64,000 nucleotides of DNA from Paenibacillus donghaensis. Lineage in GTDB: Bacteria > Bacillota > Bacilli > Paenibacillales > Paenibacillaceae. Each line of letters opens with the position of its first letter. Within the stretch, counting starts at the first letter, position 1. Below the pieces are notes generated by a model. That model did not search any database and was not told where the DNA came from. It was given only the letters and a program-made list of their open reading frames with translations. The stretch spans positions 6,076,001 to 6,140,000 of the forward strand of contig NZ_CP021780.1 of NCBI RefSeq assembly GCF_002192415.1, in the 5' to 3' direction. Below, in pieces: positions 1 through 64,000 of this stretch. A program made the position numbers and the translations under genes.

Positions 1-1447
1 ATTCCAGCGCATACGCGAATCCTTCCCGCGAATCGCCTTTAATCCGGCAGCCCGGCGCATAAAGCACACGGTCCGGGTCCCCGCCAAGAGCGCTGCGGAT
101 CCCCTCCAGAACGGTCACAATCGCTCCCTTAGGCTGTGGTGAAGTGTAGTCGCCTAACTGATTGTAAGGATTATCTGCATTCGGTCCTATCACCGCTACG
201 CGCCCGATGTTTGGAGATAGAGGCAGCGTCGCCGCCTCATTCTTGAGCATGATGATACTCTCGCCGGCTATGCGGCGGGCGAGCTTGCGGTGCTCCGCTG
301 ATCCGATCAGCTGTTCAGCCCGGTCCGGGTCAGCAAAGGGACGGTCGAACAGGCCCAGTGTAAACTTCATTTCCAGAATGCGGGACACGCCGCGGTCCAG
401 ATCAGACTCGTGCAGCCGTCCGGCGGCGATAGCCGCCCCGAGATGCTGCTCCAGCATCTCGCCCGACATTTCCATATCGATTCCGGCCAGCAGCGCCTGC
501 GCCACTGCCGCTTCCCCGCTGTCAGCAGTGTTATGGCCATTCGTCAGCATCCCGAGCGCACCGCAGTCCGTGATGACAAATCCGTCGAAGCCCCACTGCT
601 CCCTAAGCACATTCTGCAGCAAATAATGGCTGGTGGTACAAGGAACACCATCAATTTCGTTATAGGCGGTCATTAAAGAGCGGGCTCCGGCCTCTACAGC
701 CTTGCGGAACGGAAGCAGGTCAACCTCATGCAGCTCGCGCAGACCCATGTGTACCGGCGCAGAATTCCGTCCTCCTTCCGAACTGCCATAGGCCGCGAAA
801 TGCTTCAGGGTAGCCAGAACGGCATCCTCGGCATCCAGACGCTCTCCTTGCAAGCCTTTGACAGCCTCCACACCCATAGCCGCTATAAGAAACGGATCTT
901 CGCCAAAAGTCTCCTCCGTCCGCCCCCACCGGGGGTCACGCACCACATCCAGCACCGGCGAGTAGGTCGCCGCTCCGCCCTGACTGCGGGTCTCCACAGC
1001 TACGGCACGGCACATCTCACGATATAAATCAGGATTCCACATACTGCCCAGGGCCAGCGGCACCGGAAATACGGTCGCTCCAATCGCCATATGCCCATGC
1101 GAGCATTCTTCTCCGAACAGGATCGGAATGCCCAGGCGGCTCTCCTTCATGGCGTATGCCTGAATTTCGTTGACCGCCTCCGCTCCTTCTCTGGGCGAGA
1201 GCCCGCTCTCCAGGGTAACACCTGTCCACGGATCGGCCCGGAGGGTTCCGTACAAGGAACCCACACCGCCGCGGGCAACCTGGCGTTTGAACGACTCCGT
1301 CATAAGAGTTGTCCCATCCGGCTGCTTCTCGTAACACTGCCATCCGAAGGGCTGGACCATCTGTCCAATCTTCTCTGTAAGGGTCATACGCTGCAGCAGG
1401 TCCTGAACCCGGTCTGCTACAGGAAATGTCTTATCCTTATATTTCAT
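1..1447 (-). CDS. Glycoside hydrolase family 3 enzyme, C-terminal part cut by window edge
   Basis: The reading frame opens at ATG 1447 and stays open to the left edge, so about 482 N-terminal residues are visible and the C-terminal part is missing. The order of motifs is that of GH3 beta-glucosidases and beta-xylosidases: an early LTEKIGQM segment, the KHF motif (LATLKHFAAYG), and GFVITDCGALGM, whose Asp at about residue 294 should be the catalytic nucleophile. The second alpha/beta domain begins near IIMLKNEAATLPL. No signal peptide is seen, so the enzyme is probably intracellular and cleaves imported oligosaccharides. It lies 41 bp downstream of the binding-protein gene on the same strand and looks like the last visible gene of the operon starting near 5020. 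The exact sugar specificity cannot be read from the sequence. Confidence 0.9.
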   Translation of the reverse strand, partial: MKYKDKTFPVADRVQDLLQRMTLTEKIGQMVQPFGWQCYEKQPDGTTLMTESFKRQVARGGVGSLYGTLRADPWTGVTLESGLSPREGAEAVNEIQAYAMKESRLGIPILFGEECSHGHMAIGATVFPVPLALGSMWNPDLYREMCRAVAVETRSQGGAATYSPVLDVVRDPRWGRTEETFGEDPFLIAAMGVEAVKGLQGERLDAEDAVLATLKHFAAYGSSEGGRNSAPVHMGLRELHEVDLLPFRKAVEAGARSLMTAYNEIDGVPCTTSHYLLQNVLREQWGFDGFVITDCGALGMLTNGHNTADSGEAAVAQALLAGIDMEMSGEMLEQHLGAAIAAGRLHESDLDRGVSRILEMKFTLGLFDRPFADPDRAEQLIGSAEHRKLARRIAGESIIMLKNEAATLPLSPNIGRVAVIGPNADNPYNQLGDYTSPQPKGAIVTVLEGIRSALGGDPDRVLYAPGCRIKGDSREGFAYALE

Positions 1448-1488
1448 TTAGGGCCGCACCTTTCTGCATGAAAGAGTTCTATTCTCGA

Positions 1489-3102
1489 TTAGTTGGATTT
1501 CCAGCGGTCATAAGCGGCCTGATTAATTTCAGCTACCCGTTCACCGCCCATTTTCTTCACCGTATCCAAGTATTTATCCCAATTGCCGAACGGCTCGGCG
1601 CCAGTGATGAACTTGGCTTCCATCTGCTTCACATAGGTGCTCAGATCCGAGTTGAGACTGCTGATTTCAGTCTGTTCTTCCACAGTCAGGAACAAGGCAG
1701 GGAACGGAATACGCGCTCCTTTATCGAGCAGCTTCATCTTTGTCTCTTGCTCCACCCACAGGTCGAAATCCGTCTTCAGCCCTTTGTTAATGTCATCCAT
1801 GGACAGTGTAGGAGCCGGAATACCGTAGTTAGGGGTCAATGTAGCCCGGTAGTCTTCCATTTCTTTGCCGTCAGGTACAGGCAGGTACTGCTTGACTCTT
1901 CCTTCCTTATCGGTATATTCCCAGAGCGTGCCTTCCGGTCCTTTATTGAAGAACAGGGCACCCTCGTAAGAGTATAAATAGTCCACCCAACGCATGGAGG
2001 CTTCCGGCTGCGGATTGCTCTCCGTGATGGCAAAGGCTCCTGTTGTAATTCCCCGGTTCTTAGCTATGGCCGGTGCATCCACCGAATCGCTTTTTACAGG
2101 TGTGAACATCGGATCATTGGTGGAAGGCTCTCCGCCCTTGGTCATATAAGCATGCCAATCAGAGAATAGGGCAACCCGGTTGTTCTGCGCTTTGGCCTTC
2201 TTCTGTTCCGCCGTCTGCGAGAAGCTCTCATGGTCCAGCAGCTCCTCCGCCCACAGCCGGTTCATATAGACCAGATATTCCTTGTAACCTTCCTCAAGCG
2301 GCGTGTAGTGTACTTTATCTGCATCATCCACATAAATCTCTTCCTCATAAACGCCAAAGGCACCCAGCAGCCAGGTCCGGATATCCCGCAGATTGGCGGA
2401 GGTCACCGTGACCGAAGAGATCGGAAGTTCATCCGCCAGCCCATTGCCGTTCGGATCTTCCTCTTTGACCCGCTTCAGATAGGTGTATAGCTCCTCAGTC
2501 GTTTCGGGAAGCTTCTCAATATTCAGCGCCTTCAGGAAGTCACCGTTATACCAGAGCGGGTTGCGGTACCAGTGCTGGCTGAATTCGACAACCGGCAAAG
2601 AATAGATATGCCCGTCCGGAGCAGTGATAGATTTGCGGACATCCGGGTTCTCCTCCAGCAGCGCTTTGAAATTCGGTGCATATTCGTCAATGAGATCTTC
2701 CAGCGGAATCAGAATGCCCTGTTCCCCGTAATTCATCTGCTCCGCAGTCGTCAGACCTGCGGCATAAAAAATATCCGGGTAGTCCCCACTGGCGAACACC
2801 AGATTCTTCTTCGTCTCGAAGCTGTCTTTAGGCGCGTTCTGATATTCAAGCGTAATGCCGGTCTTCTCCTGCATCTGCTGAAGCACGGCCATGTTCTCCC
2901 AGTTCTGAATACCCACATCAGGTGCCATCATCTTCAAGGTAACCGGCTTGTCCACAATCGGAAAACCTTCCTTGCTCACCGTAACTCCCCCGGTTCCCTC
3001 TCCGCTTGTATCTGCATTATTGGAATTGCCGCAGCCTGCCAGCAAGGTCAGGCCCATAACTCCGGCCAGCATCATTTTCCACGTTTTACTTTTTGTCTGC
3101 AT
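1489..3102 (-). CDS. Extracellular sugar-binding lipoprotein of an LplA-type ABC transporter
   Basis: A 537-residue solute-binding protein. The N-terminus has a charged start, a hydrophobic stretch and the lipobox LLAGC with lipidated Cys24, followed by a Ser/Asn/Gly linker, so it is anchored on the outer face of the membrane. Length and sequence style (VTLKMMAPDVGIQNWENM, SGDYPDIFYAAGLT) match the large LplA-like family 1 binding proteins of Paenibacillus and Bacillus, which bind oligosaccharides. It follows its two permease genes (3139-5020) and precedes the GH3 gene. The nearby mannosidases make mannose-containing oligosaccharides the likely ligand, but this is inferred from context. No ATPase is encoded here; such systems usually share a common MsmX-type ATPase encoded elsewhere. 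Confidence 0.9.
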   Translation of the reverse strand: MQTKSKTWKMMLAGVMGLTLLAGCGNSNNADTSGEGTGGVTVSKEGFPIVDKPVTLKMMAPDVGIQNWENMAVLQQMQEKTGITLEYQNAPKDSFETKKNLVFASGDYPDIFYAAGLTTAEQMNYGEQGILIPLEDLIDEYAPNFKALLEENPDVRKSITAPDGHIYSLPVVEFSQHWYRNPLWYNGDFLKALNIEKLPETTEELYTYLKRVKEEDPNGNGLADELPISSVTVTSANLRDIRTWLLGAFGVYEEEIYVDDADKVHYTPLEEGYKEYLVYMNRLWAEELLDHESFSQTAEQKKAKAQNNRVALFSDWHAYMTKGGEPSTNDPMFTPVKSDSVDAPAIAKNRGITTGAFAITESNPQPEASMRWVDYLYSYEGALFFNKGPEGTLWEYTDKEGRVKQYLPVPDGKEMEDYRATLTPNYGIPAPTLSMDDINKGLKTDFDLWVEQETKMKLLDKGARIPFPALFLTVEEQTEISSLNSDLSTYVKQMEAKFITGAEPFGNWDKYLDTVKKMGGERVAEINQAAYDRWKSN

Positions 3103-3138
3103 GATGAATCCTCCCTTTCGATCGTTAAGCGAATTTGG

Positions 3139-4050
3139 TTATCCCTTTACTGATCCAATCATAACGCCTTGCACAAAGTAACGTTGCAGAAACGGATATA
3201 CAGCGATGATGGGAAGTGTGGAGACTACAATCACTCCATATTTGATCAGCGATGCTGTCTCCGCCTTGGAATTCATGGCCATAGCCACCTCACCGTTGAT
3301 CGCAGCACCTGTGGTTTCCGCCGACATCTCCTGAAGGACGAGAATCTGACGGAGAACCATCTGCAGCGGATACTTGGATTCGTCATTCAAATAGATCAAC
3401 GACGGGAAATAACTGTTCCAATGTCCTACTCCGTAGAACAGGGCCATCACGGCTACAATCGGCGCGGACAGCGGTAAAATAATGCGGATAAACAGCCTCA
3501 GATTCGTACAGCCGTCGATGTGGGCCGCTTCCTGCAATTCCTTCGGAATCGTGGACTGAAAAAAGGTGCGGGCGACGACGATATTCCATACCGATGCGGC
3601 AACGGGCAGAATCAAAGCTCCCATACTGTTGATAAGACCCAGGTTCTTGATCAGGAGATAGCTCGGCACCAGGCCGCCGCTGAAGAACATCGTGAACAGA
3701 ATGAAGCCCATGAACAACTGCCGTCCGACAAAATCCGATCTGCTGAGCGCGTAGGATGCAGGCAAGGTGACCGCCAGATTCAGAAGAGTACCTAGCGCCG
3801 TGTAGATGATGGTATTCATATAACCGTTCCATATTTTTGGATTCTCGAATACAAGCTTATAGCCGTCTAAGGTCAGATTCTTGGGGAACAGCCACATCGC
3901 TCCCGAATTGACATCCTGTGGGCTGCTGATGGATGCGCTGAGAATATAAATGAGCGGATATACGACCACAATCAGCGCCAGACACAGGTAGATATAGGTA
4001 CTTACAAGGAACCATTTGTCGCCCCGGGACTCTTTCAGGGTAGTTACCAT
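3139..4050 (-). CDS. Carbohydrate ABC transporter permease, LplC/YtcP type
   Basis: A 303-residue integral membrane protein with about six hydrophobic segments. The cytoplasmic EAA loop (EAAHIDGCTNLRLFIRIILP) that contacts the ATPase lies about two thirds along the chain. The C-terminus ends FVQGVMIGSVKG, typical of this sugar-permease subfamily. It pairs with the permease at 4067-5020, 16 bp upstream on the same strand, to form the heterodimeric membrane channel fed by the lipoprotein at 1489-3102. Expression should follow the cre-controlled promoter region upstream of 5020. Confidence 0.92.
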   Translation of the reverse strand: MVTTLKESRGDKWFLVSTYIYLCLALIVVVYPLIYILSASISSPQDVNSGAMWLFPKNLTLDGYKLVFENPKIWNGYMNTIIYTALGTLLNLAVTLPASYALSRSDFVGRQLFMGFILFTMFFSGGLVPSYLLIKNLGLINSMGALILPVAASVWNIVVARTFFQSTIPKELQEAAHIDGCTNLRLFIRIILPLSAPIVAVMALFYGVGHWNSYFPSLIYLNDESKYPLQMVLRQILVLQEMSAETTGAAINGEVAMAMNSKAETASLIKYGVIVVSTLPIIAVYPFLQRYFVQGVMIGSVKG

Positions 4051-4066
4051 AAATTATAACTCCTTT

Positions 4067-5020
4067 CTACCAAAGGCTATTCTCACTCGTGCGTTTGGCA
4101 ATCTTATTCACAGTAACCAGCAGAATGACATTCACAACCGAGTTGAACAGTCCTACAGCTGTGGAGAAACTGTATTGAGCATTCACTAGACCAGCCCGGT
4201 ATACATAGGTGGAGATTACATCAGAAGCTTCCATATTAAGTGAGTTCTGCAGCAGTAGAATTTTCTCGAAGCCGAGACCCAGAATGTTGCCCATGTTCAG
4301 AATCAGCATAATGGTAATGGTGGGTACAATCGTCGGCAGGTTGATGTGCAGCATTCGCTTAAAGCGGCTGGCACCGTCAACAATCGCAGCTTCATGCAGC
4401 TGCGGGTCAACCCCCGATAAGGCAGCCAAGTAAATGATCGTTCCCCAGCCTGTGCTTTGCCATACCCCTGACAGTACATACACCGTTTTAAACCAGGCGG
4501 GATCTGTCAGAAAAGCCGCAGGCTCCATTCCCAGCAATTCGATGAACCGCACAATCATTCCGGTCGAGGGCGACAGGAAGGTTATGATCATCCCTGCCAT
4601 GACGACTACTGAGATAAAATGCGGTGCATAGGTAACCGTCTGGACCGTTTTTTTGAACGGACCGTTCCGTACTTCATTGAAGGCAAGCGCCAGAATAATC
4701 GGCAGCGGAAACCCGATCGCGAGTTCATAGAAGCTGATGCTGAATGTATTCCACAGCAGATCCCAGAAATAATAGGAATTAAAAAAACGTTCAAAATGTT
4801 CAAAACCGACCCACGGACTGCCCGTGATTCCTTTGGAAGGAATAAAATTCTTAAAAGCAATCTGGATGCCGTACATCGGGCCGTAATGAAACACAAGGAA
4901 ATACAGTAATGCCGGAGCCATAAATAAATATAGTTCCCAGTTCTGCCAGATTCTTTTGCCAAGGGACTTGTTCTTCAAATGATTTCCGGATACCGCTGTA
5001 AGTTGTCTTTTCCCCTTCAT
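4067..5020 (-). CDS. Carbohydrate ABC transporter permease, LplB type
   Basis: A 317-residue membrane permease and the first gene of the leftward sugar-uptake operon. An in-frame start exists at 5128, but ATG 5020 is preferred because it follows a strong GAGGAGGGGAAG ribosome site; the upstream extension carries no membrane-protein character and overlaps the cre site. The protein begins MKGKRQLTAV, has about six membrane spans, and carries the EAA motif EAAIVDGASRFKRMLHINLP. It forms the heterodimer partner of the permease at 3139-4050. Ligand specificity is inferred only from the neighbouring mannosidases. Confidence 0.9.
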   Translation of the reverse strand: MKGKRQLTAVSGNHLKNKSLGKRIWQNWELYLFMAPALLYFLVFHYGPMYGIQIAFKNFIPSKGITGSPWVGFEHFERFFNSYYFWDLLWNTFSISFYELAIGFPLPIILALAFNEVRNGPFKKTVQTVTYAPHFISVVVMAGMIITFLSPSTGMIVRFIELLGMEPAAFLTDPAWFKTVYVLSGVWQSTGWGTIIYLAALSGVDPQLHEAAIVDGASRFKRMLHINLPTIVPTITIMLILNMGNILGLGFEKILLLQNSLNMEASDVISTYVYRAGLVNAQYSFSTAVGLFNSVVNVILLVTVNKIAKRTSENSLW

Positions 5021-5097
5021 TCTTCCCCTCCTCTCTATATTACGGTTAGTGGTAACATTAAGCCGTATAGCCGCTTCACATGGTCGCATGCAACTTC

Positions 5098-5111
5098 TGC
5101 TAACGCTTACA
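5098..5111 (-). promoter_or_regulatory. CcpA catabolite-responsive element (cre)
   Basis: On the minus strand the sequence TGTAAGCGTTAGCA matches every position of the Bacillus cre consensus TGWAARCGYTWNCW. It lies 78 bp upstream of the LplB-type permease start at 5020. Carbon catabolite repression of the mannoside uptake operon by CcpA-HPr(Ser-P) is the natural reading. The 356-bp divergent intergenic region (5021-5376) otherwise shows a TTGACA at 5135-5140 on the plus strand without a convincing -10, and the ribosome site AGGAGG before the GH38 gene. Confidence 0.8.
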
Positions 5112-5376
5112 TGACAAAGTGTAGACAAACGAACTTGACACCGTAAATATGTAGATTCTGCATTGTCATCTTAAGATCCGCCCAAACCGCGCTGCATCAG
5201 TCCTTAGAGCTGTCATGAACAAAAACGGCCGCCGGATGCGGCTCTGCCTGAAATGTGTGGATTATGAACCGCCCCGCAGGCTGCAAAAGTTACATATTGT
5301 GATCACCGGACAGGTATGCAAACATTTGCTACGAATGCCTGACTAAATGATTGACTGACGATTAGGAGGTTTTGTT

Positions 5377-8136
5377 ATGACCCGTACAACCGCTCACCTG
5401 ATCTCCCATACGCATTGGGACCGGGAATGGTACATGCCTTACGAACGTCATCATGTACTGCTGACCGAGTTGATGAACGAACTCCTGGAGACCCTGGAGC
5501 AGGATGAACGTTACCGTTATTTCCACCTGGATGGACAGACCATAATTATTGAAGACTATCTTCAGATCTATCCCGGGAAAAGAGAAACGCTGGAACAATT
5601 CATCCGCGAAGGACGGATTATCATCGGTCCCTGGTATGTACTGCAGGATGAGTTTCTGACCAGTTCGGAAGCCAACGTCCGCAATCTGCTGACTGGTCAC
5701 CAGGATGCGGCGAAGTATGGAGTCATCTCCAAGCTGGGGTACTTCCCCGATTCATTTGGCAACATGGGTCAAGCCCCCCAACTGCTCAGACAGGCCGATA
5801 TTGAGACTGCGGTATTCGGTCGCGGTGTGAAGCCGACGGGATTTGACAATATGGTCGGCGAGCTGAACAGTTCCAGCTATGAATCGCCTTACTCCGAAAT
5901 GTTCTGGACTTCTCCCGACGGCTCAAGCGTGCTCGGGCTGCTGTTCGCCAATTGGTACAGCAACGGCAACGAGGTGCCTGCCGGGCCGGAGGAAGCTCAG
6001 GTGTTCTGGGATAAGAAGCTGGCCGATGCCGGGAAATACGCATCTACGCCAGAGCTGCTGTTCATGAATGGGTGCGACCATCAGCCTGTGCAAAAGAATC
6101 TGGGAGACGCGTTGGACACCGCCAAGGTGCTGTACCCGGATGTGGACTTCGTACACTCCAGCTTCGAGCAGTATTTGAATGCGCTTAAGCCTTCGCTGCC
6201 TGCCGATCTCGTGACCGTAAACGGTGAGCTCCGCAGCCAGCATACCGACGGCTGGGGAACGCTGGTCAATACCGCATCTGCCCGTGTCTATCTTAAGCAG
6301 CTGAACCAGCAAGGGCAGACGCTGCTGGAGAAGGGAGCCGAACCTCTAGCCACACTGGCGCACCTGGTCAGCGGCCGGGCCTATCCCCACCCATTATTAA
6401 CCTACGCCTGGAAGACCCTGATGCAGAATCATCCGCATGACAGCATCTGCGGCTGCAGTGTGGACGAGGTCCACCGCGAAATGGTGGGACGCTTCGAGAA
6501 GAGCCGGCATGTCGCTGATGCTATCATTGAAGAGAGCCTGACGGCCATTGCCGGAGAGGTAGGTACCTCTGCGGTGGGTGCATGGGATGCATCCGCTATC
6601 CCTGTAGTCATCTTCAACACAACCGGCTGGGAACGCAGCGGCACGGTAAGCGTAGAGGTGATCGCTGCCAAGCGTTATTTCAAAGAGGGACCGAATCCGG
6701 CGGCCATTGCCGAAGCGCTGGACCAGCTGGAGCTTCATCTGGAGGGAGGCCGGCTGATGGACGAGCACGGGCAGAGCCTTGCTGCCCGTGCGGAGGATTT
6801 GGGCACTCATTTCGGATATGAGCTGCCGAAAGACCAGTTCCGCAAGCCGTACATGGCACGCAAAATCCGGCTGACCTTTGAAGCCGGACAGGTGCCGCCG
6901 CTTGGGTTTAAGACCTTCGCCTGGACCGTGTCACCCGATACGCCTGCTGAGGCTGCCGCCAGCCCGCTGACGCTGATGGAGCGGGGCATGGCCAATGACT
7001 TCCTGGCCGTTCAATTCCGGGAAGACGGCTCCTATGATGTGACAGACAAACGGACCGGCCGGATCTTTGCAGCGCAGGGCATCTACGAAGACTGCGGCGA
7101 TCTCGGCAATGAATATGTGTTCCGTCAGCCGGATCACGATATTCCGCTGACTACCCGGGGTCTTCCGGCCCGCATCTCACTTGTTGAGCATGAGCCCTTC
7201 CGCATCACTTACGAGATCGTGCATGACTGGCAGATTCCGGCTTCCGCCGATGCTTCGTTCGAGGAAGAGAAGCGCAGGATGGTTCCTTTCAGACAGCGCA
7301 AGGCATCACGCTCTGTTGATCAAGTGCCGCTGCGTATCGTAACCCGGGTCAGCCTGGAGGCTGGCGGAACAGGCATACAGATGTCTGCCACCTATCATAA
7401 TCAGGCCAAAGATCACCGGCTGCGTGTTCTCTTCCCTACCGGACTTACAGCTGCTACCCATCTGGCCGATTCCGTATTTGAAGCGGCCGAGCGTGATACT
7501 CACCCCGCTCCGGATTGGATCAATCCGAGCAATGCCCAGCATCAGCAGGCATTTGTCAGCGTATCCGACGGCAGCGCCGGTCTCACGATTGCCAACAAAG
7601 GTCTCAATGAATATGAGGTGCTGCGCGACGGGAAGAACACCATCGCCGTTACGCTGCTGCGCTCCGTATCAGAGCTGGGTGACTGGGGGGTATTCCCTAC
7701 ACCGGAGGCCCAGTGCCTGGGTCAGCACACTGTGGAGTTTGCTCTTACTCCTCATGCGGGAGAGGCCATCGAGTCGGAGGCATTTGCCTGGGCCTATCAG
7801 TATCAGGTCCCCTGGTTCGCCGTTCAGACCGGATGGCAGCAAGGTTCATTGCCAGCCACCTATCAGCCGCTGCAATGGCACGGCCGCACGCTGGCACTAT
7901 CGGCGTTCAAAATGTCCGCGGCGCATGAGGATGTAATCTTACGCTGGTACAATCTGGCGCACCAGGAGCAGGATGTTACGCTTAAGGCTAATTTCCCTGT
8001 GGATAACATATACGCGAGTGATATTCTGGAGCGGCGGAAGCACACCGAGGAGCTTGAAGAAGGAACACTTCGCCGAAATGTGGGCCAAGCCCAAATTGTC
8101 ACCTATGCGCTAAGTCCGGTTCAACACCAAAATTGA
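5377..8136 (+). CDS. GH38 alpha-mannosidase
   Basis: A 919-residue family 38 glycoside hydrolase. It opens with the zinc-site signature HTHWDREW (residues 11-18). It carries YFPDSFGNMGQAPQL, with Asp125 in the position of the catalytic nucleophile, and a later HDSICGCSVDEVHREM metal-site motif. The beta-sandwich C-terminal half is present, so the length is normal for bacterial cytoplasmic alpha-mannosidases. No signal peptide is seen. TTAGGAGG lies just upstream of ATG 5377. The enzyme is predicted to release alpha-linked mannose from imported oligosaccharides. It is followed after 24 bp by the GH125 gene, a pairing that suggests sequential trimming of N-glycan or yeast-mannan fragments brought in by the divergent ABC transporter. 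Confidence 0.95.
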   Translation: MTRTTAHLISHTHWDREWYMPYERHHVLLTELMNELLETLEQDERYRYFHLDGQTIIIEDYLQIYPGKRETLEQFIREGRIIIGPWYVLQDEFLTSSEANVRNLLTGHQDAAKYGVISKLGYFPDSFGNMGQAPQLLRQADIETAVFGRGVKPTGFDNMVGELNSSSYESPYSEMFWTSPDGSSVLGLLFANWYSNGNEVPAGPEEAQVFWDKKLADAGKYASTPELLFMNGCDHQPVQKNLGDALDTAKVLYPDVDFVHSSFEQYLNALKPSLPADLVTVNGELRSQHTDGWGTLVNTASARVYLKQLNQQGQTLLEKGAEPLATLAHLVSGRAYPHPLLTYAWKTLMQNHPHDSICGCSVDEVHREMVGRFEKSRHVADAIIEESLTAIAGEVGTSAVGAWDASAIPVVIFNTTGWERSGTVSVEVIAAKRYFKEGPNPAAIAEALDQLELHLEGGRLMDEHGQSLAARAEDLGTHFGYELPKDQFRKPYMARKIRLTFEAGQVPPLGFKTFAWTVSPDTPAEAAASPLTLMERGMANDFLAVQFREDGSYDVTDKRTGRIFAAQGIYEDCGDLGNEYVFRQPDHDIPLTTRGLPARISLVEHEPFRITYEIVHDWQIPASADASFEEEKRRMVPFRQRKASRSVDQVPLRIVTRVSLEAGGTGIQMSATYHNQAKDHRLRVLFPTGLTAATHLADSVFEAAERDTHPAPDWINPSNAQHQQAFVSVSDGSAGLTIANKGLNEYEVLRDGKNTIAVTLLRSVSELGDWGVFPTPEAQCLGQHTVEFALTPHAGEAIESEAFAWAYQYQVPWFAVQTGWQQGSLPATYQPLQWHGRTLALSAFKMSAAHEDVILRWYNLAHQEQDVTLKANFPVDNIYASDILERRKHTEELEEGTLRRNVGQAQIVTYALSPVQHQN

Positions 8137-8160
8137 GGATGACCAGGAGGAATTCGACCC

Positions 8161-9441
8161 ATGAACTTGCCAGCTTCCATTACTGAGTACCTGAACGAAG
8201 CCGACGAACAGCTCGCCCATCACCCCAAACTGCAGCAGCTGTTCCGAAACTGTTTCCCTAATACGCTGGAGACTACAACCAAGCTGCTTGATGACGGAAC
8301 CACCTTTGTGTTCACCGGCGATATCCCGGCCATGTGGCTGCGCGATTCCACCGAGCAGGTGCGCCACTACATTCCTTTTGCCAAAAAAGACCCGGAACTC
8401 CAGCGGATTCTCCGCGGCCTGATTGCCCGGCAGATGTTCTACGTGAACATTGACCCGTACACCAATGCTTTTAACGAAACAGCAAGCGACAAGCATTACC
8501 GGGACACTGATGACTGCAATCTGAATCCATGGATGTGGGAGCGCAAATATGAGCTCGACTCCCTCTGCTTCGTAGTACAGCTGGCTTATATGTATTGGAA
8601 GGAAGCGGAGCAGACCGACATTTTTGACCCTGCCTGCTACCAGGCGCTGACCTCCATCGTGGACGTGGTCGGTACCGAACAGCATCATGGCGAGCAATCA
8701 CCCTACCATTTTGTGCGCCAGACGCTGCAGGATACGGAGACCTTGCAGAACAACGGGCGCGGCATGCCCGTCAATTATACCGGCATGAGCTGGTCCGGCT
8801 TCCGTCCCAGCGATGACAGCTGTGAGTTCGGCTATAATATCCCTTCGAATATGTTCGCCGTGGTCATTCTGGGATATATCGGGGAGATCGCAAGTGAGAT
8901 CTATAAGGATGAGCGACTGGCCGCCCGGTCCGCCAAGCTGCGCAAAGAGATCGACTTCGGCATCCGGACGTACGGAATCGTGAATCATCCGAAATACGGC
9001 AGAATCTATGCTTATGAAACTGACGGCTACGGTAATTATTCACTGATGGATGATGCCGGGACGCCGGGACTGATCTCGATTCCTTATATCGGTTATGTAG
9101 GTGCGGATGATCCGATCTATCAGAATACCCGCCGGTTTGCCCTCAGCTTTGACAATCCGTTCTACTTTGAAGGACAACATGCCAAAGGGATCGGCAGTCC
9201 GCATACGCCGGGAGGTTATGTGTGGCATATGGCCTTGTCCATGCAGGCGCTGACGGCAGACAACGATGAGGAGATCAAAGAACTGATCGATATGCTTATC
9301 CGCACAGACGCTGATACCGGGTATATGCACGAAGGCTTCCATCCGGACGATCCCGCCGACTTCTCGCGCGAGTGGTTCGCCTGGTCCAACAGCCTGTTCG
9401 CTACACTGATCAGCAAGGCCATAGATAAAGGGCTGGTCTAG
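8161..9441 (+). CDS. GH125 exo-alpha-1,6-mannosidase (former DUF1237)
   Basis: A 426-residue protein of the metal-independent (alpha/alpha)6-barrel family GH125. Recognisable segments are DIPAMWLRDSTEQVRHYIP near residue 60, YVNIDPYTNAFNE, and DDCNLNPWMWERKYELDSLCF; the C-terminal part has FEGQHAKGIGSPHTPGGYVWHMAL. Characterised members remove alpha-1,6-linked mannose with inversion. An AGGAGG ribosome site precedes ATG 8161, and the gene is very probably co-transcribed with the GH38 gene 24 bp upstream. A strong terminator follows. Full length, no signal peptide, probably cytoplasmic. Confidence 0.95.
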   Translation: MNLPASITEYLNEADEQLAHHPKLQQLFRNCFPNTLETTTKLLDDGTTFVFTGDIPAMWLRDSTEQVRHYIPFAKKDPELQRILRGLIARQMFYVNIDPYTNAFNETASDKHYRDTDDCNLNPWMWERKYELDSLCFVVQLAYMYWKEAEQTDIFDPACYQALTSIVDVVGTEQHHGEQSPYHFVRQTLQDTETLQNNGRGMPVNYTGMSWSGFRPSDDSCEFGYNIPSNMFAVVILGYIGEIASEIYKDERLAARSAKLRKEIDFGIRTYGIVNHPKYGRIYAYETDGYGNYSLMDDAGTPGLISIPYIGYVGADDPIYQNTRRFALSFDNPFYFEGQHAKGIGSPHTPGGYVWHMALSMQALTADNDEEIKELIDMLIRTDADTGYMHEGFHPDDPADFSREWFAWSNSLFATLISKAIDKGLV

Positions 9442-9478
9442 ACCCTCAGTCCTGTAACCGGCATGATCAAAAAGTAAT

Positions 9479-9520
9479 GGCTGCGTCCTCCTTATTCAAG
9501 GAAGCCGCAGCCGTTTTTTT
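9479..9520 (+). terminator. Rho-independent terminator of the mannosidase operon
   Basis: GGCTGCG pairs with CGCAGCC around an inner CCTT/AAGG stem, followed by seven T residues. It lies 37 bp after the GH125 stop. Confidence 0.85.
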
Positions 9521-9612
9521 GCCAATATCCGCTTCATACGCAGACCTAGGCAGCCTCACCATATAAGTTCATTACTGGTATGAATCTCAGAAACAAAATA
9601 AATAGGGGAATT

Positions 9613-10056
9613 ATGCTAAATATTCCTTATCTATATTACGATAATAGTTATTATGGAGTGGTTTTTAAGGAAAACCCATTTCTTTACATTACTTTAGGAG
9701 GAGATTATACGCAAATGGGAAGCTATAACCTGGCAGCAGACAATGCTGCAAAGAGATTAAACGTTAAAGTAGAAGGCACAATGTCTGAGAAGGATGCAGG
9801 GGGATTCATCGAGCAATACAACCAAATCGTCAGCACCTTTGATCCAACTGAGTATGAAATTGTACTGGATTGCACAACTCTGAATGTATCCACATCAGAT
9901 GTTCTCCCCATGCTGGAGCAATGCTACATCCTCTACAAGCAGTCCGGTTTCCATAAAGTAGTCTTCACGATTGCCAAGAATCCTGTGCTCAAGATGCAGC
10001 TTGGCCGGGTGGCGCGCTCTACCAAGCTGGAAAACTACGAAATTATCGAATTATAG
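9613..10056 (+). CDS. Small STAS-like protein of unknown function
   Basis: Start ATG 9613 is chosen because AGGGGA lies five bases upstream; the in-frame ATG at 9580 has no ribosome site. The 147-residue product has the alternating beta-alpha pattern of a STAS/anti-sigma-antagonist fold: a YEIVLDCTTLNVSTSDVLPMLEQC segment resembles the STAS core strand, phosphosite loop and helix. I do not recognise a named family. The stop codon at 10056 overlaps the AGGAGG ribosome site of the following FabH-like gene (start 10067), so translation of the two is probably coupled. This suggests the small protein partners or regulates the thiolase. Confidence 0.6.
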   Translation: MLNIPYLYYDNSYYGVVFKENPFLYITLGGDYTQMGSYNLAADNAAKRLNVKVEGTMSEKDAGGFIEQYNQIVSTFDPTEYEIVLDCTTLNVSTSDVLPMLEQCYILYKQSGFHKVVFTIAKNPVLKMQLGRVARSTKLENYEIIEL

Positions 10057-10066
10057 GAGGCCCCAC

Positions 10067-11059
10067 TTGGAACATATAACCATTCGACATGCCGCTTATT
10101 ACCATCCGGAACGTATCATTTATAACGAGTATTACCTCGATCATTTTAAACAGATGGGCAAGGATATCAAACGATTCTTAGAGGTGATGGGCCGGGAACG
10201 GAGATATATAGCGGAGGCCGATGGGGAGAACTCCTTGACCATGGGGCTGGAGGCAGCCCGCAAGGTACTGCAGGAGGCCAGCCTTACGGGCGAAGATATG
10301 GATATGATCGTATTCGCTTCGCAGACGCCGGAGTATACCTATCCTACCAACGCACTTTTGCTGCATCATATGCTCCAGGGTAAACGCCGCACCATCACCC
10401 AGGACTCCAACGCCAACTGCGCCGGAATGGTCGCTGCGGTAGAGCAGGCAAGCCGTTACATGCAGGCTAATCCGTCCATTCACTATACGCTGGTGGTTGG
10501 CAGTGACTACAGCTCCATCAACTGCAACCCTGAGGATGAGATCACATACCCGAACTTCGGTGATGCGGCAGCGGCTGTCATTCTGGAGCGCAGCAAGGAG
10601 CCGGGAGGACTTATTGATTCCTTGTATTACACCAACTCAGATGATTGCTATAATATTATGTTTCCAGCTTGTGGATTATCCAATATTTATCAAGAAGGCA
10701 TCACACCCGAGCAGATTCGTATCCGGTGGACACCGTTTGACGGTACTGTCTGTGTAGCTGCCGCAATCGCCGATCTGAAAGAGCTGCTTGTTCGGAACCA
10801 TCTGACCACCGATGACATTTCAGCCTTCTGCCTGTCGCAGTTCTCGCTGAAGAACATTCAACTCATCCAGGAAGGACTGGGCCTGAATGACGAGAAGTTT
10901 ATTTATGTGGGCGATGAATTTGGCTATACGGCAACGAGCAGTCCGTTTATCGCTTTTCAGCGCGGAGTGGAAGACGGCCGGATCAAACGCGGCGATTATG
11001 TGTTCTTCTGGTCTGTAGGCGCAGGCTGGCAGATCCCTACGATGCTGTTCCAGTATTAA
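10067..11059 (+). CDS. FabH-like thiolase-fold protein with altered active site
   Basis: The start is taken as TTG 10067 with AGGAGG seven bases upstream; the longer frame from 9971 overlaps the preceding gene and is not needed. The 330-residue product has the KAS III fold pattern, with nucleophile-position Cys118 in NANCAGMV and a C-terminal glycine-rich VGAGWQIP. The usual catalytic His of HQAN is replaced (FCLSQFSLKNI), and the usual Asn motif near GNTSA reads DEFGYTATSSPF. The Cys is therefore kept while the decarboxylating His/Asn pair is not. It may be an acyl transferase, a hydrolase-like DarB/OleA relative or a non-enzymatic acyl sensor rather than a fatty-acid initiation enzyme. Its genome neighbour is the STAS-like gene, not fatty-acid synthesis genes. 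Confidence 0.8.
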   Translation: MEHITIRHAAYYHPERIIYNEYYLDHFKQMGKDIKRFLEVMGRERRYIAEADGENSLTMGLEAARKVLQEASLTGEDMDMIVFASQTPEYTYPTNALLLHHMLQGKRRTITQDSNANCAGMVAAVEQASRYMQANPSIHYTLVVGSDYSSINCNPEDEITYPNFGDAAAAVILERSKEPGGLIDSLYYTNSDDCYNIMFPACGLSNIYQEGITPEQIRIRWTPFDGTVCVAAAIADLKELLVRNHLTTDDISAFCLSQFSLKNIQLIQEGLGLNDEKFIYVGDEFGYTATSSPFIAFQRGVEDGRIKRGDYVFFWSVGAGWQIPTMLFQY

Positions 11060-11081
11060 CGTAGGTCCTATTTACTGAAAA

Positions 11082-11128
11082 CAACAAACAGCAGGCCCCC
11101 TTCATTCGGTGGCCTGCTGTTTGTTTGT
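11082..11128. terminator. Bidirectional hairpin terminator
   Basis: AACAAACAGCAGGCC pairs with GGCCTGCTGTTTGTT between the converging FabH-like gene (+) and SulP gene (-). The paired A and T runs allow it to act in both directions. Confidence 0.8.
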
Positions 11129-11175
11129 GCCTTTAAAGTTGAGCCCCTAGGTGTCTGAACCTTCTAGGCAACAAC

Positions 11176-12615
11176 TTATAAGGACAACCCCACCCGCTGC
11201 ACCAGCCGGGAGCTTTCTTCATTCAATCCGGTGACGGAGACCTTTTTGCCCTGCTGAGCGTATTTGTCTATGACCTTGGCTATCGCATGCACTGCTGACT
11301 GGTCCCACACATGTGAATGCGTGAAGTCGACCACGATCTGATCGGGATCGCTGCCATAAGCGAATTCCTGGATAAAGTGGCTGGTGGTGCCGAAGAACAG
11401 CTGCCCCGATACGGCGTAGATTGCTGAGGTGCCGGTGGTCTGCACACTCAGGCGGATCGAAGCTATTTTCCAGGCAAACGCCAACGCACTCAGCAGCACT
11501 CCGAACAATACCCCAATAGACAGGTTGTCCGTAAGCACTACTGTAACCACAGTTACGATCATCACGAGTGCATCGCTTACCGGTACACGGGTCAAGGACT
11601 TCACTGAACCCCAGTCAAAGGTGCTGATACACACCATAATCATTACACCAACAAGCGCCCCCATCGGAATCTTCTTCACGACATCCCCGAGCACAAGAAT
11701 CAGAAACAACAGGAAAATCCCTGATACAAACGTCGACAGGCGGGTCCGTCCACCCGATTTCATATTGACCATCGATTGGCCAATCATCGCACAGCCGGCC
11801 ATGCCGCCGAAGAATCCAGTGACCACATTGGCAAGCCCCTGGCCTTTGGCTTCGCGGTTCTTGTCGCTGCCAGTACCGGTAATATCATCAATCAATGTAG
11901 CAGTCATCAGTGATTCCAGCAGACCTACAACAGCCAGCGACAATGAATACGGCAGGATAATCAGCAGCGTATCCAGCGAGAGCGGAATCATCGGCAGATG
12001 AAACATCGGCAGCGCCGAGGTAATCGTACCCATATCGCCCACTGTCCTCACATCCAGCTGCAGTGTGATGGCAAGAATGGAAACGGCAACAATAGCCACC
12101 AGCGCTGAAGGCACTGCCGCAGTAAGGCGAGGGAACGTGTAGATAATGACCAATGTCAATGCCACCAGGGCGTACATCACCCAGCCTTGCCCGTTGAAAT
12201 GGACCAGCTGGGCCATAAAGATCAGAATCGCCAGCGCATTCACAAAACCCGTCATCACCGGCTGAGGCAGAAACGTGATAAACCGGCCAAGCTTCAGCAT
12301 GCCCATCAGGATCTGGATAAGACCGGTCAGCACGGTTGCCGCGAATAAATACTCTATACCGTGCTGAAGTACCAGACTGCCGACCAGCAGAGCCATCGCT
12401 CCGGTTGCCGCCGAGATCATACCCGGCCGTCCGCCAGCGAATGCCGTTACAATCGCAATACAAAAAGAAGCATATAAACCCACCATCGGGCTTACTCCGG
12501 CAAGGATCGAGAAAGCGATCGCTTCGGGTATCAGCGCAACGGCAACGGTCATTCCCGACAGGATATCACTCCGTGTGTTGGAGAACCACCCATTATTTAG
12601 GACAAGCTGTTTCAA
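11176..12615 (-). CDS. SulP family anion transporter with STAS domain
   Basis: A 479-residue SulP (SLC26-like) transporter. TTG 12615 is taken as start because ACAGGAGGAAAGAGG lies just upstream; a longer frame runs to 12681 with no ribosome site and a non-membrane extension. The N-terminal part contains the SulP signature around [22 protein letters not shown], followed by about 10-12 membrane spans including [21 protein letters not shown] cytoplasmic STAS domain forms the last 110 residues ([22 protein letters not shown]). Relatives carry sulfate or bicarbonate with sodium or protons; the substrate is not determinable here. The gene is downstream of the aromatic-synthesis gene on the same strand, separated by 203 bp with a GC-rich hairpin. 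Confidence 0.9.
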
Positions 12616-12649
12616 AATCCTCTTTCCTCCTGTGTCTGTTAAGGTTGTT

Positions 12650-12667
12650 GGGCCTCCTCCGAGGCCC
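12650..12667. other. GC-rich hairpin in the SulP leader
   Basis: GGGCCTC-CTCC-GAGGCCC is a perfect 7-bp stem with a tetraloop, 35 bp upstream of the SulP start. There is no T-run on either strand, so it is not a classical terminator. It could stabilise the transcript or pause transcription. Confidence 0.5.
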
Positions 12668-12818
12668 CGGGTCCGATGCAACGCTAATGTTCCTTATTGT
12701 ACCCGACCCGCCTTAGCCTTCACAAAAAGTCAAACCGGTCCTGTAAGCGTTTATCTTGGGTGTATGCTTCTTTATCCTGCGTATATCTCGTTTATTCTAT
12801 ATCTCCTGTAGTCGTCAA

Positions 12819-13895
12819 TTACCGGAATAATCCGGATGCATTCATTTCCTTCATGAAGGTGTTGAACTCATCAATATTCAGCTGCTGCGCCGCATCGGAC
12901 AAGGCTGTCGCAGGATCAGGATGCACCTCAATCATGATGCCGTCGGCTCCGGCAGCCAGCGCAGCCTTGGCGCAAGGAAGCATGATATCCTTGCGTCCTG
13001 TGGAGTGAGTCACATCAACCAGTACCGGCAGATGGCATTCCTGCTTCAGAATCGGAACGGCTGAGATATCCAGCGTATTGCGGGTTGAGCGCTCATAAGT
13101 ACGAATCCCCCGCTCGATCAGCATAACCTGTGTATTGCCGCGAGACATGATGTACTCCGCTGCATGTACGAATTCGTCCAGCGTGGCGGACAGTCCGCGC
13201 TTCAGCAACACCGGCTTGTTGACTTCCCCTACCGCCTTCAGCAGCTCGAAATTATGCATATTGCGGGCGCCGATCTGGATAATGTCGACATAATCCAGCG
13301 CTTCTTCAATATGGCGCGGATCTACGATCTCACTGATGGTCAGCAGCCCGTATTCACTTGCCGCTTCGCGCAGAATCCGCAGCCCCTCCATGCCAAGACC
13401 CTGGAAATCATACGGTGAGGTACGGGGCTTGAAGGCGCCGCCGCGCATAACACGCACACCGGCTTTCTGCAGAGCAGCGGCTACGGTGCGGGTCTGCAGC
13501 TCGCTCTCCACAGAACAAGGGCCAGCAACCATCAGCGAGGACGCTCCGCCAACTGTAACCTCTCCTGGCAGAACAATAACTGTATCTTCCTTATGACTCT
13601 TGCGGGCTACCAGCAATGTTTTTTTGTGCTCATCGCTCTGCAAGTCCAGCGAGGCCGAGAAAATCTGTTTGAAGAGGCTGCGGATTGTACTGCCGGTGAA
13701 CGGTCCTTTGTTGCTTGCCACCAGCTCATCCAGCATTTTCTTCTCCCGTTCAGGATCGAATTTGGGCACACCCTGCTTCTCCTTGATCACGCCAATCTCC
13801 TGCACAACAGCCGCACGCTCGGAGATCAGCTCCAGCAGCTTACCGTTAATCTCATCCAGACGGCCTCTTAACTCATCCAACTCCACATTGCTCAT
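12819..13895 (-). CDS. aroA: Bifunctional chorismate mutase / 3-deoxy-7-phosphoheptulonate synthase
   Basis: A 358-residue fusion. Residues 1 to about 90 form an AroQ-type chorismate mutase ([30 protein letters not shown]), and residues about 105-350 form the type I-beta DAHP synthase ([35 protein letters not shown]). It catalyses the first step of the shikimate pathway; in Bacillus the mutase domain also mediates feedback by prephenate and chorismate. ATG 13895 is preferred over the longer frame from 14012, which would read through the T-box terminator. The symbol follows B. subtilis usage. Expression should be controlled by the T-box leader immediately upstream. Confidence 0.95.
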
Positions 13896-13930
13896 TACCT
13901 TCCACTCCCTTTGGTTAGAATACATATTTG

Positions 13931-14275
13931 AACGCAAAAAGACCCCCCGCCGCAAGGGACGAGGAGCCGTGGTACCACCCTTATTTAGAATTAATCTGCT
14001 TAGCCGGTCCATTACCTGGATTGCATTGCCCTGACTGCAGTATTCATTCTGTCTTTCACCCGTTAACGCGGGGCGCGGGCCACCCTACCCATATTGATGC
14101 TTCAGCAGCACAATACTTCAGGGGCCAACTCGGAAGTGAACTTCAACGCCAGCCGTCTCACGAGGGTGCTCTCAGTCTCCGGCACACCTTCCCTGTTATG
14201 ATCCGTTTCCAGCGTCTACTCTCTTCGTCATGATCTTTCCAGCTATACAGTGCTTCTTCGGCACTGGTTTCTGCT
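13931..14275 (-). promoter_or_regulatory. T-box riboswitch leader of the DAHP synthase gene
   Basis: On the minus strand the antiterminator core AAGGGTGGTACCACGG (around 13968-13983) carries the T-box sequence that pairs with an uncharged tRNA acceptor end. It is followed by a terminator (CCCTTGCGGCGGGGGG then TCTTTTT, about 13935-13962). The Stem I part contains an AGTAGACG bulge-like segment near 14215. A specifier candidate TTC (phenylalanine) reads on the minus strand at 14138-14140, in GTTCAC; a second TTC is at 14133-14135. Either points to tRNA-Phe, which fits aromatic synthesis, but the exact register is not proven. A weak promoter (TTGCGC, 17 bp, TAAGAT) lies just upstream. Confidence 0.9.
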
Positions 14276-14347
14276 ATCTTAATCAAAAAGCAATATTGGC
14301 GCAAGATATCAATTCACCGCAGTGCAGCGTTAATTATAAATCTCAAA

Positions 14348-14890
14348 TTATATATATTTGCTGATCAAGCGGTTTAGGGCTTCGATCCCCAGCGGTTTGC
14401 TGATGTAGTCATCCATTCCCGCTTCCAGACATTTCTCGCGGTCCCCCTTCAGGGCATTGGCTGTAACTGCGATAATGACCGGGAGCTGACCGGGAGGCAG
14501 AGTCTTCTTCAGGATTTGGGTAGCCCAGCACTTCGCGCACCGAAGGCGAGCAATAACGGCAAAGATCATCGGAGCCCGATATATACACAATATCCTTGAT
14601 ATTGACGGCGATCAGAAGGCCCAACTCGTCTAACGAGCGGTTCGGCACTTCATCGACATCTTCCATCTGCTGATCCGGCAACATCATCATATTCAGGATA
14701 TAATACAGCCCGGCTCCTGTTAACGGATGGATGACCAGCACCGTCTGCACCTGCATAGCACGGGAATCCCCACTTCAGATACCAGCTTCAGCTCGCACTC
14801 CAAATAAGGGAGCTTTGCTTGTTCCAGAGTCCCGATCAACTGCTTATGTATGCTTGCCGAAGCTTCATCCAGAGTTTCGTCTGCTGCTTC
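14348..14890 (-). pseudogene. Remnant of a PAS-containing hybrid sensor kinase
   Basis: Three frames carry pieces of one degraded protein. Near 14756-14525 a PAS-like segment is readable ([30 protein letters not shown]). From about 14530 to 14348 a different frame gives the end of a response-regulator receiver domain ([19 protein letters not shown], then DDYISKPLG). The kinase core that should lie between them is absent, so a large internal deletion plus a frame change has destroyed the gene. Upstream of 14756 a further frame resembles more of the same protein. The intact receiver gene at 15087-15470 lies upstream on the same strand and may have been its partner. Confidence 0.7.
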
Positions 14891-15086
14891 AACATCCTAT
14901 TCACCCGCCCGTTCGTGAGTAATTCCGGCCTATTACTCTTCAAGTATTTAATATAAATATCTTGTATAACAGGGCTAAAGTCAATTAACAAAAAAAGCAA
15001 ATTGTAAAAACATTAAAAGTGAATATCCTCTCCCCAGAGCGGCATCCCTGTATCTTGCATCTTTCTTGTTTCAGCCTGTTTCAGAA

Positions 15087-15470
15087 CTAACCCCCCAGCA
15101 GTTGCTCCACGGTCCTGGTGAAGGCTTTAACCTGAATAGGCTTGGTGACATATCCCGCAAAACCGACTTGTTCCGCCCTTTGGATATCGGCCTGCTGTGC
15201 AAATGCACTAATGGCCAGCACAGGAATATGGCATGTACGTTGATCCTTCTTCAGATATTCCATAGCTTCATAACCATCCAGGTCTGGCAAGCCAATATCC
15301 AGAATAATCAGATCCGGCTGCTGCTGCTCGGCAATCTGCAGACCGCTCTCTGCCGTCTCCGCTTTGAGCAGCTGTACTGCGGGAAGATTTTTTCTGAAGA
15401 TATGGTGCATCAATTCCATGTTCAGCGGGTTATCTTCAACATATAATACCGTCTGCTTGTGTTCTTCCAT
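15087..15470 (-). CDS. Stand-alone response-regulator receiver protein
   Basis: A 127-residue CheY-like single-domain protein: acidic pocket YVEDN at residues 10-14, phosphoacceptor Asp58 in LIILDIGLP, and the conserved Lys in VTKPIQ near residue 108. There is no output domain. ATG 15470 is chosen over a longer frame because the receiver fold begins at MEEHKQTVLYVED and a purine-rich stretch precedes it. Such proteins usually relay phosphate from hybrid kinases. Its likely partner downstream (14348-14890) is a pseudogene, so it may now be orphaned or serve a distant kinase. Confidence 0.85.
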   Translation of the reverse strand: MEEHKQTVLYVEDNPLNMELMHHIFRKNLPAVQLLKAETAESGLQIAEQQQPDLIILDIGLPDLDGYEAMEYLKKDQRTCHIPVLAISAFAQQADIQRAEQVGFAGYVTKPIQVKAFTRTVEQLLGG

Positions 15471-15522
15471 TCCTGCATTCCCCCTTAAAAACACCCCCAT
15501 GCCGGATGCCTTGTTGCACCAC

Positions 15523-15568
15523 AAAAAATAAAAAAACCGAAGAAAGGGTCTATCCCCCCTCTTCGGCT
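15523..15568 (-). terminator. Rho-independent terminator of the DUF2294 gene
   Basis: On the minus strand CCGAAGA pairs with TCTTCGG and is followed by TTTTTTTATTTTTT. It lies about 50 bp after the stop of the gene at 15616-16293. Confidence 0.85.
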
Positions 15569-15615
15569 CATGTTCGGCTCACTGTCGTGTCCGACTCATT
15601 TCCACCTGCTTGTAT

Positions 15616-16293
15616 TTAATTGGTAAACGTATATGCTATTACACTTGTGTCCTTATCCAGATCCCAATCGACATAAATATCAGACAGCTCCTTGCCCAGC
15701 ATGGGTGCAATGGTTGTCGTATCCTGCAGATACCGCTTCTCCATCTTCCGTTTCGTGGTCTTGAGCGTATTCTCATACCCAAGGCCGATTAATTCCTTCT
15801 CCAGAGGGATCAGGATACCTTCACGCTTAATAATCAGAGTGCGCGGATTCTGCCACCAGGAATCGGTATGCACGGGCTCCTTCTGGACAAGCCGGCTCAC
15901 TTCGTTGATCTGGGCATGAACCTCTTCCCGGCCCGCATAAAGATCGGGTGCCGTGCCCTCTGTCTTGATCAGAGCCACAATCATTCCCGAAGCGTTATGT
16001 ATCCCCCAATCATAGAAAAGCTCGCCTACTTCAACTGCCATAGTGTTACTAAGATATGCTGATAATTCAGGCAGCAGCGATTTCATCATCAGCTCCCGTG
16101 TGTAACGAAAAGCCTGCTCCTCTTCCTTATTCAGAAGAAATGTCTCCACAGGTCCAATAAAGTTGCGGATATGAAGCGTTATACATTGTTCCCCTATTGA
16201 AGCATATATGGATTCAGGACCTTTCCCAAATCGTTCTCGCAGCAATCTTCCAGCGTAACTGGCAAGTTGGCTAGTAAGTTCAGTCGTACTCAT
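15616..16293 (-). CDS. DUF2294 / MpsC-like protein, two tandem domains
   Basis: A 225-residue soluble protein that I assign to the DUF2294 (MpsC) family. Two copies of the domain are visible, about residues 5-115 (YAGRLLRERFGKGPESIYASIGEQCITLHIRNF) and 120-225 (SRLVQKEPVHTDSWWQNPRTLIIKREG). The family name MpsC comes from a staphylococcal sodium-linked membrane-potential system, but its biochemical role is not settled, and no MpsA or MpsB homologue is visible here. The gene is monocistronic, with its own terminator. Confidence 0.75.
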   Translation of the reverse strand: MSTTELTSQLASYAGRLLRERFGKGPESIYASIGEQCITLHIRNFIGPVETFLLNKEEEQAFRYTRELMMKSLLPELSAYLSNTMAVEVGELFYDWGIHNASGMIVALIKTEGTAPDLYAGREEVHAQINEVSRLVQKEPVHTDSWWQNPRTLIIKREGILIPLEKELIGLGYENTLKTTKRKMEKRYLQDTTTIAPMLGKELSDIYVDWDLDKDTSVIAYTFTN

Positions 16294-16407
16294 CTAATTT
16301 CCTCCAGCATTCTATTCTTGTCTCTGTTGCCTGCTCTGGGGAGCCGCACCGTTCGCTGAAAAAACGGTTCGTTCACTTAGTATAATAGCAACGGCGAAGT
16401 TCGTACA

Positions 16408-16434
16408 CACAAAAAAATCCCCAGACTTCTGGGA
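16408..16434 (-). terminator. Possible terminator after the ABC-flavoprotein operon
   Basis: On the minus strand CCCAG-AAGT-CTGGG is followed by GATTTTTTT. The stem is short (5 bp) but the T-run is good. The 307-bp gap 16294-16600 otherwise holds only the long inverted repeat at 16522-16573. A short open frame at 16373-16597 is not credible as a gene. Confidence 0.5.
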
Positions 16435-16521
16435 GCCGGATGCAGCAGCCCAAAGCCATAAGAACGTTAGACATTTCCTGGAGAGGAATATAGTTAACAG
16501 CTTCCCCTTGCCCAGACAGAA

Positions 16522-16573
16522 TCATACCAGGGTGGCTGCCGGTCCGTGGAACCTGCAGGCCACCCTGGTATGA
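16522..16573. repeat. 15-bp perfect inverted repeat downstream of the binding-protein gene
   Basis: TCATACCAGGGTGGC (16522-16536) and GCCACCCTGGTATGA (16559-16573) are perfect reverse complements with a 22-base loop, starting 28 bp after the stop of the substrate-binding gene. There is no T-run, so it may be a 3-prime stabilising hairpin or part of a two-hairpin terminator with 16408-16434. Confidence 0.7.
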
Positions 16574-16600
16574 AGGGTCAATGGGTTTCTCCGCCAATAT

Positions 16601-17623
16601 TTATTGCAGCTGCCACTCTGCTATCGGGAAATCACGTTTCGCCAGCTTTTCTTCCACAAGGAAAGTCTTGGTGCCTTCCAGCAGCTTCAGCCCCTCTTCC
16701 GTGAAGGCGGTATCCTTAATCTCGCTGATTGGGCTGACCTGCTCCGCGAGCTCAGGGGTTGTGTTGTTGATCTCGGCCAGAAACTGATAATACTCTGCTT
16801 CATGCTGCTTCAGATCTGCCAAGGCCTTCTGCCGGGCGTCATTCCACACCTTGGGAAAGTCCGGAAACTTACTCAAATAATCCTCTGAAACTACAGTTAC
16901 GCTGGAGCCGAGCAATTCAGGATGTTTGCTGGCATCATCAAGGCTGGTATAGCCTTCCTGAATTTGGCTCAGAGCAAAGATTCCGCTATTGGTCATAGCA
17001 TCAATATCCCCCCGGGCCAACGCAGCTGTACCATCGGGTCTGAGCATATGAACCAGCTTATAATCGGTCACCCCTTCCTCCTTCAGCAGTCCGACGATAT
17101 AACGGTGCATGAACGAGCCCTTCTGAATGCCGATCGTTGCGCCTTGCAATTCTTTAAGGGTTGTCGGACCTCCCTTCCTGGCGATTACATACCCTACGTT
17201 ATTGGTCATGGATTGGGTAATCAGGCGGGTCTTGGCACCGGAAGCATAAGCAATAATGGCCGGAGTATCTCCCAGGCTGCCGAAATCAAGCCGTCCGCTG
17301 ATCAGGGACTCTGTCTGGTCCGGTCCATTGGGGAAGCCTGTCAGCTTCACTTCGTTGATCCCGTGCTTCTTCAGCTCCTCTTGGATGATTCCTTTATAGA
17401 AGCCCCAGCCCTCTGCTCCTCCGGGCACATTGAGCTTGTTCGAACCGATATAGCCATAATTCAGTACAGCCGGAACATTACTCTGCTCCTTAGAATTAGA
17501 ACCCTCTGCTGCCGCAGTCTCAGGGTCCTGTGTTGCGGCATTGCTGCCGCAGGCCTGCAGCAGCAGCATAATCATAATAATACCTGTTGAAAGCAATGTG
17601 CGATAACCTGTGACCTGTCTCAT
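16601..17623 (-). CDS. SsuA/TauA-like substrate-binding lipoprotein
   Basis: A 340-residue lipoprotein with lipobox LLQAC and a Ser/Asn-rich linker. The fold signature is that of nitrate/sulfonate/taurine (NMT1/SsuA) binding proteins: NYGYIGSNKLNVP, SLISGRLDFGSLGDTPAIIAYASG and LKELQGATIGIQKGSF. It is the last gene of the six-gene leftward operon that starts at 22186, 50 bp after the ferredoxin gene. It should deliver a small anionic or sulfur-containing solute to the permeases at 19632-21335. The ligand is unknown; no SsuD-type monooxygenase accompanies it. Confidence 0.9.
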   Translation of the reverse strand: MRQVTGYRTLLSTGIIMIMLLLQACGSNAATQDPETAAAEGSNSKEQSNVPAVLNYGYIGSNKLNVPGGAEGWGFYKGIIQEELKKHGINEVKLTGFPNGPDQTESLISGRLDFGSLGDTPAIIAYASGAKTRLITQSMTNNVGYVIARKGGPTTLKELQGATIGIQKGSFMHRYIVGLLKEEGVTDYKLVHMLRPDGTAALARGDIDAMTNSGIFALSQIQEGYTSLDDASKHPELLGSSVTVVSEDYLSKFPDFPKVWNDARQKALADLKQHEAEYYQFLAEINNTTPELAEQVSPISEIKDTAFTEEGLKLLEGTKTFLVEEKLAKRDFPIAEWQLQ

Positions 17624-17673
17624 TGTTGTCTCCCCTTCACCTGCAAATATGCGGTTATCTCATTCGTGACAGC

Positions 17674-18006
17674 TCAGAACCCGGCCCGGGCTGCCAGCTT
17701 CACCATATACTCATGGCTGGCTACAGGCTGCCTGCCCCGGCCCCAGCCTACCTTCTCCCTGTAGCCGCCAAGCAAACCTTCCCGTTGGATCTCTGCTTCA
17801 GTAATCCCGGTCAATCCCTCGGAATCCGGCGCTACATACAAGGCATCAGCCGGGCAATACAGCTCACACATGAAGCAGGTCTGGCAGTCGCTCTGCCTGG
17901 CAATCACCGGAATCCCGTTCTCTACGCGGTCATAGACGTTGGTTGGGCAGACGGATACACATTGATTGCATTCAATACACCTATCCGCACTGATGATCTC
18001 TATCAC
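17674..18006 (-). CDS. Di-[4Fe-4S] ferredoxin subunit, AprB-like
   Basis: A 110-residue protein with two cluster motifs: CIECNQCVSVCP (near residue 10) and CQTCFMCELYCP (near residue 41). A tail of about 55 residues follows (GYREKVGWGRGRQPVASHEYM) and could contact its partner. Its ATG overlaps the stop of the flavoprotein frame by 4 bp (ATGA), a sign of translational coupling. The pairing with a fumarate-reductase-like flavoprotein recalls AprBA, in which the iron-sulfur subunit passes electrons to FAD. The co-transcribed ABC transporter suggests the complex acts on the imported compound. The actual reaction is unknown. Confidence 0.85.
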   Translation of the reverse strand: MIEIISADRCIECNQCVSVCPTNVYDRVENGIPVIARQSDCQTCFMCELYCPADALYVAPDSEGLTGITEAEIQREGLLGGYREKVGWGRGRQPVASHEYMVKLAARAGF

Positions 18007-19609
18007 GATAGAACACCCTCCTTCACTACGCTCTCCGGCTTGACCCAGACCTGATCCAGGCCGCCGCTGATCAGTCGGTGATGCTGGCCTTCATCGGTTG
18101 CCTTGAAATCCTCCCGTTTATGCATGCCTCTGGTTTCGGTGCGGGCCAGCGCTGAGCTGTACATCCATCGGGCCGTGGCTGTCATTGCCTGCACTTCACG
18201 CGCTTTGACCCCTTCCATGGTGCGCTGGATTTCACGGCCGCGCTGGTCCTTCCACAGCCCTTCCAGCCGGCCCAGCGATGAGGTCAGCCCAGCCTCCGTA
18301 CGGAACAGATTGATGTCGTAAGGCTTCACTTCAGCCTGTACAGCTTCCACATATTCCGCCGTTCTGGCAGCCGTCCCCGCCTTCACCTCCTGATGAACAA
18401 GCGGCGACGAGGATAGGCCGACCGGGCTGCGCAACGCGGCATGCCGGCCCAGAGTCTGCACATAGGAGGCCGCGCCTTCCCCGGCGAACGAGCCGGAGGA
18501 CATCGCCCAAGCCGCATTATGGCTCCCTCCGCCTGTGAACCCGCCGCAGATCAGCTCGCGGGTTGCAGCATCCCCGGCTGCATACAGGCCAGGGATGCCG
18601 GTTCCGCAGCTCTCATCGGCGATACGAATGCCGCCCGTGCCGCGCACGGTTCCTTCCAGGCGCAGGGTAACGGGAAAGGCTTCCTTGAAGGGATCGATTC
18701 CCCTGCGGTCAAACGGGAGGAAGAAATTGGTCTGTGCCACCCGCAGCAGCGGCCTCAGATCCTCGGAAGCCCCATCCAGCTTGGCATATACCTGCCGACC
18801 GGCAAGCAGATTGCGGGCGATCACGGAGCGGCCTTTCTTCGAGCCTGCTCCTTCCACAACACTTCCATCCTCGTAATAGAAGCTGGCGTAGCTGTAATAC
18901 GCCGTCTTGGTTACAGAAGAGAACGTCGGGCAGATTGCATAAGCATTGGAGAATTCCATCCCCGACAAGCTGGCTCCCGCTTCAGCGGCGAACAAATAGC
19001 CGTCGCCTGTAAGCACATTGCAGCCCAGGGCGTTGCTGAGGAAAGCGCAGCCGCCGGTGGCAATGACAACGGCCCTGCCTGTATCCTCCAGGTTTGACCG
19101 CTCTGGGTCTGCACACCGGCGGCTCCGGCCACGCCGTGTTCATCAGCCAGCAGCTCCAGCACAGGACTGTGGTCCAGAATGCGCACGCCCGCTTTCTTCA
19201 CCAGCTTGCGCATCAGCCGCATATATTCTGGCCCCTGCAGACCTCTGCGGTACGGATTGCCCTCTTCATCCGCAGGGAATGGATAACCGGATACACCCAG
19301 CTTGTTCATATTCTCGTACGTGCGGTCCAGCACCCGGTCCATCCAGCGGTGTTCGGCAAGCTGGCCGCCCATCTCGAAACGGCTTGCTTTGGCTTGCTCC
19401 CGGAGCTCCTGGTCCGGCTGCACATACCATACGCCGGTTCCCGAAGGCGCAGTCGCTCCGCTGGAGCCGCAGTACCCTTTATCCACCAGAATCACCTTTG
19501 CTCCTCTGGCTGATGCCGCCAGAGCAGCCCATGTCCCTGCCGGCCCTCCGCCAATCACAAGTACATCTGCAATATAATCTGCCGCTCTTTGCTCTGCCCC
19601 ATTACTCAT
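18003..19609 (-). pseudogene. AprA/fumarate-reductase-like FAD oxidoreductase, frameshifted
   Basis: Two frames together encode one flavoprotein of about 535 residues. The N-terminal frame starts at ATG 19609 (GGGGGAGGAACCACAT upstream) and shows the dinucleotide fold VLVIGGGPAGTWAALAASA and GYCGSSGATAPSGTG. The C-terminal frame continues with AVVIATGGCAFLSNALGCN and ends with GLYAAGDAATRELICGGF, the FAD-binding 2 family C-terminal motif. The switch lies at the CCC run 19073-19075: one extra G on the minus strand would restore a continuous reading frame. Either the gene is recently inactivated or the base is a sequencing error. It is translationally placed between an SsuC-type permease (22 bp upstream) and the ferredoxin (4-bp overlap). 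Confidence 0.85.
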
Positions 19610-19631
19610 ATGTGGTTCCTCCCCCGATTCG

Positions 19632-20513
19632 TCAACCTTGATAGTTATCACGCCAGAACAGAAATCTGCGTTCTATAACGCGGAATAATGAATCAATCAG
19701 CTTGCCGACAATAGCAAAAATCAGTATCCCTGCAAACACGATCTCCGTATTGGAATTCTGTTTGCCTTCATTAATAAGGAAGCCTACCCCGGACTGCGAG
19801 CCGATCAATTCAGCGACAACAAGCCCTATCCAGGCTACAGCCAGAGACAGCCGCAGGCCGAGCAATATGCCGGGCAGTGCCGCAGGCAGGATCAGTCTGT
19901 GCAAGGTCTGATAGGAGTTGAAGCCAAGCACCCGGGCAACCTCAAACAGCTTATTGTCCACTCCGCGAATGCCCATGAACGTATGGATATACAGCGGGAA
20001 GAAAGCACCACTCATAATAATCACAATCTTGGAGACCTCGCCGAACCCAAACCAGAGAATGATGAGCGGTGCAATCGCCAGATGAGGCACAAGTCTAAGC
20101 ACTTGAATGCTGGGGTCCAGCAGATACTCGACCTTGCGGAACAAGCCATTCAGCAGTCCCAGCACAAGGCCCAGACAGCCACCAAGCACAAAGCCGGCCC
20201 CCGCTCTGCCCAGGCTGACACCCAGGTGATGAATTAGTTCGCCGCTGGCAGCAAGCCCGGCCAATGCCCGAAAAATAGCCAACGGCGCGGGCAGAAACTG
20301 CGGCGAAATCCAGCCGAAGCTGCCTGCCAGCTGCCACAGGAATATTACGCCAACCGGGATTGCCGCTCCTGTGGCAAGGTTAGCCAGAATCCCGCTGCTG
20401 CTGTTTACAGGTTGCCTGACTGTTTTCACCCGCACAGCAGCCGTACCACTGTAGTCCTTGGCCTCCATGATTCCTTTGGAAGCCTTGATTAGGGCTTCTA
20501 TCTGATCACTCAT
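19632..20513 (-). CDS. SsuC-like ABC transporter permease (second copy)
   Basis: A 293-residue permease of the nitrate/sulfonate/taurine class, with about six spans and an EAA-type loop around RGVDNKLFEVARVLGFNSYQTL. It carries a roughly 50-residue hydrophilic N-terminal extension before the first span. It is closely similar to the permease at 20538-21335, for example in the shared GIRGVDNKLFEVARVLGF segment, so the pair probably arose by duplication and forms a heterodimer. SsuC-type transporters normally use a homodimer of one permease, so two different ones in a single operon is slightly unusual. Confidence 0.9.
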   Translation of the reverse strand: MSDQIEALIKASKGIMEAKDYSGTAAVRVKTVRQPVNSSSGILANLATGAAIPVGVIFLWQLAGSFGWISPQFLPAPLAIFRALAGLAASGELIHHLGVSLGRAGAGFVLGGCLGLVLGLLNGLFRKVEYLLDPSIQVLRLVPHLAIAPLIILWFGFGEVSKIVIIMSGAFFPLYIHTFMGIRGVDNKLFEVARVLGFNSYQTLHRLILPAALPGILLGLRLSLAVAWIGLVVAELIGSQSGVGFLINEGKQNSNTEIVFAGILIFAIVGKLIDSLFRVIERRFLFWRDNYQG

Positions 20514-20537
20514 GCTGTTCCCTCCTTATTCGCCCGT

Positions 20538-21335
20538 TTATCCCTGATATTGATCCTGCCAGCGCAGCAGCCGTTGTTCTCCTAGCCGAATAATCGAATC
20601 ACTGGCCAGGCCGGCAACGGCAAACACCATAATTCCTACGAAAACAACCGGAGTGTCGGCAAACTGGCGGGCGTCGGACATCATATACCCGATGCCGGAG
20701 GTTGAAGCAATCAGCTCGGCGACAACAAGCCCCAGCCAGGAAAGGCCCAGCGACAGGCGCACTCCCAATATAATGTTCGGCAGCGCTGCCGGAAGCACCA
20801 GCCGCAGCACCTGCTTCAGCCTGCTGAAGCCCAGTACGCGAGCCACCTCAAACAACTTATTGTCCACTCCGCGAATACCCATAAATGTATTAATGTAGAG
20901 CGGAAAAAAAGCACCCTTGGCGATCAGCAAAATCTTGGATTCCTCGCCGATGCCAAACCAAAGAATAAACAACGGCACCACGGCAAGGCTGGGCACCATC
21001 CGGATCATTTGCAGGGAAGGGTCCAGCAGCCGCTCCGATCTGCGAAATAGTCCTGTCAACAGTCCGAGGAACAGTCCGAGTCCTCCTCCAAGCAGGAAAC
21101 CTGCAAATACCCTGCCTGCACTGATGCTGAAGTTATCCCATAGATCGCCTGAAGCGGATAATGTTATAAAGGATTGGGCAATCGTAAGGGGCGATGGAAA
21201 CAGCATTTCCGAAATCATTCCATAATGGCTGAGGAGCTGCCATAGAATAACAACACTGCCCGGCAGCAGGAGCCCCAGGGCTGCCACTTTACCGGGTCGC
21301 CTGCCGGCGGTTGCCGCCAGTGATCGGGTTGTCAT
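20538..21335 (-). CDS. SsuC-like ABC transporter permease (first copy)
   Basis: A 265-residue permease starting at ATG 21335 behind AAGGAGGTCGATGAAGCC; a longer frame from 21404 adds a non-membrane extension and is rejected. It has six predicted spans, and the coupling loop contains GIRGVDNKLFEVARVLGFSR. It is 24 bp from the second permease, with which it likely pairs, and 74 bp downstream of the ATPase gene. It is part of the ATPase-permease-permease-flavoprotein-ferredoxin-binding protein operon. Confidence 0.9.
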   Translation of the reverse strand: MTTRSLAATAGRRPGKVAALGLLLPGSVVILWQLLSHYGMISEMLFPSPLTIAQSFITLSASGDLWDNFSISAGRVFAGFLLGGGLGLFLGLLTGLFRRSERLLDPSLQMIRMVPSLAVVPLFILWFGIGEESKILLIAKGAFFPLYINTFMGIRGVDNKLFEVARVLGFSRLKQVLRLVLPAALPNIILGVRLSLGLSWLGLVVAELIASTSGIGYMMSDARQFADTPVVFVGIMVFAVAGLASDSIIRLGEQRLLRWQDQYQG

Positions 21336-21409
21336 GGCTTCATCGACCTCCTTGTCTCTTATAGTAAATAATTCACATATGTTAAGTCGGATTATAGCCG
21401 GCAAAAATT

Positions 21410-22186
21410 TTAGATTCCCGCACCATCCGTCAGCTCCAGCTCATCCACCTTCTCAAATACATTCATCACCTTCAGCCGCAGCTCCTGAAAGGATATATTG
21501 GATTTCTTGCGCGGATAGGGCAGATCTATCGGCACAATGCTGCGAATCTTCCCGGGACGCGGCTCCAGAACCACTACCCGGCTGCCGAGAAATACAGCTT
21601 CATCAATATCATGGGTTACAAAAATCATCGTCGTCCGGTTCGCGCGCCAGATATCGAGCAGCACACTCTGCATATGGGCGCGGGTAAAGGCGTCCAGCGC
21701 TCCAAACGGCTCATCAAGCAGCAGCACCTTGGGATTGCGCAGCAACGCCCGCGCGATGGACACCCGCTGAGCCATTCCCCCCGACAGCTCGCGGGGATAG
21801 GATTTCTCGAAGCCGTTCAGTTTCACCAGGCTGATCAGCTCATCCACCTTCCGCCGGATTTCCGGCTTGCCAAGCGGCAGATCAGCAGCAATATTCTTCT
21901 CCACTGTAAGCCAGGGGAAGAGTCGGTGCTCCTGAAAGATAAATCCCTTATCCACACCCGGCCCGCCAATCTCGGCGCCTTCAAGCGTAACACTGCCTGT
22001 ATATCCCAGATCCAGTCCAGCGATAATCCGCAGTAAAGTGCTTTTACCGCAGCCGCTGGGACCAATGACCGTAATCAGCTCACCCTCCTGAACCTGCAAA
22101 TCCACATTATGCAGCGCGTGAACCGGTCCTGCAGCCGTCTCAAACTGTTTGTTCAGCCTGGCGATGGATAGTAATGCTGCTCCCAT
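21410..22186 (-). CDS. SsuB/TauB-like ABC transporter ATPase
   Basis: A 258-residue ATP-binding subunit: Walker A GPSGCGKST, signature LSGGMAQRVSIARALL, Walker B VLLLDEPFGALD and switch His in FVTHDIDEAV. ATG 22186 is chosen because AAGGAGGAGCTGAA lies immediately upstream; the frame from 22234 lacks a ribosome site. It is the first gene of the operon. A strong terminator-like hairpin (22233-22279) sits between it and the best promoter candidate at 22330-22358, so read-through may be regulated. Confidence 0.93.
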   Translation of the reverse strand: MGAALLSIARLNKQFETAAGPVHALHNVDLQVQEGELITVIGPSGCGKSTLLRIIAGLDLGYTGSVTLEGAEIGGPGVDKGFIFQEHRLFPWLTVEKNIAADLPLGKPEIRRKVDELISLVKLNGFEKSYPRELSGGMAQRVSIARALLRNPKVLLLDEPFGALDAFTRAHMQSVLLDIWRANRTTMIFVTHDIDEAVFLGSRVVVLEPRPGKIRSIVPIDLPYPRKKSNISFQELRLKVMNVFEKVDELELTDGAGI

Positions 22187-22232
22187 TTCAGCTCCTCCTT
22201 CTTGATGAGACAAACCTTCATTGCCGGTACAC

Positions 22233-22279
22233 AAAAAAACAGAGGTATCCGCGGTTGTCTTCCGCGAACACCTCTGTTT
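22233..22279 (-). terminator. Strong terminator or attenuator ahead of the ABC-flavoprotein operon
   Basis: On the minus strand AAACAGAGGT pairs with ACCTCTGTTT, with a further inner CGCGG/CCGCG stem, followed by seven T residues. It lies downstream of the stalk-protein gene stop (22366) but also about 50 bp downstream of a consensus-like promoter (22330-22358) and just before the ATPase gene. It therefore either ends the upstream transcript or attenuates the operon. Confidence 0.8.
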
Positions 22280-22329
22280 GAACAGTCGGTCATATAATCC
22301 AAAGTAAAACCATTGGAATTTGTATATTT

Positions 22330-22358
22330 AAAATATCACCTATTCAGAAAGCTGTCAA
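22330..22358 (-). promoter_or_regulatory. Sigma-A-like promoter ahead of the ABC-flavoprotein operon
   Basis: On the minus strand TTGACA (22353-22358) is followed after exactly 17 bp by TATTTT (22330-22335). It begins only 8 bp after the stop of the stalk-domain gene and would give a leader of about 135 bases containing the hairpin at 22233-22279. Confidence 0.6.
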
Positions 22359-22365
22359 CACTATC

Positions 22366-23961
22366 TCACATGGATTTCGTCAATGTAATGATTCCAGCCT
22401 GCTGGTTCCAGGCTACATCCCACTGCAGAAGCTCAGCGATGAAACGCAGCGGCACCATTGTTCTGCCGTCCTCATTGATAAATACCTTGGCGCCTACGGA
22501 CTTCTGTACTCCGTTGACTTCCATCACGTTTTTGCCAATCCAGAATTTCAGGGTGTCTCCGCCTGCCATTACCCACACGGAGCTGGTGGCATGGTCATAT
22601 TTCACTTCCGCACCAATACCTTCACCCAGGTAACGCAGCGGGATATAAGTGGTTCCCATCATGTTCGAAGGTACAGTGTCCATCTTGGTTACTGTTCCAT
22701 TAATGTGGAGGTCCATGCTGTTCAGCTTCATCCAGACCGTTGTCATGTCGGCAGGAGCAGCAGCTTCCTGGAATTTGTCGTTGAACTGGGCAACAATGGC
22801 TCCAGAAAGAGCTTTACCTACACCAAACATAGTTTTGTAGCCTTCACGGTTGGCGGTGTATGAACCGCTATAATTTCCGGCAGCATATTGATCAAAGGTA
22901 GCCTGCACCTGGCCTTCATGCACCTTCAGCGAAGCTTGCGCAGTCGCTGTAGGCAGATGCTCGGCAGTAGCTGTACCCAGGAACTTCCCGAGTTCCATAC
23001 CGAAGCTGTCGATGCGGGCCAGAACGGCTGCTTTGGCAGCGGCATCGTTATTTTTGACTGCTGTTACATAGTCGCTTTGCGCTTTAATATGGTCGCCTAC
23101 CCAAATCTGTTCAAAAGCATCTCCGCCCGCAGCACCGTAAACGGATGTCACTGCAGCTTTGAAATCGGCGGTATTGCCGGCCTCTGCATTAATCAGGGCC
23201 ATGTAATCGGCTTTGCCGTCGAATTGCTTCTGCATTTCCAGTGCCGAGAGTGCAAAATGCTCAGCTGCTACACCGTTCAGTGCCGACCGCAGATCTCCGG
23301 CCTTGGTGTCTGCTTTGGTATTCTCGAATTTCTCCGGCATTTGAGTCACAATCGCGGTGGACAACACTTTGCTGATGGTGAACATTTCCTTGTAGCCTTC
23401 ACGGTAGGTCTTGTAGGCAGCGGCATAATCTCCGGCTACATAAGCTTCAAAGGTGTCCTGCACGTGGTCTTCGTGGCTGCGCAGCGCTTGCTCGGCGGCC
23501 GTCTTAGGCAGATTGCCTTCGGTTGCTGTGCTCAGGAAGGCGGCAAACTCAGTAACAAAACCCTGTACTTCCTGTTCTGCTTGTTGAATAGCTGCGGCAT
23601 CCTTCGACTTCGTCGCTTTCACCAGCTCATCGGTGTATTTGTTATGTTCACGGAAGATCCGTTCAAATTCGGCTCCGCCTGCCTTGCCGTACAGCGATTC
23701 AATCGCCGGCTGCATGTCCAGCGCGTTCTGGTCCAGAGCCCAGTATGCAGCAGCGGCATCCTGTGAGCCATCGTAGGCTTTCGTCATTGCTGCAACCGCC
23801 AGGACAAAGTGCTCGGAGAGCAGATGATCCAGCGCAGCTCTAAGTTCAACGGCCGGCGTATCCACCTTGGCGATCGACTGTACCGTAGCTGCGTTCGCCA
23901 TCGTAGGCAGAAGCAGTGTCAGACTCAACATTGGAGCAAGTAATTTTCTCATTTTAAACAT
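22366..23961 (-). CDS. Secreted protein with two tandem helical repeats and a C-terminal stalk domain
   Basis: A 531-residue exported protein with signal peptide ending near MANA-ATV and a GGAGG ribosome site before ATG 23961. Residues about 35-205 and 218-385 are two related all-helical repeats sharing EHFxLA, a central YGxAGGxxFExI, a HExHVQxTFxxYxAGxYxxxY motif and REGYKxMF. Their recurring His and Glu residues resemble a metal-binding four-helix bundle, though I cannot name the family. Residues about 400-531 are a copper amine oxidase N-terminal-like (stalk) domain (TTYIPLRYLGEGIGAEVKY, GRTMVPLRFIAELLQWDV) common in Paenibacillus surface proteins. It probably acts at the cell surface. A terminator follows at 22233-22279. 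Confidence 0.85.
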   Translation of the reverse strand: MFKMRKLLAPMLSLTLLLPTMANAATVQSIAKVDTPAVELRAALDHLLSEHFVLAVAAMTKAYDGSQDAAAAYWALDQNALDMQPAIESLYGKAGGAEFERIFREHNKYTDELVKATKSKDAAAIQQAEQEVQGFVTEFAAFLSTATEGNLPKTAAEQALRSHEDHVQDTFEAYVAGDYAAAYKTYREGYKEMFTISKVLSTAIVTQMPEKFENTKADTKAGDLRSALNGVAAEHFALSALEMQKQFDGKADYMALINAEAGNTADFKAAVTSVYGAAGGDAFEQIWVGDHIKAQSDYVTAVKNNDAAAKAAVLARIDSFGMELGKFLGTATAEHLPTATAQASLKVHEGQVQATFDQYAAGNYSGSYTANREGYKTMFGVGKALSGAIVAQFNDKFQEAAAPADMTTVWMKLNSMDLHINGTVTKMDTVPSNMMGTTYIPLRYLGEGIGAEVKYDHATSSVWVMAGGDTLKFWIGKNVMEVNGVQKSVGAKVFINEDGRTMVPLRFIAELLQWDVAWNQQAGIITLTKSM

Positions 23962-24098
23962 GTTACATTCCTCCTCATGGATTGGGTTTGTGAAGCACTG
24001 CCCAGGTGATCTTCTGTTGTTGCTTACATGGATGAAACGCAGGGATGGGGGATTTGGATCACTGTTGTTGTAAAAAAAGTTTCAAACCTATCGATCCC

Positions 24099-24156
24099 AC
24101 CCAAACCCTCCCTTCCAAGGGAGGGCCCCAGAGGGCTGCACCCTCTGGACTCCCGC
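24099..24156. repeat. Two adjacent GC-rich intergenic hairpins
   Basis: CCCTCCC pairs with GGGAGGG, and directly afterwards CCAGAGGG pairs with CCCTCTGG. The pair looks like a REP/BIME-style extragenic repeat. Only this copy is noticed in the window. The whole 23962-24654 gap contains this element, the 42-bp tandem repeat and a terminator, but no gene. Confidence 0.55.
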
Positions 24157-24297
24157 AAGTTTGGCGAATGAGATTGGCGGTACTGTGATTAGGAGGCTGG
24201 GATGTAGGACCGCTTATCCCTGCGGGACCGCTTGGACGCCGCTGGGGCTGGCCGCTTTCCCTTACGGGATACACGGCAGGGGGTTAAGGGCGAAAGC

Positions 24298-24590
24298 GTA
24301 AGGGCGGGCTGTTCCTTCGGAATGCGCAAGATCCTAAGGGCAAGAGCAGGCTGTTCCTTCGGAATGCGCAAGATCCTAAGGGCAAGAGCAGGCTGTTCCT
24401 TCGGAATGCGCAAGATCCTAAGGGCAAGGGCGGGCTGTTCCTTCGGAATGCGCAAGATCCTAAGGGCAAGAGCAGGCTGTTCCTTCGGAATGCGCAAGAC
24501 CCTAAGGGCAAGAGCAGGCTGTTCCTTCGCAATGCGCGAGACCCTAAGGGCAAGGGCGGGCTGTTCCTTCGCAATGCGCAAGACCCTATA
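24298..24590. repeat. Seven-copy 42-bp tandem repeat
   Basis: Seven consecutive copies of a 42-bp unit contain GGCTGTTCCTTCGGAATGCG; the last two copies carry TTCCTTCGCAA instead. The unit is a multiple of three, so several open frames run through it on both strands, but none has a start context or a recognisable product. Each copy contains a short TTCC/GGAA hairpin. The repeat lies between the stalk-protein promoter side and the ArsB-type gene terminator. Confidence 0.9.
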
Positions 24591-24593
24591 CAA

Positions 24594-24640
24594 CAAAAAA
24601 ACTGCCTCTCCACAGATTTCTCTGCGAACAAGACAGTTTA
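24594..24640 (-). terminator. Terminator of the ArsB-type transporter gene
   Basis: On the minus strand AAACTGTCT pairs with AGGCAGTTT, an inner AGAGA/TCT stem is possible, and a run of seven T follows. It lies 15 bp after the stop at 24655. Confidence 0.8.
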
Positions 24641-24654
24641 GCTAAAGGGTGCAA

Positions 24655-26004
24655 TCAGAAGATGAGCAGCCAGAGGTACAGTCCAAGCAAGGTGAAGAAC
24701 AGCGTGGGCACTGTAAGGATAATACCCGTTCTAAAGTAAGTTCCCCAGGAGATCTTCACGCCTTTGCCTGAGAGCACATGCAGCCACAGCAAGGTCGCCA
24801 GCGAGCCGATTGGGGTGATCTTCGGCCCCAGGTCCGAGCCAATGACATTGGCGTAGATCAGCGCTTCCTTCACAGGAGCGGTAACCGTGGTAGTGTCAAT
24901 CGCCAGCGCATTGATCAGCACCGTGGGCAGATTGTTCATTAGAGAGGACAGCAGGGCCGCGAGAAATCCCATCGCCAGCGTGGCGGCCAGCACGCCATGT
25001 TCAGCAGCATCCTGAATGATGGTGCCCAGCAATCTGGTTAAGCCCGCATTGCGAAGCCCATACACCACCACATACATTCCCACAGAGAAAAAAACAATCG
25101 CCCAAGGCGCACTCTTGACGACCCGCTTCACAGGGACGGCTGGACTTCGGCTGGCCATAATCAGGAATACCAATGCCACGATTCCGGCAATTGCCGAGAC
25201 CGGGATATGCAGCAGACCGCCGAACAAGTAGCCAGCCAGCAGAGCAGCAAGCACAAACCAGGAGAGGGTAAACATCCGTTTATCCTTGATCGCCTCCGCG
25301 GGCAGCTTCAGTTCCTCGCTGTCGAAATGTTTCGGAATGCTGCTTCGGAAAAAGAAATACAGCACCCCCGTGCTTGCGGCCAGCGAGAACAGATTCGGCA
25401 CAACCATATGAGCGGCGTATTCCATAAAGGAAATACCGAAGAAATCGGCTGAGACAATATTGACGAGATTGCTGACCACCAATGGCAATGAGGTCGTATC
25501 GGCGATGAACCCGCTGGCGATCACGAACGGAAACACCTTGCGCTCATCGAAATTCAGCGCCCGCACCATTGCCAGCACAATCGGCGTCAGGATCAGCGCC
25601 CCGCCGTCATTGGTGAACAGCGCCGTAACGATGGCCCCGAATACGGTCACATACAGGAACATCCGCACGCCGCTGCCCCTTGCCGCCGCAGCCATATGAA
25701 GAGCCGCCCACTCAAAGAAGCCGATGCTGTCCAGAACCAGGGAGATTAGAATAATGGCTACGAACGCCAGTGTGGCATTCCAGACGATTCCCGTTACATC
25801 TACTACATCACTGAAGCTGACCACCCCGGCCGCCAAGGCCAGAATCGCCCCTCCGCAAGCGGAATATCCAATCGACAGCCCCTTAGGCTGCCAGATCACA
25901 AGCGTTATGGTTATTACAAATATCAAACAGGCCAACACGACAGACACCGCTGCTTCACTCTCCCATTCTACTCCGCGCAAACATTTCCTCTTATCATAAG
26001 ACAA
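24655..26004 (-). CDS. ArsB-type anion (arsenite-like) transporter
   Basis: A 449-residue membrane protein of the ArsB/NhaD ion-transporter superfamily with about 11-12 spans. Characteristic segments are [18 protein letters not shown] near the N-terminus, [33 protein letters not shown] and [24 protein letters not shown]. ArsB homologues expel arsenite or antimonite, but no arsR or arsC gene lies nearby, so the substrate is uncertain. The start is unclear: ATG 26004 has no ribosome site, whereas GTG 25947 follows GGGAGAGTGAAGCAGCG and gives a protein that starts directly at the first span. The true product may therefore be about 19 residues shorter. Confidence 0.85.
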
Positions 26005-26149
26005 TACATCGGTTTAATCATCATAATTTATAGCTCATACTAACATTCAACGTCTAGCAGTCCGTTTCATAAGTTCCTTCTCCGTTTCCCCAGTTTCCAA
26101 GACCAAAGCTTATGGACGAAGGGTCAAGATGCTCACCCGGAGAGATATT

Positions 26150-26327
26150 CCTGCAAAAATACAGGAATTTCCTCTTCTCTTCTCCTTGTTCGCTGAATTC
26201 TTGTAAAAGTGCAGGTTTTCCGGCAGTTGGTTCATCGAAACAGCGCTGGAGGTGTAAATTCCTGCACTTTTGCAGGCTTTCGGTCCCGAAGACCGTTTTC
26301 GCACGAAAAAAACGGTATGATTGCAGG
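26150..26327. repeat. Four-element array, CTGCA family, copy A
   Basis: Four 16-bp elements start at 26150 (CCTGCAAAAATACAGG), 26200 (CTTGTAAAAGTGCAGG), 26261 (CCTGCACTTTTGCAGG) and 26312 (ACGGTATGATTGCAGG, left half degenerate). Start-to-start distances are 50, 61 and 51. In the first two the A-rich centre follows the left arm; in the last two the orientation is inverted. The array lies in the 626-bp gap between the divergent ArsB-type and LLM genes. An open frame at 26054-26461 across it is not credible. Confidence 0.85.
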
Positions 26328-26550
26328 CATTTTGGGCAGTAGGTGACTATATATGGCCCGCTGAGCTTGAAGCTAGCGGCCCTGCGCTGCTTCAGTGGTC
26401 GTCCTTCCTCATTGCGGGTTCCAAACGTTACACTACACCCTGCTTTACAGATCAGGGGCATGCCCGGGTAAGGACTTCTGAAACGCTGTACTAGTAGCTT
26501 CTAAGAATTCCTACGCAGTCCTTACGCTTACTTTAAGTAAGAGATTGTGG

Positions 26551-26556
26551 TATAAT
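26551..26556 (+). promoter_or_regulatory. Extended -10 promoter element for the LLM oxidoreductase gene
   Basis: TGGTATAAT gives an extended -10 (TG-N-TATAAT) 74 bp upstream of ATG 26631. The -35 region (TTACTT or TACTTT) is weak, which is usual for extended -10 promoters. Confidence 0.55.
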
Positions 26557-26630
26557 GCTCACAATCGTCAATTTATCGGACTGGCTGTATGCCAACCAAG
26601 AAATAATTTGAATACAAGGGGCTTGTGAAG

Positions 26631-27725
26631 ATGAATAATGAATTGCCGAAGAAGCCTGCGGGCGGCTTTGAGTTTGGAATCTATACGCTGGGGGATATCG
26701 TGCAGGACTGTCACACCGGACAGACAATCTCTCCGCGGCAGCGGCTGGAGGAAGTGATCTTAGCCGCCAAGCTTGCCGACGAGGCCGGACTGGATGTGTT
26801 CGGGGTCGGTGAGCATCACCGGCTTGATTTCGTGATCTCTTCTGTGCCGGTGGTGCTTGCGGCCATCGCGCGCGAGACGCGGCGGATCAAGCTGACCAGC
26901 GCCACTACCGTTCTGAGCACGATTGATCCGGTACGGGTGTTCGAGGACTTCGCCACGCTGGATCTGCTGTCGGACGGACGGGCCGAGATCATTGCCGGAC
27001 GGGGCGCCTTCGTGGAATCCTTCCCCCTGTTCGGCTATGAGATCGATGACTACCACCGGCTATTCGCCGAGAATATCGACCTGCTGCTGGAGCTGAACCG
27101 CAATGAGGTGATGAATTGGAGCGGAGCGTTCCGCTCCCCGCTGAAGAACGCCGAGATTGCTCCGCGTCCGCTTCAGCAGCGGCTGCCGCTCTGGGTCGGC
27201 ATAGGCGGCTCCCCGGAGAGCGCGGAGAAAGCCGGTACGCTCGGAACCGGCATGGCCATTGCCATCCTCAGCGGCGACCCGAAGCCGCTCCAGCCGCTAG
27301 CGGAGATCTACCGCACCGCCGGCCGCAAGGCAGGGCACTCGCCGGAAGCGCTGAAGATTGCCATTACCAGCCATGGCTACATTGCCCAAACCTCACAGCA
27401 GGCGCTGGATGAATATTATCCTTACTATTATAGCTACCGCAATTCGATCAGCCCTACCTCCGGGACACAGTACCGGGTATCACGCAGCGAATTCGGACAA
27501 CAGGTTGCGCATGACAATACCCTTGCTGTCGGCAGCCCGCAGCAGATCATTGAGAAGATCCTCTACCAGCATGAGCTGTTCGGGCACAGCCGCTTCATGA
27601 CCCAGCTGGATATTGGCGGTCTGCCCTTCGCCAAGGTTGCTGCGGCAATTGAACTGCTCGCCACCGAGGTGGCCCCGGTCGTCCGGCGTGAAATTGCCGC
27701 CAAGACCAGAATTATGGCGCCCTGA
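26631..27725 (+). CDS. LLM class flavin-dependent oxidoreductase
   Basis: A 364-residue luciferase-like monooxygenase-fold protein. ATG 26631 is preferred over GTG 26625 because AAGGGG is then nine bases upstream. Typical segments are FGVGEHHRLDFVISSVPVVL, KLTSATTVLSTIDPVRVFEDFATLDLLSDGRAEIIAGRGAF and a TIM-barrel C-terminal half. Members use FMN or F420; Bacillus-type relatives are FMN-dependent, but the substrate is unknown. The gene stands alone downstream of the promoter at 26551 and 46 bp upstream of the amidase gene, with which it may be co-transcribed. Confidence 0.9.
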   Translation: MNNELPKKPAGGFEFGIYTLGDIVQDCHTGQTISPRQRLEEVILAAKLADEAGLDVFGVGEHHRLDFVISSVPVVLAAIARETRRIKLTSATTVLSTIDPVRVFEDFATLDLLSDGRAEIIAGRGAFVESFPLFGYEIDDYHRLFAENIDLLLELNRNEVMNWSGAFRSPLKNAEIAPRPLQQRLPLWVGIGGSPESAEKAGTLGTGMAIAILSGDPKPLQPLAEIYRTAGRKAGHSPEALKIAITSHGYIAQTSQQALDEYYPYYYSYRNSISPTSGTQYRVSRSEFGQQVAHDNTLAVGSPQQIIEKILYQHELFGHSRFMTQLDIGGLPFAKVAAAIELLATEVAPVVRREIAAKTRIMAP

Positions 27726-27770
27726 ACCTGCCAGAAGCCACACATCCATAACCGGAAGCGGGGATATGAC

Positions 27771-28916
27771 ATGATGAGAAAACTAACAGGAATCGCAACG
27801 CTTGCCGCATGTTTATTGGGCTGGAGCGGACCTTCGCCGGACAAGGCGTCGGCCGCCGGAAGTTATACGGCCAAGGTGTACGCGGATTCGTTGACCGTGC
27901 GCAGCGAGCCGGCCAAAGACGCGGCAGTTAAAGGCTCGGTCAAGAACGGTTCGCTGGTCACGGTAAGTGATGAGCAGCATGGCTGGATGAAGGTGCAGGC
28001 CGGCAAGACCTCCGGCTGGGTAGCCGGATATTATCTCAAGAAAGTCAGCGGCTCTGCACAAGCTTCCCCGGCCACGGCCACGACCACAACTAAAGCGACA
28101 ACCACGGCGGCTACAGTTAAAACCTCCGGGGGAACCAAGGTCTCGGTAGCCGCCGATTCCCTGCGGATTCGCAGCGGTCCCGGGACCGGCTACGAGGTCT
28201 TGGGCTCGCTGAGAGCAGGCGATTCCGTAACTCCGCTCGCCCGCGAGAATGGCTGGGTGCGGATCAGCACAGCAGGCGGGCAGCAGGGCTGGGTGGCCGG
28301 GCAATATTTGAGCAGCAGCGGCACTTCTGCAGTCCAGACAGTCTCTGCGGCTGTACCCGCCGCCTCCACAGGCAGCCTGCGCGGCAAGCTGATTGTGGTC
28401 GACCCCGGCCACGGCGGCAGCGATCCGGGCATGATCGGCACGACTTACAATACGATGGAGAAGGACTTGAACCTGCAGACCGCGCTGTATGTCCGCGATT
28501 ACTTGCGGGACGCAGGCGCGCGGGTCGAGCTGACCCGCACCAGCGACCAGAAGCCCACGCTCTCGCGGCGGGCGGGACTCAGCGCGGCGCTGGGGGCGGA
28601 CGCTTTTGTGAGCATCCATTACAATTCTTCGCCCAAAAAGGTATCCGGGACCCTGACCTTCTATTATTCAGAAGCTGATGACCTGAGACTGGCCCGCGCG
28701 CTGGAAACCCGGCTTGGCCAGGGCATCGGTCTGAAGAGTAACGGAATATCCTTCGGCGACTATCACATTCTGCGGAATAACGGGGCACCAGCAGCGCTGG
28801 TAGAGCTTGGGTTTCTGTCTAATCCTACAGACGAGTCCACGGTCCGCACCTCCTCCTATCAGAAAAAAGCGGCCCGGGCCATCGCAAACGGAATGGCTGA
28901 TTATTTCCGGCGTTAG
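27771..28916 (+). CDS. N-acetylmuramoyl-L-alanine amidase with two SH3 domains
   Basis: A 381-residue secreted cell-wall hydrolase. The signal peptide ends near KASA-AGS. Two bacterial SH3 domains follow at about residues 32-92 (ADSLTVRSEPAK, GWVAGYYLKK) and 124-182 (ADSLRIRSGPGTGYEVLG, GWVAGQYLS), separated by a Thr/Ala linker. The C-terminal Amidase_3 domain, from about residue 202, shows zinc ligands in VVDPGHGGSDPG, MEKDLNL and SIHYNSS, and the catalytic Glu in ALVELGFLSNP. It cleaves the amide between MurNAc and L-Ala in peptidoglycan; the SH3 domains should bind the wall. A strong terminator follows. Confidence 0.95.
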   Translation: MMRKLTGIATLAACLLGWSGPSPDKASAAGSYTAKVYADSLTVRSEPAKDAAVKGSVKNGSLVTVSDEQHGWMKVQAGKTSGWVAGYYLKKVSGSAQASPATATTTTKATTTAATVKTSGGTKVSVAADSLRIRSGPGTGYEVLGSLRAGDSVTPLARENGWVRISTAGGQQGWVAGQYLSSSGTSAVQTVSAAVPAASTGSLRGKLIVVDPGHGGSDPGMIGTTYNTMEKDLNLQTALYVRDYLRDAGARVELTRTSDQKPTLSRRAGLSAALGADAFVSIHYNSSPKKVSGTLTFYYSEADDLRLARALETRLGQGIGLKSNGISFGDYHILRNNGAPAALVELGFLSNPTDESTVRTSSYQKKAARAIANGMADYFRR

Positions 28917-28958
28917 GCCTCAGGTTCATCATCACGGCATTCTTATTTAGTAACCTAT

Positions 28959-29002
28959 GGCATCTTGATCGGGCACCCGGATCAAGATGCCATTACTTTT
29001 TT
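28959..29002 (+). terminator. Rho-independent terminator of the amidase gene
   Basis: GGCATCTTGATC pairs perfectly with GATCAAGATGCC and is followed by ATTACTTTTTT, 42 bp after the amidase stop. Confidence 0.88.
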
Positions 29003-29069
29003 GAAACTTCTTAAGCGCAGAATTTGGGATATACTAGCCAGAGAGAAAGCTCAAAAGGAGATTATACTG

Positions 29070-30548
29070 ATGCGTTTATATAAACCATGGACTACCCTGG
29101 TGCTGCTCACACTGTTTATTTCCGGCTGCAGCGCCGTCAAAACTCCGGGGGACTTGCTTCGCGCCCCTGAACAGAACAAAACCAACGGGACCATTACCGG
29201 AATCGTCAATCCTTTTCTGCCTGCCCAGTCCCATCTGACCGTTCCGGTCCAATCGGAGGCCGGCAGCGCCATCCAGCTGCAAGATCTCGATCAGGATGGA
29301 CAGGATGAGATTATCGCTTTCTACAAAACGGATAAAACCGACTATGAAATCAATGCCTTGATCCTGTCGCAATCGAGCGGGACGTGGAAGAAGCTTACCA
29401 CTGTCACTGGCATAGGCCGTGAACTGGATCTCGTCCAATTCAGCGATGTGACTGGGGACGGGGCGGCGGATGTGCTGCTGGGCTTCGGCGGCGGTGAAGG
29501 CCTCAGCAAGGAACTGGCAGTCTACACTCTGAAGGAGGGCAACCTCACCGAGCTGCTGAAGCAGCCCTATGATTATATGATCGCCGGGGATTTGACCGGC
29601 ACCGGCCGGAAGCAGGTGGCGCTCTTCCAGAGCGTTGCGACTACAGACGTGCAGCCGGAATCGAAGCTGAGCTTGTACCAGTTCGACAAAGGCCAGCCGC
29701 AGGTGCTATCGGAGGAACGGATCAACGGCACCATTCTGAAGGTGAATTACGGGCAAGCTTCGCCCACAGGCAACGGCCTGTTTGTTGAAGCAGCCGTAGG
29801 TGCGCATTCTTCGTATACTGCCCTGCTGACTTGGGATAATGACCATTTTACTGATATACTTGCAGCAGACGTTTATACTTATAAAGATGAGCTTGCAGCC
29901 AGCCAGGAGATTGTGCTTCAGCCCAGCTTCAAGACCGATGGCGTCCTAGGCGCCAACACGATGGCCGGCAAGGATTACCCGCTGTACAGCAGGGATGTCA
30001 ACAGCGACGGCATTATCGAAGTGGGGTTCCTCGTTCCTCCGGTTGGCTTGGAGGCTGAAGCACCGCTGGCTACGCCGTTCATCAGCAAATATTACCAGTG
30101 GGATGGCCGTTCCCGTCTGCGTCCGGTGGAGGAGCGGTTTGACCGCTGGGGCTACAATTTCCATATTCCGCAATCCTGGACAGGCCATTACTCGCTCGAA
30201 CTCGCCAAGGGTTCAAATGAGCCGTGGACTATGGTGAAGTTTAACGATTTCAATGAAGATACCGGCAAGCCGGTTCCCTTGCTGACCTTGCGTATGGTCA
30301 GCAAACAAGCCTGGGCACAGACGGAGGCATCTCTGCTTGCAGAGAAGGCGGAGTATACCCTGCTGTATGAGTTGCCAAATCCGGCAGATTCGGCGACGCC
30401 TTCCGTTCTGGTGGCCATTCTGCCATCTGCCGCCGAGGATGGCGGCCTGCAGGGCACGGCGCTGCAGGCCTATAGAGAACGGCTGCTGACACTCGATGAG
30501 GTGCGGCAGCTGGCCGGTTCACTGCCGGAGACGGATACAGCGTATTAG
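29070..30548 (+). CDS. Lipoprotein with FG-GAP/VCBS-like repeats
   Basis: A 492-residue lipoprotein of unknown function. ATG 29070 follows AAAAGGAG; the longer frame from 28965 begins inside the preceding terminator. The lipobox is LFISGCSAVK. Integrin-like calcium-loop motifs are visible: DLDQDGQDEIIAFYKT, DVTGDGAADVLLGFGG, DLTGTGRKQVALF and DVNSDGIIEVGFL. This suggests a beta-propeller N-terminal domain with Ca-binding loops. A -10 TATACT is at 29030-29035. It is followed after 69 bp by a histidine kinase, a pairing that suggests extracytoplasmic sensing. Usual arrangements also include a response regulator, which is absent here. Confidence 0.8.
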   Translation: MRLYKPWTTLVLLTLFISGCSAVKTPGDLLRAPEQNKTNGTITGIVNPFLPAQSHLTVPVQSEAGSAIQLQDLDQDGQDEIIAFYKTDKTDYEINALILSQSSGTWKKLTTVTGIGRELDLVQFSDVTGDGAADVLLGFGGGEGLSKELAVYTLKEGNLTELLKQPYDYMIAGDLTGTGRKQVALFQSVATTDVQPESKLSLYQFDKGQPQVLSEERINGTILKVNYGQASPTGNGLFVEAAVGAHSSYTALLTWDNDHFTDILAADVYTYKDELAASQEIVLQPSFKTDGVLGANTMAGKDYPLYSRDVNSDGIIEVGFLVPPVGLEAEAPLATPFISKYYQWDGRSRLRPVEERFDRWGYNFHIPQSWTGHYSLELAKGSNEPWTMVKFNDFNEDTGKPVPLLTLRMVSKQAWAQTEASLLAEKAEYTLLYELPNPADSATPSVLVAILPSAAEDGGLQGTALQAYRERLLTLDEVRQLAGSLPETDTAY

Positions 30549-30617
30549 ACCGGTCGTGAAGGGCAACAGGATGCATAACGATGGAATATCGGTTTACGGT
30601 GGAGGGTACAAGCATTT

Positions 30618-32006
30618 ATGAAAGGAATCAGATCGCGGCTTACTGTCTATATTACCATCGTCCTGCTGACAATTGTCCTGCTGCTGGAGGGCGTGTTTAT
30701 CGGCGCCATCCATACCTATTACCTGGGCACCGCGACGGATACGCTGACTTCACGGGCAACCACCTCAGCAACCTTTTTCAATAAATATCTCGAAGGCTAT
30801 TCCATTCAGGAACGGGCCCGATATATTCTGGAGAACCTCTCTCCCGAAGAGAGCAGCAAGGTCGAGGTACTGGACCCGACGGGCCGGGTCATCATTAATT
30901 CGTTCGGCTTCTCCAGCTCCGAGCCGGTCATGACCCCTGACGTAAAGTCTGCCCTCTCCGGGGGCAAAGGCACCTACCAGCGCTTCAACCCTACGGAAGG
31001 TGAACGCATTCTGGCCGTTTCGGTAGCGCTTAAGGAATCCGGCGGCACGATCGGCATTCTTCGCTTCTCGGTCTCGGCAGAGCCGCTCTACGATGTGATC
31101 CTGCGGATCGCATTGAATGCCGGACTGGTTGGCCTGCTGGTGATCGCCTTCGGCTTCGGGCTCAGCCTGATCATTGCCAAACGGATCGTAGGCCCCATTC
31201 AGCAGCTGACCGGAATTGCCAAGGAGATGGCTACCGGCAATTTCAGTATCCGCGCGGATAAGCAGCACAACGATGAAATCGGCACCCTTGCGGTCACGCT
31301 GAACTATATGTCCGAGGAGCTGGCCAAAAGCGAAAAAATGAAATATGACTTCATATCCTCCGTAACCCATGAGCTGCGAACGCCTCTCACCTCAATTAAG
31401 GGCTGGGGAGAAACTCTGCTGGTAGGCGATCTGGCCGATACTGGAGAGACGCTCCAAGGGCTGAAGGTCATTACGGGCGAAACGGACCGGCTGATCGGGC
31501 TGGTCGAGGATCTGCTTGACTTCTCGAAATTCCAGGCCGGGGAAATGAAGCTGGAGCTGCTGCCCTATGAGCTGCGCGGCATGCTTAATGAATTGCTGGT
31601 ACAGTTCAAGTATCGTGGACAGGCACAACAGATTGATCTTATTGCACAGCTGGATGACTCGCCGCTGCCCGTGAGCGGCGATTTCAACCGCCTGAAGCAG
31701 GTATTCGTCAATCTGCTCGATAATGCCTTGAAGTTCACACCGGTGCAAGGAGTGATTCGGATTACCTCCTCTGTTCAGGACCAGTGGGTGATCATCGAAA
31801 TTGCCGACACCGGGGAAGGCATCGGGCCGGAAGACCTCGCGCTACTTGGAACGAAATTCTTCAAAGGCCGTTCCCGCCAATCGGGTAGCGGCCTGGGGCT
31901 GGCCATCTGCAAGGAGATCATCGAGCAGCATCACGGCCACATGCGGGTCACGAGCGTGCTGGGTCAAGGTACCACTGTCAGGGTGGAGCTGCCGCTTTTG
32001 TATTAG
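30618..32006 (+). CDS. Membrane sensor histidine kinase (WalK/ResE-like), no adjacent regulator
   Basis: A 462-residue kinase: two transmembrane segments (about residues 8-32 and 172-195) flank an extracellular sensor of about 140 residues. A HAMP linker (RIVGPIQQLTGIAKEMATGNFSI) follows, then the H-box with His251 in SSVTHELRTPLTSIKGW, the N-box NLLDNALKFTP, and G-boxes DTGEGIG and GSGLGLAIC. All catalytic motifs look intact. No response regulator gene flanks it; the neighbour is the FG-GAP-like lipoprotein, which may be its input partner. The ribosome site GGTGGAGGG is rather far (12 bases) from the ATG. Confidence 0.92.
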   Translation: MKGIRSRLTVYITIVLLTIVLLLEGVFIGAIHTYYLGTATDTLTSRATTSATFFNKYLEGYSIQERARYILENLSPEESSKVEVLDPTGRVIINSFGFSSSEPVMTPDVKSALSGGKGTYQRFNPTEGERILAVSVALKESGGTIGILRFSVSAEPLYDVILRIALNAGLVGLLVIAFGFGLSLIIAKRIVGPIQQLTGIAKEMATGNFSIRADKQHNDEIGTLAVTLNYMSEELAKSEKMKYDFISSVTHELRTPLTSIKGWGETLLVGDLADTGETLQGLKVITGETDRLIGLVEDLLDFSKFQAGEMKLELLPYELRGMLNELLVQFKYRGQAQQIDLIAQLDDSPLPVSGDFNRLKQVFVNLLDNALKFTPVQGVIRITSSVQDQWVIIEIADTGEGIGPEDLALLGTKFFKGRSRQSGSGLGLAICKEIIEQHHGHMRVTSVLGQGTTVRVELPLLY

Positions 32007-32045
32007 CTGTATCAAGCAGAAACGGCTTTGCTATATTTGCACACA

Positions 32046-32077
32046 AAGAGACTGTGGGGAATCCCCCACAGTCTCTT
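32046..32077. terminator. Bidirectional hairpin between convergent genes
   Basis: AAGAGACTGTGGGG pairs with CCCCACAGTCTCTT. The gap between the kinase (+) and the osmolyte-binding gene (-) is only 87 bp, so one hairpin probably serves both. Confidence 0.75.
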
Positions 32078-32093
32078 GTCAACCTATGATGCT

Positions 32094-33005
32094 CTAGTCT
32101 TTAATCAATCCCTTGCTGATCAGAAAATCACGTGCCACATCCTCTTCCTTCAGGGCATCGACGTCCACCTTGGCATTGAGATCCTGCATTTCTGTTTCCG
32201 TTATCACGCCGCCCATCTGGTTCAGCACTTCCTTAAGCTCCGGATGTTGGTCCAAGGTCTCCTGGCGGATGACCGGTCCGGCATCATAAGGCGGGAAGAA
32301 TTCCTTGTCATCCTCCAGGATAACCAGATCATGCACCTTGATCTGTGCGTCCGTGGCATAAGCGTTGGTAACATCCGTTTCGCCGTCATCAATCGCGCGG
32401 TACATAATCCCGTGGTCCATGCCCTTGCTCTCCTTGAAATTCATGCCGTAAAGCTTCTTGATTCCAGGATAGCCGTCTTCACGGTCAAGAAATTCAAACT
32501 CTACGCCCAGCACCATGTCGGCTGATACCTTGGCCAGATCACTGAAGGTCTTCAGGCTGTATTTCTCCGCAGTGGCGCGGGTAACGGCCAAGGTATACGT
32601 ATTGTTAATGCCGAACGGCTCCAGAAAAATCAGACCATCCGCCCCTGCCAGCTCCCTGGCCTTGGCCAGAGATTCCTCCGAGGTACCGGTTTTCTCCTGA
32701 TAATAATTTGCTACAATGGTGCCGGTATAGTCAGGGAACAGCTGAATCTCGTTATTCTCAAGCGCCGTCCAGGCTACATTGGAGCCGCCCAGATTCATCT
32801 GGCGTTTGACGGAAATATCGGTTTGGTCTTCAATCAGGTCTGCCATCATATGGGCCAGCAGCACATTCTCGGTGAAGTTCTTCGAGCCAATAGTGATTGA
32901 ACCTCCGCCTGCCGCCCCGTCTTTCGAATTGCCGCCGCATCCGGCCAGAATCGTGCCCAGCAGAGCTGTGAACAAGGTGTATATCATTATTTTTTTAATC
33001 TTCAT
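32094..33005 (-). CDS. Osmoprotectant-binding lipoprotein, OpuCC-like
   Basis: A 303-residue solute-binding protein with lipobox TILAGCGGN. The mature part carries the OpuAC/ProX signature: ITIGSKNFTENVLLAHMMADLIED, FPDYTGTIVANYY and DVTNAYATDAQIKVHDLVILEDD. Such proteins bind glycine betaine, choline, carnitine or similar quaternary amines outside the cell. It is the last gene of a three-gene operon after the ATPase and permease. Confidence 0.92.
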   Translation of the reverse strand: MKIKKIMIYTLFTALLGTILAGCGGNSKDGAAGGGSITIGSKNFTENVLLAHMMADLIEDQTDISVKRQMNLGGSNVAWTALENNEIQLFPDYTGTIVANYYQEKTGTSEESLAKARELAGADGLIFLEPFGINNTYTLAVTRATAEKYSLKTFSDLAKVSADMVLGVEFEFLDREDGYPGIKKLYGMNFKESKGMDHGIMYRAIDDGETDVTNAYATDAQIKVHDLVILEDDKEFFPPYDAGPVIRQETLDQHPELKEVLNQMGGVITETEMQDLNAKVDVDALKEEDVARDFLISKGLIKD

Positions 33006-33045
33006 GTTCTCTCCCCTTCTATTTATCTGATCTGTACCGTTCCGT

Positions 33046-33702
33046 TTAGACCTTCAGACCCTTCGGAGTTGTCACCTTCTCGAGCAAGCCCAGCAAATAG
33101 TCCAGCACAAGCGCAAGCAGCGCCGCCGGAATCGCCCCGAGCAGGATTAGTGCATCAATATTACGCTGAATCCCGAGGAAAATAAATTCGCCCAGGCCTC
33201 CCGCTCCGATAAACGCCGCCAGCGTAGCCGTACCCACATTGATTACGGCAGCAGTGCGGATGCCGGCCATAATTACGCTCAGCGCCAGCGGAAGCTGCAC
33301 ACGGAACAGAATCTGTCGGTTTGTCATCCCCATGCCTCTGGCTGCTTCAACAATCGCTTGATCCACATCGGTGATTCCTGTATAGGTATTGCGGACAATC
33401 GGCAGCAGCGAATACAGAAACAGTGCCACTACAGCGGTCTTCAGTCCGATGCCGAACAATGGAATCATGAAGCCCAGCATCGCCAGACTGGGAACCGTCT
33501 GCAGGATGCCGACGGCTCCCAGCGTTACCCCTTTCAACGGTTTGACACGAGTAATCATAATGCCGAGAACGATGCCCACAACTACGGCACACAGCATGGA
33601 CAGAAATACCAGCTGAATGTGTACGCCCAGGGAATGCAGCAGATCTGCTCTGCGGATATCCAGCTGGTACATCAGCTGCTGCCAAAGGGATTGATTCTTC
33701 AT
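33046..33702 (-). CDS. Osmoprotectant ABC permease, OpuCB-like
   Basis: A 218-residue permease with five or six spans and the coupling segment QAIVEAARGMGMTNRQILFRVQLPLALSVIMAGIRT. The start at ATG 33702 follows GGAGGAGACAGA and overlaps the ATPase stop as ATGA, so translation is coupled. OpuC and OpuB systems normally have two different permeases; only one is encoded here, so the channel is presumably a homodimer or borrows a second subunit from elsewhere. Confidence 0.92.
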   Translation of the reverse strand: MKNQSLWQQLMYQLDIRRADLLHSLGVHIQLVFLSMLCAVVVGIVLGIMITRVKPLKGVTLGAVGILQTVPSLAMLGFMIPLFGIGLKTAVVALFLYSLLPIVRNTYTGITDVDQAIVEAARGMGMTNRQILFRVQLPLALSVIMAGIRTAAVINVGTATLAAFIGAGGLGEFIFLGIQRNIDALILLGAIPAALLALVLDYLLGLLEKVTTPKGLKV

Positions 33703-34835
33703 TCTGTCTCCTCCTTCGTGTCGCCTTCCCATTGGGAAGCGAACGCTGTAAGTAGACTGCCCCGGGTAACTAAGCCCTTGATCCGGCCCTCCGCGTTGAT
33801 TACGGGAAGGATACCAAATGGAGCCTGGGTAATCAGGCCCAGCGCATCTCTTGCGGTCGCCGTATCCTGCAGTGTTATCGCAACTGGAGTCATAATCTCT
33901 TCAATGGTACGTGCAGTCTCCATCTTCGCGGCGACTTCATAAGCCGAAGCAATCCCCAGCAGCAGCCCATGCTCATCGCACACCAGCACCGTCTCTGTCT
34001 TGCGCTGGCGCATGAAGGTGAGCGCCTTGGCGAGTGAACGGCTCGGCAGACTGGTGGAGAGGTTGTCACGCATCACTTCAGTGACCGGAATATATTCCGG
34101 GTTCTGGTAGATACGGTTGCGTCCGATAAAGGACTCCACGAAATCATTGGCAGGGTTGCTGAGCAGCTCGTATGGCGTATCCAGTTGAACAATCTCTCCG
34201 GCTTTCAGAATGGCGATCTTATCGCCAAGCTTCAGCGCTTCATCCATATCATGCGTCACGAAGACGATGGTCTTCTTCACTTCCTGCTGCAGCCGCAGCA
34301 GCTCGTCCTGCAGCTGTTCACGGGTAATCGGGTCCAGAGCGCCGAACGGCTCATCCATGAGCACAATTTCTGGATCAGCGGCTAGTGCCCGTGCCACCCC
34401 TACTCGCTGCTGCTGTCCACCGGACAGCTGCTTCGGATACCGTTTGGCAAACACCTCAGGGTCAAGTCCGACCAGCCGGAGCATTTCCAGCACCCGTTCA
34501 TTTTTTCGTTTGGTATCCCATCCCTTGAGCTCTGGAATCAGACCCACATTGTCTTCAATCGTGTAATGGGGAAACAAGCCTACCTGTTGAATGACATAAC
34601 CGATGTTCTTGCGCAGCGTCACCACATTCTCCTGGGTAATATCCTTGCCGTGCAATGTAATGGTGCCGGAGGTGTGGGGAATCAGCCGGTTGATCATCTT
34701 CATGGTTGTCGTCTTGCCGCAGCCGCTGGGACCAATTAGCACCAGTATTTCCCCGGCTGTAATTTCAAAGCTGATATTCTTCACGGCTTCGAAACCGCTG
34801 GCATATGTCTTGCCTACTCCTTCAAATTTTAGCAT
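33699..34835 (-). CDS. Osmoprotectant ABC ATPase with tandem CBS domains, OpuCA-like
   Basis: A 378-residue ATPase. ATG 34835 follows AAGGAGCATCC; the frame from 34868 is rejected. Walker A GPSGCGKTT, signature LSGGQQQRVGVARAL, Walker B IVLMDEPFGALD and switch His FVTHDMDEAL are present. From about residue 255 the chain has two CBS domains (MRDNLSTSLPSRSLAKALTFM and IMTPVAITLQDTATARDAL). In this family CBS domains sense ionic strength or bind c-di-AMP. Expression probably starts at 34898-34926, inside an inverted repeat likely to be bound by the adjacent BusR-like regulator. Confidence 0.94.
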   Translation of the reverse strand: MLKFEGVGKTYASGFEAVKNISFEITAGEILVLIGPSGCGKTTTMKMINRLIPHTSGTITLHGKDITQENVVTLRKNIGYVIQQVGLFPHYTIEDNVGLIPELKGWDTKRKNERVLEMLRLVGLDPEVFAKRYPKQLSGGQQQRVGVARALAADPEIVLMDEPFGALDPITREQLQDELLRLQQEVKKTIVFVTHDMDEALKLGDKIAILKAGEIVQLDTPYELLSNPANDFVESFIGRNRIYQNPEYIPVTEVMRDNLSTSLPSRSLAKALTFMRQRKTETVLVCDEHGLLLGIASAYEVAAKMETARTIEEIMTPVAITLQDTATARDALGLITQAPFGILPVINAEGRIKGLVTRGSLLTAFASQWEGDTKEETE

Positions 34836-34897
34836 TGGATGCTCCTTATCTATTGGTTCTGATCTCATATCACCGTTCAGAAGACTGAGTACCTTAC

Positions 34898-34952
34898 ACT
34901 ATAACAACAAAGACTCTAACATACAACCTAATTCACTCCAATAGGTTGTATG
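34898..34952 (-). promoter_or_regulatory. Osmolyte-operon promoter overlapping an inverted-repeat operator
   Basis: On the minus strand TTGTAT (34921-34926), 17 bp, then TATAGT (34898-34903) form a promoter 63 bp upstream of the ATPase start. The -35 hexamer is inside the right arm of a perfect 11-bp inverted repeat, CATACAACCTA (34920-34930) and TAGGTTGTATG (34942-34952), spacer 11 bp. Binding there would block RNA polymerase. The BusR-like gene next door is the natural candidate repressor. Confidence 0.65.
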
Positions 34953-34975
34953 TATTATTTTGGTAATCAACTTCA

Positions 34976-35020
34976 CAAAAAAGGGTTATCCAGGTTTACA
35001 ATACCCTTGGATAACCCTTG
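34976..35020 (-). terminator. Terminator of the BusR-like gene
   Basis: On the minus strand AAGGGTTATCCA pairs with TGGATAACCCTT and a T-run follows. It separates the regulator transcript from the osmolyte operon. Confidence 0.85.
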
Positions 35021-35034
35021 TTAACGACCTGTTG

Positions 35035-35670
35035 CTACATAGTATGGCCTGAATCACCATTGATAAACATAGTCGTTCGCTGGTACATTTTCTCATCCCC
35101 TACTAGTACCAGAACATCACCTGCCCGCAAAATGACGTGGGGCCCTGGGGAGATGGTAACGTTCGTCTCTCTGCGCAATGCAATGATTGTGGCCCCCGTA
35201 TTCTGCCAGAACTGCAGGGCACTGATTGTATTGCCGGCAACATGTGAACCTTCTCGGACGGTAATCTCCACCGGATGATACGGCTTCAGGTTCTGGAGCC
35301 GGTCAGACGCCTCCACAATCTCGGTCAGCAGCTTCTCAAACTTGCGGTCCATTTCCTTCTTGTCCTGCAGCAGCTGCTGCAGATCCTGCTTCAGCGAATA
35401 CGCCGACTTCAGATAATTATTCCTGGTGATATAATCAAGCGCTTTGTGATCCGACAGGACAATAATCTCTTTCCCTTGAGAGACACTGACAATCCCCTCA
35501 TCCTTCAGCAGTCCCATGGCCTTGCGGATGGTCTCCGGGGAGACATGGTATTGCCCTGCCAGCAGCGAACGCCCGGACAGCTTACTCTGCACGGTAAATT
35601 CACCGCTCACGATCCTCTGCGCAATATCCAGAGCTATTGATTTGTAACCAGCCATCTCCTGCATAGACAT
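35035..35670 (-). CDS. busR: BusR-like transcriptional regulator (GntR helix-turn-helix plus RCK_C)
   Basis: A 211-residue protein. Residues about 5-75 form a GntR-type winged helix (IALDIAQRIVSGEFTVQSKL, YHVSPETIRKAMGLLKDEGIV). A coiled coil follows at about 85-125, and the C-terminal 85 residues are a TrkA-C/RCK_C domain (VREGSHVAGNTISALQFWQNTGATIIALRRE, ILRAGDVLVLVGDE). This exact architecture is that of BusR of lactic streptococci, which represses the BusA betaine transporter in response to c-di-AMP. Here the gene is directly upstream of the osmolyte ABC operon, whose promoter carries a perfect inverted repeat. The assignment of the ligand is by homology only. The ribosome site GGAGGTCAAGG is somewhat distant from ATG 35670. 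Confidence 0.82.
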   Translation of the reverse strand: MSMQEMAGYKSIALDIAQRIVSGEFTVQSKLSGRSLLAGQYHVSPETIRKAMGLLKDEGIVSVSQGKEIIVLSDHKALDYITRNNYLKSAYSLKQDLQQLLQDKKEMDRKFEKLLTEIVEASDRLQNLKPYHPVEITVREGSHVAGNTISALQFWQNTGATIIALRRETNVTISPGPHVILRAGDVLVLVGDEKMYQRTTMFINGDSGHTM

Positions 35671-35759
35671 CGTCTACCTTGACCTCCGTGTATAAGTCTA
35701 TATGAAGTATTGAATACGTCTTACGTATACCTTGTCTGCCGCTTCAAATGAAGCAGAAA

Positions 35760-37349
35760 TCAGTTCTCTCCCAGCTTGCGATATTCCCGTGGAGTCTGCC
35801 CGGTAGCCTTCTTGAAGACCCGGCTGAAATATTTCTCATCCTCATAACCCACCAACTCGGATATTTGCGACAGCCGCATAGGCGTATTCTGCAGCAGCAG
35901 CTTGGCCTTGTCGATTCTTAAACCCGTTAAGTAATCAGACAGATTCTCCCCTGTGATCTGCTTGAATTTGCGCGAAACATTCTCCCGGCTGATGAAAAAA
36001 CGTTCGGCGATATGCTGAAGCGTCATCTCCTGATCGTAATGCTGATCAAGGTAGTCCCGAATCTCCATCACCATCTTGCTGTCTGCATTCTCCGATAGCC
36101 GATTCTCTCTGGAAAGCCGCTGCAGCAGCGCCTTCAGCCCTTCACTCCATCCTGCCGGCGAGAACAGACCTTCTTCATCATAACAAGTTTCCAGAGCCAC
36201 TGCCACCTCCGGCCGCCAGCGCTTCAACACCGCGGCGAGCTGTCCCTGCATGCTCTGCAGGCTGCTCTCGGTAAGCACCGTCAGCCCGGACAGCCGCTCT
36301 GCCCACTCCTCCACGACCTGATTCATCCGGTCTTGCTCACCGGTGAGAACGGCCAACCGCAGCTTCTCCAATCCGGACTCAACAATGGCGTAGTCCTGAA
36401 CAGACCCACTCGCTGCTGGAACCTCTTCCCGGCAGGTGTGAATTCTGCCTGTTCCCTGCAGCACATTGCGTTCCCGTAACGCTTGCCCAGCCTGCCCGAA
36501 AGCCTGCTGGAGCTGCTGCGGGAACTTGTTCAGTCCACTGAGTCCGATGTCAACCTGAACACCGTAAGCCAACTGTACAGCCTCATTGATCCGTTCCAGC
36601 TGGGCTTCAGCCTGCTGCACAGCATCCCAGAACAGGATCACAATATCCGCCCCGCCTTGCCAATACCGGAAAGCAAATCCACAGCTTCCCGGCGCCAGAA
36701 ATTCGTTGCACACATTGGCCATGACATAGGAGGTGAGCGACAGATCTCCTCTGAACCGCTGCAGCAGACGGCAGCCTGCTCCTTGAAGGGAGATTACGGC
36801 AATCCTGCAAGATTCCGCTCCGATCGGCATCCCCAGCTCTGCGGTCAACAATGGGGCAATCTCAGCAAAGGAAGCCCCTCCGTTGATTAGATCGGACAGC
36901 ACCTTATCCCAGTATACCGGACGCAGAATATTCAGCTGCATGTTCCGGCGGCGGTCCTGCTCCCGCTCCTGCTCCTCGGCCAGCCACAGCTGAAAGGCAT
37001 GCTCGGCGGCGGCAATCAGCTGCTTGCTGTTGAGCGGTTTAAGCAGATAATCCGTCCCCCCGTATACAATCGCCGGCTTTACATAATTGAAATCCTGGTA
37101 GCCGCTGATCACAATCGTCTTCGTATGCGGGGAATACTCGTGCAGCCATTCCAGCAGCTCGGCTCCGTCCAGCAGCGGCATCCGCATATCCGTGAACACA
37201 ATGGCCGGCTGCTGCATGCGGATCTCCTCGATCGCCTCCTGTCCGTTGGCCGCTTCACGGATGTCGGTGATCCCATATTTCGCCCAAGGTACGAAATAGC
37301 GGATCGCCTCCCTCACATGCCGCTCATCATCCACGATCAATACCTTCAC
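35760..37349 (-). CDS. YesN-like response regulator with AraC DNA-binding domain
   Basis: A 529-residue regulator. The receiver domain (residues 1-120) has acidic residues VDDE, phosphoacceptor Asp54 in IVFTDMRMP and Lys in LLKPLNS. A central region of about 280 residues of unknown fold follows. The C-terminal 100 residues form an AraC-type double helix-turn-helix (LQHIAERFFISRENVSRKFKQITGENLSDYLTGLRIDKAK, ISELVGYEDEKYFSRVFKKATGQTPREYRK). The start overlaps the end of the kinase gene by 23 bp. It is expected to activate the divergent sugar-transport operon at 39312-42501. Confidence 0.95.
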   Translation of the reverse strand: MKVLIVDDERHVREAIRYFVPWAKYGITDIREAANGQEAIEEIRMQQPAIVFTDMRMPLLDGAELLEWLHEYSPHTKTIVISGYQDFNYVKPAIVYGGTDYLLKPLNSKQLIAAAEHAFQLWLAEEQEREQDRRRNMQLNILRPVYWDKVLSDLINGGASFAEIAPLLTAELGMPIGAESCRIAVISLQGAGCRLLQRFRGDLSLTSYVMANVCNEFLAPGSCGFAFRYWQGGADIVILFWDAVQQAEAQLERINEAVQLAYGVQVDIGLSGLNKFPQQLQQAFGQAGQALRERNVLQGTGRIHTCREEVPAASGSVQDYAIVESGLEKLRLAVLTGEQDRMNQVVEEWAERLSGLTVLTESSLQSMQGQLAAVLKRWRPEVAVALETCYDEEGLFSPAGWSEGLKALLQRLSRENRLSENADSKMVMEIRDYLDQHYDQEMTLQHIAERFFISRENVSRKFKQITGENLSDYLTGLRIDKAKLLLQNTPMRLSQISELVGYEDEKYFSRVFKKATGQTPREYRKLGEN

Positions 37350-39204
37350 GCTCGTCCCCTCCTTCCGATGCAGCTAAGCTGCCGTTTCGTGGAATGATTA
37401 ATGTAACCTGAAGTCCCTGCCCTTCTTCTCCTTCCAGCCTTAGCTGCGCCGCTTCACTCATCTGCAGCCGTAGCCTGGCCAGCACATTGCGCAGGCCGAT
37501 CTCCTCCAAGTCCGCTCCGGCTCTGCTGCTGTCTGACCGCTCCAGTCCGGCACGGATCGCCTCCAGACGTTCAGTGGTCATGCCTTTGCCGTTATCCGTG
37601 ATGGCGATGATCAGCCGCTCCTGCTCATCCACGGTGCAGGAGATGAGGATCAGCCCGTTACGGATACCATCCGCGAACCCGTGCTTGAATATATTCTCCA
37701 CCAGCGGCTGCAGGATCATCTTCGGAACCACAATCTCCCGCACATCCTCAGCCGCTTCAATACTCAGCCGCAGCTCCTCTTCCCCGAACCGCTCCCTTTG
37801 CAGCACCAGATAATTCCCCACATGCTCCAGCTCATCCCCGAGCGGCACCTGAGTCCGCTCCGTATTCATGGAATAACGCATCATGCTGCCGAGTGAATAG
37901 ATCAGATCGTATACCTTCGGGGCATTGTAGCGCAGGGATGAGCTGGCTATCGACTGCAGGGCATTATAGAGAAAATGAGGGTTCACCTGGGCCTGCAGCG
38001 CCTTCAGCTGGTTGGTCTTGTTGGCAAGCTCCAGGCGATATTCCTTCACAATCAGATTATTGATGGTCTTCGTCATATCGGTAATCTTGCGTGTCAGCAG
38101 CCCGAATTCATCCTGGCGCTCCGCATCCACATACGCATCCAGCTGGCCGATCTGCACCTTCTGGGTAAAAGAAATCAGCTTCTTGATCGGCCTTGTGAAG
38201 CCGATGGAGATCAGTACGGCTGAAATGCCGCCCAGAATCAGGAACAGCACGCCGATGCCCATGTTGAATCGGGTAATCAGGCGGGCAGCGCCGTACAGAT
38301 CCTCATACGGTACCAGCTTGATAATGCTGCCTTTGAACAGTGGATCATTGATGTGCCGGTACATCACAATTCCCTCGAATCCGTCATTCTTCCAGCTGAA
38401 ATGGCCATTGTCCTGATCTCTGGGCAGCTGACTCCAGCCGGCAGTCACAGGCTGGCCGACCCAGTCGGGACTGGAAGCATAAAGCGCTTGTCCCTGCTCA
38501 TTCAGCATATACAGACGTTCCGTGTCCGAATTATACATCGATTTGGCAATCTGCTCCAGCCCCTCCAACTGGAAATCAATCGACAGGTCAGCCAACACCT
38601 CCTGGCTGGGCGTGCGGTAGATCGGAAAATGTGCCGTGAATACAGGCACAGTACCCGGCTTCAGATTCGGGAATCCCGACTTCACCTCATATTGATGATC
38701 CAGATGCGTAACTTCCACAAAGGGCTTGTAAGAATCGCCCGAACCAGATGGCGGAATATAAGCTGTGTTCCGCTGCTGGCGGAACAGTCCGCCCAGCAGC
38801 AGGTTCGATTGCAGCTGGGCCCGCACAAACAGATGGATCTGAAAGGTGTTCTGGTCCGAGAGAAACAGGTTATAGAGCTGGGTAGAAATAATGGCCCGGT
38901 TGTCGGAGACGGTAGAGCCAGGGGCAACCTTCTCCGGGTCTTTGGCGATCAGCATCGCTGTGTAGAACGACCCGGGCACGTTAATGCCGCTGTACAAAGA
39001 CATGGCCCGATGGTTCATGTCGCTAAGATAATTACTGAGATTGGATTCGCCAAGCGCCAGCAGCTTGGTATTCTGCTTCACGGACTGCTCGGTGACCGAC
39101 TGCTTCGTATACAGATAAGAGAAGGTGACGGAAATTGCTGACGGAATGACGGAAGCGAGAAGCACAAGCGCCATCAGCCGGGTACGGATGCTGTTCCTGA
39201 ACAT
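37327..39204 (-). CDS. YesM-like sensor histidine kinase
   Basis: A 625-residue kinase. An N-terminal transmembrane segment (about 10-32), an extracellular sensor of about 260 residues, a second span near 305-325 and a HAMP domain (GFTRPIKKLISFTQKVQIGQLDAYV) precede the His_kinase domain. That domain carries the phosphoacceptor motif NPHFLYNALQSIASSSLRYN and an ATPase domain with ITDNGKGM. It pairs with the YesN-like gene downstream. YesMN pairs in Paenibacillus typically sense oligosaccharides and control adjacent ABC transporters, in line with the divergent operon starting at 39312. Confidence 0.95.
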   Translation of the reverse strand: MFRNSIRTRLMALVLLASVIPSAISVTFSYLYTKQSVTEQSVKQNTKLLALGESNLSNYLSDMNHRAMSLYSGINVPGSFYTAMLIAKDPEKVAPGSTVSDNRAIISTQLYNLFLSDQNTFQIHLFVRAQLQSNLLLGGLFRQQRNTAYIPPSGSGDSYKPFVEVTHLDHQYEVKSGFPNLKPGTVPVFTAHFPIYRTPSQEVLADLSIDFQLEGLEQIAKSMYNSDTERLYMLNEQGQALYASSPDWVGQPVTAGWSQLPRDQDNGHFSWKNDGFEGIVMYRHINDPLFKGSIIKLVPYEDLYGAARLITRFNMGIGVLFLILGGISAVLISIGFTRPIKKLISFTQKVQIGQLDAYVDAERQDEFGLLTRKITDMTKTINNLIVKEYRLELANKTNQLKALQAQVNPHFLYNALQSIASSSLRYNAPKVYDLIYSLGSMMRYSMNTERTQVPLGDELEHVGNYLVLQRERFGEEELRLSIEAAEDVREIVVPKMILQPLVENIFKHGFADGIRNGLILISCTVDEQERLIIAITDNGKGMTTERLEAIRAGLERSDSSRAGADLEEIGLRNVLARLRLQMSEAAQLRLEGEEGQGLQVTLIIPRNGSLAASEGGDEREGIDRG

Positions 39205-39214
39205 GCTGGACCTC

Positions 39215-39234
39215 CTGCAATATAATCCACTTTT
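39215..39234. promoter_or_regulatory. 20-bp motif shared with 41039-41058 (candidate YesN-type operator)
   Basis: CTGCAATATAATCCACTTTT lies about 40 bp upstream of the TATAAT at 39275-39280 that serves the permease operon. The same sequence with two changes, CTGCAATATCCTCCACTTTT, lies at 41039-41058 just before the binding-protein gene. No other copy is noticed. The position suits an activator site for the neighbouring AraC-type regulator. Confidence 0.5.
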
Positions 39235-39311
39235 ATAAACATGAAATTGAGTGTTGAGCCTCCGCCGCTCTTTCTATAATGGAATCAAAACCGAAGAAGG
39301 AGAGACACCAT

Positions 39312-40202
39312 ATGAGAAAAGCTCTGCGTTTGCCAAGAGGCTGGGACCAGCAATTGATCTTCCTGGGACCTTGTCTTGTCTTCTTTCTGACCATTGTGGT
39401 CATGCCCTTTATCCTGGGCTTCTATTATTCCTCCACCGACTGGAACGGCCTTGATCTGGACAAAGCGGTCTGGACCGGCAGTGCCAACTGGATGCGGATC
39501 TTCACGAATGATGATAAATTCTGGGAGTCACTGTCCTTCACACTCCGCTTCACTGCCGTATCCGTGGTGGCAGCCAATGTACTTGCTCTACTGCTGGCCT
39601 TCATCCTTATGACGGCTCTGAAGACCAAGAAGCTGCTGCGGACCATCTTCTTCATGCCCAATGTCATCGGGGGTATTCTGCTCGGGTACATCTGGCAGTT
39701 CATCTTCACCAAAGGCTTCGCCACCATCGGCGAGCTCACCGGCATCCATTTCTTCCAGCTGCCCTGGCTGGGCACGCCGGGTACCGGCTTCTGGGGCCTT
39801 GTCATTGTGTTCGTCTGGCAGACTGCCGGCTATATGATGGTGATCTACATCGCGGCACTGGCCGGAATTCCCAAGGATCTTGTGGAAGCTGCCCAGATTG
39901 ACGGAGCACGCGCCCCCCAGCTGTTCAAAAGCGTCTATCTGCCTCTAATCATGCCGGCAATCACCATCTGCCTGTTCCTGACCACCTCGAACGCTTTCAA
40001 AATGTTCGACCTTAACTTGTCGCTGACCAAAGGCGGTCCGGGCACCTCCACCCAGTCACTGGCCTATAACATTTATGCCGAAGCCCTGATCAACAACCGC
40101 TACGGGCTGGGTACAGCCAAGGCGCTGCTCTTCTTCTTCGCCGTGTCGCTGATTACGATCACCCAGGTCTGGCTGACCAAAAGAAAAGAGGTGTCCGCCT
40201 GA
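39312..40202 (+). CDS. Sugar ABC permease (MsmF/UgpA type)
   Basis: A 296-residue permease starting at ATG 39312 behind AAGGAGAGACACC; the frame from 39279 begins inside the promoter -10 and is rejected. It has six spans and an EAA motif (LVEAAQIDGARAPQLFKSVYLPL). A -10 TATAAT lies at 39275-39280 with a weak TTGAGC upstream. It pairs with the permease that starts at its stop codon. Divergent from the YesMN genes, which likely control it. Confidence 0.93.
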   Translation: MRKALRLPRGWDQQLIFLGPCLVFFLTIVVMPFILGFYYSSTDWNGLDLDKAVWTGSANWMRIFTNDDKFWESLSFTLRFTAVSVVAANVLALLLAFILMTALKTKKLLRTIFFMPNVIGGILLGYIWQFIFTKGFATIGELTGIHFFQLPWLGTPGTGFWGLVIVFVWQTAGYMMVIYIAALAGIPKDLVEAAQIDGARAPQLFKSVYLPLIMPAITICLFLTTSNAFKMFDLNLSLTKGGPGTSTQSLAYNIYAEALINNRYGLGTAKALLFFFAVSLITITQVWLTKRKEVSA

Positions 40203-41038
40203 TGAACAGCAGCAGATATCGTTCCCGCACCTTTATTCTGGAGATTGCCGCCATCCTGCTCGCGCTTGTGTTCCTCTCCCCCTTCTACCTGGTGCTGACG
40301 AACTCGGTCAAGAGCCTCAAGGAGATTCTGGTGGACGCCGCCTCCTTCCCACAGGTCTTCCTGTGGGAGAATTATTCGAAGGTCTGGAAAGCGATCGACT
40401 TCCCGCAGGCCTTCTGGAGCTCGCTGCAAATTACGGTACTGAGCGTCATCTTCATTGTGCTCTTCAGCTCCATGGCCGCCTACCGGATCGCCAGAAAGCC
40501 GACACGCTTCAATTCATTCGTGTTCATGCTGTTGATCTCGGCGATGATTATCCCGTTCCAGTCGCTGATGCTGCAGCTTGTGCGGGTAACCAGCATTCTG
40601 GAGCTGCGCGGCGAATTGTACGGCATTGTGGCCTGCTATCTGGGCTTCGGGATGCCGCTGTCGGTCTTCCTATTCCATGGCTTCATTAAGACGGTTCCCT
40701 TCGAGCTGGAGGAAGCGGCCCGTGTGGACGGCTCTAATCCGTACGGCGTATTCTTCCGGATCGTGTTCCCGCTGCTGCTGCCGATTGTCGTTACTGTGAT
40801 CATCCTCAATACGCTGTGGATCTGGAATGACTATCTGCTGCCGGTACTCGTGATTGGGGGCAACAAGGATCTGACCACCCTTCCGGTGGCGGTAACGAAG
40901 TTTTTTGGACAGTATACTAAGAAGTGGGATCTTGCCCTGCCGGGCCTTGTCCTGGCGGTAACGCCTATCCTGCTCTTCTTCCTGACCCTGCAGAAGTACA
41001 TTGTTGAAGGCGTCACCGCAGGCTCGATTAAGGGCTAG
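40202..41038 (+). CDS. Sugar ABC permease (MsmG/UgpE type)
   Basis: A 278-residue permease whose ATG overlaps the previous stop by one base (TGATG), showing coupling. It has six spans, EAA loop FELEEAARVDGSNPYGVFFRIVFPLL, and the C-terminal YIVEGVTAGSIKG typical of the MalG/UgpE branch. It forms a heterodimer with the preceding permease. No ATPase gene accompanies the operon, so a shared MsmX-like ATPase is likely. Confidence 0.93.
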   Translation: MNSSRYRSRTFILEIAAILLALVFLSPFYLVLTNSVKSLKEILVDAASFPQVFLWENYSKVWKAIDFPQAFWSSLQITVLSVIFIVLFSSMAAYRIARKPTRFNSFVFMLLISAMIIPFQSLMLQLVRVTSILELRGELYGIVACYLGFGMPLSVFLFHGFIKTVPFELEEAARVDGSNPYGVFFRIVFPLLLPIVVTVIILNTLWIWNDYLLPVLVIGGNKDLTTLPVAVTKFFGQYTKKWDLALPGLVLAVTPILLFFLTLQKYIVEGVTAGSIKG

Positions 41039-41058
41039 CTGCAATATCCTCCACTTTT
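41039..41058. promoter_or_regulatory. Second copy of the 20-bp candidate YesN motif
   Basis: CTGCAATATCCTCCACTTTT overlaps the end of the permease stop region and lies about 135 bp upstream of the binding-protein gene start. It is 18 of 20 identical to 39215-39234, so the binding-protein gene may have its own controlled promoter, giving higher expression of the lipoprotein than of the permeases. Confidence 0.5.
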
Positions 41059-41190
41059 TTGGGCAAAATATTAAGTTTAAGTTAAGCTGTGCTTGCATTA
41101 CGATCATAAGGAACCAGTTATCCTGGCTATGCCATCCCGAAAGGGACCGCGGCCATAGGTATTATAAATTGTTCAGGGAGGGTTATACCC

Positions 41191-42501
41191 ATGAGGAAAA
41201 GACTTGGATTTACAATGGCAATCGTTTGCACTCTTATTATCGCAGGTTGCGGCAACGGTAACAATACTAACTCCACAGGAAATGTGAACGCTACCAACAC
41301 TCCACAGAACGAAGCGGCTTCCCCGGAAGCTACGACAGCCCCGGCCAAGGATGTCACGATCAAGATGTTCCAGTTCAAGGTGGAAATCGCCGAACAGCTG
41401 AATGCGCTGGCTGAGGAATACGAGAAAGAAACCGGCGTCAAGGTAGAAGTGGAGACGCATGGCGGAGGTGAGGATTACGGCGCGCTGCTCAAGGCGGAAA
41501 TCGCCTCCGGTTCGGAGCCGGAGATCTTCAACAACGGCGGCTACACCGCGCTGGTCCCTTATATGGACCGGGCCTCCGATCTGTCGGGCGAGCCTTGGGT
41601 CAAGGATCTGATTCCTACCTCCAAGGCTCCGGCTACGGTGGACGGCAAGCTGTACGGCATGCCGATGAACGTTGAAGGCTACGGCCTGATCTACAATAAG
41701 GCATTATTCAAGCAAGCGGGCATCACCGAGGAGCCGAAGACGCTGCCGCAACTGAAGGAAGCTGCCGAGAAGCTGAAGGCCGCCGGCATCACACCGTTCG
41801 AAGCGACTAATGAGTGGTGGTCGATGGGGATTCATCTGGTGAATGTGGGCATGGCGAATCAGGAAGATCCGAAGCAGTTCATCGAAGATGTCAAAGCCGG
41901 TAAGCAGACGATTAAAGGCAATGCCGTGTTTGAGCAGTGGCTGGATCTGGTGGATGTTATTTTTGACAATGCCCAGGATAACAAGGTCACTACCGACTAT
42001 GCCACCCAGGTAGCCGAATTCGGCTCCGGCAAAGCTGCAATGATGCTGCAGGGCAACTGGACCCAGGGCGATATCGACAAGATTGATCCTGAACTGGATC
42101 TTGGCATTCTCCCCCTGCCCATCAGCGATAAGGAAGGTACGATTCTGGTAGGCGTTCCTAACAACTATATCGTCAACAGCAAATCGGCTCACCCTGAAGA
42201 AGCCAAGGCTTTCCTGAACTGGATGGTTTCTTCGGAAAAAGGCAAACAATATTTGACCAAGGAATTCAAGTTCATTCCGGCAGAGAGCAATATTGAAACC
42301 AATGCCGAGGACATCGGCCAGGTCGCTGTGGCAGTGCAGGAGAAATCGGCTACCGCACTGGGCTGGAACTGGGATATGTTCCCTGACGGCGTAACCCAGG
42401 GCTTCGGTGCCGCGATGCAGGAGTACCTTGGCGACCAGATCAACCATGATCAGTTGCTGGAGAAGCTCGACAAGGCGGTCCAGGATATTGTTAAGCAATA
42501 G
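41191..42501 (+). CDS. Sugar-binding lipoprotein of the YesMN-linked ABC transporter
   Basis: A 436-residue family 1 solute-binding protein: lipobox IIAGCGNGNN, a Thr/Asn/Ala linker, then VTIKMFQFKVEIAEQLNALAEEYEKETGVKVEV. The later segments AAMMLQGNWTQGDID and LGILPLPISDKEG are typical of this family, which binds malto-, xylo- or other oligosaccharides. GGGAGGG lies before ATG 41191. The 152-bp gap before it holds the repeated 20-bp motif, so it may be transcribed both from the operon promoter and from its own. Confidence 0.93.
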   Translation: MRKRLGFTMAIVCTLIIAGCGNGNNTNSTGNVNATNTPQNEAASPEATTAPAKDVTIKMFQFKVEIAEQLNALAEEYEKETGVKVEVETHGGGEDYGALLKAEIASGSEPEIFNNGGYTALVPYMDRASDLSGEPWVKDLIPTSKAPATVDGKLYGMPMNVEGYGLIYNKALFKQAGITEEPKTLPQLKEAAEKLKAAGITPFEATNEWWSMGIHLVNVGMANQEDPKQFIEDVKAGKQTIKGNAVFEQWLDLVDVIFDNAQDNKVTTDYATQVAEFGSGKAAMMLQGNWTQGDIDKIDPELDLGILPLPISDKEGTILVGVPNNYIVNSKSAHPEEAKAFLNWMVSSEKGKQYLTKEFKFIPAESNIETNAEDIGQVAVAVQEKSATALGWNWDMFPDGVTQGFGAAMQEYLGDQINHDQLLEKLDKAVQDIVKQ

Positions 42502-42533
42502 ACAGTAAGTTGTGCTCCCCCTGCTCTCGCAGG

Positions 42534-42614
42534 GTATGCAAAAGTCCAGCCCCCGGTCCGGCAGCTTCTTGGCTGCACGTGACTCGGAGCTGGACTTTTG
42601 TTCTGCTTGCATAC
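42534..42614. terminator. Large bidirectional palindrome between convergent genes
   Basis: GTATGCAAAAGTCCAGC pairs with GCTGGACTTTTG and then TGCATAC, around an internal GC-rich branch. The A and T runs allow termination of both the sugar-binding gene (+) and mntH (-). Confidence 0.75.
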
Positions 42615-42624
42615 GGGTTGAAGT

Positions 42625-43899
42625 TCAGACCACCATTTCCACAACCAGGAATAGATTGAGAGCTACGACCAGCCCGGAGATGGTCCAGCCCAGGACGGAG
42701 GTCAGCCGACGGTTTACCAGGCCACCCATAATGGCACGGTTGCTGGTGAAGATAATTAACGGGATTAAGGCAAACGCAATCCCGAAGGAAAGCACCACTT
42801 GGCTTGCTACCAGTGCACGGGTCGGATTGACCCCATAAGCGATAATGGCCAGCGGCGGAATAATCGTAATGGCCCGGCGCAGGTAGAGGTTGATTCTTTT
42901 GTTAATGAAGCCCTGCATCACCACATCGCCTGCCATCGTACCGACAGAAGAGCTGGACAACCCGGCAATCAGCAGCCCAAGCCCGAAGGAGATAGCCGTT
43001 ACCGGACCTGCCAGCTGGCCGAATTGCTGAAAGGCTACATCCAGATCCTCGACCACCAGCCCGTTCTTGAAGAAGAGCGCTGCCGAGACAACCACCATCG
43101 CCATATTTACAGCTCCGGCAATGACCATGGCTATCATAATATCGATAAATTCCAGCTTAAATATCTGCTTCTTCTCAGCTTCGTTAATGCCTACGACACG
43201 TTTCTGTGTCAGTGAGGAATGCAGGTAGATCGCATGTGGCATAACGGTTGCGCCCAATATGCCTGCGGCCAGCAAAATACTGTCTATGCCCTCAAATTGA
43301 GGGGTTACCATTCCTGCAGCAACGGCGCCCCACTCCGGCTGGGCTACAATGACCTGGAAAGCAAAAGCCAGCACCACAATCAAGACCATAGCAGCGATAC
43401 CTGCTTCAAGCGAACGGTACCCGCGGCGCTGCAGCTCCAGAATGGCGAATGACCCTACTGCCGTAATCAATGCCGCCGGCAGCATCGGAATGCCGAAGAT
43501 CAGATACAGCCCCAGCGCGGCGCCGATAAACTCTGCCAGATCGGTAGCAATAATCACCAGCTCACTCTGAATCCAGAGGAAGATCGACACCCCTTTTGGA
43601 AACCGCTCATGCGCCACTTCGGGAAGATTCTTGCCGGTGGCAATGCCGAGTTTGGCGGACAAGGACTGGATCAGCACAGCCATTAGGTTGGACGCCGCAA
43701 TGACCCATAGCAGCATATATCCGTATTTGGAGCCTGCTGTAATATTGGTAGCGAAATTGCCTGGATCGATATAGGCCACGGCAGCAATAAATGCCGGCCC
43801 CAGAAAGGGCAGCAATCTGCGAAATCCTTTGATATCTCCATTCAGTACAGCCTGAGCCGAGACTGAATTCTTATGTTCTGCTGCAGCTTGTTCCAGCAT
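42625..43899 (-). CDS. mntH: Nramp divalent metal (Mn2+) transporter MntH
   Basis: A 424-residue Nramp family protein with 11 predicted spans. The metal-site motifs are intact: DPGN (residues 45-48) in span 1 and MPH near residue 225 in span 6. The consensus transport motif region GSVGTMAGDVVMQGF is also present. It imports Mn2+ with protons. A promoter with an MntR-like operator directly upstream fits repression by manganese. GAGGAGGGG precedes ATG 43899. Confidence 0.96.
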   Translation of the reverse strand: MLEQAAAEHKNSVSAQAVLNGDIKGFRRLLPFLGPAFIAAVAYIDPGNFATNITAGSKYGYMLLWVIAASNLMAVLIQSLSAKLGIATGKNLPEVAHERFPKGVSIFLWIQSELVIIATDLAEFIGAALGLYLIFGIPMLPAALITAVGSFAILELQRRGYRSLEAGIAAMVLIVVLAFAFQVIVAQPEWGAVAAGMVTPQFEGIDSILLAAGILGATVMPHAIYLHSSLTQKRVVGINEAEKKQIFKLEFIDIMIAMVIAGAVNMAMVVVSAALFFKNGLVVEDLDVAFQQFGQLAGPVTAISFGLGLLIAGLSSSSVGTMAGDVVMQGFINKRINLYLRRAITIIPPLAIIAYGVNPTRALVASQVVLSFGIAFALIPLIIFTSNRAIMGGLVNRRLTSVLGWTISGLVVALNLFLVVEMVV

Positions 43900-43945
43900 G
43901 ATAACCCCTCCTCTTGCCTGACAATTGTTGTCTTAACACATGAAT

Positions 43946-43963
43946 GTTTCCCGTGTGCAACTT
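43946..43963 (-). promoter_or_regulatory. MntR-like operator of mntH
   Basis: On the minus strand AAGTTGCACACGGGAAAC resembles the Bacillus MntR box of mntH (TTTGCATGAGGGAAA) with the TTGCA and GGGAAA halves conserved. It begins about 10 bp after the -10 of the promoter at 43973-44001, overlapping the start of transcription. Confidence 0.65.
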
Positions 43964-43972
43964 TATATTTAG

Positions 43973-44001
43973 ATTATAATATGATTAATGAAAATTGTAA
44001 A
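43973..44001 (-). promoter_or_regulatory. mntH promoter
   Basis: On the minus strand TTTACA (43996-44001), 17-bp spacer, TATAAT (43973-43978). One mismatch in the -35, none in the -10. The MntR-like box follows just downstream. Confidence 0.75.
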
Positions 44002-44020
44002 TATGCTTTCAATGGTATTT

Positions 44021-44419
44021 TCAAGACTGCAGCATTAGAACTACCAGTACCAGCAGCAACAGCTGAATTACAATCAGGAAATAAAAGATCATCCGGATCA
44101 TCCGCACCGCGGAACGGAAATGTCCTTGGTTGATATCCTCCCGCTTCCGCATATAGTCACGCGTGGCCAATGCGACCAGTACGCCCCCGAGCAGAACCGC
44201 AAACACCGCTACAACTGCTGCGATGATCAGGCCCACTTCGCTGTAAATCACCGATCTGAACACAATGCTTGCAGACAGGAAGCCAAGCCCTACCAGGGCA
44301 ATGGCTGTGCGTATCCACGCCAGGTAGGTTCTCTCATTCGCCAGATGCTGCTGTACCAGCTTCGATTCATCGATCTGCGTCATCATCCCCTCCATCGTAT
44401 GCGCCTCATCTCTATCCAT
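44021..44419 (-). CDS. DUF202 (YidH-like) small membrane protein
   Basis: A 132-residue protein with a hydrophilic N-terminus and three spans. The DUF202 hallmark LANERTYLAWIRTAIALVGLGFL is clear. ATG 44419 is chosen because GGAGGCACTGCAGA precedes it and it overlaps the upstream stop by 8 bp; the frame from 44521 merely reads through the upstream gene. Function of the family is unknown. It is coupled to the methyltransferase-TPR gene. Confidence 0.85.
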   Translation of the reverse strand: MDRDEAHTMEGMMTQIDESKLVQQHLANERTYLAWIRTAIALVGLGFLSASIVFRSVIYSEVGLIIAAVVAVFAVLLGGVLVALATRDYMRKREDINQGHFRSAVRMIRMIFYFLIVIQLLLLVLVVLMLQS

Positions 44420-45968
44420 TCTGCAGTGCCTCCAGCAGCTCCAGCGCCTCTTCATGCTCCGGCTCCAGGGCCAGAGCCTTGCGCGTATACTCCACTGCCG
44501 CTTCCTCTGCTCCAAGCTCATAGCTGCAAATTGCCAAAGTGTAGAACACCGTCGAGACGGTTTCGGATGGGCTGCTGCTCAGTGAACGCTCCAGAAACAG
44601 CCGCGCTTCGCTGAATACGTTCATCTCGAACAGCAGCAGGCCGCAGTCCAGCGCCAGATCATAACCGCCTTCCAGCGTATAGTTCCCAGCCCACATCTGC
44701 TGAATCCCACCCTCTATGTCCAGCAATTCTTCATCCGAGGCCTCCTCCAGCAGGCCGGAGATCCGCTCGGCACTCTGAATGAAGAATTCGGCATCATAGC
44801 CGCCCAGTCGCCAGAAGGCCAGGATATGTCTCAGCTCCATCTCTTCCAGCTGCGGGTCGACCCATTCCTTCAGGCTGAAGAAATCATCCGGTCCGAAGCG
44901 CTCCACGAACCGCCGGTAAGCAAGCCTAGTATTGGCATACCGCTGTGGCTCCGGCAGCATCAGAATACAGCCTACGTTCAAGTCTTTATAGTGATGAGCC
45001 GTGAACAGGGATACCGCCCCCTGTGTCCCGAAGAAGTAAGCCAGCGCATGATAATTGGCCGTCAGCGAGAAGCTGCCGTGGTGGATCAGCTCCGGCGGCG
45101 CTGCAAACTTCCAGTTGTCGAGCCGATGATCTCCCTTATCCGCCGTTAGCAATACAAACCCGGCTGCGGACAGGCGGCTAAGCCGCTGCAGACAAGCCAG
45201 ACCTACTTCAGGAAAGAGAATATGCGAATCCTCCAACTGCTCCCGATAATGGGCGATCACTTCATGATAGGCATAGGATGGCTGCTCATATCCGGCAGCA
45301 CGGCGGTAATGATACTGCGGTGTGATCTCTTTCAGCAGCTCCAGCCGGTCCCCACCTTCGTCAGCCTCGGGGAATTGCAGCGCAACCTCGCAATCAAAGA
45401 TTTTGCCTTCATCCACATAGATCAGTTCTTGCGGAATGCTATCAAAAAAATAATTGGCGATCAGCAGCAAGGGCTGTGCCAGATCACCCGGCTTGATCGT
45501 GATCCCGCTTTCGGTCAGCCGCAGTTCCTCATCCTCCACCGCATCAAAACGGGCAAAATCAAGGATTCCCTGCTCTACAAATTTCTTCAGTCCCGGCTGC
45601 TGCTGCCAGCCGGCGATATTCAGCCAAGGCAAGTCGCTTAATACATATCTGAAGGGAGGCAGCGGAAGGCCCGCATAATCCCTGATCTCGCATAGCTTGC
45701 TCAGCACATGGAACGCCAGACGCCCGGTTCCCGCCCCCAGCTCCAGAATAGTGACCGGCTCCGACACATGGCCCGCCGCTGCCCGGTCCTGCAGCAATCC
45801 AAAGATCATCTCGGCATACGCCGTAGCGATCATAGGATTGCTGGTAATATATTGCGGAACCTGGTCGTTATCCCAGGCCTTCATTCCCTGCTGCTCGAAA
45901 TAAGCCCGCTGCAGCTCCCAAATCGGCGCTTCACTGAAGCGATAGTACGTCAGTCCTTCGATTGTCAT
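44412..45968 (-). CDS. SAM-dependent methyltransferase-like protein with C-terminal TPR
   Basis: A 518-residue protein. The N-terminal half has a class I methyltransferase motif I (VTILELGAGTGRLAFHVL) and the segment LLIANYFFDSIPQELIYVDEG, which recalls NDUFAF7/Methyltransf_28 proteins (arginine methyltransferases). The last 100 residues show TPR-like helices (TVFYTLAICSYELGAEEAAVEYTRKAL). ATG 45968 is preferred over TTG 45998 because a TATAAT lies near 46006-46011, leaving little room for a start at 45998. The target is unknown. It overlaps the DUF202 gene by 8 bp. Confidence 0.75.
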   Translation of the reverse strand: MTIEGLTYYRFSEAPIWELQRAYFEQQGMKAWDNDQVPQYITSNPMIATAYAEMIFGLLQDRAAAGHVSEPVTILELGAGTGRLAFHVLSKLCEIRDYAGLPLPPFRYVLSDLPWLNIAGWQQQPGLKKFVEQGILDFARFDAVEDEELRLTESGITIKPGDLAQPLLLIANYFFDSIPQELIYVDEGKIFDCEVALQFPEADEGGDRLELLKEITPQYHYRRAAGYEQPSYAYHEVIAHYREQLEDSHILFPEVGLACLQRLSRLSAAGFVLLTADKGDHRLDNWKFAAPPELIHHGSFSLTANYHALAYFFGTQGAVSLFTAHHYKDLNVGCILMLPEPQRYANTRLAYRRFVERFGPDDFFSLKEWVDPQLEEMELRHILAFWRLGGYDAEFFIQSAERISGLLEEASDEELLDIEGGIQQMWAGNYTLEGGYDLALDCGLLLFEMNVFSEARLFLERSLSSSPSETVSTVFYTLAICSYELGAEEAAVEYTRKALALEPEHEEALELLEALQNG

Positions 45969-46150
45969 AATTTCCAGCCCTGCTCTCTTTGATTTCAAAC
46001 GTTATCCATTATACTGCCCTGCTGCAATAAGCATCTATGATCAGTTATTCGATGTCAACCCGTTTACCCGCCGCTACAATTCTTCATAAAACACATTCGT
46101 CCGCATATAATCTGTTGGAGTATTTTATTCACAACTAACCTTCGGGAGGA

Positions 46151-47353
46151 GTGGAAACCATAGATTCTTCAGCAAAGAATAACTCTGCTGCGTTTAAGGT
46201 GCCTCAGCCGATCCGCAGTGACGGAGCCGGTGGAGTCGATAAAGGCCCGCGTGATGTGATGCGCGACCTGGAGAACCCGGATATGTTCGTTCCCCCGGTA
46301 ACGGATAACGGGCTTGTGCCGAACCTCAAGTTCTCTTTCTCGGATGCCCATATGCAGCTCAATTACGGGGGATGGTCCAGGGAAGTTACTGAACGGGAGC
46401 TGCCGATAGCCACCACCCTTGCTGCGGTGAACATGAGCCTGACCCCCGGCGGCGTTCGCGAGCTGCATTGGCACCAGCAGGCAGAATGGTCCTATATGCT
46501 GCTGGGCCACGCCCGAATTACCGCCGTGGACCAGAATGGCCGCAATTTCATTGCCGATATAGGCCCCGGCGATCTGTGGTATTTCCCGCCAGGCATCCCA
46601 CACTCGATTCAGGGTCTGGAAGATGGCTGCGAGTTCCTGCTTGTGTTTGATGACGGCAGCTTCTCCGACCTGAATACCTTATCCATCTCCGACTGGTTTG
46701 CCCACACGCCGAAGGAAGTATTGTCTGCCAATTTCGGCGTACCACAGGAAGCCTTCAATGCCATTCCGGCGGATCAGGTGTACATTTACCAGGATCAGGT
46801 GCCGGGCACACTGCAGAGTCAGCAGGTTCATTCTCCTTATGGAGAGATTCCGCTCAGCTTCAAGCATGAGCTGCTGGCCCAGCCGCCGCTGAAGACGCCG
46901 GGCGGGAGCGTGCGGATCGTCGATTCCTCCAACTTCCCGATCTCCAAGACCATTGCTGCCGCACTGGTCGAGATTGAGCCGGGCGGTATGCGGGAGCTGC
47001 ATTGGCATCCGAACAACGATGAATGGCAGTATTACCTGACCGGAGAAGGCCGCATGACCGTATTTGCCGGCAACGGCGCCGCCCGCACCTTCAACTACAG
47101 AGCCGGCGATGTCGGTTATGTTCCGTTTGCCTTCGGCCACTACATCCAGAACACCGGCAAGGATTCCTTGTGGTTCCTGGAAATGTTCAAAAGCGACCGC
47201 TTCGAGGATGTCTCCCTGACCCAGTGGATGGCGCTTACGCCTTCCCAGCTGGTGGCCAGCAATCTGAAGGTTGGCCCGGAGGTGCTTGACGCGCTGCGCA
47301 CAGTCAAATGGCCGGTCGTCAGATTCTCCGGATATGAGTATCCGGGGAAGTGA
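46151..47353 (+). CDS. oxdC: Oxalate decarboxylase-like bicupin with altered lid and odd start
   Basis: A roughly 400-residue bicupin matching bacterial OxdC along its length. Mn ligands of the first cupin are in [14 protein letters not shown] and GIPHSIQG, those of the second in [15 protein letters not shown] and FAFGHYIQN. The active-site lid, SENST in B. subtilis OxdC, reads SDLNT (residues 172-176), so the catalytic Glu162 is replaced by Asp. The enzyme may therefore favour oxalate oxidase activity or act slowly. The start is odd: GTG 46151 directly abuts GGGAGGA, whereas the in-frame codon at ideal distance (46160) is ATA. Either AUA is used, or the native ATG has been mutated. No secretion signal. 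Confidence 0.85.
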
Positions 47354-47365
47354 CGCCCAGAACAG

Positions 47366-47417
47366 AACGTCCCGCCGCAGGTCGCCTTCCGGGCCTGCGG
47401 CGGGACGTTGTTTGTCT
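47366..47417 (+). terminator. Rho-independent terminator of the bicupin gene
   Basis: AACGTCCCGCCGCAGG pairs perfectly with CCTGCGGCGGGACGTT, followed by GTTTG. It lies 13 bp after the stop. Confidence 0.85.
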
Positions 47418-47523
47418 GATAATACAGCTACTGTAATTGAAGTAACTTATGCCGGTGTAGTGGGATAGCTATCGAGCGACTCTAGTGTGTGCACCCAGCG
47501 GGTATGGATCGTTTTCGAGCGAT

Positions 47524-47629
47524 TATAGAACGTGAACTTAAGAATGTTACATACGGAGTTGCCAGGAAGCCCTAAGCATCAGGCTTTCTGACAACCCCAC
47601 TACTCCATTCTTAAGCTCATCTTATATAG
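47524..47629. mobile_element. MITE-like palindromic element, copy 1
   Basis: About 106 bp with ends TATAGAACGTGAACTTAAGAA and TTCTTAAGCTCATCTTATATAG as imperfect inverted repeats, and an inner pair GGAGTTGCCAGGAAGCC / GGCTTTCTGACAACCCC. It differs from the copy at 62627-62732 by about seven bases. No transposase is encoded. It sits in the gap between the bicupin and lacZ genes. Confidence 0.8.
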
Positions 47630-47680
47630 CAGCTAATTTCTCCACTCCCGCTTGGACGTATATCTTACTAAGCTCGTATT

Positions 47681-47858
47681 CCTGCAAATATACAGGTTTT
47701 CGCCGGATTCGAAGCTATTGGCTTCAACTACCTGCAAATGTGCAGTTTTTTAGCGCTAATCTTACTCTGCAATGGCTTTGCCGCATAAATACCTGCACAT
47801 TTGCAGGTTTAGCCCTCCTGAGCCGCCAATTCAGGCAAAAAACCTGCACATTTGCAGG
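47681..47858. repeat. Four-element array, CTGCA family, copy B
   Basis: Elements start at 47681 (CCTGCAAATATACAGG), 47731 (CCTGCAAATGTGCAGT), 47792 and 47843 (both CCTGCACATTTGCAGG). Distances are 50, 61 and 51. The first two have the AAAT centre after the left arm; the last two are inverted. Spacers of 34, 45 and 35 bp are unrelated to those of copies A and C. The gap 47354-48085 holds a terminator, the MITE-like copy, this array and the lacZ terminator, and no gene. Confidence 0.9.
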
Positions 47859-47973
47859 TTTGCTATAATACTAAGGCCCTATGTCGCTGTGCGGCACCAC
47901 AGAGGAAGGAAATATTGCGTTATTTCAACGCAGCCGAGCAGAATGTAGAGGTTCCATGCGCCGTTAGCCAACG

Positions 47974-48014
47974 CAAAAAGCCCCGCTGCAGGGAAGCCTC
48001 CAGGCAGCGGGGCA
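47974..48014 (-). terminator. Terminator of lacZ
   Basis: On the minus strand GCCCCGCTGC pairs with GCAGCGGGGC and TTTTTGCG follows, about 70 bp after the lacZ stop. Confidence 0.82.
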
Positions 48015-48085
48015 CCATAATTCACTTTACAAACTACATCATAATTTACTTCACACACCACTTCACATTTTACTTCAAAACCTGA

Positions 48086-51244
<3,159 letters not shown>

Positions 51245-51356
51245 CTATTGATATAATGATATTCTTAGTATAGACTGATCAAAAGTCAAATGAAATCAGA
51301 TATTATTACAGCCAATATCAATATTTGAAGGTGAGTGGGTCCATATCGATATTTCC

Positions 51357-52175
51357 TTGTTCCCCATGGTTACCGAGAATGAAGCCCGGCTGCCCATCTA
51401 TGTAACCAGCATCGGACACTGGGATCATCAGGACACGATGCGGCGGCCGGACGGCTTCCCCTTCCTCCAGTGGTTCTATGTCGTCTCTGGTGAAGGCGAG
51501 CTTACCGTAGGTGAACGCACCTCCACAGTTAAAGCAGGCCAGTGCTTTAGCCTCTACCCAGGCGTGCCCCATTCCTACCGTGCGCTTGCCGAGCCGTGGG
51601 AGCTGTATTGGCTGTCGATCGGAGGCACCCATTCTCAGCTGCTGTTTCAGTGGTCAGGACTGTTCAGCAGCAGCGTATATAATGTAACCGATGCCGGACG
51701 CATGCAGGAAGCGCTTGAAGGCATCATTGCGACGGCCCAGAGCGGCGATCCCCGTACCGGGACGGAATGCTCGAAGCTGGCGTACAGTTTTTTTCTCGAT
51801 CTGGTCACAACTGTGTCTGCTCCGCTGGCCGCCGCCGAACCGCTGTACCGCAGGATTCAGCCCGTGATCCGGCATATCCAGGAGCATATTCACCGTACAT
51901 TAACGCTCCAGGAGCTAGCGGAGTGCATCAGCGTGAGCGAACAGCATCTCTGTAATTTGTTCCAAAAAACGATGAATATGCGTCCGATTGCCTATGTCAA
52001 CCGCGAACGGATCAACCGCAGCAAGCAGCTGATGTACCACTCCCCGCTGCGGAAGATCGAAGATATCGCCTCGGATGTAGGCTTCAGCAGCTCCAGCTAC
52101 TTCATCACCAACTTCAAACGCCAGGAGGGCATGACCCCTGAACAATTCATGCGCCTGCACGGGCTTAGAGGCTGA
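51357..52175 (+). CDS. AraC family regulator with N-terminal cupin, divergent from lacZ
   Basis: A roughly 272-residue one-component regulator. The N-terminal half is an AraC-type sugar-binding cupin (WFYVVSGEGELTVGERTSTVKAGQCFSLYPGVPHSYRA). The C-terminal 100 residues are the double helix-turn-helix (TLQELAECISVSEQHLCNLFQKTMNMRPIAYVNRERI, IEDIASDVGFSSSSYFITNFKRQEGMTPEQF). The start is uncertain: TTG 51357 and ATG 51366 are possible, while the purine-rich GAAGGTGAGTGG at 51328-51339 is further upstream. It probably activates lacZ in the presence of a galactoside. Confidence 0.9.
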   Translation: MFPMVTENEARLPIYVTSIGHWDHQDTMRRPDGFPFLQWFYVVSGEGELTVGERTSTVKAGQCFSLYPGVPHSYRALAEPWELYWLSIGGTHSQLLFQWSGLFSSSVYNVTDAGRMQEALEGIIATAQSGDPRTGTECSKLAYSFFLDLVTTVSAPLAAAEPLYRRIQPVIRHIQEHIHRTLTLQELAECISVSEQHLCNLFQKTMNMRPIAYVNRERINRSKQLMYHSPLRKIEDIASDVGFSSSSYFITNFKRQEGMTPEQFMRLHGLRG

Positions 52176-52250
52176 GGCAGGAACAGCATAGGGAATCGCC
52201 CACAATCCAGAACAATCCAGGATCAGGTGAAACCTGGCTTTCATATATAC

Positions 52251-52304
52251 TTAAAAAAGCCACCCCGCAGCCCTGAGAAGTGGCATGGGATAGCTTTTTT
52301 TAGG
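52251..52304. terminator. Bidirectional terminator between convergent genes
   Basis: AAAAAAGC and GCTTTTTT flank an inner CCAC/GTGG stem. It lies between the AraC gene (+) and the PepSY gene (-). Confidence 0.65.
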
Positions 52305-52336
52305 TTAAAGCAGTGTCTGTCCAACTCATCAATTAC

Positions 52337-52948
52337 TTAATCATTATCACCATCGTAATCATCGTCATCGTCGTCATGATCCGCATCCACGTATACTACC
52401 TTGCCAGTAAAAGCATCCACGCCCACTTCCGTAGAAGTTCTGCCGTCCTGCAGTTCAACCTCATACAGCAGTTCCCCGTCGTCACGGTCCAGATTCACCT
52501 CGGTCACCGTGCCCGTGGCAGCTTTGGCGGCAGCAGCGGATGCTGCTCCTGCCCCAATCACCTTAGCCCCGCTGTTCTGACCCGCAGTGGTACTGTTGAC
52601 GGATCTGTTGTCATGATCACGGTCATCATCGTTTCTTACCTTCAGCGTCTTTCCTGTATAAGCATCAATCAGCACATCGACATCGCGGTTGGCCTGCTCA
52701 ATCTCCACTTCATAACGTTTGCTGCCGGCTCTGCCTTCCAGCTCGATGCTCTCCACAACGCCCTGCGCTTCCTTCAGCGCCAGCTGCTCCGCCTTAGCGA
52801 AACCAATCACGGCCTTCTGCTGGCTAGTCTGGTTGTTTGGCGTTCCCGCAGGTGCACCCTGCACCGTACTGATGCCGTACACGCTGCCGCCCGTCACCAG
52901 AACCGCAGCTGCTATAGCCCCGCCCCACATTTTTGTTCTCATATTCAT
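52337..52948 (-). CDS. Secreted PepSY-domain protein with acidic tail
   Basis: A 203-residue exported protein starting at ATG 52948 (GGAGGAGATTAGAC upstream), with a signal-like N-terminus (MWGGAIAAAVLVTGGSVYG). Two PepSY repeats are visible: about 45-105 (ALKEAQGVVESIELEGRAGSKRYEVEIEQANRDVDVLIDAYTGK) and 140-190 (YEVELQDGRTSTEVGVDAFTGKVVYV). The chain ends in a run of about 13 Asp with few other residues, which could bind calcium. PepSY proteins often inhibit proteases or sit near sensor kinases, as here with the two-component genes upstream at 54582-56656. Confidence 0.85.
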   Translation of the reverse strand: MNMRTKMWGGAIAAAVLVTGGSVYGISTVQGAPAGTPNNQTSQQKAVIGFAKAEQLALKEAQGVVESIELEGRAGSKRYEVEIEQANRDVDVLIDAYTGKTLKVRNDDDRDHDNRSVNSTTAGQNSGAKVIGAGAASAAAAKAATGTVTEVNLDRDDGELLYEVELQDGRTSTEVGVDAFTGKVVYVDADHDDDDDDYDGDND

Positions 52949-53078
52949 GTCTAATCTCCTCCTCATTCATTCTTGCATCTCGTCTTCTATGCTATAAATA
53001 TAACGAACGATTCTGAGAACCAAGCAAGAGGAAGATTAGAATTTGATGAGAAAGCTCAAAGAAAGGGGGTTACGAGAA

Positions 53079-53265
53079 TTATAGGAAATTTCTATCGTTA
53101 ATCTTCACAACCTCAGCATCCAACAAAGGTTATAGGGAAAAAAGATCGTTAAAACCTCCGCTAAACAGCTTTTTAGAGCAAATGTGTGAGATTAACGGTC
53201 ACCATTCCCTATAACATGCAACAATCACGGTGCACGGCAACATTAGTGTTCAAAACTCCCTATAG
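53079..53265. repeat. Four-element array, TATAGGG/GTTAA family
   Basis: Four 23-bp elements: 53079-53101 and 53130-53152 run from TTATAGG to CGTTAA; 53192-53214 and 53243-53265 are inverted (TTAACGG or TTAGTG to CCCTATAA or CCCTATAG). Start-to-start distances are 51, 62 and 51. The elements are not palindromes. The 852-bp gap 52949-53800 contains this array and a second one at 53537-53711 and no gene. Confidence 0.8.
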
Positions 53266-53344
53266 TTCGTTGTGGCGGGCTTCCGCACATAGCGCAACAC
53301 CTCTATAAGTTACATCAGAACTCAGCTATCTTACTCACCAGCTA

Positions 53345-53548
53345 AGCTGCAAACCCGGTTACTACTTAGTAGGCCTCCGTAGGATAAGAGCATCAAAGAC
53401 TTAGCTCCATGCCCGTCTCAGTAGTCGAATTCACAGATATAGTTGCGAAACGGATTGCTGCATAGGACTCCATAAGATAGGAGCATCCAAGATGTGATTT
53501 CTTGAGCACCAGCTTAGTCCAGCCAGCAATTTAAGTGCGAAAACGCAC
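53345..53548. repeat. 96-bp-period degenerate repeat leading into the GTGCGAA array
   Basis: AGCTGCAAACCCGG (53345), AGTTGCGAAACGG (53441) and AGTGCGAAAACGC (53536) recur at intervals of about 96 bp, with GAGCATC at 53388 and 53481. A related GAGCATC plus AGTTGCGAA pair occurs at 56903 and 56955. Confidence 0.55.
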
Positions 53549-53711
53549 CTAATTCACCGATTTTTTCTGTTTTGGAGCAAATAAGTGCGAATACGCATCT
53601 AATCTCGAGTTTTGAGCGTTAAACAAACGTTTTCCTCGAAAATAGTTGCAGATTCGCACCTATTTGCCCATAACATGAGTTTCAGCTGAAATTAGATGCA
53701 CTTTCGCATCT
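53537..53711. repeat. Four-element array, GTGCGAA family
   Basis: Sixteen-base palindrome-like elements start at 53537 (GTGCGAAAACGCACCT), 53585 (GTGCGAATACGCATCT), 53646 (TTGCAGATTCGCACCT) and 53696 (ATGCACTTTCGCATCT). Distances are 48, 61 and 50. The conserved arm GTGCGAA is on the left in the first two and, inverted (TTCGCA), on the right in the last two. Confidence 0.85.
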
Positions 53712-53800
53712 AATTTCTCTGAAAGCTCTTTGGGGAGCATTCTAAATCCTCGTGAGACCTAATGAGAGCTAAGTAGTAACTAAACCCGGCGCTATTGTAC

Positions 53801-54535
53801 TCATGTATTATCATCGTCGTCCGCTTCCCAGGATACGGACATGATTGCGCCGGAGGTCGCATTCACCTGGACCACAGCCTCCCGGCCGTCGGTGGCATTC
53901 ACCTCGATCAGATAAAAAGGACCTGAGCGGTCCCGGCCGGTATCGACATCATCGCTCTCCCCCGGGACCTCCCGCAGAGCAAGCCTAACTGCTTCGGCTT
54001 CCGTAATGACCCGCCGGGCAGTCGGGTCCGGCGAGGAGGTTGCTGCCGGAGCCGGAGAGGCGGACCGGCCGGGCAAGGCCGAAGCCTGCCCCGGATTCCC
54101 GCCGCCCGCAGGCGTGGGCTTCGGTCCGGCGGTTGCGGACGCTGCCGGGGTGCCCTCCGGCCCGCCGGAAGGCGTCGCCCCGGGCGGCCCGGACGCACCG
54201 GGCACAGCGGTCCCCGGCTCGGCGGACCCGGCCGGCTGCGCCGGGGAACTCCCGTCCGGCAGCTCCAGCCGGACGATCGACTCCACCTCGCCTGAAGCAG
54301 CATCCAGCTGCAGCTCGTAGAGTCCCTGGTCCGTCCTCAGCCGGGCCAGGTAACCGCGCTCCCGCAGGTGCAGGCTCAGCACCTCGCCGGGATACTGCCT
54401 GAGCAGCACCTGCGAAGCTTCCGCAGCGCTTAGCTGCTGCGCGGACGCTCCGTCCCGCTGCTTCAGCAGCAGTCCGCTTACCAGCAGCACCAGCAGTACA
54501 ACAGCAGCCGAAATATACATAGCCTTCTTCTTCAT
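53801..54535 (-). CDS. Membrane-anchored PepSY-domain protein with Pro/Gly/Ala-rich linker
   Basis: A 244-residue protein with one N-terminal span (AMYISAAVVLLVLLVSGLLL). A PepSY-like segment follows at about 35-95 (SAAEASQVLLRQYPGEVLSLHLRERGYLARLRTDQGLYELQLDAASGEV), then a low-complexity Pro/Gly/Ala/Ser linker of about 75 residues, and a second PepSY unit at the end (VITEAEAVRLALREVPGESDDVDTG, VQVNATSGAIMSVSWE). The linker DNA is GC-rich, which explains several long antisense open frames that are not genes. It is the third gene of the regulator-kinase-PepSY operon, 46 bp after the kinase, and probably tunes the kinase or responds to it. Confidence 0.85.
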   Translation of the reverse strand: MKKKAMYISAAVVLLVLLVSGLLLKQRDGASAQQLSAAEASQVLLRQYPGEVLSLHLRERGYLARLRTDQGLYELQLDAASGEVESIVRLELPDGSSPAQPAGSAEPGTAVPGASGPPGATPSGGPEGTPAASATAGPKPTPAGGGNPGQASALPGRSASPAPAATSSPDPTARRVITEAEAVRLALREVPGESDDVDTGRDRSGPFYLIEVNATDGREAVVQVNATSGAIMSVSWEADDDDNT

Positions 54536-54581
54536 GCTGCCTCACCACTATCTGCCACCGTAATGTCCCTTCCGCTGTTCC

Positions 54582-55955
54582 TCATAGTGCTCCCCCGCTC
54601 TCTGCTGCCGCAATCCTGATCTTCACCGTTGTACCCAGCCCTTCCACGCTGTCCAGCTCCAGCTGTGCGCCGATGGCTTCGGCAATCTCCGCTGCCAGCG
54701 ACAGGCCGAGTCCGGCACCGCCCTGCTTGCGCCCACGGGCTTCATCGACCCGGTAGAAGCGATCAAAAACCTTCGGCAGCTCCGCCTTCGGAATACCGAT
54801 GCCCCGGTCCGCGATCGTAATCACGCATTCCGGGCCTGCGCTTGCCAGCGTAAGCGAAATCTCCCCATCACTGTACTTGCGTGCATTGTCCAGAAAGATG
54901 AACAGCAGCTGCTTCAGCTTGGCCTCGTCGCTGTAGCCATGTGCCACCCCGCCGGGGCTGACGCTGACGGCGACTTCCCGGCCATACGCATACCGGAAGG
55001 CCCGGGCAGAGCCTTCAGCCAGCTCCTCCAGATCAACCGCAGCCAGCGACAGATTCCAGTGGTCCTTGTGCCGGGCGAGCAGCAGCAGCTGCTCGGTCAG
55101 CTCCTTCATGCGGATGGCTTCCGAATGGATCGCTTCCACCGATTCCTCGAACAGCTCCGGATGCTCCAGACCCCGCCGCTTCAGCAGGCTGGCATAGCTC
55201 TCAATTACCGTCAGCGGAGTTCGAAGCTCGTGCGAAGCATCGGACACGAACTTCTCCTGCTTCAGATAATTGCTCTCCAGCAGAGCGATCATCTCATTGA
55301 AGGTCTGGCCCATCTCGACTAGCTCATCGCGGGACTTGTCATCCAGCTCCAGTCTGGTGAATCTGCCGCTTCGTTTGATCCCTTGCATCGTCTGTGTCAT
55401 CTGCACAATCGGCTTCATAATAATTCCGGCCAGCAGGCGGCTGGACAGCACCAGGGGCAGCAACGCCACAAGCGTAGCCACAGCCAGCACCACCCGCAGC
55501 ACGTTCAAAGTGCCGACGGTATGCTCCAGGCTTTTGGTCAGCTGGACATTCCTGACGCTGCCGTCTGCCCAGATCACCGGAGTAGACACCGAAGCATAGG
55601 TGCGGCCCCCCTCATGAAGAATACTGCTGCGGACATGTACGTCATATACCGCCGGCAAGCGGCTGATCGCCTGCTCCGAAGCCGAGGTAACCGGGGCCGG
55701 GCCGCTCCCATCCTCGGACAGCAGCCGGATCATGCCATCCGCCGGAACATAGGCCCGCAGCAGGTCGGCCACATCCGCAGCAGCCGCCGCACTGTGCATA
55801 CCGGCGGCAATCTGGCTGCCCTCCGCTTCAGCCTGCTCCAGCTGACTGTTCATCGAGAGCCGGCTGAACATGAAGTAAATCGCCAGATTCATCAGCACAA
55901 GCAGCACGGCGAACAGCACACTGGAGTACAGATGGATTCGGGTACGCAGCTTCAT
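54582..55955 (-). CDS. Sensor histidine kinase of an OmpR-type two-component system
   Basis: A 457-residue kinase with spans at about residues 10-32 and 150-175 around an extracellular sensor, a HAMP region (IMKPIVQMTQTMQGIKRSGRF), and a phosphoacceptor His242 in SDASHELRTPLTVIESY. N-box IFLDNARKYSDGEI and G-boxes IADRGIGIPKAEL and GGAGLGLSLA are intact. The start overlaps the regulator stop by 4 bp. Together with the PepSY protein it resembles PepSY-linked sensor systems of Gram-positives that respond to envelope or antibiotic stress. The signal is unknown. Confidence 0.94.
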   Translation of the reverse strand: MKLRTRIHLYSSVLFAVLLVLMNLAIYFMFSRLSMNSQLEQAEAEGSQIAAGMHSAAAAADVADLLRAYVPADGMIRLLSEDGSGPAPVTSASEQAISRLPAVYDVHVRSSILHEGGRTYASVSTPVIWADGSVRNVQLTKSLEHTVGTLNVLRVVLAVATLVALLPLVLSSRLLAGIIMKPIVQMTQTMQGIKRSGRFTRLELDDKSRDELVEMGQTFNEMIALLESNYLKQEKFVSDASHELRTPLTVIESYASLLKRRGLEHPELFEESVEAIHSEAIRMKELTEQLLLLARHKDHWNLSLAAVDLEELAEGSARAFRYAYGREVAVSVSPGGVAHGYSDEAKLKQLLFIFLDNARKYSDGEISLTLASAGPECVITIADRGIGIPKAELPKVFDRFYRVDEARGRKQGGAGLGLSLAAEIAEAIGAQLELDSVEGLGTTVKIRIAAAESGGAL

Positions 55956-56656
55956 GGAGCATCCTTCAGGACATACCCGATCCCCCGGACGGTATGAATC
56001 AGCTCCGGCTGCTCACCCTGGTTGATCTTTTTGCGGACATAACGGATATAGACATCCACCACATTGGTTTCGCCCACATAATCATAGCCCCAGACCGCCG
56101 CCATAATCTGGTCCCGGCTCAGCACCTGGCGCTGATTCCGCAGCAGATAGACCAGCAGATCGAACTCCCGTGGGGTCAGCTCTATGTTCGTGCCACCCCT
56201 CACCACCTCGCGGGTGGATTCGTTTAAGCTCAGATTGTCCGCCATCAGCAGCCCCTGCGCCCCGGGCTCCGCTCGCTGCGCAGCTGACGCCGTCGTCAGC
56301 CGCAGTGCGCTGCGGATACGGGCCAGCAGTTCTTCGATCTGAAACGGCTTCGTAATATAATCATTGGCTCCCAGATCAAGCCCGGACACCTTGTCCTCTA
56401 CGGAATCCTTGGCCGTCAGTAGCAGGACAGCGACTCTCGAATCATGCTGGCGCACCCGTCGCAGCAGCTCAATGCCACTGATCCCGGGCAGCATCACGTC
56501 CAGCAGCAGCAGATCCACCCCGCCGCCCTGAAACAGCTCCAGCGCTTGCAAACCGTTGCCCGCCTTCAGCACACGGTAGCCCTCGCATTCCAGCTCGATC
56601 TGCAGCAGACGGGCGATTTTCTCTTCATCCTCAACAACCAGAATCGTCTCCGGCAC
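55952..56656 (-). CDS. OmpR/PhoB family response regulator
   Basis: A 234-residue regulator. The receiver domain has Asp53 in LLLLDVMLPG and Lys in YITKPF. The C-terminal winged helix (LTPREFDLLVYLLRNQRQVLSRDQIMAAVWGYDYVGETNVVDVYIRYVRKKI) is complete. It overlaps its kinase by 4 bp. The 812-bp upstream gap to hflC holds a repeat array and no gene. Confidence 0.95.
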   Translation of the reverse strand: MPETILVVEDEEKIARLLQIELECEGYRVLKAGNGLQALELFQGGGVDLLLLDVMLPGISGIELLRRVRQHDSRVAVLLLTAKDSVEDKVSGLDLGANDYITKPFQIEELLARIRSALRLTTASAAQRAEPGAQGLLMADNLSLNESTREVVRGGTNIELTPREFDLLVYLLRNQRQVLSRDQIMAAVWGYDYVGETNVVDVYIRYVRKKINQGEQPELIHTVRGIGYVLKDAP

Positions 56657-56966
56657 ATCGGTTCCTCCTTCTGTACAGCAGAAGTTTTAGCCTGGTTAAA
56701 CTAAGCTTTCAACCATAGTACCATAAAGTACAGGACAGCAAGAACAGCCGCCGGTTCAGGCCACCTGACTACTTCAACTCGCTTGCAAGCCGCGAGAAGC
56801 AGCGCTGGTCCACAGGATATAGTCTATGTTTCGATATGCTGCTGCTTCATACTAAGATTGATCGGCCATAACTTTCCTCAACCCAGGGGTCCCCATAGGC
56901 TGGAGCATCAAAGACTACGCGGCTGATCGCCATATCAGTCCAATCCACCGAATTAGTTGCGAATCT

Positions 56967-57266
56967 GGTTACTACTTAGATTCCCTAGCCCTCTTCGCTC
57001 GTAACCCTCGCTTCGATTTCAGACGGTTGCGGACTCAGGAGCCTCTATTTGCTGTACATAGGCCGTTTTGCTGGATTAACGGACCCAGGAGCCTCTATAC
57101 CATAGAACAACCTTGGGTTAGGTCTTGTTTTGACGGCTTAGGGGCTATACGGTCCGTAAGACGTCAAAAGATCGCAGATAGGAGGAAATAGGGGCTATAC
57201 GGTCCGCTAGAATGCAGGTTACCTAGTTCAAGGGCTTGGAGTCTCGCGGGGTCCTAAGTAGTAACC
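56967..57266. repeat. Module bounded by inverted GGTTACTACTTAG
   Basis: GGTTACTACTTAG (56967-56979) and its exact complement CTAAGTAGTAACC (57254-57266) enclose 300 bp with the CGGAC array centred almost exactly in the middle. The same 13-mer starts at 53357 and, inverted, CTAAGTAGTAAC recurs at 53769 and 57321, flanking the GTGCGAA array and this region. Confidence 0.75.
57030..57206. repeat. Four-element array, CGGAC/GCCTCTA family
   Basis: Elements of 18 bp: 57030 CGGACTCAGGAGCCTCTA, 57080 CGGACCCAGGAGCCTCTA, 57139 and 57189 TAGGGGCTATACGGTCCG (inverted orientation). Distances are 50, 59 and 50. The elements are not strong palindromes; the inverted pair differs in the middle. The gap 56657-57468 contains no gene. 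Confidence 0.8.
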
Positions 57267-57404
57267 GAATCTGCATCTAATTTCTCTGAAAGCTCTAATG
57301 TAGCCTTCTACATCCTCGTTGGAACCTAAGTAGTAACGAATACCACTACTATAATTGGAACCTCTTCCAATATGAGTCCAATCACGATCACTATCTTAAA
57401 ACAC

Positions 57405-57444
57405 AGAAACACCAGCAGACTGCTTACGTCCGCTGGTGTTTCTC
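57405..57444 (-). terminator. Terminator of hflKC
   Basis: AAACACCAGC pairs with GCTGGTGTTT around a 15-base loop, 25 bp after the hflC stop on the minus strand. Confidence 0.7.
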
Positions 57445-57468
57445 ATAAATCAGCCGTACAAGATGAAG

Positions 57469-58335
57469 CTATTGCCCCAGCAATATTTTGGCATAAGGCG
57501 AATCAATCGGCATCATGATTACCGGCTCATTCTTCAGTGTGGTCACATAACTCTCCAGCGTACGGTAGAAGCTGTAGAACTCAGGGTCCTTGCCGTAGGC
57601 CAGATTGTAGATCTTGGCGGCTTCCCCTTCGCCTTCGGCAATAATCTTCTTCGCGTCGGCTTCGGCCTGAGCCATCAGTTCTGTGGAGGTACGGTCGGCC
57701 TTGGAGGTGATTTTCTTGGATTCCTCGTCACCTTCGGACAGATACCGCGCGGCAATCGACTGGCGGTCCGAGATCATCCGGTTGTAGACACTTTGTTTGT
57801 TCTCTTCCGGCAGGTCGGTACGTTTGATCCGCACATCAATCACTTCAATCCCGTAATTATCACGGGTCAAGGCGGCAATTACGTCTTTGGTAATCTCATC
57901 GTTGATATTGCCCCGTCCGGTGTCCTCACTGATAATATTCTCATAATTGACCTCTGACAGCTTGCGGCGCACGGAGTTATATACCGCTTCATCAATGCGC
58001 TGAATGCCGCCGCCTACCGACTGTACGGTTCTCAGGAACTGCGAGGCGTTGGTAATTCTCCAGACCGTATAATTATCGACCACAATCGGCTTCTGGTCCT
58101 TGGTCAGGATGCTGGTTGGCGAGCTTTCATACGTCATCTGATACTTAGGGAGCTCCGAGACATTCTCAATAAAAGGAATCTTCAGCTTCAGCCCAGGCTC
58201 TTCCACGGCGCGCATCGCTTCACCGAAACGGAGGACTACCTTGTATTCCCCTTCTTTCACTATATACATGGAACCGGCAAGCAGGATAACTAGAACGACG
58301 GATGATATCAGGGCAATCCAGTGGTTTTTTCTCAT
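57469..58335 (-). CDS. hflC: HflC, SPFH-domain membrane protease modulator
   Basis: A 288-residue protein with an N-terminal span (residues 5-26), an SPFH/band 7 domain (EYKVVLRFGEAMRAVEEPGLKLKIPFIENV) and a coiled C-terminal region (AEADAKKIIAEGEGEAAKIYNLA). HflC forms with HflK a cage around FtsH and restrains its proteolysis. It overlaps the hflK stop by 4 bp and is followed by a terminator. Confidence 0.93.
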   Translation of the reverse strand: MRKNHWIALISSVVLVILLAGSMYIVKEGEYKVVLRFGEAMRAVEEPGLKLKIPFIENVSELPKYQMTYESSPTSILTKDQKPIVVDNYTVWRITNASQFLRTVQSVGGGIQRIDEAVYNSVRRKLSEVNYENIISEDTGRGNINDEITKDVIAALTRDNYGIEVIDVRIKRTDLPEENKQSVYNRMISDRQSIAARYLSEGDEESKKITSKADRTSTELMAQAEADAKKIIAEGEGEAAKIYNLAYGKDPEFYSFYRTLESYVTTLKNEPVIMMPIDSPYAKILLGQ

Positions 58336-59393
58336 TGGGCATCTCCTCCTTGCGGCGCGGCCGAAGCAGGCGGAGCCGCAGCTGACGGAGCAGGCGAACT
58401 GTCCGAAGCACTGCGCATCAGCTCGTTCAGCGGCAGATAATTTACGGTATCACTATTGGAGTTGGTAATGAAGATTTTGGCATTAGGCATGATCGTCTCC
58501 AGCGTCTCCAGAATCAACCGGCTCTCGGTGACACTCTTATTGTTGCTGTATTCGGCAAAAATCGCATTAAACTGGGCTACATCCCCCTGCGCGTTCAGGA
58601 TACGCGATTTCTTCTCCCCTTCGGCATTCTCCAGCAGCGCTTGCGCTTCCCCGCGTGCCTTCGGAATGATATCGTTCTCATATTTCTTGGCGTTGTTGAT
58701 CTTCGTATTCTTCTCTTCACGGGCATTGGTTACCTCGCGGAAGGCTTCCTCCACTTGACCGCTTGGCGGCTCAATATCCTGGAATTTGATATCAATGATC
58801 TGGATGCCGGTGTTGTATTTCTTCTGCAGGTCGACCAGCAGCACTCTGACCTTGTCCTGAATCACCGTCTTACCGTCAGTAATGGCATAATCCAGCTTCT
58901 CCGCACCAATTACCGCACGGATCGAGGAGCTTGCCGAGTTGCGCAGGAATTTGTCCGGGTCATCAATGTTATACAGATAATCGCGGATGTTGCTGATCTT
59001 CCACTGCACTACAGCATCAGCAGATACGATGTTCTCATCGCCCGTAATCATCATCGCTTCATCTTCATCTTCAACCGCAACGGATCCGTCCGCTTCCTGG
59101 CGATACCCAATATGTATCCGCTGGGTCAGCTCCGCCGGTACCGTGATCACCTGCTGGATGGGATATGGCCATTTGAAATGCAGCCCTGCCGAGGTCTCGT
59201 TGGTATACTTGCCAAACGTCAGAAGCGCCGCACGTTCCTGCTCTTGCACGGTGTAGAATGAAGAGGAGCCAAGAAAAATCAGCACAATGGCGGCAGCTAC
59301 CCCCATTCCAATCTTCCTGTACATTCCCGGCTTCAGCTCCGGCAGCTTGCGCCCGCGCATTGGATTATTGCCATTCTCGTTCATGAAATTCAA
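58332..59393 (-). CDS. hflK: HflK, SPFH-domain membrane protease modulator
   Basis: A 353-residue protein with a short Asn/Gly/Pro cytoplasmic start, a span at about 27-48 (IGMGVAAAIVLIFLGSSSFY), an SPFH domain (EQERAALLTFGKYTNETSAGLHFKWPYPIQQVITV) and a coiled coil ending in a Pro/Ala tail. TTG 59393 is taken as start because GGAGCG is nine bases upstream; ATG 59384 would be too distant. The two genes form an operon. Confidence 0.92.
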   Translation of the reverse strand: MNFMNENGNNPMRGRKLPELKPGMYRKIGMGVAAAIVLIFLGSSSFYTVQEQERAALLTFGKYTNETSAGLHFKWPYPIQQVITVPAELTQRIHIGYRQEADGSVAVEDEDEAMMITGDENIVSADAVVQWKISNIRDYLYNIDDPDKFLRNSASSSIRAVIGAEKLDYAITDGKTVIQDKVRVLLVDLQKKYNTGIQIIDIKFQDIEPPSGQVEEAFREVTNAREEKNTKINNAKKYENDIIPKARGEAQALLENAEGEKKSRILNAQGDVAQFNAIFAEYSNNKSVTESRLILETLETIMPNAKIFITNSNSDTVNYLPLNELMRSASDSSPAPSAAAPPASAAPQGGDAQ

Positions 59394-59445
59394 GATGCAT
59401 CGCTCCTTTTTGCGTATTTAAGTCTCTATAGAGGATCATATACGT

Positions 59446-59480
59446 AAAAAAAACAAAAAAGTCGCAACTTTTGCGACTTT
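59446..59480 (-). terminator. Terminator after the AraC remnant
   Basis: On the minus strand AAGTCGCAA-AAG-TTGCGACTT is followed by TTTTGTTTTTTTT. It insulates hflKC from the genes to the right. Confidence 0.8.
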
Positions 59481-59569
59481 GGTCAAGCTTGCTGGGTTTT
59501 GCTGCATTTCTCTATTGCGCAGGATGTGGTTTCACCTCCAGATCCGGGCCTTCTGCCACCGGTCAGCCC

Positions 59570-59779
59570 CTACATTCCTGTTGGCGGCGCAGCTATTTGA
59601 CATGCTTCCTGTTCCTTGCGATATTCCCCCGGAGTCAGGCCCTCCAGCTTCTTGAACACACGAATAAAAGACATCGGATACAGATAGCCTACCTGCTCCG
59701 CGATACTCTGCACCGAGTCTGTCGTTCCTACGCGCACAATCGCAGGGATTCCACTCTCAGATTGGCGATTAGTTGGCAC
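59570..59779 (-). pseudogene. C-terminal remnant of an AraC family regulator
   Basis: The 69-residue frame contains the second helix-turn-helix of an AraC protein (VQSIAEQVGYLYPMSFIRVFKKLEGLTPGEYRKEQEA) and nothing of the first helix-turn-helix or the sensor domain. It starts 40 bp from the end of the aldo/keto reductase gene, so the N-terminal part is deleted. It is unlikely to bind DNA alone. Confidence 0.75.
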
Positions 59780-59819
59780 TCCAGCTAATTGCCAGTGCTG
59801 CTAGATCAGCCATTCCCTC

Positions 59820-60773
<954 letters not shown>

Positions 60774-61053
60774 GGTATGGTTTCCTCTTTTCCTTGGATG
60801 ATGGCTTGCTGTAGTAGTCTTCATTCTACCCGGACTTGGGAGCAGCAGCCACAGTATGGTTATGCTAGTAATAGAAATACCAGGCTGAGCAGAAGGCCAG
60901 CCGCAGACGCAGACGTAACTGAACCCCTCCATAAACTGATTAGGTTGGTTGAATCAGCAAACAGTGCTTTTTCCCGGCGTGGAGTAAGCGCTGATTAGGT
61001 GGTCACAAGTGTATTGAGGTGCGGCCTGCTTATGGAGTTCAGCTTATTGGTGG

Positions 61054-61200
61054 CTGCTTATGGAGTTCACCTTATGGAGTTTAACTTACAGAGTCAGGCT
61101 GCTTATGGAGTTCACCTTATAAAGTTTAACTTACAGAGTCAGGCTGCTTATGGAGTTCACCTTATGGAGTTCACCTTATGGAGTTTAACTTACAGAGTCA
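61054..61200. repeat. 45-bp tandem repeat (three copies)
   Basis: A 45-bp unit containing CTTATGGAGTTCACCTTATG and then TTAACTTACAGAGTCAG recurs three times; the third copy has an internal 15-bp duplication (GAGTTCACCTTATG). It is part of a 1122-bp gene-free stretch (60774-61895). Confidence 0.85.
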
Positions 61201-61280
61201 GCTTACTGTTAGTTTCTTATGGACAGCGTAGGGGTGCTCTTATGCAACTTTACAGATTCGGAGATCAGTCCGAGTGAATA

Positions 61281-61458
61281 CCTGCAAATCTGCAGGAATT
61301 ATCTGCAGATCTCCTCACCCAGCACCAAAACCTGCAAATGTACAGGAATTTTGCTTAAGAACCGACCTCTGAAGCCAATCTTGCTCAAAAAACTGCAGAT
61401 TTGCAGGTTTTTGCCTCTTCGAGGTCAATAACGGTCTGAAAACCTGCAGATTTGCAGG
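61281..61458. repeat. Four-element array, CTGCA family, copy C
   Basis: Elements start at 61281 (CCTGCAAATCTGCAGG), 61331 (CCTGCAAATGTACAGG), 61392 (ACTGCAGATTTGCAGG) and 61443 (CCTGCAGATTTGCAGG). Distances are 50, 61 and 51, identical to copies A and B. The first two and last two are in opposite orientation. Spacers do not resemble those of the other copies. Confidence 0.9.
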
Positions 61459-61469
61459 CTTTCGCTCGG

Positions 61470-61880
61470 GTAGCGGCGGTATTGGCGGTATCGCTGGTAT
61501 TGGTGGTATTGGTGGTATTGGTAATATCTGTTGCAGCGATATCGGTGGTATCAGTAGTATTGGCGGTATCGGTAGTATTGGTGGTATTGGTAGTATCTGT
61601 AGTGTGGTGGTATCTGTTGCAGCGATATCGGTGGTATCAGTAGTATTGGCGGTATCGGTAGTATTGGTGGTATTGGTAGTATCTGTAGTGTGGTGGTATC
61701 TGTTGCAGCGGTATCGGTGGTATCAGTAGTATTGGCGGTATCGGTAGTATTGGTGGTATTGGTAGTATCTGTAGTGTGGTGGTATCTGTTGCAGCGGTAT
61801 CGGTGGTATCAGTAGTATTGGCGGCATTGGCGGTATTGGTAGTATCTGTTGTAGCGATATCAGTAGTATCAGCGGACTGC
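61470..61880. repeat. GGTATT-rich satellite with 86-bp higher-order repeat
   Basis: A stretch of GGTATT/GGTATC hexamers is organised in 86-bp units, shown by TTGCAGCG at 61531, 61617, 61703 and 61789; the last unit is shortened (TTGTAGCG at 61849). As 86 is not a multiple of three, the open frames across it are not conserved coding frames. It ends at the stop of the hydrolase gene. Confidence 0.9.
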
Positions 61881-61895
61881 GGTAACTGAGTCTGT

Positions 61896-62964
61896 TCAGC
61901 GGCCTTTGAGGTTCTGCTCAAGAACATCCAGCAGCATGCCGTTTATACGCTCATGAATCCTGCCGGTCTGCTCGCTTAGCGGCTGGTCCGCTTCGAACAG
62001 CGGCAGATCACTAAAGGACATATGACTGGCTTCCTTCACCTCTATCAGTGATGCCTTGCCCTGCAGTCTGCGAACCAGTATTTCTTCAGTTTCTATGTAT
62101 TTGGACACTACCTCTTCACCAAAAAGTTCCTTGAATCTGGCGAAATGAACTGCATCCCGCTGCAGTACAAGCACGGAGGGCGTATGTTTCCACTCGGTCT
62201 CCCCCGCTCTGAACAAATCCATACTCGGATCAAGCAGAACAGCGGCCGTCGTGCCGCCTAGTGAATGACCAATGAGCGCGATCCGCTCCAGATCCAGTAC
62301 GCCTTGCAGCATACCGGATTCTGCATTCAACTTGACCATGGCGTTCAGCAGCCACTTCAAATCCTCGATTCGGAGATCTATTAGTTTACCCAGCGCCGGA
62401 TAATTGTTCTCCACCTCCCGCATCTGTTCAGACTGGTGCAGGAATTCACCAGTTGGCAGCACTGTAAACATGGCTTCATAAGGCGCGCTGACCGTAATCA
62501 CGGCAAAACCATCGTTAACCAACGCCGCGATAGCATACATATACATGTCCCGATCCAAGCCTAACGCAGGTGTAAGTATCACGACAGGATGCGAAGCTTC
62601 TGCTGAAGCATTCTGTTGGATAGGTGTATAGAACGTGAACTTAAGAAGGTTACATACGGAGTTGCCAGGAAGCCCTATGGTTCAGGCTTTCTGGCAACTC
62701 CACTACTCCATTCTTAAGTTCATCTTATATAGTCAAGTCTTCCAGCAGCTCCAGGTTCATTCCAATATCCTTAAGCAAGCCCACCGCCTGTTCCAGGCAG
62801 GGCTCAAATAACGCTGTATACTTCAGCCCAGGCCCCTGCTCAGGCATCCAGTCAGCCCCAGGAGTATATAGACTGACTATTATCCTTCTCTTCCTCTCTT
62901 CATGCTCAGACGTTTCCTGTCGGTTATCATCTGTAAATATCTGCACCCTCCGGCAGATCTGCAT
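61896..62964 (-). pseudogene. PAF-acetylhydrolase-like alpha/beta hydrolase interrupted by a small element
   Basis: Two frames make one protein of about 320 residues. The N-terminal part starts at ATG 62964 (GGAGCGATCCCC upstream) with RRIIVSLYTPGADWMPEQ and ends at LLEDLTI-stop at the element boundary. The remainder reads HPVVILTPALGLDRDMYMYAIAAL and LERIALIGHSLGGTTAAVLL, with the nucleophile elbow GHSLGG. This resembles the platelet-activating-factor acetylhydrolase family. The 106-bp palindromic element at 62627-62732 lies between them. Removing 103 or 106 bp rejoins the frames exactly. A possible internal start could still make the C-terminal 228 residues, but without the N-terminal part it is probably inactive. 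Confidence 0.82.
62627..62732. mobile_element. MITE-like palindromic element, copy 2, inside a hydrolase gene
   Basis: About 106 bp, roughly 93 percent identical to 47524-47629. Ends TATAGAACGTGAACTTAAGAA and TTCTTAAGTTCATCTTATATAG are inverted, with an inner stem GGAGTTGCCAGGAAGCC / GGCTTTCTGGCAACTCC. TA at both junctions could be a target duplication, as in Tc1/mariner-IS630-type MITEs. No transposase gene is in the window. Confidence 0.85.
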
Positions 62965-63011
62965 GGGGATCGCTCCAATCTCCGCTATTTAACTATCCTG
63001 TCTTATCATCC

Positions 63012-63803
63012 TTATATTTTGAAAAAAGCCTTGGCCGTTTCTGTCGTCCGCTCCATCACTTCATCCGCAGCAAGACCCATACATTCGGCGATCACCTGCG
63101 CAATATGCGGCAGGAACGCAGGTTCATTGCGGCCGTCTTTTGGCTTCGGCCGCAGATCACGCGGCGTCAGGAACGGCGCGTCGGTTTCGATCATCATCCG
63201 CTCCAGCGGGATGTGGCGAACCACCTCGCGCAGCGGCCCGCCGCGGCGCTCATCGCAGATCCAGCCGGTGATGCCGATGTGCAGCCCCAGCTCCAGGTAG
63301 CTGTGCAGCTCGGCTTCACTGCCGGTGAAGCAGTGCACTACCGCCGGCAGCGCCTCCGGCCTCCCTTCGCGCAGCATCCGCGCGAAGTCCTCGTGCGCGT
63401 CGCGCTCGTGCAGGAACAGCGGGAGCCGCAGCTGCGCAGCCAGCTCCAGCTGCCGCCCGAACCAGTCGCGCTGCAGCTCGCGCGGCGAGAAATCGCGATT
63501 GTAGTCGAGTCCGCACTCGCCAATCGCCACTACCTCCTCCCGCGCTGCCAGGCGGCGCAGCGCGGGCAAGGTCCGCGCATCACAGCTCTTCACATCATGC
63601 GGGTGTACACCCGCAGTGGCGTAGAGTCTGCGCGGATACTGCGCCGCATACTTCGCAGCGGCTTCGCTGCTTCTGATGCTTGTGCCCGTAAGGATTAGCG
63701 GCGATACGCCCGCGTCGGCCGCCGCCTGCACAACCCGCTCACGGTCTTCGCCGAAGGAGCGGTGCATCAGATTGACACCGATGTCAATCGTCTGTTTCTT
63801 CAT
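63012..63803 (-). CDS. tatD: TatD family metal-dependent deoxyribonuclease
   Basis: A 263-residue TIM-barrel hydrolase starting at ATG 63803 with GGAGGACAG upstream; the longer frame from 63896 only reads through the tandem repeat. The opening DIGVNLMHRSF matches E. coli TatD itself, in which the usual HxH pair is absent. Later metal and catalytic residues are present: VVAIGECGLDYNRDF, FLHERDAHEDF, AVVHCFTGS and MIETDAPFL. Relatives are 3-prime to 5-prime DNases or D-aminoacyl-tRNA deacylases. Confidence 0.94.
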   Translation of the reverse strand: MKKQTIDIGVNLMHRSFGEDRERVVQAAADAGVSPLILTGTSIRSSEAAAKYAAQYPRRLYATAGVHPHDVKSCDARTLPALRRLAAREEVVAIGECGLDYNRDFSPRELQRDWFGRQLELAAQLRLPLFLHERDAHEDFARMLREGRPEALPAVVHCFTGSEAELHSYLELGLHIGITGWICDERRGGPLREVVRHIPLERMMIETDAPFLTPRDLRPKPKDGRNEPAFLPHIAQVIAECMGLAADEVMERTTETAKAFFKI

Positions 63804-63828
63804 GTTCTGTCCTCCTGTCGATCCTTCA

Positions 63829-64000
63829 TACGAAATCTTCGCATTCATATCCCGAAGTCCTTCCCGCAGTCCTTCATACGAAATCTTCGCATTCATATCC
63901 CGAAGTCCTTCCCGCAGTCCTTCATACGAAATCTTGCATTCATATCCCGAAGTCCTTCCCGCAGTCCTTCATACAAAATCTTCGCATTCATATCCCGAAG
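63829..64000. repeat. 48-bp tandem repeat reaching the window end
   Basis: A 48-bp unit (beginning CCTTCATACGAAATCTTCGC, then CATTCATATCCCGAAG and TCCTTCCCGCAG) recurs about 3.6 times and runs off the right edge. It lies directly upstream of tatD. One copy has a single-base deletion (AAATCTTGCATT), which breaks the frame, so the unit is not a maintained coding repeat. Confidence 0.88.

What the first reader, a model, noticed from the sequence alone, without database searches (positions are those of the whole stretch)
53079..57206. Four unrelated motif families share one four-element geometry
Besides the CTGCA arrays, three more arrays occur: 53079-53265 (51/62/51, TATAGGG...GTTAA), 53537-53711 (48/61/50, GTGCGAA...) and 57030-57206 (50/59/50, CGGAC...GCCTCTA). 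In every one, elements 1-2 and 3-4 are in opposite orientation. Two families are palindromic and two are not, so hairpin formation is not the common factor. The common factor is two direct repeats facing two inverted repeats at about 50/61/50 bp. This suggests a family of DNA-binding proteins with diverged specificity but one assembly, or a replication, segregation or immunity element that diversifies its recognition sequence. I know of no described element of this form.
Basis: partly seen in the sequence, partly recalled or inferred. Interest (0 to 1): 0.93.

Follow-up and report, generated by a model that had tools for sequence, protein, structure and literature searches.

The report
Four-site DNA arrays with fixed spacing
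Many gaps between genes in this bacterium carry four copies of a short DNA word, two forward and two reversed, at almost exactly the same distances even when the word itself differs, which points to an unknown protein complex that grips DNA at four fixed points.

Summary
The window has six such quartets. A motif-free scan of 404 kb of this genome finds 23 with both outer spacings 49-52 bp, against 14 scattered over all other spacings and 0 in ten shuffles; extrapolated, some 400-500 per genome. F1 element centres lie 50-51, 61-62 and 50-51 bp apart. About a dozen or more motif families share the geometry across Paenibacillales.

Hairpins are not the common factor: two families are not palindromic, and variable arm bases hardly covary. 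In eight orthologous quartets of two species the 5-bp arms diverge 2.2%, centres 9.4%, spacers 11.2%: double-stranded half-sites look selected.

Best reading: four dimer sites of an unidentified protein in one two-fold symmetric complex. I found no linked gene and no convincing terminal repeat or target duplication for the quartet itself, though a modest excess of short direct repeats at its ends keeps a transposon reading alive.

In this genome a MITE (ends GGTTACTACTTAGG, 6-bp duplications) often inserts in the exact 6-bp centre of quartet elements and often carries a quartet. Function remains unknown.

The parts
26149..26328 (.). F1 quartet (CCTGCA-N4-TGCAGG type); 22-nt elements start at 26149(+), 26199(+), 26256(-), 26307(-)
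   Evidence: subfamily aligned
47680..47859 (.). F1 quartet; elements start at 47680(+), 47730(+), 47787(-), 47838(-)
53082..53262 (.). F4 quartet (TAGGGA...ACCGTTAAT, not palindromic); elements start at 53082(+), 53133(+), 53190(-), 53241(-)
53533..53711 (.). F2 quartet (AGNTGC-N6-GCANCTAATT, palindromic); elements start at 53533(+), 53583(+), 53640(-), 53690(-)
57029..57207 (.). F3 quartet (CGGAC...GCC.CTATTT, not palindromic; first doublet centre CAGG, second GTAT, read in element orientation); elements start at 57029(+), 57079(+), 57136(-), 57186(-)
61280..61459 (.). F1 quartet; elements start at 61280(+), 61330(+), 61387(-), 61438(-)
53357..53781 (.). 425-bp MITE with ends GGTTACTACTTAG.../...CTAAGTAGTAACT and exact 6-bp target duplication AAACCC (53351-53356, 53782-53787); carries the F2 quartet
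56967..57266 (.). 300-bp MITE with the same kind of ends and exact 6-bp target duplication GAATCT (56961-56966, 57267-57272); carries the F3 quartet
56951..56966 (.). left half of an F2-type element split by the 300-bp MITE (AATTAGTTGC-GAATCT)
57267..57282 (.). right half of the same F2-type element (GAATCT-GCATCTAATT)

Best explanation
Each quartet is a double-stranded DNA array of four dimer-binding sites. Shown by sequence: an element is two short half-sites around a mostly free centre of about 4-7 bp (by inspection); two elements face two inverted elements at 50-51, 61-62 and 50-51 bp centre to centre, held to about 1 bp in F1 and near that in the other families; half-sites are conserved while spacer letters drift. 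Inferred: dimers of a sequence-specific protein occupy the four sites and assemble into one two-fold symmetric complex, with about 160 bp of DNA wrapped or looped. The two step lengths differ by about 10.5 bp, so every step has the same rotational offset (5, 6 and 5 turns at about 10.15 bp per turn). Different motif families would be served by paralogous or diverged proteins. Copies are scattered in intergenic DNA like REP/BIME repeats, gained and lost between species by an unidentified route. In this genome a MITE prefers the centres of such sites and carries quartets about.
For: Geometry independent of sequence: 23 of 37 motif-free hits fall in one bin of outer spacings out of all of 30-90/30-110/30-90; shuffles 0. 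F1 pair distances: 49-52 bp 221, 53-59 bp 0, 60-62 bp 95, 109-114 bp 197, 158-165 bp 109 of 754 pairs up to 400 bp (the 80 loci in that set were picked with a doublet spacing of 48-51 bp, so the first peak is partly selected; orthologous and some identical stretches count more than once). Same geometry with other motifs in other genomes. Arms 7/320 substitutions against spacer 83/741, flank 87/836 and centre 18/191 in eight orthologous F1 quartets (Fisher P 1.3e-7, 8e-7 and 4e-4). Variable half-site positions hardly covary. Elements of one quartet resemble each other beyond the family average, doublet partners most (F1 z 7.4 and 8.3). Spacers unrelated.
Against: No cognate protein was found; neighbouring genes look ordinary, judged mainly by reading ORFs (Pfam only). 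Patchy distribution between species of one genus fits a selfish repeat at least as well as a host function. Conservation of arms could partly reflect gene conversion among copies. Only eight ortholog pairs of one family from one species pair were measured; several contain indels and one a duplicated element. A first count with whole 18-bp elements and a looser alignment gave 37/575 for elements, 99/867 for spacers and 234/1585 for flanks.
Confidence: 0.53

Rival explanations
1. The quartet is a minimal non-autonomous transposon: two transposase-binding sites at a left end and two at an inverted right end, moved by a transposase encoded elsewhere or lost.
For: ++-- is the order of transposon ends with outer and inner sites. 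Doublets differ as left and right ends would: F1 right-arm type agrees within doublets in 108 of 160, across in 30, 18, 32 and 17 of 80; patterns aabb 14 and bbaa 11 are the most frequent; F3 doublets differ in their central bases. Short direct repeats beside the ends are in modest excess: 33 of 178 quartets against 14-20 of 178 at six control offsets, and exact 6-mers at offset 3/3 in 3 of 80 F1 quartets against a mean of 0.03. Presence and absence at one orthologous site: G118 none, G122 an F1 quartet, G126 another family. Patchy distribution.
Against: The excess of end repeats shows no common length or sequence, and part of it (L178, L202, L204, L207, L210) is a conserved flank of related Fontibacillus copies. 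Terminal repeats paired with duplications: only weak, unshared candidates for F1, none for F5. The inner distance of about 61 bp is constant across families, whereas independent internal deletions should vary. All 8 F1 quartets of the compared G122 stretches have a counterpart at the same place in G214.
Confidence: 0.25
2. Elements are core sites of a tyrosine recombinase (two arms, 6-bp centre) with accessory sites 50 bp away, such as Xer/dif-like or recombinase-trio elements.
For: F1 and F2 have about 10-11 bp inverted arms around 6 bp; the centre is also where a mobile element sits. Integrase matches are somewhat more numerous in the eight F1-rich genomes (8-29) than in the ten without F1 (4-21).
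Against: Centre length is even in some families and odd in others (F5, F6, F7, F10, F12; by inspection). Among 50 fetched loci of integrase (30) and Y1 (20) genes one F5 quartet (L302, integrase) and one F1-like doublet (L283, Y1) were near; most integrase matches were not fetched. MITE duplications are identical on both sides in 14 of 17 candidates, as for a DDE transposase (a list cut at one mismatch).
Confidence: 0.1
3. The quartets act as RNA: terminators or processed hairpins.
For: F1 elements look like bidirectional terminators; quartets are few in divergent gaps (9 of 61 classified; 6 of 74 fell inside ORFs, 7 lacked a neighbour). Some arm pairs match more often than independence predicts (F2 4/13 0.80 against 0.54, F2 5/12 0.84 against 0.56, F1 3/14 0.90 against 0.77).
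Against: F3 and F4 are not palindromic. The excess pairs are near-invariant and may reflect misfiled or shifted members (not tested); the variable pairs are near independence (F2 2/15 0.25 against 0.23; F1 5/12 0.46 against 0.39), and mismatch types point to different strands at different positions. Elements 1-4 and 2-3 are no more alike than 1-3 and 2-4. No Rfam family reaches its gathering score in the window.
Confidence: 0.07
4. No function: duplication and gene conversion spread elements and the spacing is inherited by descent.
For: Tandem duplications at F7, F10 and F11 loci (by inspection); an extended array with five 50-bp direct copies at L021 from about 2470 to 2700.
Against: Unrelated motifs and unrelated spacers share the spacing; arms are conserved over spacers.
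Confidence: 0.05

Closest known systems
REP sequences and BIMEs with RAYT (REP-associated tyrosine transposases)
   Same: High-copy short imperfect palindromes in intergenic DNA, several families per genome, composite regular arrangements, used as insertion targets by mobile elements (PMC1525189 and PMC2817692: search listing and start of abstract only; PMC3733652: passages read).
   Different: Four sites in ++-- order with spacing kept across families; two families not palindromic; Y1 transposase absent from 5 of 10 F1-rich genomes tested.
MITEs
   Same: Short, non-coding, intergenic, high copy; the GGTTACTACTTAGG elements here are MITEs by their ends and duplications.
   Different: Quartets as such show no convincing terminal repeats or target duplications.
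Multi-site operators, iterons and centromere arrays (recalled, not tested)
   Same: Several dimer sites at helically phased spacing bound by one protein assembly.
   Different: Those are usually single loci beside their gene with one motif; here many loci, many motifs, one geometry, no linked gene found.
Tyrosine recombinase core sites such as dif, Tn916 or RIT ends (mostly recalled; PMC3414803 passages read)
   Same: Inverted arms about a short centre.
   Different: Centre length varies in parity; no recombinase gene found linked in the loci looked at.

Membership tests
REP/BIME with RAYT | Y1 (HUH) transposase in genomes that carry the repeat | tested here: not met
   PF01797 absent from G122, G214, G219, G003, G146, present in G000, G236, G119, G102, G072 (10 F1-rich genomes); present in 2 of 10 genomes with no F1 match
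REP/BIME with RAYT | Stem-loop palindrome maintained by base pairing | tested here: not met
   F3 and F4 not palindromic; variable pairs of F1 and F2 near independence, some near-invariant pairs above it
REP/BIME with RAYT | GTAG or CGTC tag beside the palindrome | tested here: inconclusive
   Not seen by inspection of the consensus elements; no formal scan
MITE (applied to the quartet itself) | Terminal inverted repeats and target-site duplication | tested here: inconclusive
   No shared ends (F1, F5); modest excess of short direct repeats at the ends, 33 of 178 against 14-20, without common length or sequence
MITE (applied to the GGTTACTACTTAGG element) | Terminal inverted repeats and target-site duplication | tested here: met
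   17 candidate pairs with at most one mismatch, 14 with identical 6-bp duplications; pairs without identical duplications also exist (L027 10416, L049 1301, L049 18486)
MITE (applied to the GGTTACTACTTAGG element) | An autonomous relative with transposase and the same ends | tested here: inconclusive
   Only DDE_Tnp_1 loci were searched (30 of 31 matches fetched); the candidate L332 is a separate 1,545-bp IS inside a MITE
Tyrosine recombinase core site | Arms with a constant 6-8 bp overlap region | tested here: inconclusive
   6 bp fits F1 and F2; odd-length centres in F5, F6, F7, F10, F12 by inspection
Tyrosine recombinase core site | Recombinase gene linked to the sites | tested here: inconclusive
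   30 integrase loci fetched of many more matches; one F5 quartet near (L302)
CRISPR | Near-identical direct repeats | tested here: not met
   Two of four copies inverted and copies differ
CRISPR | cas genes nearby | not tested
   No search made
Structured RNA | Match to a known family | tested here: not met
   gathering threshold, window only

The most novel reading that the evidence does not exclude
A genome-wide nucleoprotein system of Paenibacillales: many paralogous proteins, each with its own half-site, all build the same four-site, two-fold symmetric complex on about 160 bp of DNA at hundreds of intergenic places, so that recognition diversifies while the assembly is frozen; a transposon has learned to land in the centres of these sites.
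Probability: 0.3. Interest if true: 0.92.

Novelty: new variant of a known kind. Interest (0 to 1): 0.8.

Why it matters
Spacing held to about 1 bp across a dozen or more unrelated motifs and several genera is a strong physical signature of one complex. It would name a large, apparently unnoticed class of bacterial intergenic DNA, give a ready bait for an unknown protein family, and offer a natural experiment in how DNA specificity changes while an assembly stays fixed. The MITE that lands in the exact centre is a second, independent probe of the same sites.

Tried and rejected
RAYT/Y1 transposase as partner: absent from half of the F1-rich genomes tested. Terminal repeats at F1 and F5 quartets: only weak, unshared candidates; end duplications: modest excess without a common form, so weakened rather than excluded. 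Inverted duplication as origin: spacers unrelated. Integrase link: not found in the loci fetched apart from one F5 quartet near L302. A gene recurring beside quartets in low-copy genomes: the one clustered match, YheC/D ATP-grasp paralogs in G039 and G220, looks like ordinary shared synteny. Single F1-like sites (three looked at) near a regulator gene: no pattern. Autonomous partner of the MITE: candidate L332 is an unrelated IS inserted in a MITE. Empty sites in species near G000: too diverged or rearranged at the places tried. F7 in G122 against G214: not a clean insertion. Plasmids: no match to an F2 quartet; phages: no match to an F1 quartet (one query each). Nine loci outside Paenibacillales: no quartet of this geometry; the Methylobacter ones inspected are 48-bp tandem repeats, the Lachnospiraceae one was not examined further. 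(clustering) had a register error of 2 bp and is replaced; one search printed loci in contig orientation and was redone. Literature: eight searches of the held PMC library showed no description of such quartets; most subscription papers are not held.
Full report
What is there. In one register all six have element starts 50-51, 57 and 50-51 bp apart for 22-nt windows, about 50.5, 61 and 50.5 bp between element centres. Elements 1 and 2 point one way and 3 and 4 the other; this is read directly in the non-palindromic families F3 and F4. Palindromic elements score in several orientations (59 hits ++--, 50 +--+, 46 +-+-), so there the orientation rests on small asymmetries.

Is it more than chance. 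All quartets of four similar 22-mers in ++-- order were collected over spacings 30-90/30-110/30-90. After a tandem-repeat filter 37 remain; 23 have both outer spacings in 49-52 bp, the other 14 are scattered. The middle spacing of the 23 runs from 49 to 67 because the best-scoring register varies; 21 lie at 55-63. Ten dinucleotide shuffles gave 0 in the geometry and 5 at any spacing. One search, without that filter, gives 24 hits, 6 in the window and 18 in the other 340 kb, one of them the L035 7050 artefact, against 1 for a shifted control geometry. The extrapolation to 400-500 copies in 8.54 Mb is mine. A motif-based count agrees: among 570 F1-like elements in 2.2 Mb, pair distances of 50 and 51 bp occur 218 times, 52-59 bp never, 61-62 bp 93 times, 111-113 bp 194 times, 161-164 bp 106 times. 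In that set 80 loci were chosen with a doublet spacing of 48-51 bp, orthologous and some identical stretches count more than once, and the nine pairs at 48 bp include Methylobacter tandem repeats; the 61, 111 and 162 bp peaks are free of the spacing selection. An F1 doublet pattern has 105 forward and 103 reverse matches in this genome, 0 for the pattern read backwards.

Families. In the sampled parts of this genome 83 distinct quartets sort into F1 37, F2 21, F3 13, F4 8 and F5 4 (by best match to five consensus strings, so some are misfiled or artefacts, for example the AGGCCTC case at L017). Six other Paenibacillales genomes gave nine ++-- hits in 400 kb, seven with both outer spacings 48-53 bp, with new motifs. 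Twenty further stretches, chosen for F1 matches, gave still more motifs at 50-53 bp. Clustering 191 quartets gives 19 clusters, 13 of them single quartets; the largest merges F1, F2 and F5 by chaining and at least two singletons look like artefacts. I therefore say about a dozen or more families. F1 doublets were found in 78 of 296 genomes of the order and 27 of 48 genera, 0 to 205 forward matches; some low counts are tandem-repeat artefacts (G004).

How it is read. The bases that vary within an element hardly covary with their palindromic partners (F2 2/15 pairs 0.25 against 0.23 expected, F1 5/12 0.46 against 0.39). Near-invariant pairs do exceed independence (F2 4/13 0.80 against 0.54, F2 5/12 0.84 against 0.56, F1 3/14 0.90 against 0.77); I put that down to misfiled or shifted members but did not test it. 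Mismatch types point to different strands at different positions (F1 5/12 C.A 0.34; F2 6/11 G.T 0.34, F2 1/16 C.A 0.30). Elements 1-4 and 2-3 are no more alike than 1-3 and 2-4, so a nested hairpin is not supported. So arms are conserved, centre and spacer letters are not, and spacer lengths are. That is the signature of dimer sites in a rigid complex. The two step lengths differ by about one helical turn; at about 10.15 bp per turn all four sites would face one side. That is arithmetic, not evidence of wrapping.

Left and right. Doublet partners resemble each other more than elements across the middle (F1: 1-2 z 7.4, 3-4 z 8.3, others 4.9-5.4; in F2 the six values are 4.0-4.8). In 80 distinct F1 quartets the right-arm type agrees within doublets in 108 of 160 cases and across in 30, 18, 32 and 17 of 80. 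This left/right flavour is what transposon ends look like. So is a modest excess of short direct repeats beside the ends, 33 of 178 quartets against 14-20 at six control offsets, part of which is a conserved flank of related Fontibacillus copies. Against a transposon stand the constant middle distance and the lack of any common end or duplication length. On checking the end-repeat counts I raised the transposon rival from 0.22 to 0.25 and the RNA rival from 0.06 to 0.07, and lowered the main reading from 0.55 to 0.53 and the no-function rival from 0.07 to 0.05.

Gain and loss. All 8 F1 quartets of the compared G122 stretches have a counterpart in G214. At one convergent intergenic site G118 has none, G122 has an F1 quartet, and G126, close to G118, has a quartet of another family; whether G118 lost or G126 gained is open. 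Quartets favour convergent gaps: 25 convergent, 27 codirectional, 9 divergent of 61 classified, against 33, 72 and 28 for all gaps of at least 250 bp (crude ORF calls; 13 of 74 inside ORFs or without a neighbour).

A second element. In this genome a MITE family with ends GGTTACTACTTAGG makes 6-bp target duplications: 17 candidate pairs with at most one mismatch, 14 exact; pairs without identical duplications also exist. Ten of the 14 carry an F2, F3 or F4 quartet. Of 60 ends found, 31 have TGC exactly six bases outside the tip, against 0 or 1 at every other offset from 3 to 13, and 26 of the 31 show an F2- or F1-type arm. About half of the ends thus lie in the exact centre of such elements, including the 300-bp MITE at 56967-57266. 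The exact end sequence occurs 89 + 90 times here and once in 99 other species of the genus, so it is a recent guest. That the MITE picked up quartets because it lands among them is my inference.

What it is not. See the membership table: not a REP with RAYT, not CRISPR by its repeats, not a known RNA, not shown to be a MITE by itself or a recombinase site. What it works like: a multi-dimer operator or centromere array, but dispersed and with many motifs. I saw no description in print in eight searches. IS elements that target REP palindromes are a precedent for the MITE (PMC1525189, listing and start of abstract only).

Limits. No protein, no transcript data, no experiment. The ortholog test rests on one species pair and one family. 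I hold the architecture established, the protein-complex reading the most likely at 0.53, and the novelty a new variant of dispersed intergenic repeats, with a categorically new system possible.

Noticed in passing
L332 828-2661 (G000:C1 near 4458528): A 1,545-bp IS with a 405-aa DDE_Tnp_1 transposase, in several nearly identical copies in this genome, sits inside an F4-type MITE.
   Followed up: partly
L021 2440-3960: Extended F1 array: up to five direct copies in a true 50-bp tandem repeat, then two inverted copies, and much of the block itself repeated.
   Followed up: no
L020 9699-10850: Four F1 quartets in tandem, about 325 bp apart, between genes that read like tig and a pst operon (names from my reading, not from a search).
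   Followed up: partly
L028 and L029 (ends of contig G000:C1): The two ends of the contig carry the same quartets with small differences, probably an untrimmed circular overlap.
   Followed up: no
window 63700-64000: 48-bp tandem repeat (TTCATATCCCGAAGTCC...) at the window end.
   Followed up: no
window 61530-61900: 86-bp period tandem repeat next to the F1 quartet at 61280.
   Followed up: no
L118-L133 (G114, G192): Close copies of one F1 subfamily, several of them directly after what looks like the T-run of an intrinsic terminator, with conserved flanks.
   Followed up: partly
L213, L226 (Methylobacter): 48-bp direct tandem repeat with CTGCA-N4-TGCAGG in Methylobacter, unrelated to quartets.
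   Followed up: no
L283 (G072, beside a Y1 transposase gene): An F1-like doublet at 51 bp lies in this Y1 locus; not examined further.
   Followed up: no
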